The notes beneath the pieces were generated by a model that saw nothing but the letters and a program-made list of their open reading frames with translations, did no database searches and was not told the origin of the DNA. The position numbers and the translations under genes were made by a program. From Pseudofrankia coriaricola (lineage in GTDB: Bacteria; Actinomycetota; Actinomycetes; Frankiales; Frankiaceae): a DNA stretch of 64,000 nucleotides. Below, one piece after another: positions 1-64,000 of the stretch (positions are counted from its first letter, which is position 1; each line of letters starts with the position of its first letter). The stretch spans positions 62,001-126,000 of the forward strand of contig NZ_MBLO01000235.1 of NCBI RefSeq assembly GCF_001854805.1, in the 5' to 3' direction.

Positions 1-729
1 GGGCATTTCGGCGACGAGAGCCTCGGCCCGGGCCGGGGAATGTCCGGCTTCGATGAGGCGTGGGACGACCATCGCGGCGTCGATCCACGGTGCGCCCTGG
101 CAGGCGAACGCCCAGTCGAGGATCTGCGGGCCGTCCGCGGTCATGCGGATGTTGCCCGAGTGCAGGTCGTAGTGGAGCAGGCTGTCGCCGTCGAAGGCGT
201 CGGCGGGCAGCGCGTTGAGGGCGGCGGCGTAGAGGTCCAGGTCGGGGACGTCCAGGTCGGTTCGGCCGAGAAGACGGTGCGCCTTCTCGAACAGGCCGTC
301 GATGCGGCTCGTGACGGGCGGTGCCTCGGGCCACGTGCAGGATGTCATGACCTTGCCCAGGCCGCGGAGCAGGTCACCGATGGCGGGCAGGTCCGGCGAG
401 CCGGGGTGGAGGTCGGCTGACCGCCCGTCGAGGAAGGGGAACGCCAGCAGGACCCAGCCGTCGAGTTCGGCTGTCCACAGCAGCCGTGGCGCGGGTACGC
501 CGCGCGGCAGATGTCCGTTGGCGTCTCGTTCGGTGAGATAGAGGCTGGCCGCGGGGCTGTCGAGGTCGACACCCTTGAGGAAGACGTCGCCGCTATGGCA
601 GCCGTGGAGGTGGCAGGCCAGGCCCGGCATGAGCCCGCCCGGGATGTCCTCGACCATGTCCGGGCCGAACACGGCTTCGGTCGCGGCGTGGACCGAGTCC
701 GGGAGATCGTTCCAGGTCGCCCGCAGCAC
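1..729 (-). CDS. aminoglycoside phosphotransferase-family kinase, 3' end outside window
   Basis: 243 codons are visible and the gene runs off the left edge. The protein-kinase-like APH fold is shown by the catalytic loop HYDLHSGN (His186, Asp188, Asn193) and the metal-binding ILDW (Asp205); Lys52 in VFLKGV is the likely ATP lysine. The GTG start at 729 lies one base after the TGA of the upstream gene on the same strand, so the two are almost certainly co-transcribed. APH-fold proteins phosphorylate small molecules (aminoglycosides, choline, homoserine, sugars); nothing here fixes the substrate, and the neighbours (GntR, YdcF, Cys-tailed protein) do not suggest antibiotic resistance. Family sure, substrate unknown. 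Confidence 0.82.
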   Translation of the reverse strand, partial: MLRATWNDLPDSVHAATEAVFGPDMVEDIPGGLMPGLACHLHGCHSGDVFLKGVDLDSPAASLYLTERDANGHLPRGVPAPRLLWTAELDGWVLLAFPFLDGRSADLHPGSPDLPAIGDLLRGLGKVMTSCTWPEAPPVTSRIDGLFEKAHRLLGRTDLDVPDLDLYAAALNALPADAFDGDSLLHYDLHSGNIRMTADGPQILDWAFACQGAPWIDAAMVVPRLIEAGHSPARAEALVAEMP

Positions 730-730
730 G

Positions 731-1195
731 TCAGACCTCCCTGGGGTCGTCGTGGCAGCCCTGGTAGCACTGCGAGCATTTGCCGTTGCAGTCGGCTGCG
801 TGGCCCCACAGGTCCGCGTCGACCTCGTATCCGGCCTGCCGCATCGCGACCACGGTAGTGCCCAGCGCGCAGACGTTGACCGGCCTGTCGCGCGCCGGGT
901 CGTCGTCCGGGACATGATCCAGGAACCGGCCCGCGGCCCGCTGGCAGAAATCGGCGTAGTCACGGGTGTACATGAGAGCGATGTGCCATCCGTAGTCGAT
1001 GGTCCGTGACGGGCGGAGCGGGATGGCACTGGTGGCGGCCGTCGCGAGGAACGCGAACGTCTGGTCGACGACCCGTTCGGCCATGTCGGCCAGGTCCGGG
1101 TGGTCGGTGGCGAGCCGGGTCGTCAGCCGGGCGAATAGACCTGGATCGATCAGATCGCGGCCCGTGCGAGGTGGGGAAAGCGCAAGGGTTGACAC
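731..1195 (-). CDS. conserved hypothetical protein with a C-terminal four-cysteine tail
   Basis: 154 residues, soluble, no signal peptide. The central part (TIDYGWHIALMYTRDYADFC, about 65-90) resembles the Trp-His/Tyr-Phe-Cys core of actinobacterial proteins called glycine-rich-domain-containing, whose function is unknown. The last 20 residues hold Cys136, Cys140, Cys143 and Cys147 in a C-x3-C-x2-C-x3-C arrangement followed by His148 and Asp149-150, which looks like a metal- or cluster-binding tail (inference). First gene of a two-gene operon with the phosphotransferase, and divergent from the GntR gene across 242 bp that carry three operator palindromes, so probably under the same control. 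Confidence 0.75.
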   Translation of the reverse strand: MSTLALSPPRTGRDLIDPGLFARLTTRLATDHPDLADMAERVVDQTFAFLATAATSAIPLRPSRTIDYGWHIALMYTRDYADFCQRAAGRFLDHVPDDDPARDRPVNVCALGTTVVAMRQAGYEVDADLWGHAADCNGKCSQCYQGCHDDPREV

Positions 1196-1355
1196 GAGGC
1201 CTCCTTGAGGATTCGCGCCTGGGCCGGGCCGTTGTTCACCCGGGTGGGCGCGGGCGTGTGGAACGGGGTGCGGGTGGCCAGGTCAGCAGCGGTCGATGCC
1301 GACATAGGTCGGATCAAAACGCTTGTCTGAGTGTTCGAACGCCGGCCGTTCAGTC

Positions 1356-1420
1356 CTTCCTAGGAAGGTGCCGCAACGGTGACACAATCTTCCTAGGAAG
1401 GTCAAGGCCTTCCTAGGAAG
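1356..1420. promoter_or_regulatory. three identical 12-bp palindromes, GntR operators
   Basis: CTTCCTAGGAAG occurs exactly at 1356-1367, 1389-1400 and 1409-1420; the first copy is extended by one base pair on each side. Centres are 33 and 20 bp apart, close to three and two helical turns, so dimers would sit on one face. The third copy falls between the -35 and -10 regions of the regulator promoter. Perfect dyads next to a GntR/UTRA gene are typical autoregulatory operators, and the divergent minus-strand pair would be controlled as well. Confidence 0.8.
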
Positions 1421-1424
1421 CATT

Positions 1425-1430
1425 TAGACT
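1425..1430 (+). promoter_or_regulatory. -10 element of a leaderless transcript
   Basis: TAGACT lies seven bases before the GTG at 1438 and there is no Shine-Dalgarno sequence, so transcription should start at or next to the start codon. Leaderless mRNAs are common in actinobacterial regulators. This also supports GTG 1438 as the true start. Confidence 0.55.
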
Positions 1431-1437
1431 CGGGTCT

Positions 1438-2232
1438 GTGACCAGCGGCAACCGAGGAGCGTCGGATCGCATCGCGGCCGAACTCCGCGAGCAGATCAAC
1501 TCCGGTGCTCTGCGTCCAGGTGCCGCGCTCCCGTCGACCGCTGAACTGGCCCGGCGCTACGGAGTCGCCTCGGAGACCGCCCGCTTGGCCGTTGCGCGGC
1601 TAAAGGAGCAGGGACTCCTGATCGGCCGCGCCGGCGCCGGTGTGTACGTCCGGCCTCGGCCGCCCCTGCGCCGGCTCGGCATCGATCGATACGACAAGGC
1701 GAAGTGGCGTGACGCGGACGTTGTGGCCTTCGCGGCTGATCGCGAGGCCTCCGGGCGATCGTGGGAGCCCTCCGACCAGACGCAGACGGTGAGCCGGATT
1801 CCGGCGCCCGACAGGGTCGCTGCCGCCCTCGGTCTACCGTCGGGCGCCGATGTGTACGAGCGCGCCCGGATAGTGCGCGAACAGGGCGAACCCACCCACA
1901 CGCTCACCAGCTACTACCGGCTCGAGCACGTGGAGGGGACGCGCCTGGTCAACGCGACCGCCGGACCGGCTGGACCAGGCGGGGGGTTCCGGGTCCTGTA
2001 TGAACGAGGCCTCGAGATTGCCCGGATGGTGGAAGATCTTCTCGCGAGGATGCCCACGCCCGAAGAGGTCGCGACGCTCGAGCTGCCGCCCGGGGAACCT
2101 GTGGTCGAGCTGCACCGGACGACGTCCACCGCGGACGGGGTTGTGGTCGAATACGCCATCGGTATTCACGCGGCGTCCCGGTTCGCCTGGTCATACGAGT
2201 TCGCCGTGCCCGACTCGGGAGAGCGCCGATGA
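1438..2232 (+). CDS. GntR-family regulator (HutC/FarR type, UTRA domain)
   Basis: 264 residues. An N-terminal winged helix-turn-helix (about 8-72, with LPSTAELARRYGVASETARLAVARL) is followed by a UTRA ligand-binding domain (about 95-255). Probably a repressor released by a small effector. Its stop overlaps the next gene by ATGA, so regulator and YdcF protein are translationally coupled. The start is supported by the leaderless promoter directly upstream. Three palindromes in front of it are its likely operators and would also govern the divergent pair of genes. Effector unknown. Confidence 0.9.
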   Translation: MTSGNRGASDRIAAELREQINSGALRPGAALPSTAELARRYGVASETARLAVARLKEQGLLIGRAGAGVYVRPRPPLRRLGIDRYDKAKWRDADVVAFAADREASGRSWEPSDQTQTVSRIPAPDRVAAALGLPSGADVYERARIVREQGEPTHTLTSYYRLEHVEGTRLVNATAGPAGPGGGFRVLYERGLEIARMVEDLLARMPTPEEVATLELPPGEPVVELHRTTSTADGVVVEYAIGIHAASRFAWSYEFAVPDSGERR

Positions 2233-2891
2233 CCACGACGGCCATATTGGCGCCTGCGATCCGTGGACCAGTGGAAGTGCTCTGGACCTACCACAACCTG
2301 CGGCACGAACTCCGGCCCGTGGATGTGGGCATCGGCCTCGGTAGCCATGACCTTGGCGTGGCGACGTACACCGCCGAACTGCACGAGCGTGGCCTGTTCC
2401 CGCTCATCGTGTTCACCGGGGCGAATGCCCCCACGACCATCGGCGCCTTCCCACGCGGCGAGGCGGTCCACTACCGCGAACACGCCCTGGCTCTCGGTGT
2501 CCCGGACGCGGCCGTTCTGGTCGAGCCGACCGCCCGAAACACCGGCGAGAACATCACCCGCTCCCACGACCTGCTGCGCGCCCGAGGCATCGAGCCGCAT
2601 TCCGTGATGCTGATCTCCCGGCCGTACCAGCAGCGCCGGGCCTACGCCACCTGCCGCAAACTCTGGCCGGACGTCGATGTTCTCTGCTCCTCCCAGCCGC
2701 TCGCCCTGGACGACTACCTAGCGAGCATCGGGGACGTCGGCCGGGTGGTGTCGATGCTGGTCGGCGACACCCAACGGATCTGGATCTACGCAGAACGCGG
2801 CTACGCCATACAGCAGCCTGTGCCGCACGAGGTTCGCGAGGCCTACCGCGCCCTCGTCGCAGCCGGCTACACGACCCGCCTGATCGCCTGA
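2229..2891 (+). CDS. YdcF/ElyC/SanA-family (DUF218) protein
   Basis: 220 residues, no transmembrane segment. The DUF218 pattern is seen in the early LGS-HD segment, the E-x-x-A-R-N-T-x-E-N stretch (VEPTARNTGENI, near 98) and the following SRPYQQRRAYATCRKLWP. In related enterobacterial proteins this fold is linked to envelope or vancomycin-related phenotypes and to nucleotide-like ligands; soluble actinobacterial members have no established reaction. Overlaps the GntR gene by 4 bp. The conserved association with a GntR gene and an APH-like kinase suggests a joint small-molecule function, which is inference. Confidence 0.82.
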   Translation: MTTTAILAPAIRGPVEVLWTYHNLRHELRPVDVGIGLGSHDLGVATYTAELHERGLFPLIVFTGANAPTTIGAFPRGEAVHYREHALALGVPDAAVLVEPTARNTGENITRSHDLLRARGIEPHSVMLISRPYQQRRAYATCRKLWPDVDVLCSSQPLALDDYLASIGDVGRVVSMLVGDTQRIWIYAERGYAIQQPVPHEVREAYRALVAAGYTTRLIA

Positions 2892-3393
2892 TCCGGCTTC
2901 GCCCGACTACCTCGACGACGCGCCAACACTCGCCGGGTAAACGATCAGCCGATCCGCCCGGACGCCATCCTTCGCATCAGAGCGAGGGAACCTAATTGCT
3001 CGACTGATCGGCGTGATGTGGGTGCTGCCTCGGGCGATGTGTGCCCGGTCGACGGGTAGAGCGGAGCGGCGGCTCGGTTGCTTCTCTCCCTCGTCGTGGC
3101 AGGTGCCCGGGGGATTTCGGGCGTCGTGTCAGACGCCAGGGGCGCGAAACGGTGCTGGTTGTGACTCTGATGTCGGACAGGATGAGCTCGCGGCCGCGCG
3201 AGCGCCCGGTCGGCGCTCCGACTGAGTCCGGGCCGGGCTCCAGGCGGGGTTGGCTCTGCGATCGCCAAGGCGTTCCCCGGGTGATTGCGTTCTTGCGTGC
3301 CAGGGCCCCGAACATCCCACCGGATCATGGATTCGGCCATGATCCGGTGGCATCGTCAGCGCTGCCCCGCTCAACGGTCGGCGGGTTTTCCGG
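2892..3393. other. intergenic region without a supported gene
   Basis: 502 bp between two convergent genes. Overlapping open frames on both strands exist only because of high GC and show no recognisable family. The only clear structure is the hairpin at 3317-3350. Confidence 0.6.
3317..3350 (-). terminator. perfect 14-bp hairpin, probable terminator
   Basis: Arms CCACCGGATCATGG (3317-3330) and its exact complement (3337-3350) enclose a six-base loop. It lies 43 bp past the stop of the minus-strand oxidoreductase. No T-run follows, as is usual for high-GC actinobacterial terminators. It could instead be a regulator dyad. Confidence 0.5.
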
Positions 3394-4803
3394 TCAGGGC
3401 TGTGACGGCGGGATGTTCTGGTTCAGCTGGAACAGGTTGGTCGGGTCGTAGCGGTCCTTGACCGCGACCAGCCGGTCGTAGGTTTCCCGCGGGTACGACG
3501 CACGCACCCGGTCCACGCTCGCCTCACCAGTGAAGTTGACGTACGTGGCACTGTCTGTGCCGACCCGGTCGGTTGCCGTGCGCGCCCAGTCGACGACGGC
3601 GTCGAACCCGTCGGCGTCGGGCGTGCGGGCCACCACGTTGAGGATGAAGTCCGCGTCACGGGTGGCGAACGCGGTGGCGTCGCTGGGCGTCCGGGACACG
3701 GCGCCGCCGAGATGGTGGATGTGCAGCTCGCTCAGCGGGTTCGGCGCCGCGTGGTAGGACTCCAGGATCGACGCCGTGGACGCGCTGTCGAGGCTGGGGA
3801 GGAACGCCGCCCGGAAGTAGTTGTGCAGACCGCGCGGGTACAGCGGGTCGATCAGCGACTGCATGGCCACGTAGGGCATCGGCCCGAAGAGGTCGGCGAT
3901 GGGCGGTGCCAGCTCGCGGAAGCCCCGGGTGTGGCGGTCGCCGTCGGCCAGCGGCCCCGACCACATGCCGAGAACGGCCACGACCGGCTTGCCGTGTACC
4001 GACTCGGGCAGGAACGGGACGGGCGGCGCGGTGGTCAGGTTGATCACCGTCGACAGGCCGTCGGGCGCGGCGGCGCACATCTTCTGGTAGCCGTCGAGGA
4101 TCTCGGCGGCGTGCTCGCCCGGGTAGAAGACCCCGCCGGCGAAGACGGTGGGCCCGACCTCGTGCAGCGCGTACTCGAACGAGGTGACGACCCCGAAGTT
4201 GCCGCCCCCGCCGCGCAGTGCCCAGAACAGGTCCGGGTGCTCGTCGGCGCTGGCCCGGAGGAACTGGCCGTCGGCCGTGACGATGTCCGCCGAGACGAGG
4301 TTGTCGGAGGTCAGCCCGGCGCGGCGGACGAGCCAGCCGATCCCGCCGCCGAGGGTGAAGCCGGCGATTCCCGTGCCCGACACTAGCCCGCCGGTCACCG
4401 CGAGCCCGAAGGCCTGGGTCTCGTGGTCGAGGTCCTGCCACAGGTTGCCGGCCTGGGCCACCACCCGCCCGTGGCCGGGGTCAACCCGGACCCCCTTCAT
4501 GGCCGACAGGTCGAGAACCAGCCCGCTGTCCACGGTGGAGAAGCCGGGAATGCTGTGCCCGCCGCCGCGGATGGCCAGCGGCAGGTTCTCGCTGCGGGCG
4601 AACTGCACGCCCTTGATGACATCGGCGACTCCGGCGGCCCGAAGGATGAGTGCCGGGCGCCGGTCGTGCGCCCCGTTCCAGATCGAACGCGCGTCGTCGT
4701 ACCCCGCGGCCTCCGGCCCGACCAGTTCCCCGCGCACGGACTGGGTGAACTCGGCAAGGGTGGCCTCACCCAACGCCGGCGGCTGGTGCTGTGTCGTTGT
4801 CAT
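3394..4803 (-). CDS. FAD-linked oxidoreductase, berberine-bridge-enzyme type
   Basis: 469 residues from the ATG at 4803, which has AGGAGG a few bases upstream; a longer in-frame start at 4830 lacks one. FAD-binding PCMH domain in the N-terminal half with RGGGHS (His83, the histidyl-FAD residue) and LGGGIGW; C-terminal BBE motif YDPTNLFQLNQNI. The second covalent attachment Cys of bicovalent members is absent (Val141 in TGGLVSGTGIAG), so a single histidyl link is expected. Such enzymes oxidise alcohols, sugars or polyketide-type substrates with O2. Lies 90 bp downstream of a SARP-like regulator gene on the same strand, and that gap holds direct repeats that may be its operator. Substrate unknown. 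Confidence 0.9.
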   Translation of the reverse strand: MTTTQHQPPALGEATLAEFTQSVRGELVGPEAAGYDDARSIWNGAHDRRPALILRAAGVADVIKGVQFARSENLPLAIRGGGHSIPGFSTVDSGLVLDLSAMKGVRVDPGHGRVVAQAGNLWQDLDHETQAFGLAVTGGLVSGTGIAGFTLGGGIGWLVRRAGLTSDNLVSADIVTADGQFLRASADEHPDLFWALRGGGGNFGVVTSFEYALHEVGPTVFAGGVFYPGEHAAEILDGYQKMCAAAPDGLSTVINLTTAPPVPFLPESVHGKPVVAVLGMWSGPLADGDRHTRGFRELAPPIADLFGPMPYVAMQSLIDPLYPRGLHNYFRAAFLPSLDSASTASILESYHAAPNPLSELHIHHLGGAVSRTPSDATAFATRDADFILNVVARTPDADGFDAVVDWARTATDRVGTDSATYVNFTGEASVDRVRASYPRETYDRLVAVKDRYDPTNLFQLNQNIPPSQP

Positions 4804-4860
4804 GGAATTTCCTCCTGGGCACCGGTCCACGATCTACGACGCCACGCTAGGGAGACGACC

Positions 4861-4891
4861 CTCAGCAGGGCCTTAGCAGGACTTAGCGGGC
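4861..4891 (-). promoter_or_regulatory. three direct repeats, candidate SARP operator
   Basis: CTCAGCAGGGC, CTTAGCAGGA and CTTAGCGGGC start at 4861, 4872 and 4882, so the period is 11 then 10 bp. SARP/OmpR-type activators bind direct repeats about one helical turn apart. They lie 58-88 bp before the oxidoreductase start and directly after the gene for a SARP-like protein. Confidence 0.5.
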
Positions 4892-4892
4892 C

Positions 4893-6575
4893 TCATCCGT
4901 CCTGTGCGGCCAACGCGGCGGCGCGGGAGCGGCCGATCTGGCAACCGACCTCGGTGAACAGCGCGGCCGCTTCCCCGCCGTGGCGTCGCGCGGCCTGGGG
5001 AGCGCCACCGGCCAACGCCAGCTCCGCGGCGAACTGCAGCGCCCAGGCGGTCAGCCGCGGGTACCGCTGCGGCCGGAACGCCTCCACCGCCTGCTCCGCG
5101 AGACGCCGGCTCAGGGCCAGATCGCCGGCGAAGAGCTCGACGACGGCGAGATTCAACAGGTTGCCGGCCACGCCGGGACCGTCGTCGACCTCTTCCCCTC
5201 GTGCCACGGCGCCGCGGGTGAGCCGGCGGCCGGACTCGACATCACCGGCCGCGGCCTCGCCCAGGCCGAGGTTGGCCAGCGTCAGGGTCTCCCCACGCCG
5301 GTCGCCCAGCTGGCGGCGCAGGCGCAGGGCACTGTTGAGGTGGGTCCGCGCCGCGCCGTACTCGCCTCGGTCGCGTTCGATGCAGCCCAGCTGGTGGCGG
5401 GCGAGAGCCGATCCGGCGTCGTCGGCGACGGTGTCGAACACCTCGGCGGCGCGCCGGACGGCCGCCGCCGCCGACCCGAGGTCCCGATCCAGCCGGTGCG
5501 CGCCGCCGATGGCCGACCACACGTACCCGGGAGCCTGCGCCCGCCCGACCTGGCCGCCGATCAACGCGGTCTCCTCGAAGGCCGGAACCCACCGCCCCGC
5601 GCAGGGAATCAGCACCACGGCCATGGTGACCGCCGGGAGGAACGGCGGGGCCTCCAGGGCCACCCGGTCGACGGCGGCCAACGTGTCACGCAGCAAGGCC
5701 AGCGCCGTCGGCACGTCCTCCTGGAACAGAGCCACCATGCTGCCCAACCAGTGGGAGGTGGCCGCCATGGGGGGAGAGCCGAGCTCCTCCGCCTGGACCC
5801 GTCCCTGGGCCGCGGTCTCGGCGGCCGCCCGCACGTTGCCGGCAACGGGCTGGAGGAAGGCGGCCCGCAGCCGGGTGAAGCCGACCTCCACCGGCGAGCC
5901 GACACGTTCCGTCGCGGTGACCGCGGCGGCGCCCAGCTCGGTGAACCGAGAGACCCGCCCTTGCCGCGCATCGAGCAACGCCAGCGCCAACAGCGCCCGT
6001 GGCCGTTCCACCGCGCTCGGTGACGCGACCGCGAGCGCCTGCTCCAGCCACGCCGATCCCTCGGCGAAGTGCCCCCGGGCCAGCCAGAACCGCCACAGAG
6101 CGACGGCGAGGCGCAGGGCCTGGTCCGGACTGGACCGCAACGCCCGCCCCAGGGCCGCCCGCAGGTTGTCGTGCTCCTCGTCGAGCAGCTGGGGGCGGAC
6201 CACCCCGACGGTGTGCCGGTCAAGGTCGTGATCGTCCGCGAGCGTGACAAAGTACGCGCAGTGCGCCGCCTCGACGGCGGCCCGTTCTCCCGCGGCGACC
6301 AGCCGCTCGTGCCCGAACAGCACCGCATCGTCCCGGCGCGCGTCGACCAGCTCCCGGCGCGCCACGTGCAGAGCCTGGTGCAGGTTGTTGGCCGCCGCCG
6401 CCGGACCCAGGTCCGGCCAGAGCAGGTCAAGCAGCCGGTCCCGGTGCGTGCGCTGCTCGGGAGCGAGCGCCAGTACCTTCACCAAGGTCCGCGACTTGCG
6501 CAACCGCCACGGACGAGCGGCCATGTCACGGCCGTCGATCTCGACCGCGAACGCCCCCAGGAGCCGAATCCGCAT
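4893..6575 (-). CDS. SARP-like TPR regulator lacking the BTAD and ATPase domains
   Basis: 560 residues. Residues 1-90 form an OmpR/SARP-type winged helix (MRIRLLGAFAVEIDGRD, SRTLVKVLALAPEQRTHRDRL, LLWPDLGPAAAANNLHQALH). From about residue 100 the sequence jumps straight into the segment that normally follows an NB-ARC ATPase in AfsR-like regulators (AHCAYFVTLADDHDL, LLDEEHDNLRAAL), then TPR repeats to the C terminus (for example ARTHLNSALRLRRQLGD). The BTAD dimer domain and the Walker-A ATPase seen in full-length relatives are missing, with the frame kept open. ATG 6575 has GAGGGG upstream. Probably controls the flavin oxidoreductase downstream. Either a natural minimal architecture or an internal-deletion derivative. 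Confidence 0.82.
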   Translation of the reverse strand: MRIRLLGAFAVEIDGRDMAARPWRLRKSRTLVKVLALAPEQRTHRDRLLDLLWPDLGPAAAANNLHQALHVARRELVDARRDDAVLFGHERLVAAGERAAVEAAHCAYFVTLADDHDLDRHTVGVVRPQLLDEEHDNLRAALGRALRSSPDQALRLAVALWRFWLARGHFAEGSAWLEQALAVASPSAVERPRALLALALLDARQGRVSRFTELGAAAVTATERVGSPVEVGFTRLRAAFLQPVAGNVRAAAETAAQGRVQAEELGSPPMAATSHWLGSMVALFQEDVPTALALLRDTLAAVDRVALEAPPFLPAVTMAVVLIPCAGRWVPAFEETALIGGQVGRAQAPGYVWSAIGGAHRLDRDLGSAAAAVRRAAEVFDTVADDAGSALARHQLGCIERDRGEYGAARTHLNSALRLRRQLGDRRGETLTLANLGLGEAAAGDVESGRRLTRGAVARGEEVDDGPGVAGNLLNLAVVELFAGDLALSRRLAEQAVEAFRPQRYPRLTAWALQFAAELALAGGAPQAARRHGGEAAALFTEVGCQIGRSRAAALAAQDG

Positions 6576-6790
6576 TGATCACCCCTCGATCGGCCCAGCG
6601 TAGGCCCGAAGCGCGTCACCCGGTGTCGCGTACCTGACCTGGCGTATCCGCCGGCGAGTCCGGCGCGTGGGCTACCTGAGCCGTCGGCTCACGTGGATCA
6701 TGGAGTCCTGGCGGGAGTGCTCGCTCTTCCCTGCCGCGGCGGGCCGAGTCACCGGGCCCTCACGGTCGGGTGGGTCATGGCGGTGGCTGC

Positions 6791-7402
6791 TCAGCCCCGC
6801 GCGCCCTCGGCCGGCGGGACCCGCAGAAGGGTGCGCTCGGCAGTGACGAGCAGGCGGGCGGCGACGTCGTCCACCGGCAGGCCGCGGCCGGTGTGCAGGG
6901 CGTCGAAAGCCTCGAAGCCGGTGAGCGTCCACAGCACGTCGACGGCCACGTCCTTCGCGACGGCGAGCAGGCCGTGCTCGTCGAGCCGGTTGGCGAGATG
7001 GATCAGCCCGCCCAGGCGGCCCTGCTCCATCCGCTCCAGCGCGCCCTCGAGCGAGGCCGCCTCCGCGCGCAGGGCAACCAGCGCATCGCGCTGCCGGCCG
7101 TAGATCCGGGTGTTGGCGACGACGGCGCCGCGCAGATGGGTGAGCGGGTCCGGGTCCTGCACGGCCAACACGAGGTCGGCGAAGCCGCCCCGCTCGCTGA
7201 CGTCGCGCAGCAGGGCGTCGAACAGCCCGGCGCGCGAGCCGAAGACCAGGTAGACGGTCGAACGGGCCACCCCGGCCTGGCGGGCCACCGCGTCCACGCT
7301 GGGGATCTTCGGGAGCTGGTCGTACACCGTGTCGAGGATGCGCCGCCGGGTCTGCTCCGCGCTCTGCGCCCGCAGCCGCTGCTCGTACCGCCGGGTGGCC
7401 AT
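6791..7402 (-). CDS. TetR-family regulator
   Basis: 203 residues. N-terminal TetR helix-turn-helix (about 15-60) with SVDAVARQAGVARSTVYLVFGSRAGLFDALL, the usual A-G-V-x-x-x-x-V/L-Y-x-x-F signature; helical ligand domain after it. Divergent from the FAD monooxygenase across about 90 bp with a dyad, the classic arrangement of a repressor and the aromatic hydroxylase it controls. Ligand unknown. Confidence 0.9.
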   Translation of the reverse strand: MATRRYEQRLRAQSAEQTRRRILDTVYDQLPKIPSVDAVARQAGVARSTVYLVFGSRAGLFDALLRDVSERGGFADLVLAVQDPDPLTHLRGAVVANTRIYGRQRDALVALRAEAASLEGALERMEQGRLGGLIHLANRLDEHGLLAVAKDVAVDVLWTLTGFEAFDALHTGRGLPVDDVAARLLVTAERTLLRVPPAEGARG

Positions 7403-7442
7403 GACGCCAACCTTACATTCGATGGACGGCCTGCCCGACAGA

Positions 7443-7474
7443 AGACAGTATGCCTGATGAAAGACAAGCTGTCT
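7443..7474. promoter_or_regulatory. spaced dyad in the TetR/monooxygenase divergent promoter
   Basis: AGACAG (7443-7448) and CTGTCT (7469-7474) are exact complements 20 bases apart, between the divergent starts at 7402 and 7493. Candidate TetR operator. It would lie inside the coding region if the monooxygenase started at the alternative ATG 7457, which favours ATG 7493. Confidence 0.4.
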
Positions 7475-7492
7475 CGCGAAATGAGGGTCGTC

Positions 7493-9022
7493 ATGACCGT
7501 TCTCGTCGTCGGGGCCGGCCCGGCCGGTCTCGCCACCGCCATCACGCTCGCCCGCTACGGCGTGCCCACCCTGGTGGTGGAGCGCCGGCCCGAGCCGTCC
7601 CCGCTGCCTCGGGCCACCGGGATCAGCACCCGGACCATGGAGCTCATCCGTTCCTGGGGGCTGGAGGAGCGGGTCCGCGCCGGCGGGGTCGACGTCCGCT
7701 GGCAGGCCTGGATCGGGCCGAGCCTCGTCTCGCCGCACGGGACCGCGCTCGACACCATCTGGCCGCGTCCCGACGTGGTGTCCCGGCTGAGCCCCACCGC
7801 GCCGGCCTGCGTTCCGCAGGACGTCCTGGAAGCGGCCCTGCTCGACCACCTCACCGGATTCGCCCACGTCGAGGTGCGGTTCGGCACCGAACTGGTCGCG
7901 GTGCGCCAGGCCGACGGCGTCGTCGAGGCCACCCTTCGCGACGTCGGCAACGGCGCGGTCAGCGCGTGCCGGCCGGCCTACCTCGTCGCCGCCGACGGAG
8001 CCCACAGCCCGGTCCGGAACGCGATCGGGATCGAGACGGACGAGGTGGGCGACGACGACGGCCCGCGCGGGGTGCTCGGCTCCCCGTGGCTCGCCGCCCG
8101 CACGACCCTGTTCACGGCGCCGCTCCCCGAAGGATCGCTGTGGGACGTCCTCGGCGAGCGCCGGCACCTCATCTACACCATCACCAACCCGGAGGCGGGC
8201 GGCGTCCTGCTTCCCGCCGGCGACGGCCGCTGGATCTTCGGGCAGGACTGCGACCCCGACGCGCCCACGCCCGCCTACGAGGCCCTGGCCGACCAGATCG
8301 CGACGGCGATCGGCCTGCCGGGCCTGCGGCCGACCATCCTGCGCACGGGAACGTTCAGCTTCGACGCGATGATGGCCCGCCGCTACCGTGATGGCGCGGT
8401 GTTCCTCGTCGGCGACGCGGCGCACCGCATGACCCCGCGGGGCGGCACCGGGCTGAACACCGCCGTCCACGACGGCCACGACCTCGGCTGGAAACTCGCC
8501 TGGGTCATGCTCGGCTGGGCGTCCCCCGAACTGCTGGACAGCTACGAGACCGAGCGGGAGCCGGTCGGGCGCCGCAACACGACGCTGTCCGCGCAGTCCT
8601 TCGGCTCCTACCGAGACCCGGCCGAGGAACTGGACTTCGACCTCGGCGGCCGGGTGACACACGCCTGGGTCGACCAGGCGGGCGGCGACGCGGACCGTGG
8701 CATCACCACAACCCACCCCGGCGCCACCCGGCGGGTCTCCACCCTCGACCTCCTGGGGCCTGGCCTGACCGTGCTCACCGGGCCGGAGACGCCGGCGACG
8801 GATGGACAGCCGCTCGCGCTCGCGCTCGGTGGCACGCTCACGTCACGTGTCCCGGTCAGGACGTGCCGGCTCGACGGGCGCACCGCCGAAGCCCTCGGCA
8901 TCCCGGCCGGCGGCTCGCTGACACTGCGCCCGGACGGCAAGCCCGCCGTCCACTGGGCACCCGAGCTGGTTCCGTCAGGGGCGAGCAGCTCCTGGTTGAC
9001 GTCGGTCGCGGCGAGGAAATAG
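7493..9022 (+). CDS. FAD-dependent aromatic monooxygenase (PheA/TfdB family)
   Basis: 509 residues from ATG 7493. Group A flavoprotein hydroxylase: dinucleotide motif VGAGPAGLATA at the N terminus, the DG region VAADGAHSPVRNAIG, and the FAD ribityl-binding GD motif GDAAHRMTPRGGTGLNTAVHD; a thioredoxin-like C-terminal domain follows. Expected to hydroxylate a phenol or polyketide ring with NAD(P)H and O2. The ATG has GAGGG upstream; ATG 7457 is a weaker alternative. Divergent TetR gene is its likely repressor. The last 150 bp closely match a degraded copy at 36.3 kb. Confidence 0.9.
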   Translation: MTVLVVGAGPAGLATAITLARYGVPTLVVERRPEPSPLPRATGISTRTMELIRSWGLEERVRAGGVDVRWQAWIGPSLVSPHGTALDTIWPRPDVVSRLSPTAPACVPQDVLEAALLDHLTGFAHVEVRFGTELVAVRQADGVVEATLRDVGNGAVSACRPAYLVAADGAHSPVRNAIGIETDEVGDDDGPRGVLGSPWLAARTTLFTAPLPEGSLWDVLGERRHLIYTITNPEAGGVLLPAGDGRWIFGQDCDPDAPTPAYEALADQIATAIGLPGLRPTILRTGTFSFDAMMARRYRDGAVFLVGDAAHRMTPRGGTGLNTAVHDGHDLGWKLAWVMLGWASPELLDSYETEREPVGRRNTTLSAQSFGSYRDPAEELDFDLGGRVTHAWVDQAGGDADRGITTTHPGATRRVSTLDLLGPGLTVLTGPETPATDGQPLALALGGTLTSRVPVRTCRLDGRTAEALGIPAGGSLTLRPDGKPAVHWAPELVPSGASSSWLTSVAARK

Positions 9023-9117
9023 GTCGGATAGCCGCGCGATTCCCATGGCATTCGCCGCCCGGCAGCGCGTTCGTGTCGCCCGGCGAACGGAGGAGCCTGT
9101 GGTGTCCGCCCGGACGT

Positions 9118-9828
9118 CTAGAACACTTCGTCGAACAGGTCGGTCATGGCTCGCCAGGATCGTTCGTCGGCGTGCTGGTTGTACTTGATCGCTGGGAGTT
9201 GGGAGCCGTCGGCGGCGGGATTGGTGAAGCTGTGCGCGGCGCCGCCGTAGAGGTTCATCCGCCAGTCGACCCCGCCGTCGCGCATTTCCTGCTCGAACGC
9301 GAGGCGCTGCTCGGGCGGGATGATCGGGTCCTCGGTCCCGATGCAGACCAGAATCTTACCGGTGATGTTCGCGGCGTCCTGCGGCCGGGTCGTCGAGAGC
9401 CCGGAGTGGAAGCCGACGACGGCCTTGAGGTCGGCCCCGCCCCGGGCCAGCTCGAGGGCGAGCGTGCCCCCGAAGCAGAAGCCGATCGCCGCGACCCGGT
9501 CCGGGTCGGCCAGCTCATGGTTGAGCAGGATGTCCAGGCCGGCCTGGCCGAGGGCCCGCACCCGCGCGGGATCCCCGGCCAGCTTGCCGAAGCGCTGGCC
9601 GGCTTCCTCGGGGGCCAGCTTGCGCCCGCCGCCGTGGTAGTCCAGCGCGAAGGCCACATATCCCAGTTCGGCCAGCCGGCGGGCCTTGTTCCGGGAGTGG
9701 TCGCTGAGCCCGTCCCCCTCGTGGCAGACCAGCACGGCTGGTCGTGGGCCGGGCTGGCGGTCGTCCACCGACAGCTCGCCGATCAGACGCAGATCCTCGT
9801 ACGTGTACTCGACGTCAGCCGTGTGCAT
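9118..9828 (-). CDS. dienelactone hydrolase-family protein
   Basis: 236 residues, alpha/beta hydrolase. The nucleophile is a cysteine in GFCFGG (Cys118), as in true dienelactone hydrolases; Glu37 in VCHEGDG, an Asp in CIGTEDPIIP and the His in GGAAHSFTNP complete the expected active site. Hydrolyses cyclic enol lactones or small esters, in chlorocatechol/aromatic breakdown in studied members. Converges on the monooxygenase gene, an association that fits aromatic catabolism. ATG start with GGAGGA upstream. Confidence 0.9.
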   Translation of the reverse strand: MHTADVEYTYEDLRLIGELSVDDRQPGPRPAVLVCHEGDGLSDHSRNKARRLAELGYVAFALDYHGGGRKLAPEEAGQRFGKLAGDPARVRALGQAGLDILLNHELADPDRVAAIGFCFGGTLALELARGGADLKAVVGFHSGLSTTRPQDAANITGKILVCIGTEDPIIPPEQRLAFEQEMRDGGVDWRMNLYGGAAHSFTNPAADGSQLPAIKYNQHADERSWRAMTDLFDEVF

Positions 9829-10588
9829 CGATCCTCCTGGCGATCTACATCCCGCGCCTGCACAGGATGGGTGCCTGGCGGCGGGACGAGGCCGTCCGCC
9901 GCCGGGCGTAAGCCTCCCAGACGGCGTCCGAACCTGGGCCGGACGGCTACTCGTACTCCGTTCGCCCCGCGGCCATGATCGGTGTGGCGCCGTTCGTGAG
10001 CGGCCGGCTGTAGGGGGCTCGAACTCACGACCGGAAGATTGTGATAAAGATGCTCCGGAATTTCGGCATACATATGTTGGTGTTGTTGAATATCGTTCCA
10101 GATCGTTTTCGCCTGACGTACACGAGGACCTCGCGGATCGTGCTTCCTGACCCGAATCCTCCAGGAGGGAGAGGTCTCGTCGGCTGCTGAGAACTGGCAG
10201 GAGTGCGTTCGCTCGCTTCTTGTCGATGCCCGACTGATCTCGGTCGGAAGGGCTCTGGACATGCTCATCCTCGCGGAGTACGACCAGACGTCGTTCGACC
10301 CCGACTACCCGACTGAAGGGCCTCCGGGAATCACGCCGAGCTGTCGTAGCTGTGTGAGGACGTCGACGACTCCCCAGATCTCAGCTACCAACTGGCCTTC
10401 GGCCTGACCAACGTGACCAACCAACAGCGCCGCGCCCGCTACGCCTCCCGCCGCACCCGCCCAACCTGGCTACACATCGCGACACCAGACCAAGCGCGTC
10501 CCGTGACCACCTGATCACGGCTTCTAGCCAAATGCGAAGAGCCCCATATCTTCGGGACAGGGGGCCGAGACGCCTCGGTCGCGCGCTT
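9829..10588. other. intergenic region with relics
   Basis: 760 bp. GC falls locally around 10030-10130. It holds a tRNA-3'-end-like sequence at 10011-10056 and, on the plus strand from about 10140 to 10405, an open frame that reads like a real protein fragment (TRILQEGEVSSAAENWQECV, then LLVDARLISVGRALDMLIL) but has no start or upstream part and matches no family I recognise. Nothing else is supported. Confidence 0.45.
10011..10056 (-). other. tRNA 3'-end-like sequence, possible attachment-site relic
   Basis: Read on the minus strand it resembles anticodon arm to T-arm of a tRNA, with GGTCGTGAGTTCGAGCCCCC. The T-stem is imperfect (GTGAG against CCCCT) and no 5' half is present, so it is not a functional tRNA. 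A related sequence in the same orientation lies at 36068-36104. Tyrosine recombinases of mobile elements often leave such tRNA-end copies. Confidence 0.35.
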
Positions 10589-11626
10589 TCAGGAATCCTC
10601 GTCACCTCGGTCTTCGGGGGACCGCGCTTCGAGAACTCCGACGAAGGCCGAGGCGACGAGGGCGACAGCGGGGTCGTCGTCGTGGGCCAGTTGGCGCAGG
10701 ACGTCCCGCACGGTGGTCCCCGGCAGCTCGACCAGCGCCTGAGCGAGGCGTATTCGCACCGCGGAGTTTGCGGTGTGCGCGGCGAGTTCGTCGACCAGTG
10801 CGGTGATGATCCGGTCCGCGCACCCGGGATCCTGGGACAGCGTTCCCAGGGCCTCCGCCGCGTCGACGTCGCCTGCGCCCTCGACCACCATGCCGACGAG
10901 TGTCGGCACTGCCCCGGTCACACCACGCCTGCCCAACGCCAGAGCGGCGTGCCTGCGCACCGTCGTGTCCGGGTCCCCGAGCGCGTCCGCAAGCACCGTG
11001 GTCACACCCGGGGCCTCGGACATCTCGGCGATCGCCAGCACCGCGCGCCGCCGGATGTCGACGTCCTCCGAGTGCACGCCGGCGGCCAGCGTCGCCACGC
11101 CGTCGCCGCCCGATCGGGCGAGCGCCCAGCGCAGGGCGCCCGCGACGTTGGGGTCGGATTCGGCCAGGACCGCCCCGGCCAGCAGTTCGGCGGGAACCGA
11201 CACGCCCTCCGGCCGGGCCAGGACGGCCTGCTGCCTGCGCGCGGCGCTGGTCGAGTTGAGCCCCTGCATGAGTTCGACGATGCGCAGGACGCCCTGCCAG
11301 CCGGTGGGCGCCGACGCATCGATCGCGCGGAGCCGCTTGAGCAGCTCCTGTTCCCGCTCCAAGCGGTCTTCCGTCCACTGGATGAGGTCGCTGACCAGGG
11401 CGGACGGCGTGGAGGCCGGGTCCTCCAGCGCGCGCCCGATCTGCTTGAGCGAGAGCCCGAGGGACCGCAGGCTCTCCACGTGGAAGATCCTGCGGATGTC
11501 CTCGGCGGAGTACTCACGGTAGCCGCCGGCGGTGCGACCGCTCGGTCGCACCAGCCCGAGGGCGTCGTAGTGCCGAAGCATTCGGGTGCTCACCCCCGAG
11601 TGGCGGGCCACATCGCCGATCAGCAA
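10589..11626 (-). CDS. MerR-family regulator with C-terminal HEAT repeats
   Basis: 345 residues. MerR winged helix at 1-70 (IGDVARHSGVSTRMLRHYDA, LGLVRPSGRTAGGYREYS) and a dimerisation helix to about 105, then a HEAT/Armadillo-like repeat domain to the end (for example DPDTTVRRHAALALGRRG, SAVRIRLAQALVELPG) in place of the usual small effector pocket. The repeat domain suggests sensing by protein binding, possibly of the HEAT protein encoded just upstream. Its ATG overlaps the stop of that gene by 7 bp, so the two are coupled. Likely autoregulated through the dyad at 12460-12480. Confidence 0.9.
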   Translation of the reverse strand: MLIGDVARHSGVSTRMLRHYDALGLVRPSGRTAGGYREYSAEDIRRIFHVESLRSLGLSLKQIGRALEDPASTPSALVSDLIQWTEDRLEREQELLKRLRAIDASAPTGWQGVLRIVELMQGLNSTSAARRQQAVLARPEGVSVPAELLAGAVLAESDPNVAGALRWALARSGGDGVATLAAGVHSEDVDIRRRAVLAIAEMSEAPGVTTVLADALGDPDTTVRRHAALALGRRGVTGAVPTLVGMVVEGAGDVDAAEALGTLSQDPGCADRIITALVDELAAHTANSAVRIRLAQALVELPGTTVRDVLRQLAHDDDPAVALVASAFVGVLEARSPEDRGDEDS

Positions 11627-12450
11627 TCCGCGGTCTCCGCAGCCTTCGCGGCCTCCGTCGACTCGGTCGTCTCCGTGGGCTCGGCGGTCTCCGCGACGTC
11701 GGCAGTCTCCGTGGTCGCGGCAGTCCCCGAAGTCTCGGCGACTCTCGATGCAGCCGCGGCGGCGGCAGCAGCGGCTCGTTCCGGGCCGAGAGTGACGACT
11801 CGCTTCGCCTCGTCGATGGCCGCGTCAAAACCGCTCTCCGGGTCCTGCAGGAGCAACTCGGTGGCACGGGCGTGCGCGGCCACCGCCGGGTCGGGGTTCG
11901 CCGCGGCCTTCTCCAGGGCGGGCTCGATCACGTTGCCGAGGTCGACGAGGGCCCGGCTCAGGCTTAGCTGCACATTGCGGTCGCCGCGGCCGAGCTGCAC
12001 GACCAGTTCGTCGGCCAGGTCCTTCTTCTCGTCCTCGGGTACGAGGGCGACCGCGACACGCCACGCGGTCCGCGCGACCTCGTCGTCGGCGTCGCGCAGC
12101 ATGTCGCGCGTGATCCAGGCCCACGCGCGCTTGTCGCCGATCTTGGTGAGCGTGTGCAACGCCTGACTGCGGGCCTGAGTGCGCTCGGAGTCGAGTTCCT
12201 GGCGGATCCGGGGCAGGGTGATCTCCGGCGACAGGCGGGTCAGCGCCCAGGACAGCGTGTCTCGCACGAAGAAGTCCGGCTCGACCGCGCACCGCTCGAC
12301 GAGCGTCTCGAGAAGGCCGGCGTCCGGGTTCGAGCCGACCGCCAGAGCCGCCTGAAGCCGAACCGACGAGTCCTTGGCGCCCAGGGCGTTGGCCACGCGG
12401 GTGTTCTGCGGGGTTCCGTTTGCCGTGTTGATCGGGACCACCTCCTGCAC
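11620..12450 (-). CDS. HEAT-repeat protein
   Basis: About 276 residues from GTG 12450; GTG 12441 is an alternative, and the AGGAGG between them makes the exact start uncertain. HEAT repeats fill residues 10-200 (DSSVRLQAALAVGSNPDAG, FFVRDTLSWALTRL, VARTAWRVAVALVPEDEKKD). The last 60 residues are a low-complexity Ala/Thr/Glu tail. A scaffold or binding protein with no catalytic motif. First gene of the operon with the MerR-HEAT regulator; both share the repeat fold and may bind each other (inference). Confidence 0.82.
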   Translation of the reverse strand: MQEVVPINTANGTPQNTRVANALGAKDSSVRLQAALAVGSNPDAGLLETLVERCAVEPDFFVRDTLSWALTRLSPEITLPRIRQELDSERTQARSQALHTLTKIGDKRAWAWITRDMLRDADDEVARTAWRVAVALVPEDEKKDLADELVVQLGRGDRNVQLSLSRALVDLGNVIEPALEKAAANPDPAVAAHARATELLLQDPESGFDAAIDEAKRVVTLGPERAAAAAAAAASRVAETSGTAATTETADVAETAEPTETTESTEAAKAAETADC

Positions 12451-12459
12451 CCAGTGGAC

Positions 12460-12480
12460 ACCTTGACATTGTGTCAAGGT
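12460..12480 (-). promoter_or_regulatory. perfect dyad, MerR-type operator
   Basis: ACCTTGACA (12460-12468) and TGTCAAGGT (12472-12480) are exact complements around a 3-base centre. CTTGAC/GTCAAG half-sites with a short centre are typical of MerR-family operators, which lie between the -35 and -10 of the target promoter. It lies 10-30 bp before the HEAT gene start. Confidence 0.72.
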
Positions 12481-12499
12481 AAAGCACGTGACCGGCGAA

Positions 12500-12783
12500 T
12501 CAGGAGATCGTCCGGTCCACAAGGTAGGCCAACGCGAGCACCGGGACGCTCGCGTTGAAAGCGATCGTGCGCAGCAGCGCGCGGGCGCGCGACGGCGGGG
12601 CCGGTCGCCAGGCCAGGTCCTCCCCGCCGATCAGAGCCGCGTTGATCGGGAGGACCGCGGCGGTGACGACATCCTGGCCGTTGTGCCGTTCGGCCCGCTG
12701 CTTGGAGACGACAGTCAGCCCCAGGGCGCTCGGCTCGGCGCGCAGGTTCGCGATCGGGACGATCGTCGCGTTGCCGTCGCTGT
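12500..12783 (-). pseudogene. 3' fragment of an unidentified gene
   Basis: About 94 residues ending at a TGA (12500-12502) read as authentic protein with normal codon bias: ANLRAEPSALGLTVVSKQRA, then VVTAAVLPINAALIGGEDLAW and a hydrophobic C-terminal helix ASVPVLALAYLVD. Upstream the frame merges into antisense of the large kinase gene, whose reading is clearly the real one, so the 5' part is missing. I do not recognise the family. It looks like a gene cut by arrival of the kinase gene. Confidence 0.4.
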
Positions 12784-12839
12784 GATTGGGGGCAGACCGA
12801 ACAGGTGAGCTCGCCGGGACGATGCCGGGGGATTGGCGG

Positions 12840-15800
12840 ATGGGATTCAAGCGAACGACGCCGAGCCGGGATCCGCCGGCGGCGGTGACGCGGACGGAGC
12901 TGCTCCACGAGACAGAGCGGACTCGGGTGTCTCGACTGGTGTTCCCAGATGGAAGCGTGATCCGGAAGGAACCGCTGGGGCCGAACGCGCAGCGACGGTT
13001 GCGGCATGAGATCGACATCCTTGAGCGGCTGTCCGGGGTCGAGGGGGTCGTGCGACTGGCGGCTGGACGGCCGCCCTGCCAGGGGTCCGTCCTGCTCGAG
13101 GACCTCGGCGGCACCGTTCTGTCCGAGCGCGCCACCCCGCTGGATCCTGCCGAGCTGATCCGCCTGGCCGGGTCGCTTGCACGCGCCGTGGCGGGGATGC
13201 ACCGCCACGGCGTGGTGCATCGGAATATCAACCCAGCGAACATCGTCGTCAGCAGGGGCCAGGACGCACTTTGTCTGATCGACTTCGCTGTGGCTACGAC
13301 GTTCGTGACGGTCCGGCCAGGATTCATGCCATCCAAGGAGATTGTCGGGACGATCCCTTACCTCGCGCCGGAGCAGACCGGCCGGAGCGGTCGCCCGGTC
13401 GACCAGCGCGCCGATCTATACGCGGTCGGAGCCACCCTCTACGAGCTGGCAACCGGCGCGCCTCCGTTCGGCACCGGCGACCCCCTGCGGATCATTCATG
13501 ACCATCTCGCGCGGCTGCCGGCACCGCCGGCGGCGGTGAACCCAGCGGTCCCGGCCGCGCCGTCGGCGATCATCATGCATCTGCTTGAGAAGGAGCCGGA
13601 CGATCGATACCAGAGTGCCGACGGGCTGCTGCATGATCTGTTCCTGCTGCAGCGGGGAGCCACGGTGCTGCGTCCCGGCGAGCACGATTTCCCCTCGCGA
13701 CCGCTGTCGACGTCCCGGCTGGCCGGGCGTGACCGGGAAGTCGGCGAGCTGGGCGTTGTGTTCGCCGATGCGATGGCCGGCCGTTGCTGTGGGCTCCTAG
13801 TCGCCGGTGCGCCGGGGGTGGGTAAGACGTCCCTGGTCAACGAGCTGCGGCCGATCGTGGCCGGCAGCGACGGCTGGTTCGTGGCCGGCAAGTTCGACCA
13901 GTTTCGCCGCGACCAGGAGCACGACGCGATCCGACAGGCATTTCGCGCATTGGGTCGGCTGTTGCTGGCCGAACCGGAGGACAACTTGGCCGAGGTGCGG
14001 GACCGGATGCGTAGTGGATTGGGACCTAACGCCGGGCTGGCGGCCGCGGTCGTGCCCGAGGTCGCGACGTTGCTGAAGGTCCCCCCGGAGCCGGGCGATC
14101 CGATGACCGCGCAGGCCCGAGTATCACGCGCCGTGATCGCAATAATGCGTGCCGTCGCGTCCCGGAAACGGCCGGTCGTGTTGTTCCTCGACGACCTTCA
14201 GTGGGCCGGGCGGACACCGCTCGGCTTCGTCGACCTGATATTCGGCGGCGAAGAACAGATTGAGGGGCTGCTGCTCGTCGGCGCCTACAGGGAGCGCGGT
14301 GTGGACGCCGCCCACCCGCTCACGCGGATGCTCGCCCGGTGGCGTCGCCAGCCAGCCGGGCCGCACCATGTGTGGCTGGGTAGCCTCTCGCCACGGGGTC
14401 AGGCGGCTATGGTGGCCGACCTGCTACACCTGGCCCCGCGGCCTGCGGCCGAGCTGGCAGGGACGATCGCGCCAACCAGCGCGGGCAATCCGTACAACAC
14501 GCTGGAGTTGCTCAACACGCTGCGCCACGGCGGCGCGCTGGCCCCCAGCGAAAGCGGATGGCGATGGGACCGGGAGACGCTGCGCCGCCAGCTCGGCCGC
14601 ATGGACGTTACCGACCTGCTGGTCACCCGTACCTCCCTGTTGCCACCGGACACCAGGGAGGTGCTGGCGGTGATGGCGTGCCTGGCCGGTCAGGTGGAGC
14701 TGGATGTCCTGGAGGCCGCTACCGCGCTGCCAACCGACGATCTCTCCCGGCGGCTCGCCCCCGCGTTCGCCGATGGCCTGTTGGTGCTGGAGCCCGGCGA
14801 CCCGGCGAGCCTGCGGTTTCACCACGATCGGGCGCAGGAAAGCATACTGCGCGGCCTCACCTCGCAGACACAGCGCGCCACGCGGCTGCGCTTGGCCCGA
14901 CGCCTGGCTGGCCAACACGAGTTCTCCGTGGTTGCGGCGGAGCAGTACCTGCATGTGATCGACGCCGTGCACGCCGCTGAGGAGCGCCAGCTGGTGGTCA
15001 GGCTTTTCAAGCAGGCCGCGGACGAGGCAAAGCTGCTGAGCAACCACTCGCTGGTCGAAAGGTTCCTGGCCGCGGCAATTCCACTCGTCGATACGGCCGA
15101 CGTGGAACAACGGATCATGGTCCACACCGACCGGCACGCCGCCCTTTACGGCCTCGGCCGGCTGGAAGAGGCTGACGAGGAGTACCAAACCATCAGCAGG
15201 CTCTGCACTCACCCCGCGGAACGCACGGCCGCCACCGTCGTGCAGGTCAGCAGCCTCACCGATCAGGGCCGCCCCGCCGAGGCGGTACGGCTTGGCCTCG
15301 ACCAGTTGCGGCAGCTCGGTCTCGCCGCCCCCGACCGGGGCCACATCGACAAGGAGATAGACCGGAGGCTCGACGCGCTGTACCGATGGCTCGACGAGAC
15401 CAGCGAAGCCGACGATCGGCGACGACCGAGAATCGCTGACCGCTCGCGCCTGGGCACCATCAATCTCATCAACCGACTCATGGCCCCGGCGTTCTACTGC
15501 GACCAGACGATAATGGCCTGGCTGACCGTGGAGACGCTGGAGATGTGGACACGGTACGGCCCGGATCCCACCCTGCTCGGCCCCGCCGCTCATGCGGCGC
15601 TTGTTGTCACAGCTCGCAGGCACGACTACCGCACCGGGTACCGCATGATGCGGCGGATCCTCACGGTCGGCCGGGAACGCGGTTACGAGCCTGACGTATG
15701 GCGGGCGGAGTTTCTGTATTTGATGAGTGCCGGCCACTGGTTCGAATCGCTCGAGGAAAACGTCTCAGAGGCGCATCGCGCGCTGGAGGGCCTGATACAG

Positions 15801-17750
15801 GCCGGTGATCTGCAGAGCGCATGCTGGACCCACTACGTACTGATCTATAACCTCCTGGACTGCGCACCATCGCTTGGCGTGTTTGTCGCCGAGATCGACG
15901 AAGCATTGGCGTTCGCCAGGCGCACCGGCAACGGTCACGCGGAGGAGCTGTTCCTGCTATACCGCCAGCTGGCGAGGCTGCTGCGCGGCGAGGTCGCCGA
16001 GTCGGCGGCCGATGAGGCTGCCGTACTGGGCGGGCTGGCCGACAGCCCCTACGCCGCCGCCCGCCACATCACCCGGGCGCTTGCCGCGGCCATCCTCGAT
16101 GACCCGGTTGAGCTGGCCAGGCACATGACAGCCGTGACACCTCTGTTGCCGTACGTCGAGCCCATCTATGCGATGGCAAATGCGCACCTCCTACGGGCCT
16201 TGGCATTGGCTTGGCAGGCCCGCTCGGCCGAAACGGGTCGGCGTGGCTCCCTGTTGGCCGAGCTCGACAAGTCGATCGAATGGCTGGCCGCGCGCGCGGC
16301 CGACGCACCGGTTAACTTCTTGCACCTGCTGCGCCTGGTGAAGGCGGAACGGGCCTGGGCCGCCGGTGACTTCCAGGAGGCGGCTTATACGTACGACGTG
16401 GCACAGCGCGACGCCTCAGTACGAGTACGCCCGTGGCACCGCGCACTGATCCTTGAACGGTGTGCGCGGTTCTACCTTACATTTGGCATGGAGGAAGCCG
16501 GCAGTGCGATGCTCGCCGCCGCGCGCCGCGAATACCTGGCCTGGGGAGCGAACGCGAAGGTCAGTCAGCTAGACTGGGCCTTCCCGATGCTACGCGCCGA
16601 GCCCGCTGGTGCTGAGCCAGCGGCGCCGCCACCGGGGGAACCAGCAGTCTGCCGCTCCACCGTCACGACCGGCATCATCGATCTGCTCAGCATCGTCGCC
16701 GCTTCCCAGGCGCTCAGCTCCGAGACCAGCATCGAAGGTCTGCGGGCCAAGGTCGTAGGAATCCTGTCGGCGATGACTGGCGCCACCGGTGTCCATCTTC
16801 TGCTGAGCGACCAACAGGAATCCAGGTGGTCGATGCCCGCGGACGACGGTCGGATTCTCTCGCTCCCGGAAGCCAGCCAGCGGCGCCTGCTTCCAGCATC
16901 GGTCATCCGGTACGCAGAGCGTACCCGCGAACCCGTTGTCGTTGACGACGCCACCCATGACGACCGGTTCAACCGCGACCCCTACTTCGCCGACCCCGAG
17001 CGCTGCTCAATGCTCGCTGTTCCCATCATGACGCGGGGCCGACTGGGAGCGATGCTGCTGCTGGAGAACCGGATGATCCGGGGGGCCTTCTCCACGGAAC
17101 GCCTCGAAGGGATCATGCTCATCGCCGGGCAGCTAGCGGTCTCCCTCGACAACGCCCAGATCTATGCGTCGCTGGAACGCAAGGTCGCGGAGCGAACCCA
17201 GCAGCTCGCCGCCGCCAACCAGCGGCTGGAGCAGCTCTCGATTACCGATCCTCTGACAGGGCTGGCCAACCGGCGACGCCTTGACGAGGTCCTCAACGCC
17301 GAATGGTACCGGGCGACGCAGCCGGCGGCACCCATCGCACTGGCAATGATCGATATCGACCACTTCAAGCCCTATAACGACAACTTCGGACACACCGCCG
17401 GTGACCGGTGCCTTCAACGCGTCACCGCATGCCTTTCCAGGAACACCCGCGGCACCGACCTGGCCGCGCGGTACGGGGGCGAGGAGTTCGCGGTCGTGAT
17501 GCCCGGCGCCGAACTCGACATTGCCGCACGAATCGCCCACCGCCTGCGCTCCGCCGTCGAGGAGATGGCCGAACCACACCCGTTCACCGCCGAGCACGTC
17601 GTCACTGTGAGCGTCGGCGTCGCGAGCATCATTCCCACCCGCGGCGTGGGCCCCGCTGACCTGGTCGAACTTGCCGACGCCCAGCTATACCGGGCCAAGA
17701 GTAGCGGACGCAACCGGGTCGAGGTCGCACTTTCAACCCCATCACCATGA
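12840..17750 (+). CDS. giant signalling protein: kinase-like, AAA ATPase, TPR, GAF and GGDEF domains
   Basis: 1636 residues from ATG 12840 (GGGGGA 8 bases upstream; TTG 12786 and ATG 12822 also in frame). Order: protein-kinase-like domain about 20-275 with Lys43 and Glu57, but catalytic HRD is HRN (Asn129) and DFG is DFA (Asp148-Ala150); ATPase with Walker A GAPGVGKT (323-330) and Walker B FLDDLQW (Asp451); long TPR-like region; GAF about 1285-1430; short coiled coil; GGDEF domain with intact GGEEF (1546-1550) and inhibitory RxxD site (1537-1540). Predicted diguanylate cyclase whose kinase part may only bind. The architecture is known among MalT-like kinase hybrids. Stop overlaps an IS66 remnant by 4 bp. 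Confidence 0.9.
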   Translation: MGFKRTTPSRDPPAAVTRTELLHETERTRVSRLVFPDGSVIRKEPLGPNAQRRLRHEIDILERLSGVEGVVRLAAGRPPCQGSVLLEDLGGTVLSERATPLDPAELIRLAGSLARAVAGMHRHGVVHRNINPANIVVSRGQDALCLIDFAVATTFVTVRPGFMPSKEIVGTIPYLAPEQTGRSGRPVDQRADLYAVGATLYELATGAPPFGTGDPLRIIHDHLARLPAPPAAVNPAVPAAPSAIIMHLLEKEPDDRYQSADGLLHDLFLLQRGATVLRPGEHDFPSRPLSTSRLAGRDREVGELGVVFADAMAGRCCGLLVAGAPGVGKTSLVNELRPIVAGSDGWFVAGKFDQFRRDQEHDAIRQAFRALGRLLLAEPEDNLAEVRDRMRSGLGPNAGLAAAVVPEVATLLKVPPEPGDPMTAQARVSRAVIAIMRAVASRKRPVVLFLDDLQWAGRTPLGFVDLIFGGEEQIEGLLLVGAYRERGVDAAHPLTRMLARWRRQPAGPHHVWLGSLSPRGQAAMVADLLHLAPRPAAELAGTIAPTSAGNPYNTLELLNTLRHGGALAPSESGWRWDRETLRRQLGRMDVTDLLVTRTSLLPPDTREVLAVMACLAGQVELDVLEAATALPTDDLSRRLAPAFADGLLVLEPGDPASLRFHHDRAQESILRGLTSQTQRATRLRLARRLAGQHEFSVVAAEQYLHVIDAVHAAEERQLVVRLFKQAADEAKLLSNHSLVERFLAAAIPLVDTADVEQRIMVHTDRHAALYGLGRLEEADEEYQTISRLCTHPAERTAATVVQVSSLTDQGRPAEAVRLGLDQLRQLGLAAPDRGHIDKEIDRRLDALYRWLDETSEADDRRRPRIADRSRLGTINLINRLMAPAFYCDQTIMAWLTVETLEMWTRYGPDPTLLGPAAHAALVVTARRHDYRTGYRMMRRILTVGRERGYEPDVWRAEFLYLMSAGHWFESLEENVSEAHRALEGLIQAGDLQSACWTHYVLIYNLLDCAPSLGVFVAEIDEALAFARRTGNGHAEELFLLYRQLARLLRGEVAESAADEAAVLGGLADSPYAAARHITRALAAAILDDPVELARHMTAVTPLLPYVEPIYAMANAHLLRALALAWQARSAETGRRGSLLAELDKSIEWLAARAADAPVNFLHLLRLVKAERAWAAGDFQEAAYTYDVAQRDASVRVRPWHRALILERCARFYLTFGMEEAGSAMLAAARREYLAWGANAKVSQLDWAFPMLRAEPAGAEPAAPPPGEPAVCRSTVTTGIIDLLSIVAASQALSSETSIEGLRAKVVGILSAMTGATGVHLLLSDQQESRWSMPADDGRILSLPEASQRRLLPASVIRYAERTREPVVVDDATHDDRFNRDPYFADPERCSMLAVPIMTRGRLGAMLLLENRMIRGAFSTERLEGIMLIAGQLAVSLDNAQIYASLERKVAERTQQLAAANQRLEQLSITDPLTGLANRRRLDEVLNAEWYRATQPAAPIALAMIDIDHFKPYNDNFGHTAGDRCLQRVTACLSRNTRGTDLAARYGGEEFAVVMPGAELDIAARIAHRLRSAVEEMAEPHPFTAEHVVTVSVGVASIIPTRGVGPADLVELADAQLYRAKSSGRNRVEVALSTPSP

Positions 17751-18140
17751 CACGCACCGTTTCGGACGGGCTGGCCAAGCCCGAGCCGAGGTCGCTGCGG
17801 AGGAAGACCGGGCGCAGGCCGGGTGGGCAGGACGGGCATGACGGCTCGACGCTGAAGCTGGTCGACGACGGGGCCCGGACCGTCGTGCATGAGCCCGCGG
17901 TGTGCGGGGGCTGCGGGGATCCGCTGCTGGGCGCGCCGGTGACGCAGGTCGAGCGGCGGCAGGTGGTGGACCTGCCGCCGCTCGCCCCGCAGGTCGTCGA
18001 GCACCGGCTCGTCGAGCGGGAGTGTGCCTGCTGCGGCACCCGGACGCGGGCGGTGGCACCCGTCGGGGTGGCGTCCCGGTCCAGTACGGGCCGGGGGTCG
18101 AGGCGCTGGTTCTCTAACTCTACGGCGGCCAGTTCCTGAA
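17747..18140 (+). mobile_element. IS66-family transposase remnant
   Basis: The frame from 17747 reads the N-terminal part of an IS66 transposase: RRPGGQDGHDGSTL, the zinc-finger segment CGGCGDPLL...CACCGTRT and the linking VERRQVVDLPPL. Near 18085 the homology shifts frame (VQYGPGVEALVL), meets a TAA and continues as LYGGQFL, then ends; the catalytic DDE core is absent. No terminal inverted repeats found. A dead, truncated element at the very end of the kinase gene. Confidence 0.85.
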
Positions 18141-18215
18141 ACCTGGTGGTTCCGGCGGTTCCGGTCCGTCTCGTCACCATGATCGTGGGGATCGTGGGCA
18201 GCGAGGCGCGGCTGG

Positions 18216-18575
18216 TTACGCGGATTCGAGCGTGTCCTTGGCGGCGAGGCGCTCGTGACGTCGTTTTCCCCACTCGCCCAGCGGGCGGAGGGCCTCGTTG
18301 AGTGACGTGCCGTGCTCGGTGAGGGAGTACTCGACCCGGGGTGGGACCTCGCGATACACCTCGCGGTGGACGAGGCCGTCCTCTTCCATCTCGCGCAGGT
18401 GCTGGATGAGCATCTTCTCGCTGACGCCGGGAAGGCCGCGCCGCAGCTCTCCGAACCGCCGGGCGCCGTGGTTGTTCAGCTCCCAGAGGATCAGCGACTT
18501 CCACTTCCCTGACACCACGTCCATACCGGCGTCGATGCCGCAGACGTATGGACCGCGCCTCGCGCTCGTCACCAT
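18216..18575 (-). CDS. HxlR-family regulator
   Basis: 119 residues from ATG 18575, with GGAGGG just upstream; longer in-frame starts lack a ribosome site. HxlR/DUF24 winged helix: IDAGMDVVSGKWKSLILWEL, RRFGELRRGLPGVSEKMLIQ, PPRVEYSLTEHG. Such regulators usually respond to aldehydes, quinones or oxidative stress. Divergent from the imine-reductase-like operon across 143 bp that contain a dyad, so it very likely controls those two reductases. Confidence 0.92.
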   Translation of the reverse strand: MVTSARRGPYVCGIDAGMDVVSGKWKSLILWELNNHGARRFGELRRGLPGVSEKMLIQHLREMEEDGLVHREVYREVPPRVEYSLTEHGTSLNEALRPLGEWGKRRHERLAAKDTLESA

Positions 18576-18613
18576 CAGACCCTCCACCTCGCCTAGCTGG
18601 ACACTCACTTCCG

Positions 18614-18646
18614 GGTAAGTATCGAACAAAATAGTAGGTACTTGCC
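18614..18646. promoter_or_regulatory. HxlR operator-like dyad between regulator and reductase operon
   Basis: GGTAAGTA (18614-18621) and TACTTGCC (18639-18646) are complementary with one mismatch, 17 bases apart, in an AT-rich stretch between the divergent starts. Position and symmetry fit an HxlR dimer site controlling both directions. Confidence 0.55.
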
Positions 18647-18718
18647 GGTGGGAAAGTTTAGCGGGGAGGGTCGGGACGGCACGCCAGTCAGACCACCGAG
18701 CGAAGCAAGGGACGATCC

Positions 18719-19588
18719 ATGACGACCCGTACGACCTTCCTGGGCCTGGGCGCGATGGGCAGCGCGCTCGCCGCCGCGGCTCTCGATGCCGGCCGACCCT
18801 CCGTGGTGTGGAACCGCACCCCGGGCAGAGCAGGGGCACTCGGCGAGCGTGGCGCCACCATTGCCGAGACCGTCGAGGAGGCGATCACCGGCGACGGACT
18901 GATCGTCGTGTGCCTGTTCGACCATCAGTCGGTGCACGCCGTGGTCGATCCGGTCGCCGCCAGCCTGGCCGGACGCACCGTGATCAATCTGACGACAACA
19001 ACACCGGACCAGGCCCGCGAGCTCGCGGCCTGGGCGACGGAGCACAGCATCACCTACCTGAACGGCGCGATCATGGCCGTACCTGAGATGATCAGGCGTC
19101 CGGGTGCGGCGATCTTCTACAGCGGCCCCGAGGCCGCCTTCGAGGAGAACCGGGAACTGCTCGATCTGTGGGGGCAGAGCGACTACTTCGGGACCGACCC
19201 CGGTATGGCCTCGCTGCGCGACCTGGCGATGCTCGTCGGGATGTACACGATGTTCGCCGGTTTTCTGCACGGCGCGGCGATGGTCGGTGTCGAGGGCGTG
19301 TCGGCGGCCGAGTTCGCCCGACGGCAGACACCTTTCCTCGCTGCCATGACCGGCCAGCTGGCCGGCCTCGCCGCCACAGTAGACGCCGAAGACTACGCCG
19401 GGGCGGGCCAGCAGAGCCTTGAGTTCACCGAAGCCGCACTGGCCTCGCTGGTGACGGCCAGCCTCGACCAGGGCGTCAATGTCGAGGTGCTGCGGCCCGT
19501 GCTTGACATCGTGCGCCGGCAGATCGCCGCCGGCTACGGCCGGCAGGGCACCGCCCGCATCTTCGAAGAGCTCAGGAAGGCCCGATGA
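18719..19588 (+). CDS. imine reductase-family NADP-dependent oxidoreductase, Asp type
   Basis: 289 residues. N-terminal Rossmann fold with FLGLGAMGSALA and the NADP-binding WNRTPGRA; helical C-terminal dimerisation domain. The segment TDPGMASLRDLAML puts Asp168 at the site that is Asp in the well-studied R-type imine reductases. These enzymes reduce cyclic imines, some catalyse reductive amination; physiological substrates are mostly unknown. It overlaps the next reductase gene by ATGA, so they are made together, under the divergent HxlR gene. A beta-hydroxyacid dehydrogenase role is less likely, because the catalytic Lys of that family is not in place. Confidence 0.85.
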   Translation: MTTRTTFLGLGAMGSALAAAALDAGRPSVVWNRTPGRAGALGERGATIAETVEEAITGDGLIVVCLFDHQSVHAVVDPVAASLAGRTVINLTTTTPDQARELAAWATEHSITYLNGAIMAVPEMIRRPGAAIFYSGPEAAFEENRELLDLWGQSDYFGTDPGMASLRDLAMLVGMYTMFAGFLHGAAMVGVEGVSAAEFARRQTPFLAAMTGQLAGLAATVDAEDYAGAGQQSLEFTEAALASLVTASLDQGVNVEVLRPVLDIVRRQIAAGYGRQGTARIFEELRKAR

Positions 19589-20493
19589 GCGGCGAGGGCG
19601 GTCTGTCCTCCGTGACGGTCATCGGCATTGGCCCGATGGGTCGAGCGATCGCCGCGTCCCTGCTGGGCTCCGGCCATCCGGTGACGGTGTGGAACCGCAC
19701 CGCGGGGCGCGCCGACGACCTCATCGCCAGGGGCGCGACGATGGCGCCCACACCGACAGCCGCGGTTGCCGCCAGCGAGCTGACCATCCTCAGCCTCACC
19801 GACTACCAGGCGATGTACGACATCCTCGGCCCGGTCGCCGAGAGTTCGCGACCCTCAGGTGTTCTTGCCGGCAAGGTCCTGGTCAATCTCAGTTCGGACA
19901 CGCCCGACGCCTCTCGGGATGCGGCGGAATGGGCGGCCGGACACGGAGCGAGCTTCGTGACAGGAGGCGTCATGGTTCCCGCTCCCGCCGTGGGCGGCCC
20001 TGGGGCACATGTGTTCTACAGCGGGCCCCGTGCGGTGTTCGACGTACACGAACCGACGCTCAGACTGATCGGCGAGCCCAGGTACCTCGGGGAGGACCCA
20101 GGCCTGGCCCAGCTCTTCTACCAGGCGTACCTCGACGTCTTCCTCACCGCTCTGTCAAGCCTGCTCCACGCCACCGCGCTCGTCACCGCCGCCGGTGTCC
20201 CGGCCGCCGACTTCCTACCCGGCGCGCTGAACTCCCTCACCGACATCCCGACGATGATCGGAGACGGACGGGACCTGGCCCGGCGCCTGGAGGCCGGCGA
20301 ACACCCCGGCGACCTCAGCACGGCGCGGATGATGGGCGCCACAGCGAACCACATCGTGTGGACGAGTGAGAAGGCCGGCATCGACACCCGGCTACCCAAA
20401 GCCGTCAAGGCGCACTACGACCGGGCCGTCACCGCGGGCCGCGGCACCGAGAACTGGACCGTTCTCTACGAGATACTCAAGGCTGGTGGCTGA
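19585..20493 (+). CDS. imine reductase-family NADP-dependent oxidoreductase, Tyr type
   Basis: 302 residues, the same fold as its neighbour: VIGIGPMGRAIA, WNRTAGRADD, then EDPGLAQLFYQAYLDVF. Tyr179 occupies the position that is Asp168 in the first enzyme; Tyr here is typical of the S-type group. The start ATG overlaps the previous stop by 4 bp, so equal expression is expected. Sequence identity between the two is modest, so they are old paralogues or independently recruited, not a recent duplication. They could form a heterodimer, as the fold dimerises by swapping helices (inference). Confidence 0.85.
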   Translation: MSGEGGLSSVTVIGIGPMGRAIAASLLGSGHPVTVWNRTAGRADDLIARGATMAPTPTAAVAASELTILSLTDYQAMYDILGPVAESSRPSGVLAGKVLVNLSSDTPDASRDAAEWAAGHGASFVTGGVMVPAPAVGGPGAHVFYSGPRAVFDVHEPTLRLIGEPRYLGEDPGLAQLFYQAYLDVFLTALSSLLHATALVTAAGVPAADFLPGALNSLTDIPTMIGDGRDLARRLEAGEHPGDLSTARMMGATANHIVWTSEKAGIDTRLPKAVKAHYDRAVTAGRGTENWTVLYEILKAGG

Positions 20494-20565
20494 AGAACGC
20501 CACCTACCTGAAAACGATCGACCCCGCGACCGAGGTGGCGCCCACCTATCTGGGGCACGTCCGGC

Positions 20566-21618
20566 TCACCGGGTTTTCGAGTCGCTGTAGGTCGGTGCTG
20601 GCAGGTCGAGCACTCGAGAGTTTCTGAGCCGCCAGATGAGGTATGCGATGCCGAGTCGCGTGCGGCCGATGCCGTCGAACGGGTCGAAGCCCATCAGCTC
20701 GGTCACCGCGTCGAGCCGGGCTTGCAGGGTGCTGTGATGGACTCCGGCGAGTCGAGAGGCTTGTCGGACGGATCCGGCGCGGACCAGGGCGTCGAGGGTG
20801 GTTGGCCCCCATACGTGGGTCATGACTTGGTCGAGGGAGTCGACGTCGGGCAGATCGGTGTCGGTGGGGGCGTCGGCAAGCAGGCCGACCAAGCCGCCGT
20901 AGCGGTCGGCCTGCACGGAAGGGATGCGCGGCGGTTCGCACAGCCTGAGCGCAACCACCGCGGTGCTGAACGAGCGATGCAGGTTCTCCACGCGAGCCGC
21001 GAGCCCGGTGCCGGATGGGGTGGCGGCGACGGGTTCGTGGTCGTGGGGCACGACGAGGGCGTGAACGGGGCCGAACGGGGTGGCGACGACGTCTTCGGCC
21101 CCAGTTGGGTGGCTCTCCCAGACGGCGAACAGCGGTGCGGCGACGATGCGGTAGCGCGCCCCGCTCACGAGGTTGAGGCGAGCGGCGGCGAGGCTACGTT
21201 CCTCGACCGGCACCGTACCGTCGACCAGCAGGCCTAATTCGCGGCGGCTCTCCAGGTCGCGCCGGCCCCGGCCATGGCGGACACGTACGGCCAGGGCAAG
21301 TCGTTCGAGGATGATCGCGTCGTTGGCGTGGGCGGGCCCGGTGCGGTCCAACCAGACGGTGATGCCCTCGGAGGTGACGGCAGAGGTCGGACACGGCGGG
21401 CCGTCCGCGACCAGTGCACCTTTGGCGGTGACGCGGAGTGCGCGCGGCGGGAGTTCCTGGCAGAACCCGGCGTCGCAGCCAGCCAGCGACGCGGCGGCGC
21501 CGAGCAGGCCGCGGGTGTTGACGTTGCCCACGATCAGCTCGTCGAAGCAGGCGATGACCCGCAGGCTCAAACTTGCTTGGGGGTCGAGTGCTGCGATGCG
21601 ACCCAGCAGCTCCTGCAC
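20566..21618 (-). CDS. PucR/CdaR-type helix-turn-helix regulator
   Basis: 350 residues. The C-terminal 60 residues are the PucR-type HTH: DALVRAGSVRQASRLAGVHHSTLQARL followed by GFDPFDGIGRTRLGIAYLIWRL. The N-terminal part has no clear GAF or DUF sensor motif but contains a conserved-looking core around DRTGPAHANDAIILERLALA, as in other members. Converges on the imine-reductase operon and is followed upstream by an esterase gene on the same strand; its targets cannot be told from the sequence. ATG 21618. Confidence 0.82.
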   Translation of the reverse strand: MQELLGRIAALDPQASLSLRVIACFDELIVGNVNTRGLLGAAASLAGCDAGFCQELPPRALRVTAKGALVADGPPCPTSAVTSEGITVWLDRTGPAHANDAIILERLALAVRVRHGRGRRDLESRRELGLLVDGTVPVEERSLAAARLNLVSGARYRIVAAPLFAVWESHPTGAEDVVATPFGPVHALVVPHDHEPVAATPSGTGLAARVENLHRSFSTAVVALRLCEPPRIPSVQADRYGGLVGLLADAPTDTDLPDVDSLDQVMTHVWGPTTLDALVRAGSVRQASRLAGVHHSTLQARLDAVTELMGFDPFDGIGRTRLGIAYLIWRLRNSRVLDLPAPTYSDSKTR

Positions 21619-21694
21619 GTCTACTCACCCAACCCCTTGAGCGCCGATTTAGTGTCCTGCGTCACAGTATGGGGCGTAGTAGTCGGCCGCCGGG

Positions 21695-22657
21695 TCAGTC
21701 GGCGAGGATCTTCTCCACCCAAGCGTCGCGGGTGCGAATCATCCCTTGTCCCACCATGGTGTGCGGAGCGAAGATGTCGAAGGCATGGAACCCGCCTGCC
21801 CACACGTGCAGCTCGGCGTTCCCGCCGGCGGTCCACAGCCGGTCGGCGTACGCCATCGCCTCGTCGCGGAAGATCTCGGCCGCGCCGACGTCGATGAACG
21901 CCGGGGGCAGACCTCGCAGGTCGGTGGCTCGCGCGGGCGCCGCGTACTCGGACACGTCAGGTCCGCCGCGGGCGTCGCCGAGCAGTGCGGTCCAGCCCGT
22001 TTCGTTGCTGACGCGGTCCCACACCCCGACGCCGTCGAACTGGTTGGTCGAGGGGGTGATGCCGCGGTCGTCGAGCATCGGATAGTCGAGCACCTGACCG
22101 CACAGCCGCGGCCCGCCGCGGTCCCGGGCGGCGAGGGCCATTCCGGCGGCCAGCCCACCGCCCGAACTCGCCCCGGCCACCATCATGCGGTCGCGGCGGA
22201 TCCCGAGCCGTTCGGCGCTTGCTGCGACCCACTCCAAGGCTGCGTAGCAGTCTTCTCTGGGGTAGGGGTCGGGGAACTCCGGGGCGAGGCGGTACTCCAC
22301 TGTGACGAGCACGGCGCCGAACTTGTCGACCCAGTTGAGGACGAGATCGGCACCGCTGAACCGGTCGCCGAACATCAGCCCGCCCGAATGCACGAAGACG
22401 ACACCCGGGCGTGGCTCGGTGACGCCGACAGGTCGGAGCACCGAGACGCCGACGGCGTCGCCGCGGTGGCCCCGGATGGTCTCGTCCCGGCGTTCGATCG
22501 CGCGCCCCCGCAGTGTTTCCTCGATCGGAGGCGACGCGTAGGACTTACGCATGAAGGCGATGAGGTCGACGGTGACAGTGGGTGGGAAAACGCCACCGAC
22601 TACCGCGAGCCCGGCCTTCAGCTCCGGGTCGAACTCGGGTCGTGCGACGGTCGGCAT
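21695..22657 (-). CDS. alpha/beta hydrolase, hormone-sensitive-lipase-like esterase
   Basis: 320 residues from ATG 22657 (an ATG at 22768 is possible but adds unrelated Arg-rich sequence). HSL family: oxyanion-hole motif as HSGG (His90) in place of HGGG, nucleophile elbow GASSG (Ser164), DVGAAEIFRDEA with the acid and GGFHAFD with the His. Hydrolyses short-chain esters or lactones. Stops 76 bp before the PucR-type gene on the same strand. Confidence 0.86.
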   Translation of the reverse strand: MPTVARPEFDPELKAGLAVVGGVFPPTVTVDLIAFMRKSYASPPIEETLRGRAIERRDETIRGHRGDAVGVSVLRPVGVTEPRPGVVFVHSGGLMFGDRFSGADLVLNWVDKFGAVLVTVEYRLAPEFPDPYPREDCYAALEWVAASAERLGIRRDRMMVAGASSGGGLAAGMALAARDRGGPRLCGQVLDYPMLDDRGITPSTNQFDGVGVWDRVSNETGWTALLGDARGGPDVSEYAAPARATDLRGLPPAFIDVGAAEIFRDEAMAYADRLWTAGGNAELHVWAGGFHAFDIFAPHTMVGQGMIRTRDAWVEKILAD

Positions 22658-22802
22658 CGCGCCCGGCCTCTCGATCGTCCTGGTAGGCCTCAGTTCATCA
22701 TGCCGGAGCCGCCGACGCGCGGCGGCGCCTCCACCGTGACCGGCGAGGTCGTCGTCCTCGCCGGTCACCGCGGGCCACAGCTGCGGTTACAGGGAGGAGC
22801 GG

Positions 22803-23978
22803 TTACAGGCAGGAGTAGAGTGCCGCCTCGAAGTCGACATAGGTCTTCCACGCCTCGTGTTCAGAGATGAACGGTAGCGAATTGGTGTAGATCGAGGCGC
22901 ACACTCCCGTCGTACGGTCGACAAAGAAGTGGGTGTTGAACAGGCCGGCCCAGGCACCCGTGCCGGCCCGTCGCCGCCCGGGCACGTCCTGGGTGTTCAG
23001 CAACAGGCCGTAGCCCCACTTCCAGCCCGGTCCGACCCGCAACGCGTCGGTGATCGGTGGGTCGGCGCTCGGGATCTCGGCCGGAAAGTCGATGTCACCG
23101 ATCTGGTTGGCGAACGCCGCGTCGACCGTTTCCTGGCGAAGTATCCTTTCCCCGTCCAGCTCTCCGCCCCGTAACAGCGCGCGCTCCAACTGGACGTAGT
23201 CCCGCGGCGTCGAGTACAAGCCGTGGCCCCCGGCCCACCAGTCCGGATTCTGGTTCAGGATCTCGCCGGCTGAACTCCACGTACCGTCGTCGCCTTTGAC
23301 ATGAACCGTGACGCAGTTGGCGGTACGCGCTTCGTCCAATCGAAACATCGTGTCGTTCATCCCGAGCGGACCGGTCACCCCCTCCTTGATTACCACGTCG
23401 AGAGTTTTGCCCGCGACCGCTTCCACGACCTTGCCCAACCAGTCGGTGTTGATGCCGTACACGAATTCGGTTCCCGGATCGGCCACCAGCGGGGCCTTGA
23501 ACGCCTCCGCCGAGCCTGGGACCACGTTGGGCACCCCAGTCACCTTCTCGAAGCGAACCAGGTCGGCGTTCCAGAACCAGTAGCCTAACCCAGAGGTATG
23601 AGTAATCAATTGCTTCACCGTGGCCCGGCCGCGGGCGGCGCGGAGCTTCGGAGTATCCCCGTCGAAACCCTCCAACACCCTCACGTCAGCGAACTGTGGA
23701 CAGTAGGTGTCGACGGGCGCGTCCAACTCCAGCTCACCTCGCTCCATCTGCTGCAGCGCGGCCGTGGTACACACCATCTTGGTCATCGACATGATGCGGA
23801 AATGAGTCGCAGTGGTTACCGGGTCATGGTTCTCACCTACAATCCGGACCCCCGCTCCACCCTCGTAGATGATCCCGTCCCGATCAGCCGCGATCGCCGC
23901 CACATGCGGAACAACGCCCGTGGCGACAGCGTCCTTCAGAACCTTGTCAATGGCGGAACCGTCGATCGCAGTACCCAT
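22803..23978 (-). CDS. serine hydrolase, class C beta-lactamase/EstB-like esterase
   Basis: 391 residues from ATG 23978, which has GGAGG 8 bases upstream. Beta-lactamase fold: SMTK (Ser64, Lys67) is the SxxK catalytic pair and Tyr174 in FVYGINTD the general base; HTSG (127-130) and GLYSTPRDY are conserved in EstB-type esterases. No signal peptide, so it acts in the cytosol as an esterase, not a penicillin-degrading enzyme. Shares strand and direction with the HSL esterase 145 bp downstream. Confidence 0.9.
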   Translation of the reverse strand: MGTAIDGSAIDKVLKDAVATGVVPHVAAIAADRDGIIYEGGAGVRIVGENHDPVTTATHFRIMSMTKMVCTTAALQQMERGELELDAPVDTYCPQFADVRVLEGFDGDTPKLRAARGRATVKQLITHTSGLGYWFWNADLVRFEKVTGVPNVVPGSAEAFKAPLVADPGTEFVYGINTDWLGKVVEAVAGKTLDVVIKEGVTGPLGMNDTMFRLDEARTANCVTVHVKGDDGTWSSAGEILNQNPDWWAGGHGLYSTPRDYVQLERALLRGGELDGERILRQETVDAAFANQIGDIDFPAEIPSADPPITDALRVGPGWKWGYGLLLNTQDVPGRRRAGTGAWAGLFNTHFFVDRTTGVCASIYTNSLPFISEHEAWKTYVDFEAALYSCL

Positions 23979-24234
23979 CCTGACCTCCGGCGGTCGTAAC
24001 ATCGCGACATGCGCAACATTGGCGCGCCGGGTCAGTTTTCCTAAGTGCGCGAGCTGCCGTTACCGACGATTATTCGCAGATCCGTCGCCTGGATCCGCCA
24101 ATTGGCGGATGCTGCTGCGCCGACACGGCAACGTGGCGCTATCACATTGACCGGATGTCGTAGCCACCTGGTCGCAGGCAGTCGCTGCGCGACGCCCGCG
24201 TTCTGGCGCACGAGATCGGCCGCGAGCGCGCTGA

Positions 24235-24590
24235 GCTCGGCTACGCGGTCTCCTGGGGATGCGCCTGCCTGGGCCTGGCCAGCAAGGGCGTCGAGACCGC
24301 CCAAGCCCTGGGCCTGCTCCTGCTGCTCCCGATCGTCTTCGTATCCAACGCCCTGGTCCCCACCCAGCGCATGACCCCCTGGCTGCGCGACCTCACCACC
24401 TGGAACCCGATCAGCGCCGTCACCGCCGCCGCCCGCGAACTGCTCGGCAACCCCAACCCAGCGGCCTCGATCGACGCGTGGCCCATGCAGCACCCCGTCC
24501 ACGCGACCCCGATCTGGTCATCGGACTACTGATCATCTTCGTCCCCACCGCCACCGTCCTCTACCGGCGCCGTGCCGCCGGATATCCGGT
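24235..24590 (+). pseudogene. C-terminal piece of an ABC-2-type transporter permease, frameshifted
   Basis: The first frame reads SKGVETAQALGLLLLLPIVF, SNALVPTQRMTPWLRDLTTW and NPISAVTAAARELLGNPNP, the typical end of a DrrB-like drug-export permease, to a TGA at 24530. The last membrane helix LLIIFVPTATVLYRRR continues in another frame. The N-terminal two thirds and the partner ATPase are absent. Upstream sequence from about 24170 is an unrelated fragment. A dead relic. Confidence 0.75.
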
Positions 24591-24707
24591 CGCGAGGCGC
24601 GGCCAGGACGCATTCAGATCGCGCGTCCAACCGGTGGACCTCCTGGAAGAAGTCACCGCCCAGGCTCTCGAAGATCTTGTCCTGTGCCTTCACGTCCCAG
24701 GCCGCCT

Positions 24708-25265
24708 TCACGTCCTCGCCCGCAACCCGTCGAGCACGATGCGCAGGAGTCGCGTGGAGCGCTCGTCGCGGTCGGCGGTCAGGTCCAGGCGCCAGAGGAA
24801 CCCAACTAGCAGCAGCACGTCCTCTCCGGAGACGTCGCCGCGGATGCTGCCGTCTGCCTTGCCCGCATCGAGGATGAGGTCGATCGGCGCCAGATCCGGG
24901 TAGTGCTCCTCGCCGGCGAACTGCTCACGCATCGCGGCGTGCATGGCATCGCTCAGGCCTTTCTTGATCCGACCGTACTCGGCGAGCTGACTCAGCCAGG
25001 CAGCCAGCGCCTCGACCGGCGGCTGTTGCTCGAGCAGCTTCGGCGCGGCATCGACGAGCTCCGCCATGTCCGCGCGATGCACCTCCATCACGAGGTCCTG
25101 CCACGTCGGGAAGTGCCGGTACAGCGTCCCCTGACCCACGCCGGCCGCCCGCGCGACCGCGGCCATGGTCGGCGTCTGCCCGGCACTGAGCGCCGCGCGA
25201 GCGACGTCGAGAATCCGTTCCTTGTTCCGCCTCGCGTCCGCGCGCAACGTCACCCCTCTCGACAA
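24708..25265 (-). CDS. TetR-family regulator (AcrR-like)
   Basis: 185 residues from TTG 25265; GTG 25253 may be the real start. HTH TPTMAAVARAAGVGQGTLYRHFPTWQDLV is a textbook TetR domain; the C-terminal ligand domain has the A-E-V/D-D-V-L-L-L-V-G-F-L-W-R-L pattern common in regulators of short-chain dehydrogenases. Divergent from the SDR gene across 80 bp with two operator-like dyads. The SDR it should control is broken by a stop codon. Confidence 0.9.
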   Translation of the reverse strand: MSRGVTLRADARRNKERILDVARAALSAGQTPTMAAVARAAGVGQGTLYRHFPTWQDLVMEVHRADMAELVDAAPKLLEQQPPVEALAAWLSQLAEYGRIKKGLSDAMHAAMREQFAGEEHYPDLAPIDLILDAGKADGSIRGDVSGEDVLLLVGFLWRLDLTADRDERSTRLLRIVLDGLRART

Positions 25266-25266
25266 A

Positions 25267-25306
25267 CGGACACCTGTCCACTACCGTCGATCTGGACATC
25301 CGTCCG
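25267..25306. promoter_or_regulatory. two TetR operator-like dyads in a divergent promoter
   Basis: CGGACACCTGTCCA (25267-25280) and, in inverse orientation, TGGACATCCGTCCG (25293-25306) share CGGAC-N4-GTCCA. Centres are 26 bp apart. They fill the gap between the divergent TetR and SDR starts, as expected for an autoregulated repressor. Confidence 0.7.
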
Positions 25307-25346
25307 GTTCCAGCGTACCGGCGGTGATCGGAAGGTCGGACTTCAC

Positions 25347-26087
25347 ATGCATGCGCGAATCGACGAAGCAGTCGTCGCGATCACTGGCGCGAGCAGCGGC
25401 ATCGGTGCCGCGACCGCAGAACACCTCGGGGCGCGAGGGGCCAGGGTCGTGCTGGGCGCGCGACGGGAGGACCGGCTCAAAGAGGTAGTCGACCGGGTTA
25501 TCGCGAGCGGCGGTGATGCGACCGGACTGGTCATGGACGTGACTCGCCGTGACGATCTCGTCCGGCTCGTCGGCACGGCGGTCTAGCGGCACGGGCGGCT
25601 CGACGTCCTCGTCTCCAACGCCGGCACCCTGACGGTGTCGCCGTTCGATGACATGCGGCAGGACGACTGGGACGCGATGGTGGCGACGAACATCACCGGA
25701 GTGCTCAACGGGATCGCGGCGGCGCTGCCCGTGTTCCGGCGCCAGCGTTCGGGCCAATTCGTAAATGTGGCCTCGACCGCGGCGTATGTCGTGAAGTCCC
25801 CGCAGGGCGTCTACGCGGCTACGAAGACCGCAGTCAAGGTACTCACCGAGGGGCTGCGGCAGGAGTCGGGTCCGGACCTGCGCGTCACCCTCGTGTCGCC
25901 GGGCTTCACCGACACCGAGGGCGTCGGCAAAGGCGCGAGCCCGGAGGCGGCAGCGGCGCTGGCCCGTCAACGCGAGGAGATCGCCATGCCACCGTCCGCT
26001 GTCGCCGCCGCAGTCGGCTACGCGATCGCACAGCCCGCCGGCATCGACATCAGCGAAATTGTCGTCCGCCCCACCATCCAGTCCTGA
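25347..26087 (+). pseudogene. short-chain dehydrogenase interrupted by one amber codon
   Basis: One continuous frame of 247 codons encodes a classical SDR: TGASSGIG (cofactor), VSNAG, catalytic Ser in NVASTAA and YAATK (Tyr/Lys). Codon 80 (25584-25586) is TAG where the family has a residue between V and R-H-G-R-L-D; a CAG-to-TAG change would explain it. The rest is intact to the TGA at the end, so the lesion is recent or a sequencing error. TAG is an ordinary terminator in this window (for example the monooxygenase at 9022), so recoding is unlikely. Confidence 0.82.
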
Positions 26088-26107
26088 TCACAACAAGGAG
26101 AAGAATC

Positions 26108-26160
26108 ATGTAGGACTACAGCCAGCCCTTGCGGGGCAAGGTCGCCGTGATCAGCAGGCA
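26108..26160 (+). pseudogene. start of a second SDR gene with TAG as codon 2
   Basis: After AAGGAGAAGAATC comes ATG TAG and then the open frame DYSQPLRGKVAVIS, the usual beginning of an SDR (D-x-x-x-x-L-x-G-K-V-A-V-I-T-G). Reading stops making sense after about 17 codons. It follows the broken SDR by 20 bp, so it was the next gene of that operon. Again a CAG-to-TAG change is the simplest cause, followed by loss of the rest. Confidence 0.6.
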
Positions 26161-26476
26161 GTCTCCGTATTGGCGACGTTGACCTTCAGCGTCGACTTCG
26201 CATCGACGCTGGTCAGCGCCTCGCGAATGTAACGCCACCGTTACTAAGATCAGTAAAATGGGGCGCAAGAACTGGATGTTGCTGGACCGACGATCAACGC
26301 GTGTTTGATATCGTCTTACTCACGATGAGCAACATCAACTGCTGATAACCCTGGCTTTCGACCACCGCAGTCGGGCCGAGGTCGATCTAACTACGAGATC
26401 GCGCTTTCGTCCGATGAGACGCGGATCGCGCTTTCAGAAATGCCCGCGCAGGACGGGTCCAAGCCCAAGCGTGTGA
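26161..26476. other. low-GC spacer without genes
   Basis: 316 bp, noticeably poorer in GC than the surroundings (26230-26410). It has a short perfect palindrome, GTAACG and CGTTAC around CCAC at 26229-26244, and no open frame with homology. Probably scar sequence left after loss of the SDR operon. Confidence 0.5.
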
Positions 26477-26917
26477 TCAGGAGCGGTCGCGCGTTTCCAT
26501 CCGGTCCGCCACCAGACGGGCGAAGGCGGCGGCCCGACGAGCGGCGATGGTGGCCGCGCGCGCCTCCTTGGCGCCGGGACAGCGAGCGTGCCTGGTCGTG
26601 AGGCGAGCGCGCGCGGCGACTGCGACGCGGGCGGCGACCGGGATGCGGATTCGGACATCGTCGAGGGCGCTGCGGGTGGCATTATCGGCGTCGAGGGCGG
26701 CCGCGTGGGCGGCGCTTGCCGCTCGGTCGCTGCCCGTATGGGTATCGCGGTCCTCCGCATCTTGGTAATGGAGACCCTTGTGTCTTCCGTAGCCGGCGTA
26801 GGGGTCGGAGTAGCGAAGCCTCATCGAGTTGTAGGCGGCGATGTACCTGGCGGCCGAGTCGGCGGCGACGTCGGCGCGTTCAGCGAGCCGTCGCAGCTCG
26901 GCGGGGTTTGCGGCCAC
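26477..26917 (-). CDS. hypothetical Ala/Arg-rich small protein
   Basis: 146 residues from GTG 26917, preceded by GAGGGGG. Codon use has the strong G/C third position of real genes here. N-terminal half is helical with an aromatic patch (ARYIAAYNSMRLRYSDPYAGYG), the C-terminal half Ala/Arg-rich helix (VAARVAVAARARLTT). No signal, membrane or catalytic motif; no family recognised. Upstream, on the minus strand, the heptamer TAGGTGT occurs twice with a partial third copy (about 26974-26997) and may be its promoter or operator. Confidence 0.5.
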   Translation of the reverse strand: MAANPAELRRLAERADVAADSAARYIAAYNSMRLRYSDPYAGYGRHKGLHYQDAEDRDTHTGSDRAASAAHAAALDADNATRSALDDVRIRIPVAARVAVAARARLTTRHARCPGAKEARAATIAARRAAAFARLVADRMETRDRS

Positions 26918-27309
26918 AAGAGCGGCCCCCTCGATTGGAGGTTGTCAGCTGAATCCGTGTGTCGAACTGTACCTACACCTAATGACACCTACACAAGTGC
27001 GGAGGCACCCGAGCGGCACCAAGGGCCTTCGCCCCCGGGATGAAACGCTCCGTATCCCCTACCCCAGAGCAACTCCGGACGAGGGTTCTTGCACCGCTAG
27101 GTCTACGTTCCAGGCCAGGTGAGGCATCCGGGGGACGAGACCCATCCCGCCCTGCTCGTTATACGTGAGCGCTTGTGGGGTGACGGATTCGGGGAGCCGT
27201 GGTCCTGCCTGGTGCCGTGCCGCCTCGATCGACGTGGGGTCATCAGTGCCAGGCCTGGAAGGCGGTTGGCACCCTTGGCTCATGGTTCGCGAAGTCCGGT
27301 ATCGGCTGA
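26918..27309. other. intergenic region
   Basis: 392 bp. Apart from the TAGGTGT direct repeats next to the small Ala/Arg-rich gene I see no gene or strong structure. Short open frames on both strands have poor codon bias. Confidence 0.5.
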
Positions 27310-28622
27310 CTATCCTCTCTCGGGGCCGTAATGCTCGCCGACCTGGATGACGTGGCGGAAACGGTATTGCAGCACCGCCCCGAGTGCCTCCACGTGCGGT
27401 CGGAGCCGCGGCGGGAGTCCATGCGCGACGGCATCCTGGACCTGGGTCAGGTGGTCGGGAGTCGCGTCTACGAGCGGTAACTGGAAAAGGTAGGCGATCT
27501 TCAGTGCGCGCAGGTCCCATAGCTCGATGGTGCCGTCATGATACGTCCCAGCCAGGAAGGCCCCACAGGGGGATGCGGCCAACGCGCGGATTCGTTTGCC
27601 TGTTTTAATCGAAAGTAGTCTCGAGGCGCTGATCCAGTCTGACACTTCGATGTTTCCGTTCTCGGCGGCCGCCACAACAATCGCGGTCTCCCCGATCGAC
27701 ACAATATCCACGATCGGGCTCCTGCCAGCCACGGAGAAGGAGCGGCCCACCCCCTTGCTGCCCGAACTGAAATTGACTCCGACATCGCCCTGCCTGGTCC
27801 CGACCAGAATTTCGTCGCCTGCCGGGGCGAAAGCGATATGGGAAGGACGAGGGTCGTAGCGAGAAGAGTAGCCCTCGCCATAGCTCACCGAAGTCGCGTC
27901 GCCCAGGGCGCCGGAGCGTCCGACGATCTTTCCGGTAAGATATCCGCATCGCGCAGCCGGGCTGCCGCAAGCAGACCCCATTCGAACCGCAGGTCGAAAA
28001 CGAGACTCCAAGCCTCCTGGCACCGCCCCGCCGAGATCAGCGACTCGAGCAGGTAGTCCGCCGTCTCAGCGTTGAGGTCGCGTACTCCGGCGCGCCGGTC
28101 ATCGCCGACCAGGATCTGTAGCGTGTCCACGCGTCCGCGCTGACAGGCGGCCCGAATGCGGTCCCGGCCCGACGCTGGGCGGGCGCGGTAGGCGGCGGCG
28201 AGCAGACGTCCATCCGGGTCCGACTCGTGGTAACGGTCCCACTGATCGGTCAGCACCAAGTAGGCCGCGCGGTCGGCGTCCAGCGCGGGCAGGTAGCCAG
28301 CTTCGATCGCAGCCGCCCTCGCCTCACCACCCTGGCTGAGTGCGATCTCGCACATAAGATGCTGCGCCGCCGGATCGGGTAGCGAACGCAGCGCCAGACG
28401 GATGCGGTCAGCCCGACGCGGCAGTGACTCGGGCAGCCACCCGAGAAGGACCTCCACCGTGTTCGGCATCCGCCCCCCGAGCAGGTCACCACGACTGATG
28501 GCTCGGGCAAGCCGGTCGGCGGCCCGACCAGCCCGCCGACGTCTGTAGAAGCCGTCGCCCGTGCAAACCTGCCACACCAGGCGGTCGACCGTCCGCGCTC
28601 GCACTCCTAAACCCTTCCTCAT
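27310..28622 (-). pseudogene. WD40-type protein gene split by a frameshift
   Basis: The 5' frame (28622 to about 27950) encodes an alpha-helical N-terminal domain (VDRLVWQVCTGDGFYRRRRA, IRLALRSLPDPAAQHLMCEI, WGLLAAARLRDAD). The 3' frame (about 27960 to 27310) encodes beta-propeller repeats (RPSHIAFAPAGDEILVGTRQ, IRALAASPCGAFLAGTYHDG followed by TIELWDLR). Each alone is half a protein; together they make a roughly 430-residue helical-plus-WD40 protein as found in actinobacteria, so one indel near 27900-28000 separates them. No enzyme motif. Sequencing error is the alternative to true inactivation. Confidence 0.65.
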
Positions 28623-29170
28623 CGGTCACCCAGCCCGCGCGTCCTGTCGGCGTTCATAGCTGACGAACGTCGTCTCGACGACAGTCGGATCCTGGGCGGG
28701 GAAGCACCGGAACACACATCCTCTGACGCACTCACGATAGAACGCCCACCTCCGCAGTGAGCGCCTTGCTCGCCAAACACGTCATCGGCAGCGGCGGGGA
28801 TGCGTCCACACTTCGCCCGGGCGGAGCGTCGGGAAGCGAAACGGCGGCGCCAGGCACCGCGGGGCATGGGGAGAATGCGCTGAACACGGCCACTGTGATG
28901 TACGCCGGGTCGCTGAGGATCGCGAGCGTCTCCTCGAGAAGATGATCCCCGGATTCACCGAGCCACTCGGGAGGCAGAACCATTGATCCACGATGGCCCG
29001 GCCGCGCCGGGCCTGGTTGTCCGGGGTCAGCCGCCTCGGGCCGCAGGCGACAGGCGACAGGCGACAGGCGACAGGCTTATGATCCGGATGTGCGCCGAGC
29101 GCTGGCCCCGCCGCTACCGCAGGTAGCCGTTTGCGTCGAAGCCAACTGGGACTCGAACGAGACGTGGCCG
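28623..29170. other. intergenic region with a possible antitoxin relic
   Basis: 548 bp. On the minus strand 28983-28905 reads PEWLGESGDHLLEETLAILS, a stretch that recalls the C-terminal part of Phd/YefM-type antitoxins, but the frame before and after it does not continue as one. It also holds the heptamer array at 29044-29076. No intact gene. Confidence 0.35.
29044..29076. repeat. heptanucleotide tandem repeat, 4.7 copies
   Basis: CAGGCGA is repeated exactly at 29044, 29051, 29058 and 29065 with a partial fifth unit. The unit length is not a multiple of three, and no gene spans it, so it is a non-coding slippage-prone tract. Confidence 0.85.
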
Positions 29171-29587
29171 TTAACGTACGGTGATGACGGCGACCGGGAA
29201 TTTCCGGTCGGTTTGTTTCTCGTATGTCGCGGCGTCTGGCCAATATGCGCGCCACACGCCGTACAGCTGGTCCCAGTCGTCGTCGCGGCCGGGGCGTACC
29301 ACCCGGTGGTCGGCCTGCGCCGTGTCGGCGCCCAGCTCGATGGTGACGGGGCCTTCGACGGCCTCTAGGTTGGCCACCCATTGCGGGTCCTGCGGCGCAC
29401 CGCCTGCGCTGCCGCAGACGATGTACGAGTCGCCGTGGGGCGCCGCGACGAGCGGGTTGACGAACTGCTTGCCGGACTTGCGGCCGGGAGTGTGTAGCAG
29501 GAGGGTGGTCCTGCCCTCGAAAGGACCGCCGAGGACGCCGTCGTTGGCCCGGAAGCTCTCGATCATCGTGTCGTTGAACGTAGCCAT
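29171..29587 (-). CDS. F420-dependent nitroreductase-family (DDN-type) protein
   Basis: 138 residues. The deazaflavin-dependent nitroreductase fold is shown by FEGRTTLLLHTPGRKSGKQFVNPLV, SYIVCGSAGG, PQWVANLEA and the final YEKQTDRKFPVAVIT. Members bind F420H2 and reduce quinones, enones or nitro compounds. Last gene of the minus-strand operon, 15 bp after the HSL esterase, so it probably serves the same catabolic route. ATG 29587. Confidence 0.9.
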   Translation of the reverse strand: MATFNDTMIESFRANDGVLGGPFEGRTTLLLHTPGRKSGKQFVNPLVAAPHGDSYIVCGSAGGAPQDPQWVANLEAVEGPVTIELGADTAQADHRVVRPGRDDDWDQLYGVWRAYWPDAATYEKQTDRKFPVAVITVR

Positions 29588-29602
29588 GCGTTCTGCCTTT
29601 CC

Positions 29603-30514
29603 CTATCCGGTGACGCGTTCTGCGCTGGCAAGATGCGTCGACAGGAGTTGTCCGGCCCGGTCCAGCGCGCCGACCGCTTCGTCGAGGATCGGATAGAAGG
29701 TCTGGAAGACGTGCGGTACTCCGGGGGTGATGTCGAGGGTGACGTCGACGTCGGCGGTGGCGGCCTGTCGCGCGAGGCGGACGGCGTCGTCAAGGAGCAC
29801 CTCGTGGGTTCCGACCTGGATGATCAGCGGCGGCAGGCGGGACAGGTCGGCGAATATGGGGCTGATCAGCCCGGAAGCGGCGTCTTGACTGGCCGTGTAG
29901 TCGGCGACTCGGGTTTGAAGATTTTCTCGACTCATTAGTACGTCGACCTCCCCCTTGGTGTCCATGGTCGCCCCGGCCAGCGTGAGGTCGGCATACGGTG
30001 ACATGACGAGGGCCGCGGCCGGCAGGGGCAGCCCGTGATCGCGGGCGTTGACCAGGGTGGCGATCGCGAGTCCGCCGCCGGCGGACTCGCCCGCGAAGAC
30101 GATGTCCGACGGTGCGGTGCCGTTGTGCAGGAGGGCTTCGTAGGCGGTCAGGGCGTCGTCGACCGCTGCTGGATACGGATGCTCGGGGGCAAGCCGGTAG
30201 TCGACGGAGATGACCTTTGCGTGCGTCCGCCGGCCGATCTGGGAGGCCAGGTTGGCGGCGCTGACGGCGTCCCCCAGTACGTACACGCCGCCGTGAAAGT
30301 ACAGGACGACATGGCGGGGTTCGATGCCGTCGATGGTGATCTCGGCAGTGGGTACGCCGCCCAGTGCGGCTGCGGTCACGGTCACGTCGGCGGGCAGTGG
30401 CTGCGCCGACACCAACTCCTTGAGCAGTCGCCGTTGCTCGATGACATCGATGCCGTCAGGGAAGACTGACTGTCGCAGGATCGCGTCGAGGGTCTCTCGC
30501 TGCTCGGTGCTCAC
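29603..30514 (-). CDS. alpha/beta hydrolase, hormone-sensitive-lipase-like esterase
   Basis: 303 residues from GTG 30514, which has GGGAG upstream; a much longer open frame to 30736 adds unrelated sequence. HSL motifs: YFHGGVY (His74, oxyanion hole), DYRLAPEHPYPAA, GESAGG (Ser144), GTHEVLLDDA and GVPHVF for the Asp/His. Hydrolyses short esters or lactones. Its upstream spacer contains the dyad shared with the LuxR promoter, so it may have its own promoter within the operon. Confidence 0.9.
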   Translation of the reverse strand: MSTEQRETLDAILRQSVFPDGIDVIEQRRLLKELVSAQPLPADVTVTAAALGGVPTAEITIDGIEPRHVVLYFHGGVYVLGDAVSAANLASQIGRRTHAKVISVDYRLAPEHPYPAAVDDALTAYEALLHNGTAPSDIVFAGESAGGGLAIATLVNARDHGLPLPAAALVMSPYADLTLAGATMDTKGEVDVLMSRENLQTRVADYTASQDAASGLISPIFADLSRLPPLIIQVGTHEVLLDDAVRLARQAATADVDVTLDITPGVPHVFQTFYPILDEAVGALDRAGQLLSTHLASAERVTG

Positions 30515-30614
30515 CGAGGATCTCCCTTCCCCTGGGATTCGCGTCAGCGCTCCCGAGGCGGCGCTCGCCGACGGCAAATCCGCTGCTGAATCTCCTGCCG
30601 GGAGGCAGGCCCTT

Positions 30615-30803
30615 CTAGCCTTGTCGTCCGGCAGGTGAGGACACGTCACCGGATTCCGGTGATTCGCGCGACCGGAGGCTCCGGGTGGAAGCGCGCATCC
30701 GGCCGACGGCGTCGCGGCGGTCGGCACAGTGCGCATAGGCGTCGACGAGGTCGCGGATCGCCAGCCGGTCGGCCGCTTCGGCGCCCGTGATCGGCGTGGT
30801 CAT
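30615..30803 (-). pseudogene. truncated SnoaL-like protein
   Basis: The start ATG at 30803 overlaps the previous stop by 4 bp, and the first 32 residues (GAEAADRLAIRDLVDAYAHC, ADRRDA) are the standard N terminus of an NTF2/SnoaL-like protein. After that the reading becomes Arg/Ser-rich and ends; the catalytic cone is lost. The break falls 40 bp from a dyad that also stands before the LuxR gene, so an insertion or recombination between such copies may have caused it. Confidence 0.65.
30646..30662. promoter_or_regulatory. perfect dyad shared with the LuxR promoter
   Basis: TCACCGG and CCGGTGA flank ATT. The same 17 bases with one change stand at 33207-33223, and the following bases (TTCGCG) match too. 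Here it lies 132 bp before the HSL esterase start, within the operon; candidate operator of the neighbouring LuxR-type regulator. Confidence 0.6.
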
Positions 30804-31240
30804 GAGCGGGTGATGGCGGCGTCGAGGGCGCCGAGGACACCGAGTTGGGCGAGGATCACGGTGCCCGACGGGTAGCAGTCGAACCGTTCGATCCTGCCGT
30901 CACGCAGCTGGAACACGTCACAGCACGGGGCGTCCATCCGGTTGCCGGTCGGTGCGATGATCCCGTCGCCGGCCTGGAGCGGCCCGTCGTGGGTGCCCTG
31001 CAGCGCGAGCTGGACGATGACCATGTCGCCGTTGACGTAGACCTGGTGGAGTTCGCGGTGCATGTCGGAGAACGCCCGCCCGTAGTTGTCCAGCGGGAAC
31101 GTCCGGTCCTGGCCGCGGTAGGTGACCCCGATCGACTCGTCGGTGAACGTCCCGTCGGGGGTGAACGCGGCCAGCCAGCCTTCGGTGTCTTTGGCCTCGG
31201 CGATCCGGTACGCGTTGCGGATGATCTCTTCGTTGTCCAC
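30800..31240 (-). CDS. SnoaL-like/NTF2-fold protein
   Basis: 146 residues. NTF2-like cone: DNEEIIRNAYRIAEAKDTEGWLAAFTPDG, DMHRELHQVYVNGDMVIVQLAL, then DVFQLRDGRIERFDCYPS. Such proteins are small isomerases, cyclases or hydrolases, or bind the substrate of their operon partners. 14 bp after the aldo/keto reductase gene and overlapping a truncated paralogue at its end. Exact reaction unknown. Confidence 0.86.
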   Translation of the reverse strand: MDNEEIIRNAYRIAEAKDTEGWLAAFTPDGTFTDESIGVTYRGQDRTFPLDNYGRAFSDMHRELHQVYVNGDMVIVQLALQGTHDGPLQAGDGIIAPTGNRMDAPCCDVFQLRDGRIERFDCYPSGTVILAQLGVLGALDAAITRS

Positions 31241-31254
31241 GGTCGTCAGCTCGT

Positions 31255-32160
31255 TCAGGGTCGGAAATGGCGGGTCAGTTCGGTGCGGGCCGTGTCGTCG
31301 AGACGGACGTCGGCGGCGGCGAGGTTCTCGGCGAGGTGGCCGCGGGTGCGGGTGCCCGGGATGAGCAGAATGTTCGACGCGAGGTCCAGCAGCCAGGCGA
31401 GCGCGGCCTGCACCGGTGTCGCGCCAAGCCGCGCGGCGGTCGCCGTGAGCACGGGTTCGGTGAGCAGCCGGCGCCGCTGGTCTCCGGCCAAGCCCAGTGG
31501 GCAGTACGGGACGAACGCGATGCCATGGGCCTCACATTCGGCCAGTACGTCGCGGGCAGACTGGTCGGCCAGGTTGAACAGGTTCTGCACGCACACGATC
31601 TCGGTCTGTGCCCTGGCCCGGACCAGGTGTTCCCGGGAGACGTTGCTGATGCCGACACCGCCGATGAGGCCCTCGTCGCGGGCCTGGACGAGGGCGGCGA
31701 TCTGGGCGTCGAACCGCCGGCCCGCGGGTGCGGCCGGGTCCGCGATCCGCAGGTTCACCGCGGCAAGCCGGTCGATGTCCAGGGTGGTGAGGTTGTCCTC
31801 GATGTCTTGGCGAAGTTCGTGCGGGTCGTCGAAGGGCACCAGCGCGCCGTCGGTGTCGCGTCGTGCGGCGACCTTGCTGACGATCGCGAGGCTCGCCGGG
31901 TAGGGGTGCAGCGCCTCGCGGATGAGTTGGTTGACGGTGCCGGGCCCGTAGTACTGGGCTGTGTCGATGTGGTCGACGCCGGCGGCGACGGCCGCCTGCA
32001 GTACCCGGACCGCCTCGGCGCCATCGCGTGTCGCCGGTCCGAAGAACCCGTCGCCGGCCAGCTGCATCGCCCCGTACCCGGCTCTGTGCACCCGCCACGG
32101 GCCGAGCGGGAAGTACCCGCCCAGGTCCGGACGGCTGGCTCGGGCGCCGGGTGTGGTCAC
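31255..32160 (-). CDS. aldo/keto reductase
   Basis: 301 residues from GTG 32160, whose GTGA overlaps the stop of the metallo-hydrolase gene. AKR fold with VDHIDTAQYYG (Asp and catalytic Tyr), VSKVAARR (Lys); the usual catalytic His segment reads AAVNLRIADP, so the His is replaced by Asn, as in some members with altered activity. The C-terminal NADPH-binding stretch is SNILLIPGTRTRGHLAENL. Reduces or oxidises a carbonyl or alcohol in the route of this operon. Confidence 0.88.
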   Translation of the reverse strand: MTTPGARASRPDLGGYFPLGPWRVHRAGYGAMQLAGDGFFGPATRDGAEAVRVLQAAVAAGVDHIDTAQYYGPGTVNQLIREALHPYPASLAIVSKVAARRDTDGALVPFDDPHELRQDIEDNLTTLDIDRLAAVNLRIADPAAPAGRRFDAQIAALVQARDEGLIGGVGISNVSREHLVRARAQTEIVCVQNLFNLADQSARDVLAECEAHGIAFVPYCPLGLAGDQRRRLLTEPVLTATAARLGATPVQAALAWLLDLASNILLIPGTRTRGHLAENLAAADVRLDDTARTELTRHFRP

Positions 32161-33134
32161 GGGTGGACCTGGGAGCCCGCGCCGAGGTCCAGGCGCATCG
32201 ACTGCAGGATCGTGAAGGTGGTGCTGGTGGTGAACGCCGGCACGTCCGCGGCCGCGAGCACGCCGGTGTACTGGGCGATGATGGGTGCGGCTGCCTTTGC
32301 TGTGACGGCGTCGAGGTAGCCGCCGACCGCCGCCCACACGTTCGCGCCGTACCTCACGAAGTACGGTGTCGGATCCACCGATCCCAGCGCGGCACGGCAG
32401 CTGTCGACAATGTCGGCGATGTAGCGCTGGTGCAGGGCAATGTCGTCGCGGGTACCGAGCCGACCGAGGTGCCCGCCGATGTAGTGCGTCCATGGATAGG
32501 ACAGAGCCTGGGCGGGGGCGTCGAGATAGCCTGGAACGTCCTCGCTGAGGTTGAGGTTGTAGATCGGTACCCAGCCGATGTTGACGATGTCGATGAGCAT
32601 CAGCGCGTCGTGGTCCGGGAAGTGGATGAAGATGTTGTCCGGCGAGTGATTCGGGCCGTGAAACGCCAGCTCGACTCGCTCTCCGCCGACCTGCAGCGTG
32701 TACCGATCCTCAAAGGTGACCTCGGGCGCCGGGCGGGTCGGGTCGTTGTCGCGAAGCAGCAGCCGCCGCGTCTCGACGTGACCGATGCGGACCACGTCGT
32801 CGCCGAACAGGTCCGCCGCCCCAGCGTGGTCGGCGTGGTGGTGGGAATACACCAGATGCGTCACCGTGTTCGGGACGCCTTCGGCCGCGGTGATCTCATC
32901 GACGGCACGACGCAGGTTGTGTCCGATCGTCGGTGGGGCGTCGAAGAGCGCCACCCCGTCGCGGGTGGCCAAGAACGCGCACTGGTAAGTGCCGTCGGTC
33001 ACCCAGAACAGGTTGCGCTGGACTCTGCCAACGTAGAAGCCGTGGTCGTTGAGGGCCGGGCCGAGCGCCAAGTCCGGGACCGGCGCGTAGTCGGGCAGCG
33101 GCTGGGGTTCGTCGGTGGCGGCTGATGTCATCAC
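32157..33134 (-). CDS. metallo-beta-lactamase-fold hydrolase
   Basis: 325 residues. Zinc motif SHHHADHAG (His98, His100, Asp102, His103), further ligand HGPNHSPDN and the late GGHLGRLGTR. Hydrolase of lactone, ester or thioester type; no signal peptide. First gene of the operon, whose promoter faces the LuxR gene. The order MBL, AKR, SnoaL, esterase, nitroreductase suggests stepwise breakdown of a lactone- or ester-containing compound. ATG 33134. Confidence 0.88.
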   Translation of the reverse strand: MMTSAATDEPQPLPDYAPVPDLALGPALNDHGFYVGRVQRNLFWVTDGTYQCAFLATRDGVALFDAPPTIGHNLRRAVDEITAAEGVPNTVTHLVYSHHHADHAGAADLFGDDVVRIGHVETRRLLLRDNDPTRPAPEVTFEDRYTLQVGGERVELAFHGPNHSPDNIFIHFPDHDALMLIDIVNIGWVPIYNLNLSEDVPGYLDAPAQALSYPWTHYIGGHLGRLGTRDDIALHQRYIADIVDSCRAALGSVDPTPYFVRYGANVWAAVGGYLDAVTAKAAAPIIAQYTGVLAAADVPAFTTSTTFTILQSMRLDLGAGSQVHP

Positions 33135-33206
33135 GATCTCCGCTCAAATTCGCCCGGCCTGACTGGCCGGTCGCTTGAGCGTTGTCGCCGACCGGATGAC
33201 CGGTCG

Positions 33207-33240
33207 TCACCAGATTCCGGTGATTCGCGTGCGATAGGCT
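33207..33240 (+). promoter_or_regulatory. LuxR promoter: dyad and -10 of a leaderless transcript
   Basis: The imperfect dyad TCACCAG-ATT-CCGGTGA (33207-33223) covers the -35 region, and TAGGCT (33235-33240) stands six bases before GTG 33247, with no ribosome site, so the mRNA is probably leaderless. The dyad repeats that at 30646-30662. Confidence 0.55.
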
Positions 33241-33246
33241 GACACG

Positions 33247-35913
33247 GTGCCACGTTCAGAGGGCACGCGGATGGCCGCGTCCACCACGGTCGATCCGCCA
33301 CACGCCCCTGGACCAGGGCTGATCAGCCGACCCGGTCTGCTTGCCGCACTGGACCGCGCCACTGAGCGTCGGGTAACGGTCATCTCGGCACCCGCCGGCA
33401 GTGGAAAAACGTCGCTCCTGCGGACCTGGGCCGGCCACGCCGCGACAGATCGCCGCATCGTGTTCCTGACCGTGCGGCCGGGCCAAGCCGACCCGCACCA
33501 GTTCTGGCTCGCTCTGCTAGCCGCGATCCGGGCGGCGTGCCACGCAGACCCGCCGTCGCCGACACCGGACTTCGACGGTCCCACGATGGTCGCCCAGGTT
33601 CTGGGTGAACTCGCCGCCCTCGACGGTGCCACCGCACTGATCATCGACGATCTCCACGAGCTGCATTCGACGTCCGCGATCGAGCATCTCACCGAACTGC
33701 TGGCGAACCTTCCCGCCGCGGTGCACGCGGCTGTCGCCACCCGACACGACTCGCCCCTGCGCCTGCACCGGCTGCGTCTGGACGGGGAACTCGCCGAGAT
33801 CCGCGCCGCGCAGCTGACCTTCACCGCGAGCGAAACCCGTCAGCTACTCTCCGCCGCCGGCGTCGACCTACCCGAGCGCCTCGTCGCCGTCCTGCACCAG
33901 CGGACCGAGGGCTGGGCCGCAGGCCTTCGCCTGGCCGCGCTGTCCCTGTCCGGCAACCCCGATCCGGCCGGGTTCGTGGCGGAGTTCTCCGGCACCGACC
34001 GCACCGTCGCCGAGTACTTGATGGCCGAAATGCTCGACCGGCAGCCGGCGGACGTCCAGCGGCTGCTGCTGCGCACCAGCGTGCTCGACCGGATCAACGG
34101 CGAGCTGGCCGATCTGCTCACCGGCGCCACCGGCTCAGAGGGGCTCCTGCTCGACTTGGAGGACACCAACGCGTTCGTCGTCTCCCTCGACCCCGGCCGC
34201 ACCTGGTTCCGGTTCCATCACCTAGTCGCCGACATGCTCGCCCTGCAACTGCGCCGCACCGAACCCGGCCAGGTGCCCAAGCTGCACCGACTCGCCGCCG
34301 GCTGGTTGACCGAGCGCAACCACCCCGTCGAGGCCATCGGCCACCTCCAAGCCGCCGGCGACTGGAGCGCCGCAGCCCGGCTGCTCACCGACCACGCGCT
34401 CAGCCTCACCCTCGACGGCCACGCCGCCACCGTGACCAGCCTGCTCCAGGCGTTTCCTGCCCCGATCCGCGACACGCATCCGGATTTGGCGCTGGTGGAC
34501 ACCATCGCCGACCTCGACCGGATGCGCCTGGACCACGCCGCCGCGCACCTCGACACCGTGCGCACCTACGCCGCAACGTCCCCAGCGGTCCACCGCGACC
34601 AGTTGAACCTGGCGATCGCGTCGCTGGACCTGCTACTCGCCCGGCTCCGCGGCCACTTCGACGGTGTCATCGCCCAGATCGACACCCTCTCCAGCGCCGG
34701 CACCATCGGTGGCGGCCTCGCCCTTGGCGCCGACCTGCGGGCCCTGGCCCTGATGAACCTCGGCGTCACCGAAGCCTGGTCGCTACGGCTGGCCGACAGC
34801 GAACGACACCTCCGCGACGGCGCCGCCCTCGCCCACGACATCAACCGCCCCTACCTCGAGGTCGCCTGCCGCGCCCACCTCGGATTCGCCGCGATCGCCC
34901 ACTCATTCGGCCAGGCCCGGCAGCACTGCGAGGACGCCATCGCCTTGGCCGCCCGGCATGGCTGGGCCACCGCACCGGTGATCGCACCGGCGCTGGCGAC
35001 ACTCGCCGGCACCCTCATCTGGACCGGAGAACTCGACCACGGCCGGCAATGGCTCGACCAGGCCCGGACCGCCGCCCACGGTGGCGGCGAACCCGGCCTT
35101 GAACTCCTGCTGCACCTCGTCGACGGCGTCTCGTATGCCGCACGAGGCCAGCACCCGCAAGCCCTCACCGCATTCACCACCGCCGCACGAGTCCAGACCC
35201 GCATGGCGGGACGGCACGGGCTTACCACCTGGGTCACCGCCTGGACGATCGCCACCCAGGCCCGCCTCGGACTGCTCGACCAAGCCGCAGCAACCCTCGC
35301 CACCGTCGACCCCGACCTAGCGGCCACCGGCGAAATGCGTAACGCCACCGCGGCGCTGCACCTTGCCGCCCACCAACCCGACGCCGCCCGGCACGCCCTC
35401 CGGCCGGTACTCGACGGCACCGCACCGGTCAACCCCTACCTCACCCGCGTCGAGGCCCACCTCCTCGACGCGCTCGCCCACCGTGACCTCGGCGACCTTC
35501 CCGCGGCTCGCGCCTGCGTCGAGCAGGCACTCGAGATCGCCGGACCCGACCGGCTGATCGCGCCGTTCTCGATGACCGGGGCATGGCAACTTCTCGAGAT
35601 GGCGCCCTCGCGTGCCACCGCCCACGCCGCCCTGATCGCCGACATCCGCGACGCCGTCCACGGCACGACCCCCGCGACCCCCGCCGTCGCGCCGGGGCAG
35701 CCGCACGAGCAGCTCAGCCCCAGCGAACTGCGAGTACTGCGGTACCTGCCCACCAACCTCACCCGACCTGAAATCGCCCACGAACTGTCCGTCTCCGTCA
35801 ACACCATCAACACACATATCCGCCACATCTACACCAAACTCGGCGCCACCGGCCGCTCCAGCGCCGTCGACCGCGGCCGTGAACTACGGTTGTTAGCCAC
35901 GGGCCACTCCTAA
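33247..35913 (+). CDS. LuxR-family regulator of MalT type
   Basis: 888 residues. STAND ATPase at the N terminus with Walker A APAGSGKTS (about 49-57) and Walker B ALIIDDLHEL; winged-helix linker EGWAAGLRLAALSLS; TPR-like middle; C-terminal LuxR helix-turn-helix (about 825-880) LSPSELRVLRYLPTNLTRPE, with the recognition helix VNTINTHIRHIYTKLG. GTG 33247 fits the -10 box; ATG 33271 is possible. Divergent from the six-gene catabolic operon, for which it is the likely effector-dependent activator. Inducer unknown. Confidence 0.92.
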   Translation: MPRSEGTRMAASTTVDPPHAPGPGLISRPGLLAALDRATERRVTVISAPAGSGKTSLLRTWAGHAATDRRIVFLTVRPGQADPHQFWLALLAAIRAACHADPPSPTPDFDGPTMVAQVLGELAALDGATALIIDDLHELHSTSAIEHLTELLANLPAAVHAAVATRHDSPLRLHRLRLDGELAEIRAAQLTFTASETRQLLSAAGVDLPERLVAVLHQRTEGWAAGLRLAALSLSGNPDPAGFVAEFSGTDRTVAEYLMAEMLDRQPADVQRLLLRTSVLDRINGELADLLTGATGSEGLLLDLEDTNAFVVSLDPGRTWFRFHHLVADMLALQLRRTEPGQVPKLHRLAAGWLTERNHPVEAIGHLQAAGDWSAAARLLTDHALSLTLDGHAATVTSLLQAFPAPIRDTHPDLALVDTIADLDRMRLDHAAAHLDTVRTYAATSPAVHRDQLNLAIASLDLLLARLRGHFDGVIAQIDTLSSAGTIGGGLALGADLRALALMNLGVTEAWSLRLADSERHLRDGAALAHDINRPYLEVACRAHLGFAAIAHSFGQARQHCEDAIALAARHGWATAPVIAPALATLAGTLIWTGELDHGRQWLDQARTAAHGGGEPGLELLLHLVDGVSYAARGQHPQALTAFTTAARVQTRMAGRHGLTTWVTAWTIATQARLGLLDQAAATLATVDPDLAATGEMRNATAALHLAAHQPDAARHALRPVLDGTAPVNPYLTRVEAHLLDALAHRDLGDLPAARACVEQALEIAGPDRLIAPFSMTGAWQLLEMAPSRATAHAALIADIRDAVHGTTPATPAVAPGQPHEQLSPSELRVLRYLPTNLTRPEIAHELSVSVNTINTHIRHIYTKLGATGRSSAVDRGRELRLLATGHS

Positions 35914-36067
35914 AGAGAACGAGCCGCCGCACCGTCCGGCTACTCTCATCGCCACCGGCGCGCGTGACACCGCAAGCGGCCACGAGGTCTTGAGATCAAG
36001 ATGAGACGACTCTCCCTTGAGGAATCATTTCGTCGATTGCAGAAATTGCGGCAGGCGGTCGAGGCGG

Positions 36068-36104
36068 GTGGGGGCTCGAATCCGCGACCGGAGAGTCATG
36101 AACC
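36068..36104 (-). other. second tRNA 3'-end-like sequence
   Basis: On the minus strand it reads GGTCGCGGATTCGAGCCCCC, like the T-arm of a tRNA, with a degenerate stem and no 5' half. Over the first 23 bases 20 match the copy at 10011-10056, same orientation. Possible attachment-site relic. Confidence 0.35.
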
Positions 36105-36120
36105 GGTCGGGTCCGCCGGA

Positions 36121-36281
36121 GGCTCAGCGGGGGAGACCGACACCGCGCTCGGCGATCGCGTTGCGCTGGATCTCGTCGGTGCGCCGCCGAGGCGCAGGCC
36201 GGGGCGAATAGCAGCCGCTCGATGTCGGCCCCGGGGCGGAGGCGGAGTGGCCCGCCGCGATCCTGGCCCGCGGCAGGTCCA
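36121..36281 (-). pseudogene. relic of an acyl-CoA dehydrogenase 3' end
   Basis: 36121-36235 matches the start of the region 41838-41945 (C-terminal codons of the intact dehydrogenase there) nearly base for base, then jumps to a match with 42070-42110, an internal deletion of about 120 bp. Frame is lost. It shows a second, dead copy of such a gene, or debris from a duplication of the neighbouring locus. Confidence 0.75.
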
Positions 36282-36465
36282 GCGACGGATGGACAGCCGC
36301 TCGCGCTCCCGCTCGGTGGCAGGCTCACGTCACGTGTCCCGGTCAGGACGTGCCGGGTCGACGGGTGCACCGCCGAGGCCCTCGGCATGGGTGCACCGCC
36401 GAGGCCCTCGGCATCCCGGCGGGCGGCTCGCTGACGCTGCGCCCGGGCGGCAAGCCGGCGGTCGG
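36282..36465 (+). pseudogene. relic of a PheA/TfdB-type monooxygenase 3' end
   Basis: Matches 8797-8950, the C-terminal thioredoxin-like domain of the intact monooxygenase, at well over 85% of positions, but contains a 26-bp exact tandem duplication (36363-36388 and 36389-36414) that shifts the frame. It is fused directly to the acyl-CoA dehydrogenase relic. Confidence 0.78.
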
Positions 36466-36675
36466 CGCGGCGCTGGACCGGTCGCCGCTGGCAGCGCGTG
36501 AGCCGTCGCGCGTGACCGATCGCGGGTGAGCCGGCTGCCCGTCGCCGACGCCGAGCACACCTGGTCACCGGGCCCCTGCCGCCCCTTGCCGCCGACCGCT
36601 GCTGAGGCCGCGTCCCGGGAAGCTGGCTGCGCCAAAGGGCGGACATACGCCGCGAATGGGGCGGAGACCTGGACT

Positions 36676-36699
36676 TTTCTGTCAAGCGCTTGATAGAAA
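36676..36699. promoter_or_regulatory. 24-bp near-perfect palindrome before the CoA-transferase operon
   Basis: Core TCAAGCGCTTGA is a perfect palindrome, extended after one unpaired position on each side by TTTCT and AGAAA. Length and CAAG...CTTG half-sites fit a TetR-family operator of actinobacterial acyl-CoA genes. It lies 53 bp before the GTG start. The TetR encoded at 40838-41578 is one candidate binder. Confidence 0.65.
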
Positions 36700-36751
36700 C
36701 TGTCCTCCGCGGGTGCTCCACCCGCTCAGGCACCTACCCAGGAGGCAGCGA

Positions 36752-38065
36752 GTGGTCGGATCGTCGTCGCGGCCCGCCGCCGGCGGGCTGGTCGATCGGT
36801 GGGCCGGGTGCCCGGCTGATCTCGAAGCAAGGTCGACGGCCTTACGCCGGATCCGCGTGTGCGACCTGTCCGGCCAGCTGGCCGGCGCCGGGGCGACCAG
36901 GATCCTCGCGGCGTTCGGCGCCCAGGTGATCCGTGTCGAGGACCCGGCGACCAGGGGCGGCTGGGACATCGTCCGCGGCGCCCCGCCCTACCGTGACGAA
37001 CGCCGCGGCATCGAGTTCGGCGGCGGCTTCAACAACCACAACACCGAGAAGCTGGGGATCACGCTCAACCTGCGCACCGAGCGCGGCCGTGACCTGCTCA
37101 CCCGGCTGATCGCGATCTCCGACGTCGTGACCGAGAACTTCGCCGGCGGGGTGTTCGCCAGGCTCGGCTTCCCGTACGAACGGCTCCAGGAGATCAGGCC
37201 CGACATCGTCTACGTCTCCCACAGCGGGTTCGGCGCCACCGGTCCCTACCGCGACTTCCGCACCTGGGGGCCGATCGTGCAGGCGGTGAGCGGCCTGACC
37301 TTCACCGCCGGCCTGGAGGGGCAGCCGCCGGCCGGCTGGGGCTTCTCGTACATGGACCACATGGGCGCCTACGCGATGGCGATCGCGACGTTCGCGGCGC
37401 TGTGGCACCGCGACCAGACGGGCGAGGGGCAGTGGGTGGATGTGGCCGGCGTCGAGGTCGGCCTGAGCCTCACCGGTCCCGACATCCTCGACCACCACCT
37501 AAACGGGCGTACCCCGCGAGCGCCGGGATCCGTCGACTCCAACCGCGGCGGCGCCCCCGCGATGGCACCGCACGGGATCTACCCCGCGCTGGGGGAGGAC
37601 CGCTGGATTGCGCTGGCCTGCCGCGACGACCTGGACTGGCGGCGCCTCGCGGACGAGATCGGCCAGCCCTGGGCCGTGGGCGCCGAGCTGGCGACGCTCG
37701 CCGCCCGGCTCGCCGACCAGGACGCGCTCGACGCCCGGCTGGCCGCGTGGACCGCCGGACTCGACGGCCAGGAACTCGCGGACCGGCTGGTGGCGGCCGG
37801 GATCCCCGCCAGCCCCGTCCGCACGCCGGCCGAGCGGATCGACGGGGCGGCGGCGACACCCGACTGGGATCTCTGGCCGACCGTCACGCATCCCGACATC
37901 GGGCCGATGCGGGTCGAGGGGCTGCCGGTGCACCTGTCGGAGACCGACTGGTCACTGCGTCGCGGCGCCCCGCGCCTCGGCGAGCACAACCGTTTCGTCC
38001 TGGGCGATCTGCTCGGTGTCGACGAGGCCGAGCAGGCCGAGCTGACGGCCGAGGGGGCCGTGTGA
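36752..38065 (+). CDS. family III CoA-transferase (CaiB/BaiF), Asp-containing subunit
   Basis: 437 residues from GTG 36752, with AGGAGG 7 bases upstream. Family III motifs: VCDLSGQLAGAGATRILAAFGAQVIRVE, the KLGITLNLRTERGRDLL segment, VYVSHSGFGATGP, and SYMDHMGA with Asp202 at the position of the covalent-intermediate nucleophile. Moves CoA between carboxylic acids by a glutamyl/aspartyl-CoA anhydride route. GTGA overlap with the next gene, a paralogue without this Asp, suggests a heteromer. Part of the acyl-CoA catabolic region. Confidence 0.9.
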   Translation: MVGSSSRPAAGGLVDRWAGCPADLEARSTALRRIRVCDLSGQLAGAGATRILAAFGAQVIRVEDPATRGGWDIVRGAPPYRDERRGIEFGGGFNNHNTEKLGITLNLRTERGRDLLTRLIAISDVVTENFAGGVFARLGFPYERLQEIRPDIVYVSHSGFGATGPYRDFRTWGPIVQAVSGLTFTAGLEGQPPAGWGFSYMDHMGAYAMAIATFAALWHRDQTGEGQWVDVAGVEVGLSLTGPDILDHHLNGRTPRAPGSVDSNRGGAPAMAPHGIYPALGEDRWIALACRDDLDWRRLADEIGQPWAVGAELATLAARLADQDALDARLAAWTAGLDGQELADRLVAAGIPASPVRTPAERIDGAAATPDWDLWPTVTHPDIGPMRVEGLPVHLSETDWSLRRGAPRLGEHNRFVLGDLLGVDEAEQAELTAEGAV

Positions 38066-39297
38066 CCGGCCCGCTGCACGGCCTGCGCGTCCTGGAGATC
38101 GCCGGGGAGTTCTCCGCCTACCCGGGCAAGGTGCTCGCCGACCTGGGAGCGAACGTCGTCGTGGTCGAGCCCCCCGGCGGGTCTGCGACCCGCGGCTGGG
38201 GCCCGTTCGCCGGCGACCTGCCGGCGCCCGAGGCGAGCCTGCACTGGCGGCACTACAACACCTCGAAGCGAAGCGTCCTGCTCGATCTGGGCGACGGCAC
38301 GGGCCGCGAGCGGTTCCGGGTGCTTCTCGCCGACTGCGACGTTCTCCTGGAGGGGCTGCCGGCGCGGGACACCGGCCTGCTCACGCTCGACCCGGCGACC
38401 TTCTCGGACGAGTACCCGTCGCTCGTCTGGGTCTCGGTAACGCCGTTCGGGCGGCGCGGGTCGCCCCCCGACGTCCCGGCCACCGACCTCACGCTGATGG
38501 CCGGCGGCGGCCCGGTACACAACTGCGGCTACGACGACCACACGTTGCCGCCGGTGCGGGGCGGTGGCGGGCAGAGCGCGCACGTCGCGGGATCCTTCGC
38601 CGTCACGGCCGCGCTCACCGCGCTCCTGCACCGCGCGGTGTCCGGGCGTGGGCAGCACGTCGACGTCAGCGTCGACGCCGCGCTCAACGTCTCCAGCGAG
38701 CTGGCCACCACCCAGTACCTCACCGACGGGGGCATCGTCGAGCGGCAGACGGGCCGGCACGCGATGGTCGGCGGCAGCGCTCCGACGCAGGTCCAGGCGG
38801 CCGACGGGCACCACGTCGTCCTGGGGTTCCCGCCGCGGGCTGCCGAGGACTACGCCTCGATCGTCGAGTGGGTCGACCTGGTCGGGCTGCGCGACGAGTT
38901 CCCCGACGTGGTCCTGCTGGAGCTCGGGGCCGAGCGCGGCGGTGTGGCCGTCATCGAGCTCGCGACCGACCCGCTGGCGCAGGAGATCTGGAACGCCTCG
39001 CGCGACGCGATGGTTCTGCTCGCCCAGCGCCTCCCGGCGTATGACTTCTTTCTGGGCTGTCAGCGCCGCGGCATCGTCGCGGGATTCGTGGCGTCGCCGG
39101 AGGAGGCGGTCGCCGACCCACACCTCGTCGCCCGGGGATTCGCGACCGAGGTGACCGATCCGTATACGGGCCGAGTCGAGACCCATCCTGGGGCGCCGTA
39201 CCGGTTCAACCATACCGCCTGGTGCATCTCCCGACCGGCTCCCCGGATCGGGGAGCACACCGAGAGTTTTCTCAAGACGGGTTGGAACGAGGACTGA
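38062..39297 (+). CDS. family III CoA-transferase paralogue lacking the nucleophilic Asp
   Basis: 411 residues. Same fold (LRVLEIAGEFSAYPGKVLADLGANVVVVE, VSVTPFGRRGSP, ISGRGQHVDVSVDA-like core), but the place of Asp202 in its partner is Ala173 (GQSAHVAGS). It is translated from a GTG overlapping the previous stop by 4 bp. Heteromeric CoA-transferases such as BbsEF-type pairs consist of two related subunits, so a structural partner role is likely. It could also be an independent enzyme with another nucleophile. Confidence 0.85.
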   Translation: MTGPLHGLRVLEIAGEFSAYPGKVLADLGANVVVVEPPGGSATRGWGPFAGDLPAPEASLHWRHYNTSKRSVLLDLGDGTGRERFRVLLADCDVLLEGLPARDTGLLTLDPATFSDEYPSLVWVSVTPFGRRGSPPDVPATDLTLMAGGGPVHNCGYDDHTLPPVRGGGGQSAHVAGSFAVTAALTALLHRAVSGRGQHVDVSVDAALNVSSELATTQYLTDGGIVERQTGRHAMVGGSAPTQVQAADGHHVVLGFPPRAAEDYASIVEWVDLVGLRDEFPDVVLLELGAERGGVAVIELATDPLAQEIWNASRDAMVLLAQRLPAYDFFLGCQRRGIVAGFVASPEEAVADPHLVARGFATEVTDPYTGRVETHPGAPYRFNHTAWCISRPAPRIGEHTESFLKTGWNED

Positions 39298-39400
39298 CGG
39301 CGCGTCTGCGAATCGGCGCTTCTGGGCCTTTCCCGATGCCTCCGAAGAAAGTCGCGCCTCCAATGCCGGCATTCACCACCGTGACAAGAGGAGAAGAACC

Positions 39401-40732
39401 ATGAGAGATATTGGGATCTCGCGTCATCCCGCGGGCCGCCGACGAGCGGGCAGACGCCCAGCCGGGATGACGTTAGCCGCCGCGGCGGCCCTGGCCGCGA
39501 GCCTGTTCCTCATCACCGGCTGCGGTGGCGGTGGCGGTGGCGGTGGCGACGACGGCGCCGGCGTCGCGGCCTCGACGGCCGCCGCCGCGGCCGCCGCCGA
39601 CGTGCTCGGTCCGGCCGCCGTGGCGAAGGGCACCCCGGTCCGGATCGGCATGATCTCGGACGGCAAGGGCCCGGTCTCGGACCTGTCCTACGAGGGGCGC
39701 GTCGCCGACGCCACCATCAAGTGGCTCAACGAGCACCGTTCCGGTATCGCCGGCCGGCCGATCGAGCTGGTGAAATGCGATGCCCTGGCGGATCCCGGCA
39801 AGGGCACCGACTGCGCCAACCGGATGGTCGAGCAGAACGTCGTGGCCGTCGTCGTCGGCTCGTCCTCGGTCGGGGAGAGCATCTGGACACCGCTGCACCA
39901 GGCGAAGATCCCGCTGATGTTCGCGAACACCTCCGCCTCCGCGGCGCTGGCGGACACCCAGTCGACCTTCGAGCTGACCGACCCGTTCTTCGGTCAGATC
40001 GACCTGCCGATCCAGCAGGCGAAGGACAAGGGCCTCAAGAAGGTGACCGCGGTCGTGATCGACGTGCCCGTCGTCTCGGACTTCTACAGGTCGGTCGCGC
40101 CGTCGAAGTTCAAGGAGAAGGGAATCGACCTCCACGTCGTCGCGGTCCCGCCGGGCACGGCCGACATGACGCCGCAGCTGCGGGACATCGCGACCGGCGA
40201 CCCGGGTGTCGTGTCGATCATCGGCGGCGACGCCTTCTGCATCAGCGCGCTCAACGGCCTGCGCGCGGTCGGGTACACCGGCCCGGTCGTCGCCCTGGCA
40301 CTGTGCATCACCGATGCGACGCGCAAGGCGGTGCCGGCCAGCTCCCTCAAGGGCCTGCGAGTCTCCGCGACCGCGCCCGTCGGCACGGACAACCCGTCGA
40401 CCCGCCTGCTGAACGCCGTCGTCAAGACCTATGGCCACGACATCGACGTCAACCGGCCCGGCACGATGAGCATGTTCACCGTGGTCGCCGCCTTTGGCGC
40501 GGCGGTCGAGGGACTCACCGGTGATGTCACGCCCGCGTCGATCACCGCCGCCATCAAGGCGATGCCGGAGAAGGACCTGCCGGGTGCGGAAGGCCTGCGT
40601 TTCCGGTGCAACGGCAAGGCGATTCCCGACCAGCCCGGGGTGTGTGTCCGGGGCGGGCTGGTCGCGACGCTGAACGACAAGGGCGAGCCGGCCGGGTTCA
40701 CGTCGGTCGGAGTCTCACCGATCGGGAACTGA
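39401..40732 (+). CDS. branched-chain-type ABC transporter substrate-binding lipoprotein
   Basis: 443 residues. Arg-rich N terminus, hydrophobic segment and lipobox LITGC followed by a run of Gly (Cys near residue 41), so it is an exported lipoprotein. Type I periplasmic-binding fold (Peripla_BP_6): PVRIGMISDGKGPVSDLSY, WLNEHRSGIAGRPIELVKCD, VAVVVGSSSVGES. AAGAGGAGAAG precedes ATG 39401. No permease or ATPase follows, so it must use a transporter encoded elsewhere, or act as a sensor. Next to CoA-transferases, which fits uptake of a carboxylic acid. Confidence 0.9.
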   Translation: MRDIGISRHPAGRRRAGRRPAGMTLAAAAALAASLFLITGCGGGGGGGGDDGAGVAASTAAAAAAADVLGPAAVAKGTPVRIGMISDGKGPVSDLSYEGRVADATIKWLNEHRSGIAGRPIELVKCDALADPGKGTDCANRMVEQNVVAVVVGSSSVGESIWTPLHQAKIPLMFANTSASAALADTQSTFELTDPFFGQIDLPIQQAKDKGLKKVTAVVIDVPVVSDFYRSVAPSKFKEKGIDLHVVAVPPGTADMTPQLRDIATGDPGVVSIIGGDAFCISALNGLRAVGYTGPVVALALCITDATRKAVPASSLKGLRVSATAPVGTDNPSTRLLNAVVKTYGHDIDVNRPGTMSMFTVVAAFGAAVEGLTGDVTPASITAAIKAMPEKDLPGAEGLRFRCNGKAIPDQPGVCVRGGLVATLNDKGEPAGFTSVGVSPIGN

Positions 40733-40753
40733 GCCGGTAGCCGATCGAGGGCC

Positions 40754-40785
40754 GAGCCGGTCGCCGTTTCGGCGGTGACCGGTTC
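40754..40785. terminator. hairpin between convergent genes
   Basis: GAGCCGGTCGCCG and the following CGGCGGTGACCGGTTC can pair over most of their length around a TTT loop, 22 bp after the lipoprotein stop and 52 bp after the TetR stop on the other strand. Probably a shared terminator. Confidence 0.55.
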
Positions 40786-40837
40786 GGCCGGCCGTCGCGC
40801 GGGGCCGGTCGTCTCGCCCGCCGGAGAACGGCCGACC

Positions 40838-41578
40838 CTACTTCGCGGAGCGGTCCATGACCGGGCCGACGACGGCCGCCTCGCGGCCGCGAGGCGCGCC
40901 TCCCCGCCCGGACGCGCCCGCCGTGGCCGTGGTCGGGACGCCGCCGGCCAACACGTTCGTGACGGTGTCGGTCAGCATTATCAGCAGATGTCCCTGGGTG
41001 GTCTCGACCTGGGAGCTCACCCATTCGGCGACACCGCCGTTCCCGGTGCCGAACAGGACCAGCACCAGCGCGCACGCCACCCGGTAGACGCGTTCCGCCT
41101 CACCGACACCCGGGGTGAGCGGGGTGAGCAGCGCCACGACGGCCTCGCTTTGTGGCGAGGACCTCGAGTTCACAAGGTGCCGGAACTCCGGATCGTTCAT
41201 CAGGGCGACCAGGAAGGGATGGTAGTACCGGCCGGTCTCGTGTTCGGCCATCTCGGTCGCGGCGACCACCATGGCATGGGCGATGTCGCGAATGGTGATG
41301 TCCCGGTCCGGGACGTTCACGGCGAACAGCCGCTCGATTTCGGCGCGGAGCTCCTCGGTGCGGGCGTCGACAATCGCGAGCACCAGGGTCGCCTTGGAGC
41401 CGAAATGATAGTGGATTGCGTCCCGGCTGATGCCGGCCTCGGCCGTGATCTGCCGGGTCGAGGTGCGAGCGATTCCCTGACTCGCGAAAAGCCGCTCCGC
41501 CGTCCGGAGAAGCAGATCCCGCGTGTGGATGCCGCGTGCGTCCTTGCGCACGTCCGGACGAGCAGGAAGCCCTGACAT
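40838..41578 (-). CDS. TetR-family regulator
   Basis: 246 residues from ATG 41578. HTH at about 25-70: AERLFASQGIARTSTRQITAEAGISRDAIHYHFGSKATL. Long helical ligand domain, and a Gly/Ala/Arg-rich disordered end. ATG 41578 lies eight bases after a perfect -10 box, so translation is probably leaderless. It stands between the CoA-transferase/lipoprotein operon and the acyl-CoA dehydrogenases and may control either through the CAAGCGCTTG palindrome. Confidence 0.9.
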   Translation of the reverse strand: MSGLPARPDVRKDARGIHTRDLLLRTAERLFASQGIARTSTRQITAEAGISRDAIHYHFGSKATLVLAIVDARTEELRAEIERLFAVNVPDRDITIRDIAHAMVVAATEMAEHETGRYYHPFLVALMNDPEFRHLVNSRSSPQSEAVVALLTPLTPGVGEAERVYRVACALVLVLFGTGNGGVAEWVSSQVETTQGHLLIMLTDTVTNVLAGGVPTTATAGASGRGGAPRGREAAVVGPVMDRSAK

Positions 41579-41586
41579 AAATGCCG

Positions 41587-41592
41587 AGTATA
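41587..41592 (-). promoter_or_regulatory. -10 box TATACT of a leaderless TetR transcript
   Basis: TATACT on the minus strand, eight bases before ATG 41578, no ribosome site in between. A GATGGA/TGGACA-like -35 lies 15-17 bases further upstream. Confidence 0.55.
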
Positions 41593-41840
41593 CCGGAGCG
41601 GTTCTCGTGTCCATCCTGTTGTCGGCGCCGCCCTGGATCTCCCCGCCGAGGCTGGCTCCTCCCGTCCGGGCCAATCGCCGGCAGGACGAACGGGATTATC
41701 ACGTTCCATCCGGTCCATGGGCTTTGCCCCACCCGCATGGGGAACTGGATGGTCACCACCAGGCCCAGGCCCGGCGCGAGTCGCCGCGCACCCGGCCGGG
41801 TGCGCGGGGCGGGTGTTCCCGGTCAGGCCCGACGGGCGGC

Positions 41841-43043
41841 TCAGCGGGGGAGGCCGAGCCCCCGCTCGGCGATCGCGTTGCGCTGGATCTCGTCCGTGCC
41901 GCCGCCGAGGCGCAGCCCGGGGGCGAACAGCAGCCGCTCGATCCACGGCGCCGCGACCGGGTCGTCGACGGTCGTCGCCGCCATTCCGAGGATGGTGGTC
42001 GCGGCGTCGGCGCTGAGCCTGGCGTGCTCGGAGTAGAGCAGCTTCGTCGTCGGCCCGCCGGCCGGCACATGGTGGCCGGCCGCGATCCTGGCCCGCAGCA
42101 GGTCAAGCGTCCGCTCCCGGATGACCGCCTGGGCCAGCAGGTCCCGCACGGCGGGGTCGTCGGCGCGGCCGAGCCGCTGGGCGAGCGCGACGAGCTGGGT
42201 GGCGGAGCGGGCGCTGGTGCCGCCGCCTATCGCGGCCCGCTCGCTCGCGAGCATCGTGCGCAGCACTGCCCACCCGTCGCCCAGGCCGCCGATCAGCCCC
42301 GCCGCGGGGACGGCCACCTCGTCGAGGAAGACCTCGTTGAAGTGGTAGCCGCCGGACATCTGGCGCAGCGGGCGGATGTCGACGCCGAGCTTCGCGAGCT
42401 CAAGCACGAAGCAGGACAGGCCGGCGCGGCCGTCCTCCCGGCGGCCGGTGCGGGCGATGAGCAGGGCGTACTCGCTGCAGCCGGCGTTGGACGTCCACAC
42501 CTTCTGGCCGGTGACCGACCAGCCGCCGTCGTCCCGCGGCGTCGCCTTCGTCTGGACGCTGGCGAGGTCGGAGCCTGCGCCCGGCTCGGAGAGCAGCTGG
42601 CACCAGCTGTGCTCGCCCCGCAGGACGGGCGGGAGGTAGGTGGCCCGCTGTTCGGGGGTGCCGTGGGCGAACAGCACCGCCGGGACCATCTCCAGCCCGA
42701 CGGCGAACATCTTCGTCGACACGCCCCACCTGGCCTGCTCCGCGGCGACGACCTCGTCCTGCCAGGCCGGCGCGCCGCGGCCGCCGCACTCGGCCGGCCA
42801 GGACCGGCCGGCCAGGCCCGCGTCGAAGAGCCTTCGCTGCCAGGCGCGGGTCACGTCGATCGCGCGCTGCTCCTGCCGGCGGTACTCCTCGGCCGTCCGC
42901 GCGCTGACGACATGGACGGCGGAGAAGTCCTCCGGCGATCCCTTACGCGGCGCGTTGGCGGCGAACCAGGCACGGACCCGGTCCTGGAACTCGGCGCGCC
43001 CTTCGACGGCACCCTCGGGTGCCGGTACGGCTGAGGTCGGCAT
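41841..43043 (-). CDS. acyl-CoA dehydrogenase
   Basis: 400 residues. Three-domain ACAD: N-terminal helices with AGRSWPAECGGRG, the FAD/substrate region WCQLLSEPGAGSDLASVQTKA and GGWSVTGQKVWTSNA, and the C-terminal LGGGTDEIQRNAIAERGLGLPR. In actinobacteria such FadE proteins often form alpha2beta2 enzymes with a neighbour, here the dehydrogenase 136 bp upstream on the same strand. A dead copy of its 3' end stands at 36.1 kb. ATG 43043. Substrate likely a branched or ring-containing acyl-CoA (inference). Confidence 0.9.
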   Translation of the reverse strand: MPTSAVPAPEGAVEGRAEFQDRVRAWFAANAPRKGSPEDFSAVHVVSARTAEEYRRQEQRAIDVTRAWQRRLFDAGLAGRSWPAECGGRGAPAWQDEVVAAEQARWGVSTKMFAVGLEMVPAVLFAHGTPEQRATYLPPVLRGEHSWCQLLSEPGAGSDLASVQTKATPRDDGGWSVTGQKVWTSNAGCSEYALLIARTGRREDGRAGLSCFVLELAKLGVDIRPLRQMSGGYHFNEVFLDEVAVPAAGLIGGLGDGWAVLRTMLASERAAIGGGTSARSATQLVALAQRLGRADDPAVRDLLAQAVIRERTLDLLRARIAAGHHVPAGGPTTKLLYSEHARLSADAATTILGMAATTVDDPVAAPWIERLLFAPGLRLGGGTDEIQRNAIAERGLGLPR

Positions 43044-43179
43044 CAGGTCTTCGCCTCCACGCGCGTTCGTAGCCGGATGCCCGGGCCACTCGGACTTTCC
43101 ACCGTCATTCGGGACCTTCGCTCTTGCTCGGCCGCTCGACGCGACTCGGGCCGCTCGATGCCACTCAGATTGCTCAGGG

Positions 43180-44310
43180 TCACTCGGGCTGCTCGGCGAG
43201 CACCTGCCGGGCCAGGCGCTGCCGGTGGTCCGCGGCGTTGCCGAAGAGCTGCCGCGAGCTGTGCGCCCGCTTCAGGTAGAGGTGCGCGGGGTGCTCCCAG
43301 GTGAAGCCGATGCCGCCGTGTACCTGGATGTTCTCGGTGGCCGCCGTGACGTAGGCGTCCCCGCAGCAGGCCTTGGCCAGGCTCGCCGCCAGTGGCAGGT
43401 CGGGCGGGCTGCCGGCCGCGGCCCACAGCCCGTAGCGGGCGGCCGAGCGCGCCGTCTCGACGTCGAGATGGATGTTCGCCAGCTTGTGTTTGACGGCCTG
43501 GAACGAGCCGATCGGCCGGCCGAACTGGACCCTGCTCTTCGCGTAGCCGACGGCCATGTCGAGGACCCGTGCCGCGCCACCGACCTGCTCGGTGGCGACG
43601 GCGACCGCGGCCAGGTCGAGCACGCGCGCCAGCGCCGGCCAGGCCGCGCCCTCGTCGCCGAGCAGCCGGGCCGGGGCGGCGGTGAAGGTGAGGTCGGCCT
43701 GCCGGCGGGTCTGGTCGAGCGTGGCCCGCGGCTGCCGGTGCACGCCCGGGGCGTCGCCGTCGACGGCGAACACGCTGGTCCCGGCGTCGGTGCGGGCGGC
43801 GACGAGCAGCAACGCCGCGAGGTGCCCGTCGAGCACATGCGCCTTCGTCCCGGTGACGGTCCAGCCGTGCGCGCCGCGGGCGGCCGTGGTGGTGACGGCG
43901 TCGGGGCCGTCCCAGCGGCCGGCGGCCTCGGTGAGCGCGAGCGTGGCGATGGTCGTCCCGGCGGCGATGCCGGGGAGGTAGTCGGCGCGGGCCTGCTCGT
44001 CGTCCAGCGCGAGCAGCGTCGAGGCGGCCAGGACGACGGTCGACAGCAGCGGCGCGCACAGCAGGGAGCGTCCGGCCTCCTCGAGCACGATGCCGAGCTC
44101 GACGAACCCGTAGCCGGCGCCGCCGTGTTCCTCCGGCAGCGTCAGGCCGGCGACGCCGAGCTCACCGGCCAGCCGCCGCCAGGTGTCGGGGTCGTAGCCG
44201 TCCGCCGTCTCCATGAGCCGGCGGACCTCCGTCTCCGGCGACGTCTTGTCGAGGAAGTCGCGCACGGTCCGGCGCAGCTCGGCCTGCTCCTGGGTGACAG
44301 CGAGGTCCAC
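43180..44310 (-). CDS. acyl-CoA dehydrogenase, second subunit type
   Basis: 376 residues from GTG 44310 (GGAGGA 11 bases upstream). ACAD motifs: LTLPEEHGGAGYGFVELGIVLEEAGRSL, GRPIGSFQAVKHKLANIHLDVE and the C-terminal ENIQVHGGIGFTWEHPAHLYLKRA, where the Glu of WEH is the usual catalytic position in this subgroup. With the following gene it resembles the paired FadE genes of mycobacterial steroid side-chain degradation, which work as heterotetramers; that pairing is inference here. Confidence 0.88.
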   Translation of the reverse strand: MDLAVTQEQAELRRTVRDFLDKTSPETEVRRLMETADGYDPDTWRRLAGELGVAGLTLPEEHGGAGYGFVELGIVLEEAGRSLLCAPLLSTVVLAASTLLALDDEQARADYLPGIAAGTTIATLALTEAAGRWDGPDAVTTTAARGAHGWTVTGTKAHVLDGHLAALLLVAARTDAGTSVFAVDGDAPGVHRQPRATLDQTRRQADLTFTAAPARLLGDEGAAWPALARVLDLAAVAVATEQVGGAARVLDMAVGYAKSRVQFGRPIGSFQAVKHKLANIHLDVETARSAARYGLWAAAGSPPDLPLAASLAKACCGDAYVTAATENIQVHGGIGFTWEHPAHLYLKRAHSSRQLFGNAADHRQRLARQVLAEQPE

Positions 44311-44588
44311 GTGGTCTTCTTCCTCCGAAGGCGACGACGGCGCTGACGCACGGACCGCGCGTCGCCCGCGGTCACGGCCGTGGGCCCGCCGCGGCCGGGC
44401 TCGGGTCCTGCCGGCGAAGCCGAGAACGCGGGCTGGGCGTGCCCACGATAGACGGTGACGACCGTCGATGTCGACATCGACTTCGAGCATGGGGAGTGCG
44501 TCGCGCGCGACGGCCGGGATGGCGTGGGCCGGGCCGAGGGTGCCCGGCCCGGCCCACGCCATCGCCCGATCCGCGACCAGCCGTGACG

Positions 44589-45611
44589 TCAGCGGCGACG
44601 GAGAGCCGGCTTGGTGAGGGCCGGCGGGATCCACCCGGCGTCCTCCGGGTTGATGGTGACGCCCGGCGGGACGATCTCGTCGATCCGGTCCAGGGCCGCC
44701 TCGTCCAGGGTGATGTCGGCTCCGGTGAGCTGGCTTTCCAGATGGTCCATCGTGCGCGGGCCGATGATCGCCGAGGTCACCGCCGGATGGCGCAGCACGA
44801 ACGCCAGGGCCAGCTCGATGAGCGTGATGCCCACCTCGGCGGCGAGGTCGCCGAACGCGATGGCGGCGTCGACCTTGCGCCGGTTCTCGGGCACGGACAG
44901 GTCGAACCTGTTCGGGACCCGGGACGCCCGGGTGCTCGTGACCTCGCCGCCGTCGCGGGTGTAGCGGCCGGACAGGAAGCCGCCGGCGAGCGGGCTCCAC
45001 GGCAGCACGCCGAGCCCGTACTTCTGGGCCACCGGCAGCAGGTCGGCCTCGATGCCGCGGACGAGCAGCGAGTACGGCGGCTGCTCGGTGACGAACCGCT
45101 CGCGGCCTCGGCGCTCGGCCACCCACTGCGCCTCGACCACCTCGTGCGCCGGGAACGTCGAGCTGCCGAAGTAGCGGATCTTGCCGGCGCGGACGAGGTC
45201 GGTGAGCGCGCCGAGCGTCTCGTCGATCTCGGTCGACGGGTCGGGCCGGTGCACCTGGTAGAGGTCGATCCAGTCGGTGCCGAGGCGCCGCAGGCTGTTC
45301 TCCACCTCGGCGACGATCCAGCGGCGGGAGAGGCCGCGCTGGTTGGGCCCGGGCCCCATCGGCATGTACAGCTTGGTCGCGAGCACGACGTCGTCGCGGC
45401 GGCCGGCCAGCGCCTTGCCGACGATCTCCTCCGACTCGCCGGCGGAGTAGACGTCCGCCGTGTCGATGAAGTTGATGCCGGCGTCCAGCGCCCGGTTAAT
45501 GATCTTTATCGAGTCGTCGTGGTCCTGGTTGCCCCAGGCCCCGAACATCATCGCGCCCAGGCAGAGCGGGGAGACCCGCACGCCGGTGCGACCGAGTACG
45601 CGATAGTCCAT
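44589..45611 (-). CDS. aldo/keto reductase
   Basis: 340 residues. Complete AKR active site: INFIDTADVYS (Asp, Tyr), VLATKLYMPMG (Lys), IDLYQVHRPDP (His), and the NADPH region TSAIIGPRTMDHLESQL. Reduces aldehydes or ketones or oxidises alcohols in the cytosol. First of a minus-strand run leading into the two acyl-CoA dehydrogenases, 278 bp apart, so it need not be in the same transcript. ATG 45611 has no clear ribosome site. Confidence 0.92.
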   Translation of the reverse strand: MDYRVLGRTGVRVSPLCLGAMMFGAWGNQDHDDSIKIINRALDAGINFIDTADVYSAGESEEIVGKALAGRRDDVVLATKLYMPMGPGPNQRGLSRRWIVAEVENSLRRLGTDWIDLYQVHRPDPSTEIDETLGALTDLVRAGKIRYFGSSTFPAHEVVEAQWVAERRGRERFVTEQPPYSLLVRGIEADLLPVAQKYGLGVLPWSPLAGGFLSGRYTRDGGEVTSTRASRVPNRFDLSVPENRRKVDAAIAFGDLAAEVGITLIELALAFVLRHPAVTSAIIGPRTMDHLESQLTGADITLDEAALDRIDEIVPPGVTINPEDAGWIPPALTKPALRRR

Positions 45612-45776
45612 GTGCGGTAAGCATGTGCCGGCGAGTAACCCGACGCAAACGGGACCGGTTGTCGATCAAGCTGGTCATACGGGCGGGCGGCCGGGCCGCG
45701 GTCGCGTCGGCTGTCACCGACGCGACCGCGACCCGGCCGAAGCCGACTGACGACGCCACCGGACCAGCGGTGCCGG

Positions 45777-46448
45777 CTAGAGGTTCACGCAGGCGAGCCG
45801 TGCGCCGGCGGTGCCCGCGTGGCCCGGGTCGGTGGCGGTGTGCTGCGCGTGGATCACGATCGACTTGTGCGGCCGGTCGCTGAAGGTCCAGGGGACGGTG
45901 GACTCCACATGGGCCGAGCCGGTCGCGTCCGTGGTGAAGTCCAGCCAGATCTCGTTGCTTGGATTGGCGTAGTCCGGGTTCACCGACGGCTGCTTGGGGT
46001 CGACCTTGTTCTGGTAGTGCGGGCCGGCCGCCTCTGGGTTCTCGCCGCACGCGTTGGCGTGCACGTGCGCGCCGAAGTGCTGGTTCGCGGGCAGGCCGCG
46101 GACCGTGAGCAGGGTGAGGGTCTGGCCGGTGGTCTGCACCAGCACGACGGCGACATCCGAGTCGACCGGGACGCGCGTCGGGTCGTAGGTGACGGCCTTG
46201 GCGCCCGGGCCGTACCGGGTGAACTCGTCGAGCACGACCGTAGGCGGAGCCGACAGGGCGGGCAGGGGCGACGGCGTGGACGTCGCGCCCGGGGTGGAGG
46301 CCGCGGGGGAGAGCGAGGTCTGCGCGGCGGCGGCTGGCGGGCTCGTCGAGGAGCCGCAGGCGGCGAGCGCCAGCGGGACGAGTGCGATGATCATGCCGGT
46401 CGTGGCGCGTGAGCTTCTCGTACAGCGCATGGAGCGACTCTGTGTCAC
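45777..46448 (-). CDS. Cu/Zn superoxide dismutase-like lipoprotein
   Basis: 223 residues. Signal peptide with lipobox LAACG, then a Pro/Ser/Ala linker. SOD_Cu fold: GAHVHANACGEN gives two Cu His and the disulfide Cys, AGPHYQ the bridging His, SIVIHAQ a further Cu His, and GARLACVNL the catalytic Arg and second Cys. Converts superoxide outside the membrane. Alternative start ATG 46430. Lies 165 bp upstream of the aldo/keto reductase on the same strand. Confidence 0.88.
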   Translation of the reverse strand: MTQSRSMRCTRSSRATTGMIIALVPLALAACGSSTSPPAAAAQTSLSPAASTPGATSTPSPLPALSAPPTVVLDEFTRYGPGAKAVTYDPTRVPVDSDVAVVLVQTTGQTLTLLTVRGLPANQHFGAHVHANACGENPEAAGPHYQNKVDPKQPSVNPDYANPSNEIWLDFTTDATGSAHVESTVPWTFSDRPHKSIVIHAQHTATDPGHAGTAGARLACVNL

Positions 46449-46602
46449 TCAGACCTAAACGTAAAGTAGGCGCTCGGGCGCACCACGTGGTGGATCACAA
46501 ATCGTGCGTCCTCGGCCCGGGCACCCGCCGACCCGCGGGGTGGGCGGCGCTGCGGTGGCGGCGGTCGCCGCGTGGAACGACGCGACCGCCTAGAGGGCCA
46601 AA

Positions 46603-46635
46603 GGATGTGCGAAAATGATCTTCCTTCGCACATCC
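46603..46635 (-). terminator. perfect 11-bp hairpin after the binding-protein gene
   Basis: GGATGTGCGAA (46603-46613) and TTCGCACATCC (46625-46635) pair exactly around 11 bases, 24 bp past the stop of the minus-strand gene; TTT follows the stem in the direction of transcription. Good Rho-independent terminator candidate. Confidence 0.7.
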
Positions 46636-46658
46636 GGCGGCCGTTGTCCCCAGGATCA

Positions 46659-48053
46659 CTAGTGCTCCAGCCGGTGGCCGCACCAGCGGTCGCGGTTGGC
46701 GGGGTCGGCGTTCGGGTCGGGGACGACGTCGTAGCCCGTGCCGGCGGGGTTGACCCGCATGAAGGTGTAGCAGAGGGCCATCTGACCGAAGTCCTTCGTC
46801 ATGTCGACGGGGCCGGGCAGCAGCCCGCTGGCGTCGAACTTGCTGGCGCGCAGGGTGTCGATGAACTGGGCGCGGGTCGGGCAGGGGCCGGCCTTATCCA
46901 GGCCGGAGAGGAACAGGTCGGTGATGATGTAGGTGACGAAGGCGAGCTCCTGGTCCGGAGGCCGCAGCTCGGGGGCGTACTCGGCCATCGCGTCCAGATA
47001 GGTCTGGTGGGCCGGGCCGCCGATCTCGGCGGGAACGTAGGTGACCGCCGCGCTCAGCCCGCCGAGCGTCTGGCCATACTGGTCGATGAGCGCCTTGTCA
47101 TAGCCGCTGGGCGCGAGCACGACCTTCACCGGCGCGCCGGCCTCCCGGATACCGCGCATGACCTCGGCCAGGTTGCTGCCGGCGAGTACGGCGATCACCA
47201 CGTCGGCCTGGGCGGCGCGCAGCTGCTGGCCCAGCTGCATGGGGCTGGTGACGCTCGGGTTGTAGACGAAGCGGCCGGGCACAGTCGGGATGCCCGCGGC
47301 CGCCAGGCTGACACTCATCCGCGACCCGATGTCGTTTCCGGTCGACGTGACGTCGCTCTGGATCACGGCCGCCCGGGTACCGCCCTGGGTCTTCGCGTAG
47401 TCGCCGAAGGTGGAGACGGACGGGCCGTCCGTGAACAGGTACGTGTAGGCGAACATGTTGCGGTAGCGAGGGTCCGCCCAGAATGCCTCAGCCGCTATCC
47501 CCGCCACCGGGATGCCGCGTGCGCGGAGGTAGTCCGCGCCGCCGAAGGCGCTCACGGATGCCTCGACGAGCCCGAAGACGTCCTGCTTCTCGACGAGATC
47601 GCGCACGGCCTCCAGGTTCTGGCCGCTCGCGCTGACGTCGTCGCGCCAGGAGTAGACCAGCTTGCGGCCGTGTATCCCGCCGGCCGCGTTCGCCTGCCCG
47701 ATCCGCGCGAGGAAGCCGCTCATGGACGCGGCGAGCGAACTGGCGACCGCGCCGCTGTCGGGATAGACGAAGCCCAGCCGGATCTCGTCGTCGCTGTATC
47801 CGGGCGTGTCGCAGGCCGCGCGGGCGCTGCCGCCCGCGCCGCCGCCGGCCACCGCGCAGCCGGCGGCCAGCGCCGTGACCATCGCGGCGGCGGCCAGCGC
47901 CGTGCGCCGTGGCCGGCGATGCCGAGGCCCGCCCCGGTCTTCGCTGCCCTCTGGGCCGCCCGCGGCAGCCGGCGGGCCCGGGCGTCCGTGACGTGGCCGG
48001 GCTCGTCGGGGGCTGGGTAACTCGCCTGGCGTCCCCGGGTCGCTGTCGTTCAT
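46659..48053 (-). CDS. branched-chain-type ABC substrate-binding lipoprotein
   Basis: 464 residues. Long Arg/Pro-rich N terminus (1-50) before the hydrophobic segment and lipobox LAAGC (Cys near 66); ATG inside the leader could be used instead. Peripla_BP_6 fold: IRLGFVYPDSGAVASSLAAS, NAAGGIHGRKLVYSWRDD, VFGLVEASVSAFGG. No transporter genes adjacent. The second such orphan binding protein of the window. Followed by a strong hairpin terminator. Confidence 0.88.
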   Translation of the reverse strand: MNDSDPGTPGELPSPRRARPRHGRPGPPAAAGGPEGSEDRGGPRHRRPRRTALAAAAMVTALAAGCAVAGGGAGGSARAACDTPGYSDDEIRLGFVYPDSGAVASSLAASMSGFLARIGQANAAGGIHGRKLVYSWRDDVSASGQNLEAVRDLVEKQDVFGLVEASVSAFGGADYLRARGIPVAGIAAEAFWADPRYRNMFAYTYLFTDGPSVSTFGDYAKTQGGTRAAVIQSDVTSTGNDIGSRMSVSLAAAGIPTVPGRFVYNPSVTSPMQLGQQLRAAQADVVIAVLAGSNLAEVMRGIREAGAPVKVVLAPSGYDKALIDQYGQTLGGLSAAVTYVPAEIGGPAHQTYLDAMAEYAPELRPPDQELAFVTYIITDLFLSGLDKAGPCPTRAQFIDTLRASKFDASGLLPGPVDMTKDFGQMALCYTFMRVNPAGTGYDVVPDPNADPANRDRWCGHRLEH

Positions 48054-48167
48054 CGTCGCCTCGATTCGGTGTGCCGACGCTGCTCGAATCTCGAATGAGA
48101 GTGCTCACGACAGCGTGGGCACTCCCGCCGCGGGCTCACCCTTCTCGGCGGCCCGCTTCCGCTCCCG

Positions 48168-49232
48168 TCAGCGCTTCGCCTTCAGCCGCGAGGTGACCGG
48201 CGGCAGATCGGCGTAGGTGACGATGCCCGACGGGGCGGCCACGACGGCGGGGATGGCGTTGACGACCGGCATGGCGGTGATCATCGAGCCCATCGCGGAC
48301 GCGTCCTCGAGCGTGAAGGTGGAGATGTCTGCCGGCAGGACGTCGACGCGCAGGTTGATCTGCGGTGTGCCGCGCACCTCGATGAGGTACGCCATCGCGA
48401 TGTCCCACGCCGGTTCGAGGTCGGCCGCGACCGTCCAGCGGACCTGCGCCTCGACGACGTCGACGCCGGCGTCGGAGCCGATCCAGCGGACGTCGATACC
48501 GGCGACGCTGCCGCGCTTCACGGCCCGGCCGGGGACGTCGGCGTCGCTGGCCGCGTGGGCGAACTGGACCTCGCAGCGGATGTCGTCGAGCGGCAGGCCG
48601 AGATGGGCGGCGATCGACTCGACCGCGTCGCCGAACACCGCCGTCGCCTTCTCGATGTCGTCGGCGTGGCCGGGCTCGCCGGCCGGGCTGCCCCAGCCGA
48701 GCTCGTCCTGGTTCGCGTCCGCGGCCCAGAGCCCGATGTTGAACGACTCGGTGACCCGGACGTAGTTGACCTCCCGGCACGGTCCCGAGGCCACCGTGGC
48801 GATGTACTCGGCGAAGCCGGGGTTGATGCCGCTGCCGAAGAGGCTCGCGTTGCCGGCGAGGGCGGCCTTCTGCAGCGCGGCGCGCGTCTCGGGCCCGTAG
48901 GCACGGCCGGTGATGAATCCGGCGGTGGAGACGACGTTGACGCCGGCACCGAGCAGACGGGTCAGATGATCCACGTCCGGGTGCAACGGCATGTAGACGA
49001 CACAGTCGGGCTGTAAGGCGATGATGGCCTCGATGTCGTCGGTGGCGGCGACACCGAGGGTACGTCCGAGTTCTGTGAGGTCACCGACGTCCTGGCCGAC
49101 CTTCTCCTTGCTGAAGGCATAGACACCGACGAGCTCGAGGTCCGGGCGTTCGACGATCGCCTTGACGGCCTCGCGAGCCACCTTTCCCGTCGTCCATTGC
49201 ACGATCCGCAGGGGAGGTCCGGCCATCGTCAT
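48168..49232 (-). CDS. DapB-fold NAD(P)-dependent oxidoreductase
   Basis: 354 residues from ATG 49232 (GGAGA upstream). N-terminal Rossmann domain as in dihydrodipicolinate reductases: LRIVQWTTGKVAREAVKAIV, then PDCVVYMPLHPDVDHL and SGINPGF. The C-terminal domain is not that of lysine biosynthesis, so it is not DapB itself. The family is common and poorly defined in actinobacteria; related proteins include native amine dehydrogenases, but the Glu typical of those is not at the expected place (VVSTAGFITG). Divergent from the P450 gene with a shared palindrome, so probably on one pathway. Confidence 0.85.
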   Translation of the reverse strand: MTMAGPPLRIVQWTTGKVAREAVKAIVERPDLELVGVYAFSKEKVGQDVGDLTELGRTLGVAATDDIEAIIALQPDCVVYMPLHPDVDHLTRLLGAGVNVVSTAGFITGRAYGPETRAALQKAALAGNASLFGSGINPGFAEYIATVASGPCREVNYVRVTESFNIGLWAADANQDELGWGSPAGEPGHADDIEKATAVFGDAVESIAAHLGLPLDDIRCEVQFAHAASDADVPGRAVKRGSVAGIDVRWIGSDAGVDVVEAQVRWTVAADLEPAWDIAMAYLIEVRGTPQINLRVDVLPADISTFTLEDASAMGSMITAMPVVNAIPAVVAAPSGIVTYADLPPVTSRLKAKR

Positions 49233-49344
49233 GAATCTTCTCCTCTGCCGCGAGGGGGACGGCGTTGGTACTCGGTTTAGAAACGTCGGACCGCCGCGCT
49301 GTTGACTCTGAGGCCCGACCATGACGGCCTCAGCCAACGCCATC

Positions 49345-49360
49345 TTGGGCGGTCGCCCAA
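49345..49360. promoter_or_regulatory. 16-bp perfect palindrome, operator 1
   Basis: TTGGGCG and CGCCCAA around GT. It lies 113 bp upstream of the DapB-fold gene. The same sequence, less one base, stands before the P450 gene, which marks it as a specific regulator site, most likely of the TetR encoded at 51292. Confidence 0.7.
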
Positions 49361-49794
49361 TTTGCTCGCCCGGTGTCTAACACATGTCCACCGGGTCGGC
49401 AAGCCCGACCGTTGCGAACCGCGATCGCATTCCCGTTCGGCCGGGTGGAAGCGACGGCGGCCGCGGTGGGCGGGAGTCATGGCGAGTCGGTGGCGCCGGC
49501 CTCATCGCCGGCTGCGCCAGATCTTCGCACGCGGCCGCATGTTGCTGCACCCGGTGCCATGGATAGGGCCGGCGCGGCGCTCGCCGCTGGCCCGGGGCGG
49601 CCCGATGCGCGTCGGCGCGGTCGGGTGGTCGTTCACCACCTCCGCGCGCTGACCTGGGTCTTCCATCGGTCCATCTCGCGCGGGCTGGCTCGGGGGGACG
49701 GAGTCCATGGCTGAGCCGTGGGGTGAGAGTAGTGATTCCGGGCGCTGCTTGCGGGCCGGGCTGGGCGTGTGCTAAAAATTCGTCAATCGCAGTT

Positions 49795-49809
49795 TTGGCG
49801 ACCGCCCAA
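49795..49809. promoter_or_regulatory. second copy of the palindrome, operator 2
   Basis: TTGGCGACCGCCCAA differs from the complement of operator 1 only by lack of one G. It lies 43 bp before the P450 ATG, a position where a bound repressor would block transcription or initiation. Confidence 0.68.
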
Positions 49810-49852
49810 GACCCCTGGATATCGCGTGTCCGAAGCCTGGAAGGCGGCTGGG

Positions 49853-51142
49853 ATGACCGACTGGACCACCATCGACTTCTTCAACGACGAGTCGCTTGTC
49901 GAAGACCCGTACTCCTACTTCGACGACCTGCGCGCGGCGTGCCCGGTGCTCCCGCTGCCCCACCTCGGCGTGGTGGCCGTTACGGGTTATGACGAGGCGC
50001 ACGAGGTGTACCGCGACGTCGACACATTCTCGTCGTGCAACTCGGTGATCGGTCCGTTCGCGACGTTCCCGGTGCCGCTTGAGGGCGACGACGTCGGTGA
50101 GATCATCGACCGTTACCGGGACCAGATCCCGATGAACGAGCACATGGTCACCATGGACCCACCGATGCACACCCGCGAGCGGGCGCTGGTGATGCGGATG
50201 CTCACGCCGAAACGGCTGCAGGAGAACGAGAGTTTCATCTGGCGGCTCGCCGGCCTGCAACTGGACGAGTTTCTCGCGGACGGTCGGTGCGAGTTCATCC
50301 GCGCGTTCGCGCAGCCGTTCGCGATGCTGACGGTGGCGGACGTGCTGGGCGTGCCCGAGGCCGACCACGAGCGGTTCCGGGTGGGCTTTGGCCTGTCCGC
50401 GAGCCCGGGGCAGGTTGGCGCAGGCGGCTCGCGGGACGGGGAGCTGAACGCGCTCGGGTGGCTGGACAGCTGGTTCGCCGAGTACATCAAGGACCGGCGG
50501 CGCGACCCGCGGGGCGACGTGTTGACGCAGATGGCGGCGGCGACCTACCCGGACGGGAGCGTCCCAGAGGTGACCGCGGTCGTCCGGGCCGCCACGTTCC
50601 TGTTCGCCGCCGGGCAGGAGACCACCGCGCGGCTGCTCGGGGCGGTGCTGAAATACCTGGCCGAGCACCCCGACGTCCAGGACGAGCTTCGGGAGCACCC
50701 GGAGCTCATCCCGGACCTCATCGAGGAGACGCTGCGCATCGAGAGCCCGGTGAAGACCGACTTCCGCCTCGCCCGGCGCGCCACGACCATCGGCGGCGTC
50801 GATGTGGCGGCGGGGACGCCGGTCATGCTGCTCAACGGCGCCGCCAACCGCGATCCCCGGCAGTTCGAATGCCCGGCCGAGTTCCGAGTCGACCGTAAGA
50901 ACGTCCGCCAGCACATCGCATTCGGCAGGGGAGTCCACTCCTGCCCCGGCGGCCCGCTGGCCCGCGTCGAAGGCCGCATCAGCCTCGAACGCATCCTCGC
51001 CCGCACCCGAGACATCCGGCTGTCCGAGGAGCACCACGGCCCGGCCGAGGCGCGGCGCTTCAAGTACGAGCCGACCTGGATACTGCGCGGCCTGACCGAG
51101 CTCCACCTGGAGTTCACCCCCGTCGAGGGCGGCGCCCGATGA
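49853..51142 (+). CDS. cytochrome P450
   Basis: 429 residues from ATG 49853; GTG 49826 is in frame too. Class I bacterial P450: I-helix AGQETT, ExxR in EETLRIES, heme loop FGRGVHSCPGGPLAR with the ligand Cys364. NEHMVTMDPPMHTRERALVMRML is the conserved C-helix region. No ferredoxin gene adjacent. Probably hydroxylates a hydrophobic carboxylic or terpenoid-type substrate, controlled together with the divergent DapB-fold enzyme. Confidence 0.93.
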   Translation: MTDWTTIDFFNDESLVEDPYSYFDDLRAACPVLPLPHLGVVAVTGYDEAHEVYRDVDTFSSCNSVIGPFATFPVPLEGDDVGEIIDRYRDQIPMNEHMVTMDPPMHTRERALVMRMLTPKRLQENESFIWRLAGLQLDEFLADGRCEFIRAFAQPFAMLTVADVLGVPEADHERFRVGFGLSASPGQVGAGGSRDGELNALGWLDSWFAEYIKDRRRDPRGDVLTQMAAATYPDGSVPEVTAVVRAATFLFAAGQETTARLLGAVLKYLAEHPDVQDELREHPELIPDLIEETLRIESPVKTDFRLARRATTIGGVDVAAGTPVMLLNGAANRDPRQFECPAEFRVDRKNVRQHIAFGRGVHSCPGGPLARVEGRISLERILARTRDIRLSEEHHGPAEARRFKYEPTWILRGLTELHLEFTPVEGGAR

Positions 51143-51291
51143 GCCGGATCGCCGTCCTCACCAGCGGTGCCCGGGGCCTCCGTCCCGGCCGTTCCGGTCA
51201 CCATGGTGATCGACGGGTGCTGATAATCTGACCGGCACGACACGGTGTGAACCGTGCGGAACTAGCCGTCGCACCGCGATATGAAGGACAG

Positions 51292-51897
51292 ATGGTAAGC
51301 CAGGGTCGGACTGCTTCAGCGGAGTCGGGGAGGCGTGAGCAGCTGCTCGACGCCGCGGAGCGGTTGCTGCTGGAGGAAGGTTACGCGTCCGTCACCTCGC
51401 GCCGGGTCGGCGCGCGGGCTGGCCTCACACCCCAGTTGGTGCATTACTACTTCCAGACGATGGACGACCTGTTTCTGCAGGTGTTCCGGCGGCGCGCGGA
51501 CGTGGGCCTGGAGCTCCTGCGGGAGGTGCTCGGTTCCCGGCCGACACTGCGGCAGCTCTGGGAGCTGCGCGACACCGGCGTGACGAACTCCAGGTTCAAC
51601 ATGGAGTTCATGGCTCTGGCCAACCACCGCAAGGCGATCCGGTCCGCGATCATCGACTACTACCAGCGTTATCGCCAGCTCCAGCTCGACGCGTTCACGG
51701 TCGCGCTCACCGACCTCGGAGTTCCACCTGAACGGTGCCCGCCACTGGTCGCGCAGGTGGCGATGATAGGCATGACCCAGATCATGACAATCGACGTCGA
51801 TCTGGGTATCGCCGCCGACTACGAGGCCGTCGACGCCTTCATCCGTGCCCAGATCGAAGAACTCGCCAGCGGGCGGCCGCGGCCCCGTCACGCCTGA
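51292..51897 (+). CDS. TetR-family regulator
   Basis: 201 residues from ATG 51292 (GAAGGA just before); GTG 51247 would add 15 residues. HTH: AERLLLEEGYASVTSRRVGARAGLTPQLVHYYFQTMDDLFLQVF, the long-chain variant usual in actinobacterial P450 and fatty-acid neighbourhoods. 150 bp behind the P450 in the same direction. Best candidate to bind the TTGGGCG palindromes upstream. Confidence 0.88.
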   Translation: MVSQGRTASAESGRREQLLDAAERLLLEEGYASVTSRRVGARAGLTPQLVHYYFQTMDDLFLQVFRRRADVGLELLREVLGSRPTLRQLWELRDTGVTNSRFNMEFMALANHRKAIRSAIIDYYQRYRQLQLDAFTVALTDLGVPPERCPPLVAQVAMIGMTQIMTIDVDLGIAADYEAVDAFIRAQIEELASGRPRPRHA

Positions 51898-52543
51898 TAC
51901 GGAGAGCGGCCGGCGTGTTTTTCTCTCCCCGGGAGGACGGCGCGGGGCCGGTTACGAGCGCCGGCCGGCGGGCGGGCGTGCCCTGGGTTACGGGCCACGC
52001 CCACCGGCCGGCGGTGATGATCGTTATCGGCGGGAGCTTTCGCGCCGGTAGGAGAACGGGCCGGGAAGGTCGACGCTGGACAGGCCGCGCCGGCGGTTCT
52101 TCGACCAGACCCGCCAGGAGACACGTCCGAGTTTGAGCGTGACCGATGACACCCCGTTCTCGCTCACGTTCACGTGAAAAGGACCGTAGTGGGGGCGGCG
52201 GGTATAGCGCAGGCCCATGTCAGCGCTCCAGAACATACAAGGATGTGCTCCGAGAGGAACACCGCGCCGGCCGTCGGCGACGATGATCCTCGGGTTCCCC
52301 GCTTTCGCCGCGTTAACCCTTTGGGCGGCCATCCGGTTGCCACGGCCCGCCGGATCGTTTCCCGAGGAGCGTTCCAGTGCGGCGCGTCACTGGGGGAGAG
52401 GTCGTGGCGGCCGGGTGACGACGTGTCGACCGTCGGTGACCACCCGCCGCCGGTGCCGTCGGCCGACTGGCGACTGGCGACTGACACTGTCGGGCCGGCG
52501 ACTGTGGCCGCGTCCATTGCCGCGGCCGCGTGGCCCGTTGGCG

Positions 52544-52618
52544 TGATCGCCGTTTGCGCCCTCTGGTGGTCGCGAAGGGGCTGCGGATATGACCCGCAGA
52601 GGGCAGAAATCGTGATCA
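52544..52618. repeat. 75-bp palindromic repeat, copy 1
   Basis: Starts TGATCGCCGTT and ends CGTGATCA; inner arms GCCCTCTG (52558-52565) and CAGAGGGC (52597-52604) pair exactly. The first 29 bases match copy 2 at 57881 apart from three positions, and both copies are exactly 75 bp. Looks like a REP-type or miniature mobile hairpin element. Confidence 0.6.
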
Positions 52619-52810
52619 TGCCAGGCGGCGGAACGAGGTCAACCTTGCCGGGGTTGGCAATGATCCCCCCGCCCATTGCGTAATGGGGGAGAAGCTATCG
52701 GTGGGCGACGAGGTAGTAGGCCCGAGATATAGGCACCCTATGTGAGCGAGTCGTTACGCAAGCGCTCATAGATCTTCATTCCCGAGAAACATAGCGCTCC
52801 GACTCTGACT

Positions 52811-52826
52811 TGAGAAGAACTTCTCA
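52811..52826. promoter_or_regulatory. perfect palindrome before the ABC uptake operon
   Basis: TGAGAAG and CTTCTCA around AA, ending 15 bp before the start codon and directly before the ribosome site GGAGGTGGG. Likely operator of a repressor not encoded next to it. Confidence 0.6.
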
Positions 52827-52840
52827 GATCTGGAGGTGGG

Positions 52841-53842
52841 ATGAAGATCAGAACGTCGCGCCGCCGCTGGGCGGCGGGCGCGCTTCTCGGCGTGATCGGC
52901 ATGATCGGCGTGAGCGCCGCCGCGGGCTGCGGAAGCTCGCCCGGACCGGAGAGCCCGTCGGCCCCGGGCTCGGCGGCGGTCAAGGTCAGCATCTTCGAGG
53001 TCGCTCAGGCCGACGTCGTCACCACGCTGGAGACGGCGTTCAAGAAGGAGCTCGCGGCGAGGCTCGCCGGCCGGCCGGTCAGCTTCGACGTCACCAACGC
53101 GAACGGCGATCCGTCGCTGATCCAGAGCATCGCCCGCAACCTGGCCCGGTCCGACGCCTCGCTGATCGCGGTGATCGGTACCCCGGCCGTCATCGCCATG
53201 GCCCAGCAGGACAAGACCCATCCGATCATCGCGCTCGCGATGGGCGACCCGGTGGGCGGCAAGGTCGCGGACAGCCTCGACCACCCGGGGCACAACGTCA
53301 CCGGCACCATCGACTTCGTCGATCCGGCCAAGCTGCTCGACGAACTGGCCAAGGTGACCCCACAGCCCCGGCGGATCGGAACGATCTACGACCCGTCGAA
53401 CGAGAACAGCCAGGTCTGGGTGGCCCAGCTGCGGGCGGCGACCAAGGCGCGGCCCGGGATGTCACTGGTCGAGGCGACCGTGGCCGGCGCCGGCGACGTG
53501 CAGAGCGCCGCCCGCTCCCTCATCGGCCGGACCGACACGATCCTCGTCGGGCCCGATGCGGCCGTGGCCTCGGGAGTCGCCGCGGTCGGCGCGGTCGCCC
53601 TGTCGAACAAGATCCCGCTGTACCTGACCTCGGGCGACGCGGCGACCACCGGGGTGCTCGCCACCCTCGGCCCGAGCTACGCCGATCTCGGCGCCGCGTC
53701 GGCCGGCGTCGCCTCGATGGTCCTCGACGGGGCCAAGCCGGCCGACACCCCGTTCGGCCGGCCGGGTGCGCTCGAATGGGGCGTCAACCGCTCGACGCTG
53801 GGCACGCTCGGCGTGGCCCTCCCGCCCGCGGCGATGGGGTAG
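52841..53842 (+). CDS. ABC transporter substrate-binding lipoprotein (TrpX/ABC_sub_bind type)
   Basis: 333 residues. Arg-rich start, hydrophobic helix and lipobox AAGC (Cys30). The fold is that of the PF04392 family: VKVSIFEVAQADVVTTLETA, NANGDPSLIQSIARNLARSD, VIGTPAVIAMAQQD, IIALAMGDPVGGKV. Known members bind aromatic amino acids or similar solutes. First gene of a tight three-gene operon with permease (3-bp gap) and ATPase, a complete importer. GGAGGTGGG ribosome site. Confidence 0.92.
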   Translation: MKIRTSRRRWAAGALLGVIGMIGVSAAAGCGSSPGPESPSAPGSAAVKVSIFEVAQADVVTTLETAFKKELAARLAGRPVSFDVTNANGDPSLIQSIARNLARSDASLIAVIGTPAVIAMAQQDKTHPIIALAMGDPVGGKVADSLDHPGHNVTGTIDFVDPAKLLDELAKVTPQPRRIGTIYDPSNENSQVWVAQLRAATKARPGMSLVEATVAGAGDVQSAARSLIGRTDTILVGPDAAVASGVAAVGAVALSNKIPLYLTSGDAATTGVLATLGPSYADLGAASAGVASMVLDGAKPADTPFGRPGALEWGVNRSTLGTLGVALPPAAMG

Positions 53843-53844
53843 CC

Positions 53845-54801
53845 ATGCGGTACCTCCTCACCGACACCCTGATCGCGGGCCTTCCGCTGCTGCCGGTCGT
53901 CATGGGCATCTACCTGGTGGTCCGCATCCGCCAGGACTTCGACCTCACCGTCGACGGCAGCTTCACCCTCGGCGGCGCGCTCACCGCCCTGCTGCTGGGC
54001 CACGGCGTCGGTGTGCCGCTGGCGATGCTGGCCGCCGTGGCCGGGGCGGCCGTGGCCGGGCTGGTGACCACCGGGCTGCATCTGGCGCTGCGGATCCCGG
54101 TCATCCTGGCCGGTCTGGTCATGAGCATCGGGATGACGACGCTGAACCTGCGCGTCCTGGGCCGGCCGTCGATCAGCCTGGGCGACGGCGGCACCCTGTT
54201 CAGCGGGCTGGCTGGCCTCGCTCCGGGCGTCCGGGACTGGCTCACCATCGCCATCCTCGCCGCGTTCGCCAGCGTGTTCCTGGCCGCGGTCGGATACCTG
54301 CTGCTGACCGAGATCGGCCTGGCGCTGCGGGCCACCGGGGTCAACGCCCGGATGGCCCGGGCCCAGGGCGTCGACGACCGGCGCTCGCTCGCGCTGTGCC
54401 TGGCGTTGGCCAACGCCAGCGCAGGGCTGTCCGGCGCGCTGACGGTGCAGTCCCAGGGCTTCGCCGACTCCGCGACCGGCACCGGCACGCTGCTGGCCGG
54501 CGTCGGCGCGGTGATGCTGGGCGAGCTGATTGCCCGGCCGGGCGGGGCGTCCCGGGTCGGCCGGGTGCTCGTCGCCGTGGCCGTCGGCACACTGCTGTAC
54601 CGGCTGGTCCTGGTCGGCGCGCTGCGCGCCGGGCTGCAGGCGACCGACCTGGCCGGCATCACCGCGCTCACCCTGGTCGCGGCGGTCGCGCTCAACCGCT
54701 ACCTGCCCGAGCTCGGTCGGTCGCTCGGCCGGGTCGGCACGGCCGCCCGCCACCCCCGTGGCGCCCTGGAGGCCTCGGCGACGGCGAAGGAGGCGGGCTG
54801 A
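53845..54801 (+). CDS. ABC transporter permease (BPD_transp_2 family)
   Basis: 318 residues, about nine hydrophobic helices, for example GLPLLPVVMGIYLVV, GVPLAMLAAVAGAAVAGLV, GTLLAGVGAVMLGELIA. DFDLTVDGSFTLGGALTA and EIGLALRATGVNARMARAQGVD are the conserved core of permeases that pair with PF04392 binding proteins. Starts two bases after the previous stop, and its TGA shares one base with the ATG of the ATPase. Basic C-terminal tail in the cytosol. Confidence 0.92.
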   Translation: MRYLLTDTLIAGLPLLPVVMGIYLVVRIRQDFDLTVDGSFTLGGALTALLLGHGVGVPLAMLAAVAGAAVAGLVTTGLHLALRIPVILAGLVMSIGMTTLNLRVLGRPSISLGDGGTLFSGLAGLAPGVRDWLTIAILAAFASVFLAAVGYLLLTEIGLALRATGVNARMARAQGVDDRRSLALCLALANASAGLSGALTVQSQGFADSATGTGTLLAGVGAVMLGELIARPGGASRVGRVLVAVAVGTLLYRLVLVGALRAGLQATDLAGITALTLVAAVALNRYLPELGRSLGRVGTAARHPRGALEASATAKEAG

Positions 54802-55592
54802 TGCTGCGACTGGACGGCGTCCGCCTGGTGCACAACCCGGGTACCCCGACCGAGGTCGTCGCGCTCGACCACGTCGACCTGGAAATCCCAGCCGGTCAGT
54901 TCGTCACCGTCGTCGGCAGCAACGGCGCCGGCAAGAGCAGCCTGGTGGGCGTGGTGGCCGGAGCGCACCGGCCGAGCCGCGGCCGGGTGCTGCTCGACGG
55001 GCGGGACGTGACCCGGCTGCCCGACCACGCCCGCGCCGCGGCGGTCGCGAGGGTGTTCGACGACCCACTCGCCGGCACCGCGCCCGAACTCTCCCTGGCC
55101 GACAACCTGGCGCTTGCCGGCGCCCGCGGGCGCCGGCGCCGGCTGCTGCCCGCCATCACCCGCGGCCGGCGGGCGGCGATGCGCGACGACCTCGCCATGC
55201 TCGGCCTGGGCCTGGAACGACGCCTCGCGGACCCGGTCGCGCTCCTGTCCGCCGGACAGCGCCAGAGCGTGACCATGCTGATGGCCGGACTGCGCCAGCC
55301 CCGGCTGCTGCTGCTCGACGAGCACCTGGCGGCGTTGGACCCCCGGACCCGAGACCGGGTGCTCGACCTCACGGTCCGGACGCATCAGCGGCTGGGCTGC
55401 GCGTCGCTGATGATCACGCACAGCATGCGGCACGCGATCGAGGTGGGTGACCGGCTGCTGGTGATGGCCCGGGGCGGCGTCGTCTACGACGTCGCCGGCC
55501 AGCGGAAGGCGGCGCTGACGCCGGCCGGCCTGGTCGACATCATCTCCGGGCTCGGAGACGCGCCGTCGGACCGCCAGCTGCTCGCCGGCTGA
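54801..55592 (+). CDS. ABC transporter ATPase
   Basis: 263 residues. Walker A GSNGAGKSS (about 38-46), signature LSAGQRQSV in place of LSGGQ, Walker B LLLLDEHLAALDP, switch His in LMITHSMRHAIEVGDRLLVM. The ATG overlaps the permease stop by one base (TGATG). With the two preceding genes it forms one importer for an aromatic-amino-acid-like or other small solute. Confidence 0.93.
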   Translation: MLRLDGVRLVHNPGTPTEVVALDHVDLEIPAGQFVTVVGSNGAGKSSLVGVVAGAHRPSRGRVLLDGRDVTRLPDHARAAAVARVFDDPLAGTAPELSLADNLALAGARGRRRRLLPAITRGRRAAMRDDLAMLGLGLERRLADPVALLSAGQRQSVTMLMAGLRQPRLLLLDEHLAALDPRTRDRVLDLTVRTHQRLGCASLMITHSMRHAIEVGDRLLVMARGGVVYDVAGQRKAALTPAGLVDIISGLGDAPSDRQLLAG

Positions 55593-55714
55593 CCCGGCTC
55601 GCCGACGTCGGTGCCCCCGGGAACAGGGGATCTTCGGGGGCCTGTGGACGCGCGGCGCGCCAGGAGCGGCCGCCCACGGTCCCGTCAGCTGATCAGAAAG
55701 GAGTGGAGTGACCC

Positions 55715-56920
55715 GTGACAGCCGCTGACGCCTCGGCCCCGGCCGGAGCCACGCGGTCCGGCGCCTCGCCGGCCGCGGCCACGCAGGCCGAGCCGGGCAC
55801 GGACCCGTTCGTCTCCTTCACCTCGTCCGACCGGTTCGCCACGGTCGGGGAGATCTACGAGGCGGCCCGCCGCGCGCTGCCCCCGCCGGTCTGGGACTTT
55901 CTCGACGGCGGCTCGGGCGGCGAGCAGACGCTGCGGGCGAACCTGTCGTCGTTCGAGCGCTGGTCGGTGCTGCCCCGGCTGATGACCGGCGCGGGCGAGC
56001 CGGACCTGGCCAGGAGCTTCCTCGGCATCGAGCTGTCGATGCCGGTAATGACGAGCCCTTTCGGCGCCGACCGGCTGCTGCACCGGGACGGCCACCTCGC
56101 CGTCGCCCGGGCGAACGCCAAGGCCGGGGTGGCCTCGATCGTCCCGGAGGCCGGCTCGTACTCCTGGGAGGAGGTGACGATGGCGGCCCCGGGCGCGGCC
56201 CGGATCGCCCAGCTGCACCCGATGGGCAACCCGGCGAACTTCGCCGCGATGCTGCGGCGGGCCGCCGACCTGGGCTTCTCCGCCCTCTGCCTCACCCTGG
56301 ACTGCCCGACCGCCGGCTGGCGGGAGCGCAACATGCGCAACCGGTTCGACGTCGACGTCGACGTCGACGTGGTCAGCGGCAACTACCCGCACGCCGGCCC
56401 GGCCGACCTGGCCGACACCCTCGGCCAGCTGTTCGTCCGCCGGGAGCCGATCTGGACCTGGGACGAGCTGGCCGGGCGGATGGCCGGCTCGCCGCTGCCC
56501 TGGCTCGCCAAGGGCATCCTCACCGGCGCCGACGCCGTGGCGGCCGCGCGGGCCGGCGCCGCCGGGATACTGGTGAGCAACCACGGCGGCCGCCAGCTCG
56601 ACGCGGTGCCGGCGGCGCTCGACCAGCTCCCGGAGATCGTGGCGGCGCTCGGCGGGCGGGTGCCGGTCGCGCTGGACTCGGGGGTCCGCCGGGGCGGGGA
56701 CGTCGTCAAGGCGCTGGCGCTCGGCGCGGATGTCGTGGTCATCGGCCGGGCGGCGGCCATGGCGCTGGCCGCCGGCGGTGAGGAGGGAGTCGGACGGCTG
56801 CTCGAGCTGTTCCGCGAGGAGATCTCGACGACGGTCAAGCTCCTGGGCGCGACCGGCGTCGACGGGCTGACCAGCGAGATGATCACGTCGGCCGCGGGGC
56901 GGGCGGTGCCGGGCTGGTAG
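55715..56920 (+). CDS. FMN-dependent alpha-hydroxy acid dehydrogenase/oxidase
   Basis: 401 residues from GTG 55715 (GGAG 12 bases upstream). FMN_dh barrel: FLDGGSGGEQTLRANLSSFERW, LPVMTSPFGADRL-type strand 1, ILVSNHGGRQLD with the catalytic His, DSGVRRGGDVVKALALGADVVVIGR phosphate site. Two active-site Tyr of glycolate oxidase are replaced: Trp60/Phe62 region for Tyr24 and His168 (AQLHPMG) for Tyr129. So the substrate is probably not a simple 2-hydroxy acid. A GTCGAC run encodes (Val-Asp)4. 122 bp after the ABC operon and possibly co-transcribed. Confidence 0.88.
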   Translation: MTAADASAPAGATRSGASPAAATQAEPGTDPFVSFTSSDRFATVGEIYEAARRALPPPVWDFLDGGSGGEQTLRANLSSFERWSVLPRLMTGAGEPDLARSFLGIELSMPVMTSPFGADRLLHRDGHLAVARANAKAGVASIVPEAGSYSWEEVTMAAPGAARIAQLHPMGNPANFAAMLRRAADLGFSALCLTLDCPTAGWRERNMRNRFDVDVDVDVVSGNYPHAGPADLADTLGQLFVRREPIWTWDELAGRMAGSPLPWLAKGILTGADAVAAARAGAAGILVSNHGGRQLDAVPAALDQLPEIVAALGGRVPVALDSGVRRGGDVVKALALGADVVVIGRAAAMALAAGGEEGVGRLLELFREEISTTVKLLGATGVDGLTSEMITSAAGRAVPGW

Positions 56921-57007
56921 GCGGCACGGCGGCCGGGACCGGGGCGGCTGGTCAGGCGGCCGGGGCGGTCCGCCGGCCGGGCCCCGCCCGGCGGCCTGGA
57001 TCCCGAT

Positions 57008-57646
57008 TCAGCCGATGATCCCGGCCGGCCGGCCGAGGGCGCGCAGGACACTACCGGTCAGCTCCGTCGCGATCCGCTCGGCCGGCCAGCCCAGGCTGTC
57101 GTGCAGGTCGACGACCACCCGCTCGTCGAACACGGTGACCCAGAGGAGCACCCCGTATTCGGCGGAGGTGGGAGGGATGCCCCCGGCGTCGGTCAGCGCG
57201 GCCAGCATCGGCGCGAGCGCGCCGAACAGCCGTGCGATCACCGGGTCGCCCGTGCGCAGCCGTTGCAGGAAGCCACGGTAGGACCGGACGTGTACCACGG
57301 CCGGGCCCCAGCCCACGGCTTCCTGGACCCACAGCTCACACACGTCGACGAACCGGCGCAGCGCGTCCGGCCCGGCCGGCACAGCTTCCATGCGGGTGAC
57401 CAGGCGCTCGACGAGCTGCGTGTAGTAGGCGTCGAGGGCCGCGTCGACGTCCGGGAAATGCCGGTAGGCGGTGGCTGTCGACACGCCGGCCTCGGCCGCC
57501 AGCTCGATCAGGCTGAAACGCCCGCCCTGCTTCGCGAGCAATCTTTCGGCTGCTTCCAGGAGATCCCGCCGGCTGGCCAGGAAATCCCGGCGAATCCGGC
57601 GGCCCCGTGGTTCCTCGGCACGGGCCGAACTGCTCGCCATGGACAC
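57008..57646 (-). CDS. TetR-family regulator
   Basis: 212 residues from GTG 57646; ATG 57640 is an option. HTH: LLAKQGGRFSLIELAAEAGVSTATAYRHFPDVDAALDAYY. Ligand domain with YRGFLQRLRTGDPVIARLF. Converges on the hydroxy-acid oxidase and faces the NAD synthetase region. The dyad at 57695-57710 overlaps its own promoter. Targets unknown. Confidence 0.9.
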   Translation of the reverse strand: MSMASSSARAEEPRGRRIRRDFLASRRDLLEAAERLLAKQGGRFSLIELAAEAGVSTATAYRHFPDVDAALDAYYTQLVERLVTRMEAVPAGPDALRRFVDVCELWVQEAVGWGPAVVHVRSYRGFLQRLRTGDPVIARLFGALAPMLAALTDAGGIPPTSAEYGVLLWVTVFDERVVVDLHDSLGWPAERIATELTGSVLRALGRPAGIIG

Positions 57647-57694
57647 GGCGAATTATCCTTCCCGTCGCTCGGGATCCGCCTGGTGAGGCGGGCT

Positions 57695-57710
57695 GTTGGT
57701 AAATAGTAAC
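57695..57710 (-). promoter_or_regulatory. imperfect dyad over the TetR promoter
   Basis: GTTGGTAAATAGTAAC: outer GTT/AAC and inner TA/TA positions pair. An AT-rich island in GC-rich surroundings, with TACTAT on the minus strand as a possible -10. It lies about 50 bp before the TetR start, fitting autoregulation. Confidence 0.4.
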
Positions 57711-57880
57711 ATGCCGCCAATGAAGGCCGATATTTCTTCGCATAACCTGGGCGGCCACCGCCCGCGCCGCGAATACAAATTCGGCGCCGGTGGGCCATTC
57801 GGCGCTTTCCTGATTGATTCTGGCGCGAGAGGCCAAGAGGCCAGTGATTCGACGGGAGCGAGTTCCTGAACGCCCGGCAT

Positions 57881-57955
57881 TGATCGCCGTTGCTGCCCTC
57901 TGGTGGTCGTCAACGAGATCGGATCGCGGCCACCGCGGGGCACGATTGGCGATCA
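57881..57955. repeat. 75-bp palindromic repeat, copy 2
   Basis: Ends pair exactly over nine bases when one flanking base is included on each side: TTGATCGCC (57880-57888) and GGCGATCAA (57948-57956). The left part shares GCCCTCTGGTGGTCG with copy 1; the right inner arm has diverged. Same length as copy 1 and also next to a TetR gene. Confidence 0.6.
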
Positions 57956-58137
57956 AGCCACCGCCGGCATCCGCTCCGCTTCAAGATCAGCTGGCGGACT
58001 CGTGGCCGCCCTGGACGATTCGCCGGCCACACCAGCAGCTGACCGGCGGGCCAGACTCGCGAGGATAGAGGTGAGCCGGCCAGGCCGCCAGCTGCTCGGG
58101 CACTCGGGCCGGACCCGTGACACCACCTGGAGATGAT

Positions 58138-60195
<2,058 letters not shown>

Positions 60196-60437
60196 AGTCT
60201 GGGCGGCGGGACTGTCTCATCCTGGGGTACTTTGGCTGCCACAGGTTCGGAGGAGGGCCAGATTGACCACCGTCGGCGCCCGTCGCGGGGTTCTTTGAAG
60301 ACCGATCCGGTCACGGATGAGGCGATCCCGCGGGCCGCGTGCCTTCCCGGGATGCCGGAGAAAGACCTCGCGGCCGACGCGGTCCGGGTTCGTCTCGGAT
60401 GCCGCGGCTGGCGGCGGGGCCGCGGCGGAATTCCCTC

Positions 60438-62141
60438 ATGACAGCCACCGAGCCTGACCGGGTACAGACGGTCGGCAGTATCCGCGACCGGCGCCGCTGG
60501 CGGCCGCGACTCGTCGTTGATGCCCGCCTGGGGCTGGCAGCCGGGCTGGTGGCTGTGCTGGCCGTTCAGGCGGCGATCTCGCTGAGCCTCTCGGCCACCG
60601 GTCTCTCGGCCACCGCCTTTGAGGATGAGGCGCTCTACCTCCACGCCGGTCGGCAGATCCTGAACTCCTGGATTCACGGAGGACCGGGCTACGACGACTT
60701 CGCCAGCTACTTCTCAGGCTCCCCGTACATCTACCCACCGCTCGGCGCCCTGGCGGACGGCGCCGGCGGGCTCGCCGGCGCGCGGTTGCTCAGCCTGGTC
60801 TTCGCTCTGGTCACCACGGTCCTCGTCGCGACGGTAGGCCGCTCACTGTTCAACCGGGCCGCGGGCGTGGCCGGGGCCGCGGCGTTCGTCTGCGGGGGAC
60901 CGGTCCTCTTCCTCGGTGGATTCGCCACCTACGACGCGATGGCGCTCATGCTCCTGGTCGGCGGCCTGGCCGTCGGGCTCCGGGCCGCGGCCGCGGAACG
61001 GACCAGGACCGCGCTGCTGCTCGCATCCGTCGCGGGCATCCTTCTCGGCGGGGCCGTCGCGACGAAATACATGGTCGCGTTGTTCGTCCCTTCCATCTGT
61101 CTGATCGTGCTCACCATGACCGTTCGGACGTCGAGATCGCCGTCGGACCGGGGCGCGGAAGCCTCCGGAACGCCGTTTCCGGCGCCGCGGCCGCCAGCCG
61201 CGCGCGCGTCGGCAACCGGTAGCCACCGGAGGCCGACACGGCGAGCACGCGGCCGGGAGTTCCGGCTGTCGGTGCGGCTGGCCGGGCTCGCCCTCGGCGG
61301 CACCGTCGGAGCGGCGGCCGTTGCCGGCGTATGGCTGGGGCTCACCGGCACCAGGCAGCTCTCCGGCATGATGATGACCACCATCTCCCGCACGCCATTC
61401 GTTACCACGGGCCGGCTCGACGTATTCGAGCACGGTCTCCGGTGGGCGGCGCCGACCCTGCTGGTGGCCGTCCTGGCGGTTCCGCTGGTCGGGCGCCAGC
61501 GGCCGGCGCTGACCGGCCTGCTACTCATCACCTCTCTTCTCCCGATCATCTTCCAGGCGCGGTCTGGTGAGCTGACATCGCTGCACAAGCATGTGGCCTT
61601 CGGCCTTGCCTTCGCGGCCCCGCTGGCCGGCGCCGGGCTGGCGAGCGCGGTCACGTGGCTCAGCGCTCGCAACTCCGGGAGGATGCTGAAACCCGGCATT
61701 CTCCTGGCGTCGGCGGCCGGTCTCGTGCTGCTGTACAGCGGCGCACGGACCGCGCACGATCTGTTCGGCCAGTGGGCGGACAGCCGCCCCCTTGTCGCGT
61801 TCCTCAGGACCCAGGTCGGCAATCCCTCGGACCATTATCTGGTCGAGGAGTCGGAAGTACCGCGTTACTACCTGGAGGACCGGACGGCGTCCGGTCAGTG
61901 GGACAACACGTACTACCTCTACTACGTGGACCCGCGTACAAAAGCAGCAATCCCCGGTGTGGGCGCCTACCGCGCGGCCCTCACCGATCGCTACTTCGAG
62001 ATCGTCGTACTGCGCTACGGTCCTACCGCGGCGCTCGACCGACAGATCCGCGACATCCTCGATGACACGACGAGATATCGCCAGATCGCGCAGGTACCAG
62101 ATGCCAGCGGTTGGACCATCTGGCGCCGGGTCGCCCCCTGA
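60438..62141 (+). CDS. GT-C-type membrane glycosyltransferase
   Basis: 567 residues. About eleven membrane helices (for example LGLAAGLVAVLAVQAAISL, LLSLVFALVTTVLVATVG, GVAGAAAFVCGGPVLFLGGF). The first outer loop has FEDEALYLHAGRQIL, the acidic pair of GT39/GT83-like enzymes that use polyprenyl-phosphate sugars. A basic cytosolic loop at about 230-275, and a soluble C-terminal domain (EVPRYYLEDRTAS, TDRYFEIVVLRYG). Probably transfers a sugar to a cell-surface acceptor. ATG 60438 has only a weak ribosome site. Converges on the GT2/GH26 operon, also envelope polysaccharide genes. Confidence 0.82.
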   Translation: MTATEPDRVQTVGSIRDRRRWRPRLVVDARLGLAAGLVAVLAVQAAISLSLSATGLSATAFEDEALYLHAGRQILNSWIHGGPGYDDFASYFSGSPYIYPPLGALADGAGGLAGARLLSLVFALVTTVLVATVGRSLFNRAAGVAGAAAFVCGGPVLFLGGFATYDAMALMLLVGGLAVGLRAAAAERTRTALLLASVAGILLGGAVATKYMVALFVPSICLIVLTMTVRTSRSPSDRGAEASGTPFPAPRPPAARASATGSHRRPTRRARGREFRLSVRLAGLALGGTVGAAAVAGVWLGLTGTRQLSGMMMTTISRTPFVTTGRLDVFEHGLRWAAPTLLVAVLAVPLVGRQRPALTGLLLITSLLPIIFQARSGELTSLHKHVAFGLAFAAPLAGAGLASAVTWLSARNSGRMLKPGILLASAAGLVLLYSGARTAHDLFGQWADSRPLVAFLRTQVGNPSDHYLVEESEVPRYYLEDRTASGQWDNTYYLYYVDPRTKAAIPGVGAYRAALTDRYFEIVVLRYGPTAALDRQIRDILDDTTRYRQIAQVPDASGWTIWRRVAP

Positions 62142-62216
62142 CCTTGCTCTGATCTCGCCCTGACCCTTGCCGGCGTACGCCGAGATTGGCCGAAGGCAGC
62201 AGAGGGCCAAGGTCAG
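62138..62216. terminator. long-range inverted repeat over two convergent stop codons
   Basis: CTGACCTTG (62138-62146) and CAAGGTCAG (62208-62216) pair exactly; each arm contains the stop codon of one of the convergent genes. CTCTG and CAGAG just inside can extend the stem. Probably a bidirectional terminator. Confidence 0.5.
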
Positions 62217-63331
62217 CGGAGCGGCGCCAGGGTCAACCGGGGCTTGTTCCCTCGCTGCCAGGTCACGTCGTAGCGCGGATCGGCGGCGCCAGCCGCGAAT
62301 GCCCGCGCGGCCGTGGGTGACACGGCCACCCGCCAGTCGGTCTCCTTCATGGCCTCCTGCCAGATGACACCGATGATCTCCGGGTGCCGAGGAAGGGAGT
62401 CGAAGAGCTGGGCGATCCATTCAGCCTTGCGCCCCGCCCCGTCGGCCGCGCCCGTCTCCGTGATCACGATCGGCTTCGGGGTGATCCGCGAGACCTCGGC
62501 GATGCTGCTGTCGAACAGCTCGTCGAAGGACCTGTAGGCCTCAAGGCCCGCCGTGCCGTAGTAGCCGGAGAAGCCCACCCAGTCCACATACGCGTCGCCC
62601 GGATAGAGCTCGGCGAGCGGGGTGGAGTTCTGGTAGCTGATGTTCGGGCTCCAGATCCATACGACGTTCCTCGCCCCCTCCGCCGCGAAGATGTCATGGA
62701 CGTGGCGCCAGGCCCGGACATAGTCCCCAGGCTTGTTGCCGTTCGCCTGTTCGGACCATGGGTACCAGTAACCGTTCATCTCGTGCGCGAACCGCATGCC
62801 GATCGTGTAGTCGAGTTTCTTGACTCCGCGCGCCCAAGACCGGATGTAGGAGTCGAAGGAGCCGTCGATGATCCTGCTGAGCTGGTATTTTGGTTGTTCG
62901 CCGCGGAGCTTGTCGTTCATGGGCACGACGGTGTAGTCCCACGGCTCCCAGGCCACTATCGGCATCATCCCCAGGCGCGCGACCTTGTCCAGCGCGTCGG
63001 CACTGAAACCGTCCGCGGCCCAGCCCTGGGAGAACTGGTAGGCCCGAGGCCGGTAGGTCGTCGTCCGGGCGAAGTCCGCGGCGGCGCCGAAGTCGTGGAC
63101 TCCCTCGGCGGTCATGATGCCGAGGAAGACCTTTCCCCAGTCGGGGAAGACCGTCGCGGGGCCCGCCGGGTCCGGGATGGCGGAAGGCGGCATGAGATCC
63201 GCTGGCAGCTCGCCGGCCAGCGTCGCCGGCGGTGTCTCGGCTCCGGCCAGGTTCGGCGCCACCCGAAAGACATAGCCGGCGAGCGCGAGCACCAGGACCA
63301 GGCCGAGCACCCGCGGCACCGCGAGCCTCAC
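62213..63331 (-). CDS. secreted or membrane-anchored GH26-type endo-glycanase
   Basis: 372 residues. N-terminal hydrophobic segment VLGLVLVLALAGYVFRVA is a signal anchor or peptide. The GH26 barrel has both catalytic Glu: acid/base Glu184 in RFAHEMNGYWYPW and nucleophile Glu292 in IVITETGAADG; GKVFLGIM and PIVAWEPWD are further family marks. GH26 enzymes cut beta-mannans or mixed beta-glucans. The ATG overlaps the stop of a membrane GT2 synthase by ATGA, so this enzyme probably trims or releases the polymer made by that synthase, as cellulase partners do in cellulose operons. Confidence 0.9.
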   Translation of the reverse strand: MRLAVPRVLGLVLVLALAGYVFRVAPNLAGAETPPATLAGELPADLMPPSAIPDPAGPATVFPDWGKVFLGIMTAEGVHDFGAAADFARTTTYRPRAYQFSQGWAADGFSADALDKVARLGMMPIVAWEPWDYTVVPMNDKLRGEQPKYQLSRIIDGSFDSYIRSWARGVKKLDYTIGMRFAHEMNGYWYPWSEQANGNKPGDYVRAWRHVHDIFAAEGARNVVWIWSPNISYQNSTPLAELYPGDAYVDWVGFSGYYGTAGLEAYRSFDELFDSSIAEVSRITPKPIVITETGAADGAGRKAEWIAQLFDSLPRHPEIIGVIWQEAMKETDWRVAVSPTAARAFAAGAADPRYDVTWQRGNKPRLTLAPLR

Positions 63332-64000
63332 CGCGCGCCTTCCTTGCCCGGAGTCTTCTCGGCCAGCCGCGGGGCCAGCAGGAGCTGGTTCTCCACCCGG
63401 TCCGAGGCGGCGGGCGCGGGTATGCGCGGCACCGCCGCGGGCAGGTCACCGGATGCGGGCACGTCATCAGATGTCGTGGCCCCACCGCGCGCGGCGATTC
63501 TTCCCACCGCGGCGATCAGGGGCGGGGACATCCCCACCACGAGGCTGAGGAGCGCCCAGGCCTGCGGGGTGGCGTAGTGGCGGTTCACGGCGAGGTTGAC
63601 GCCCAGCAGGGCCCCGGCGATGGCTGCCCAGGCGAGGTGCAGACGGAACGTGCGAAGCGACTCGCTGCTGCGCAGCTCTCCCTTGGCGGTGACCGCGTAG
63701 GCCAGCGGCCGGCGCAGCAGCGCGGCGAACGCGGCGGACACGTAGATCGGCCCGGCGAACAGCGTCAGAGCCATACCGGATATCCCGGCCTCACGTCTTT
63801 CGTGATCGGCGAGGTTGAATCGGCGAAGCCACAGCCAAACGCTGAGCCAGCTGCCCAGGCTCGCTGACCACAGCGTCAGCCACGGATCACCGGGCAGGCT
63901 GATCGCGGTGGCGCCGAAAATCAGGTAGGCGATCGTTGCCAGGCTGCCGAACAGCAGGCTCATGGCGACGCTCGGATAGTAGAACTGCACCATTCCGTAC
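63328..64000 (-). CDS. membrane polysaccharide synthase (GT2, BcsA-like), 5' part outside window
   Basis: 223 residues of the C-terminal part; the gene enters from the right edge. At least five membrane helices (SVAMSLLFGSLATIAYLIFG, LTLFAGPIYVSAAFAALL, LAWAAIAGALLGVNLAV, ALLSLVVGMSPPLIAAVG) and the cytosolic RRPLAYAVTAKGELRSSES loop, which is characteristic of actinobacterial cellulose-synthase-like glycosyltransferases. A proline-rich tail follows. The catalytic D-D-D-QxxRW part would lie outside. Overlaps the GH26 gene by 4 bp. Confidence 0.82.
   Translation of the reverse strand, partial: YGMVQFYYPSVAMSLLFGSLATIAYLIFGATAISLPGDPWLTLWSASLGSWLSVWLWLRRFNLADHERREAGISGMALTLFAGPIYVSAAFAALLRRPLAYAVTAKGELRSSESLRTFRLHLAWAAIAGALLGVNLAVNRHYATPQAWALLSLVVGMSPPLIAAVGRIAARGGATTSDDVPASGDLPAAVPRIPAPAASDRVENQLLLAPRLAEKTPGKEGAR

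Follow-up and report, generated by a model that had tools for sequence, protein, structure and literature searches.

The stereochemistry of imine reductases (IREDs) has been tied to a few active-site residues. In the sections of PMC6120462 used here, (S)-selective IREDs carry Pro139 and Phe194, and (R)-selective ones carry Val, Thr or Ile at position 139 and Met or Leu at position 194. These two positions are presented there as better predictors of selectivity than the Asp or Tyr at site 187; one enzyme of that set, IRED-G, is of the Asp type yet (S)-selective. An IRED of the reductasporine pathway is described, in the excerpt of PMC10851217 cited here, as capturing reactive, oxidation-prone intermediates. 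For the HxlR regulators, the cited part of PMC7835342 describes Bacillus subtilis HxlR as an activator that forms a Cys-Lys formaldehyde bridge, and the equivalent cysteine of other DUF24 proteins as a sensor of electrophiles or oxidants.

The window analysed here, a 64,000-nucleotide stretch of the Pseudofrankia coriaricola genome, contains a divergent unit in which an HxlR gene on the minus strand faces two IRED genes, A and then B, on the plus strand. This architecture is established. The HxlR/DUF24-type regulator (18216..18575, minus strand; 119 aa) scores 114.7 bits with Pfam HxlR (cut-off 20.8) and shares 92 to 94% identity with its Frankiaceae orthologues. The ATG at 18575-18573 is its most likely start, since close orthologues differ by 1-nt indels upstream of this codon. 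IRED A (18719..19588, plus strand; 289 aa) and IRED B (19585..20493, plus strand; 302 aa) score 99.3 and 158.2 bits with Pfam RedAm-like_C (cut-off 27 bits), and both also exceed the cut-off of NAD_binding_2. A preliminary description had placed both reading frames here with a shared ATGA, and direct reading agrees: the stop of A and the start of B overlap at 19585..19588 (plus strand). Comparisons between the window and its relatives gave dN/dS values of 0.23 to 0.41 for A (four comparisons), 0.20 to 0.31 for B (five) and 0.13 to 0.23 for HxlR (five). We also looked for an anti-phage role with PADLOC, which returned no match for the three proteins (HxlR, A and B).

Among solved chains, A is closest by sequence to 7wnn (E = 5.9e-76) and B to 6jit (E = 6.2e-107), and the GxGxxG cofactor motif is complete in both (GLGAMG in A and GIGPMG in B). 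Site 187 (numbering of Streptomyces kanamyceticus Q1EQE0) is Asp168 in A (codon GAC, 19220..19222, plus strand) and Tyr179 in B (codon TAC, 20119..20121, plus strand). Each lies within published flanking motifs, LRDLAMLVGMYT in A and LFYQAYLDVFLT in B, and Table 1 of PMC6120462, in the portion used, aligns the same motifs around this site. The two residues occupy one column in two alignments, so the equivalence that had been assumed between them holds. At positions 139 and 194, A has Val121 and Met175 (R-marked, class DVM), whereas B has Pro132 and Phe186 (S-marked, class YPF). Opposite stereochemistry had been proposed from the Asp/Tyr difference. It stands as a prediction, but on another basis, the 139/194 marks being the better ones. 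Because these marks are V/M in A and P/F in B, the case is stronger than before, and A and B are predicted to reduce C=N bonds from opposite faces.

Between HxlR and A lies a putative operator, GGTAAGTATCGAACAAAATAGTAGGTACTTG (18614..18644, no strand assigned), with imperfect dyads centred near position 17 of the consensus. Its core, GGTrAGTAytGAACAAAATwGTAGGTACTTG, is kept among Frankiaceae and in a Nocardia carnea-like genome (G064). Expectation-maximisation on 116 distinct HxlR-IRED intergenic regions produced the consensus GGTgAGTAcCgcACTAAATAGTgGGTACTTG (31 bp, 34.6 bits). The log-likelihood of this motif was 2254, compared with 79 to 97 in five mononucleotide shuffles, a value not readable as a probability because the intergenic sequences are related. 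The putative operator scored at least 10 bits in 107 of the 116 distinct regions. The nine regions below 10 bits comprise seven beside single D-P-F genes (L035, L086, L088, L089, L091, L095 and L102) together with L082 and L150; the HxlRs of a single-gene S-type (DPF) subgroup are without this operator.

We scanned 12 genomes with a 26-nt core, allowing up to three mismatches. The core was found once in 10 genomes and twice in G008, every time at an HxlR-IRED cassette, and was absent from G025; the single match in the window's genome is the one between HxlR and A. A reversed-pattern control gave no match in the same 12 genomes. As the core is confined to HxlR-IRED cassettes in the genomes scanned, HxlR appears to serve this unit alone. 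The comparison of intergenic regions confirms that the dyad reported earlier is real and conserved, and its placement in the HxlR promoter region makes it a candidate HxlR site. HxlR control of the pair, also proposed earlier, is likewise suggested by the divergent gene and the conserved operator, which within the 12 genomes is confined to loci of this kind.

Cys12 (codon 18540..18542, minus strand; motif CGIDA by direct reading) is the sole cysteine of the window's HxlR. A cysteine stands at this position in all 120 distinct IRED-linked HxlR rows (151 loci; window reference row included), usually within CG[IL]DA, and is the only one in 89 of the 120 rows, a count that covers the domain and as many as 12 residues ahead of it. 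Thiol sensing through Cys12 is likely, by analogy, because the equivalent family cysteine is reported as an electrophile or oxidant sensor (PMC7835342, in the part cited). Cys12 may also be general to DUF24 proteins and no specific mark of electrophile sensing here. The residue at +2 from the cysteine is Ile, Leu, Val, Met or Thr, and is Lys in none of the 120 distinct rows; hence the Cys-Lys formaldehyde bridge cannot form in the same way. We therefore reject formaldehyde as an inducer acting by the B. subtilis mechanism, though it might act by another route.

The association between HxlR and IREDs extends far beyond the window. We scanned contigs with an alignment of 12 A-type proteins and took the best 80 loci of 595 matched stretches; a divergent HxlR gene lay within 400 bp in 71 of these best 80. 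In a class-wide search, at least 68 of 246 genomes had a RedAm-like_C protein. From the class-wide matches listed we took 60 loci, including 12 selected because their IREDs lie close together. Among these listed matches, a divergent HxlR was present at 23 of the other 48 loci, and at 19 of the 42 among them that were single-IRED loci new to the survey, with a distribution by IRED type of 12/17 for D-V-M, 8/10 for D-P-F, 1/8 for D-T-M and 0/4 for Y-P-F. Conversely, each of the 11 HxlR matches that reached E ≤ 1e-37 across 396 genomes of the phylum adjoins an IRED. HxlR-like genes number 22 in the window's genome (11.2 Mb), where the next closest after the window's own shares only 45% identity, and from this number we estimate the chance of an HxlR-IRED adjacency at well under 1%. 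Around eight other NAD_binding_2 loci of the same genome, no HxlR was found within about 1.5 kb. In a neighbour survey of 154 loci (crude gene caller, 3 to 10 kb of context), we found no third gene that regularly accompanies the unit: even the commonest neighbour family occurred in nine loci, and no pathway genes of the kind seen in a RedE-like cluster were conserved beside the unit.

The preliminary description had called for a search for the same coupled pair in other genomes, and such pairs recur. Among the best 80 A-query loci of 595, we found 25 tandem IRED pairs, every one with a divergent HxlR, from 13 genera, 7 families, 6 orders and 2 classes. All 25 join one R-marked with one S-marked IRED. 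The informative part of this result is the S-marked partner in 25 of 25, because the A-type query presets the R-marked member. Of these pairs, 20 have an R-marked Asp type followed by Tyr-P-F, four have an R-marked Asp type followed by Asp-P-F, and one has the reversed order. A 4-nt overlap was readable in 22 of the 25 tandem loci, a reading biased toward overlaps since it took the start nearest the first stop. The remaining 55 of the best 80 loci have an R-type IRED without a partner.

Five more Asp+Asp pairs (L074, L075, L076, L078 and L079) join the four already counted. An Asp/Tyr difference was tried as the constant contrast of the pairs and rejected, as Asp+Asp pairs remain R-marked plus S-marked; the constant is therefore the R and S marks, and the feature that pairs keep is 139/194. 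In an enlarged set (the 25 plus L074-L076, L078-L083, L092, L226, L227 and L235), R-like and S-like members occur together in 36 of 38 complete pairs. Both exceptions belong to genome G305 and join sister rows: L082 combines two Tyr types, and L083 two R types. The S-like members of L092 and L235 have Phe194 with Ser or Ala at 139, that is, one S mark. This count leaves out L077 and L106, where the second IRED match is partial, and L094, where an R-marked and an S-marked IRED lie 650 bp apart. At L149 the second gene is split across frames. B-like genes were also found at 16 loci outside Frankiaceae, comprising four tandem pairs (including L092, already listed above), seven HxlR-S singles and five others.

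A quick maximum-likelihood tree of 119 IRED rows resolved an S-like clade (53 rows, support 97) and an R-like clade (61 rows, support 86), with three D-T-M rows outside both. A falls on the 7wnn side and B with 6jit. Apart from L082 and L083, pairs span the two clades, and they do so in several subclade combinations: a 44-row R clade with Tyr-P-F, the same clade with Asp-P-F (Mycolicibacterium, G146), the 7wnn side with Asp-P-F (L074-L078), and L092. At least 11 changes between tandem and single states are needed on the R-like rows and at least six on the S-like rows. The paired state has thus arisen and/or disappeared repeatedly, the counts fitting either. A myxococcal genome, Sorangium cellulosum, carries HxlR-A with the operator, which suggests horizontal transfer.

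Among 35 Frankiaceae genomes searched, 11 carry B at 77% identity or more. HxlR, A and B are intact together in six of them (G000, G004, G017, G020, G023 and G027); the first 15 residues of B are without a match in G017. In G008, HxlR-A and HxlR-B are on separate contigs, and A has evidently been deleted at the second locus, because the HxlR-B leader retains the leader and first codons of A. Four of the 11 carriers have a broken or remnant A beside B: A is frameshifted in G012, reduced to an in-frame 131-codon remnant in G016, present only as its end in G025 (a locus in which no HxlR turned up and a single in-frame TGA interrupts B), and present only as a trace of its start, adjoining HxlR-B, in G031. 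These states show that B can persist without A. Over about 2.3 kb of cassette, the window is 88 to 92% identical in nucleotides to the other five carriers in which the unit is intact, and the flanks of the Frankiaceae carriers are mostly without alignment. An exception is a 1.95-kb segment of G017 that matches window positions 10570-12510; weaker flank matches link G004 with G008, G012 with G027, and G050 with the window. A-like proteins at E ≤ 1e-40 occur in 18 of 78 relatives. Any benefit of the module is thus conditional, given its absence from most genomes and the repeated decay of A in genus-6 Frankiaceae. A-like proteins were also found in 26 of 72,556 plasmid records, every one below 60% identity, and so plasmid carriage of a close copy of A was not seen.

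We tentatively favour a reading in which the locus is a self-contained, horizontally transferred HxlR-IRED-IRED module, where Cys12 of HxlR senses through its thiol and homodimeric A and B reduce imine or iminium electrophiles. The parts themselves are seen in the sequence: an HxlR of a distinct subfamily, a single putative operator separating it from the operon, and two coupled IREDs of the NADPH type, each from its own clade. Judging from the regulator's family, a thiol-reactive electrophile would modify Cys12, and HxlR, bound to the operator, would change its grip upon this modification. A and B would then be made from one coupled message and would act as separate homodimers, reducing with NADPH the C=N bonds of imine or iminium electrophiles that may come from outside or from side reactions. 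Jointly, the two enzymes could handle both faces and substrates of more varied shape. Because no third gene recurs beside the unit, we favour a protective or scavenging function that stands alone over a step in a fixed pathway. A broader form of this proposal is possible but doubtful, namely that the unit is a stress module spread widely among actinobacteria, whose HxlR would use its one cysteine to detect electrophilic imines or iminium ions and would switch on a stereo-complementary IRED pair able to attack them on either face, R+S pairing having arisen more than once in evolution. If it were true, canonical IREDs would gain a general natural role.

Other explanations share part of this evidence. 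The heterodimer suggested in the preliminary description, a mixed domain-swapped dimer with active sites from one chain each and hence a coupled message, fits with the description of IREDs as domain-swapped dimers (PMC6120462, in the sections used), with the overlap readable in 22 of 25 pairs (among the best 80 loci) and with members drawn from different clades. Yet A often stands alone with HxlR (L136 and L141 among others), an S-type gene does so in seven of the 16 non-Frankiaceae B-like loci, B is accompanied by a broken A in G012 and G016 and by a mere remnant of A in G025 and G031, G008 splits the two, and the tree holds repeated tandem/single changes (at least 11 R-like and 6 S-like). 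Since each gene is also found alone, an obligate heterodimer is disfavoured, and we regard this explanation as improbable. It is unlikely that the pair divides small from bulky substrates instead of two enantiofaces, an arrangement that may hold alongside our preferred reading. D-type IREDs are reported to accept sterically demanding imines poorly (PMC6120462, same sections), but Asp+Asp pairs are still R-marked plus S-marked, leaving the stereochemical mark as the constant contrast.

Two IREDs under one private regulator could also catalyse successive or diastereomer-specific steps that make or degrade one natural amine or alkaloid, much as the IRED RedE fills a defined place in its pathway (PMC10851217, in the excerpt cited). 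We consider this unlikely: the 154 loci share no pathway genes beside the unit, the flanks of Frankiaceae carriers differ, and the taxonomic spread is broad and patchy, with single-gene versions. The reverse direction, in which A and B would be amine dehydrogenases of opposite enantiospecificity for the use of racemic amines, is suggested by the reversibility of such enzymes, as opposite facial types would consume both enantiomers. It is very improbable, given that genes for amine transport or downstream catabolism do not recur beside the unit and that reduction is the direction for which the family is known. Just as remote is the prospect that A and B are not IREDs but beta-hydroxyacid dehydrogenases, as raised in the preliminary description, or some other dehydrogenase sharing this fold. 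Both match NAD_binding_2, and several beta-hydroxyacid dehydrogenase equivalog models match them far below cut-off (27 to 49 bits versus 271 to 451), but RedAm-like_C scores above its cut-off, and both have Asp or Tyr at site 187, where beta-hydroxyacid dehydrogenases have the catalytic Lys. This Lys is present in seven of 118 alignment rows, including the own-genome controls L001 and L005.

The recurrence of this self-contained unit in many soil actinobacteria offers a handle on the natural job of IREDs. A private regulator with a single operator makes that role testable, because the inducer is expected to lead to the substrate. For biocatalysis, the R+S pairs would also supply ready-made enzyme couples of predicted stereo-complementarity. 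Among the open-licence PubMed Central papers listed, our search found none on HxlR-linked IREDs and none with 'imine reductase' and 'HxlR' together. The enzymes and the regulator are of known kinds; it is the private operator and the recurrent R+S pairing that look new.

Several described systems, each compared here through the cited parts of its source, resemble single components of the unit. Bacillus subtilis HxlR (PMC7835342), the formaldehyde regulator, has the same Pfam family and the conserved N-terminal cysteine, but it governs formaldehyde fixation genes, whereas the window's HxlR adjoins IREDs and has no Lys at +2. RedE of reductasporine biosynthesis (PMC10851217) shares the IRED fold and an active-site Asp; it lies inside a biosynthetic gene cluster, unlike the window's module, which is without a recurrent neighbour. 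IRED-G (L8EIW6, Streptomyces rimosus; PMC6120462) has the D,P,F pattern of the second gene of Mycolicibacterium-type pairs and is thus of the Asp type, whereas the window's B is of the Tyr type. The actinobacterial imine reductases and reductive aminases (7wnn from Actinoalloteichus hymeniacidonis, 6jit and the PMC6120462 set) share the fold domains, GxGxxG, the Asp or Tyr at 187 and the 139/194 residues with A and B. Those enzymes are described as isolated biocatalysts, whereas the window unites two opposite types in a coupled operon with a private regulator and operator.

The tandem imine reductase (IRED) genes A and B, which share one HxlR regulator in the window, are split in the Frankiaceae genome G008, where HxlR-A is located on a different contig from the HxlR-B locus (L060). 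The leader of this HxlR-B locus retains the leader of A along with its first codons. We conclude that the two G008 loci arose by duplication, followed by complementary loss.

Comparison of the window with a second Frankiaceae carrier of B (G017) showed a difference in the left flank of the cassette. In G017, the counterpart of a 1.95-kb segment (window 10570-12510), comprising two adjacent HEAT-repeat genes, one of which has a MerR domain, directly adjoins the cassette, whereas ~5.7 kb separates the two in the window. This interval contains a gene (12786-17750) whose 1654-aa product combines protein kinase, AAA ATPase, GAF and GGDEF domains in a single protein. It also contains a remnant (17747-18139) that scores 34.1 bits for the zinc-finger domain of IS66 transposases and immediately adjoins the HxlR end of the cassette. 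On the right flank, a beta-lactamase-fold protein (22806-24002) has models of the methyl acetate hydrolase AcmB as its nearest matches, scoring below their cut-off.

The consensus operator, the conserved dyad between HxlR and IRED genes, is absent at seven loci where a single Asp-type IRED with the S-type marks Pro139 and Phe194 has a divergent HxlR (L035, L086, L088, L089, L091, L095 and L102). Their HxlRs are probably a regulator subgroup that reads a different site. Outside Actinomycetota, Sorangium cellulosum So ce26 (L141) has an A-type IRED together with HxlR and the operator. At two further loci (L092 and L235), a Glu-type IRED (E-V-L at sites 187-139-194) lies in tandem with a Tyr-type IRED, an additional active-site variant within the tandem-pair arrangement.
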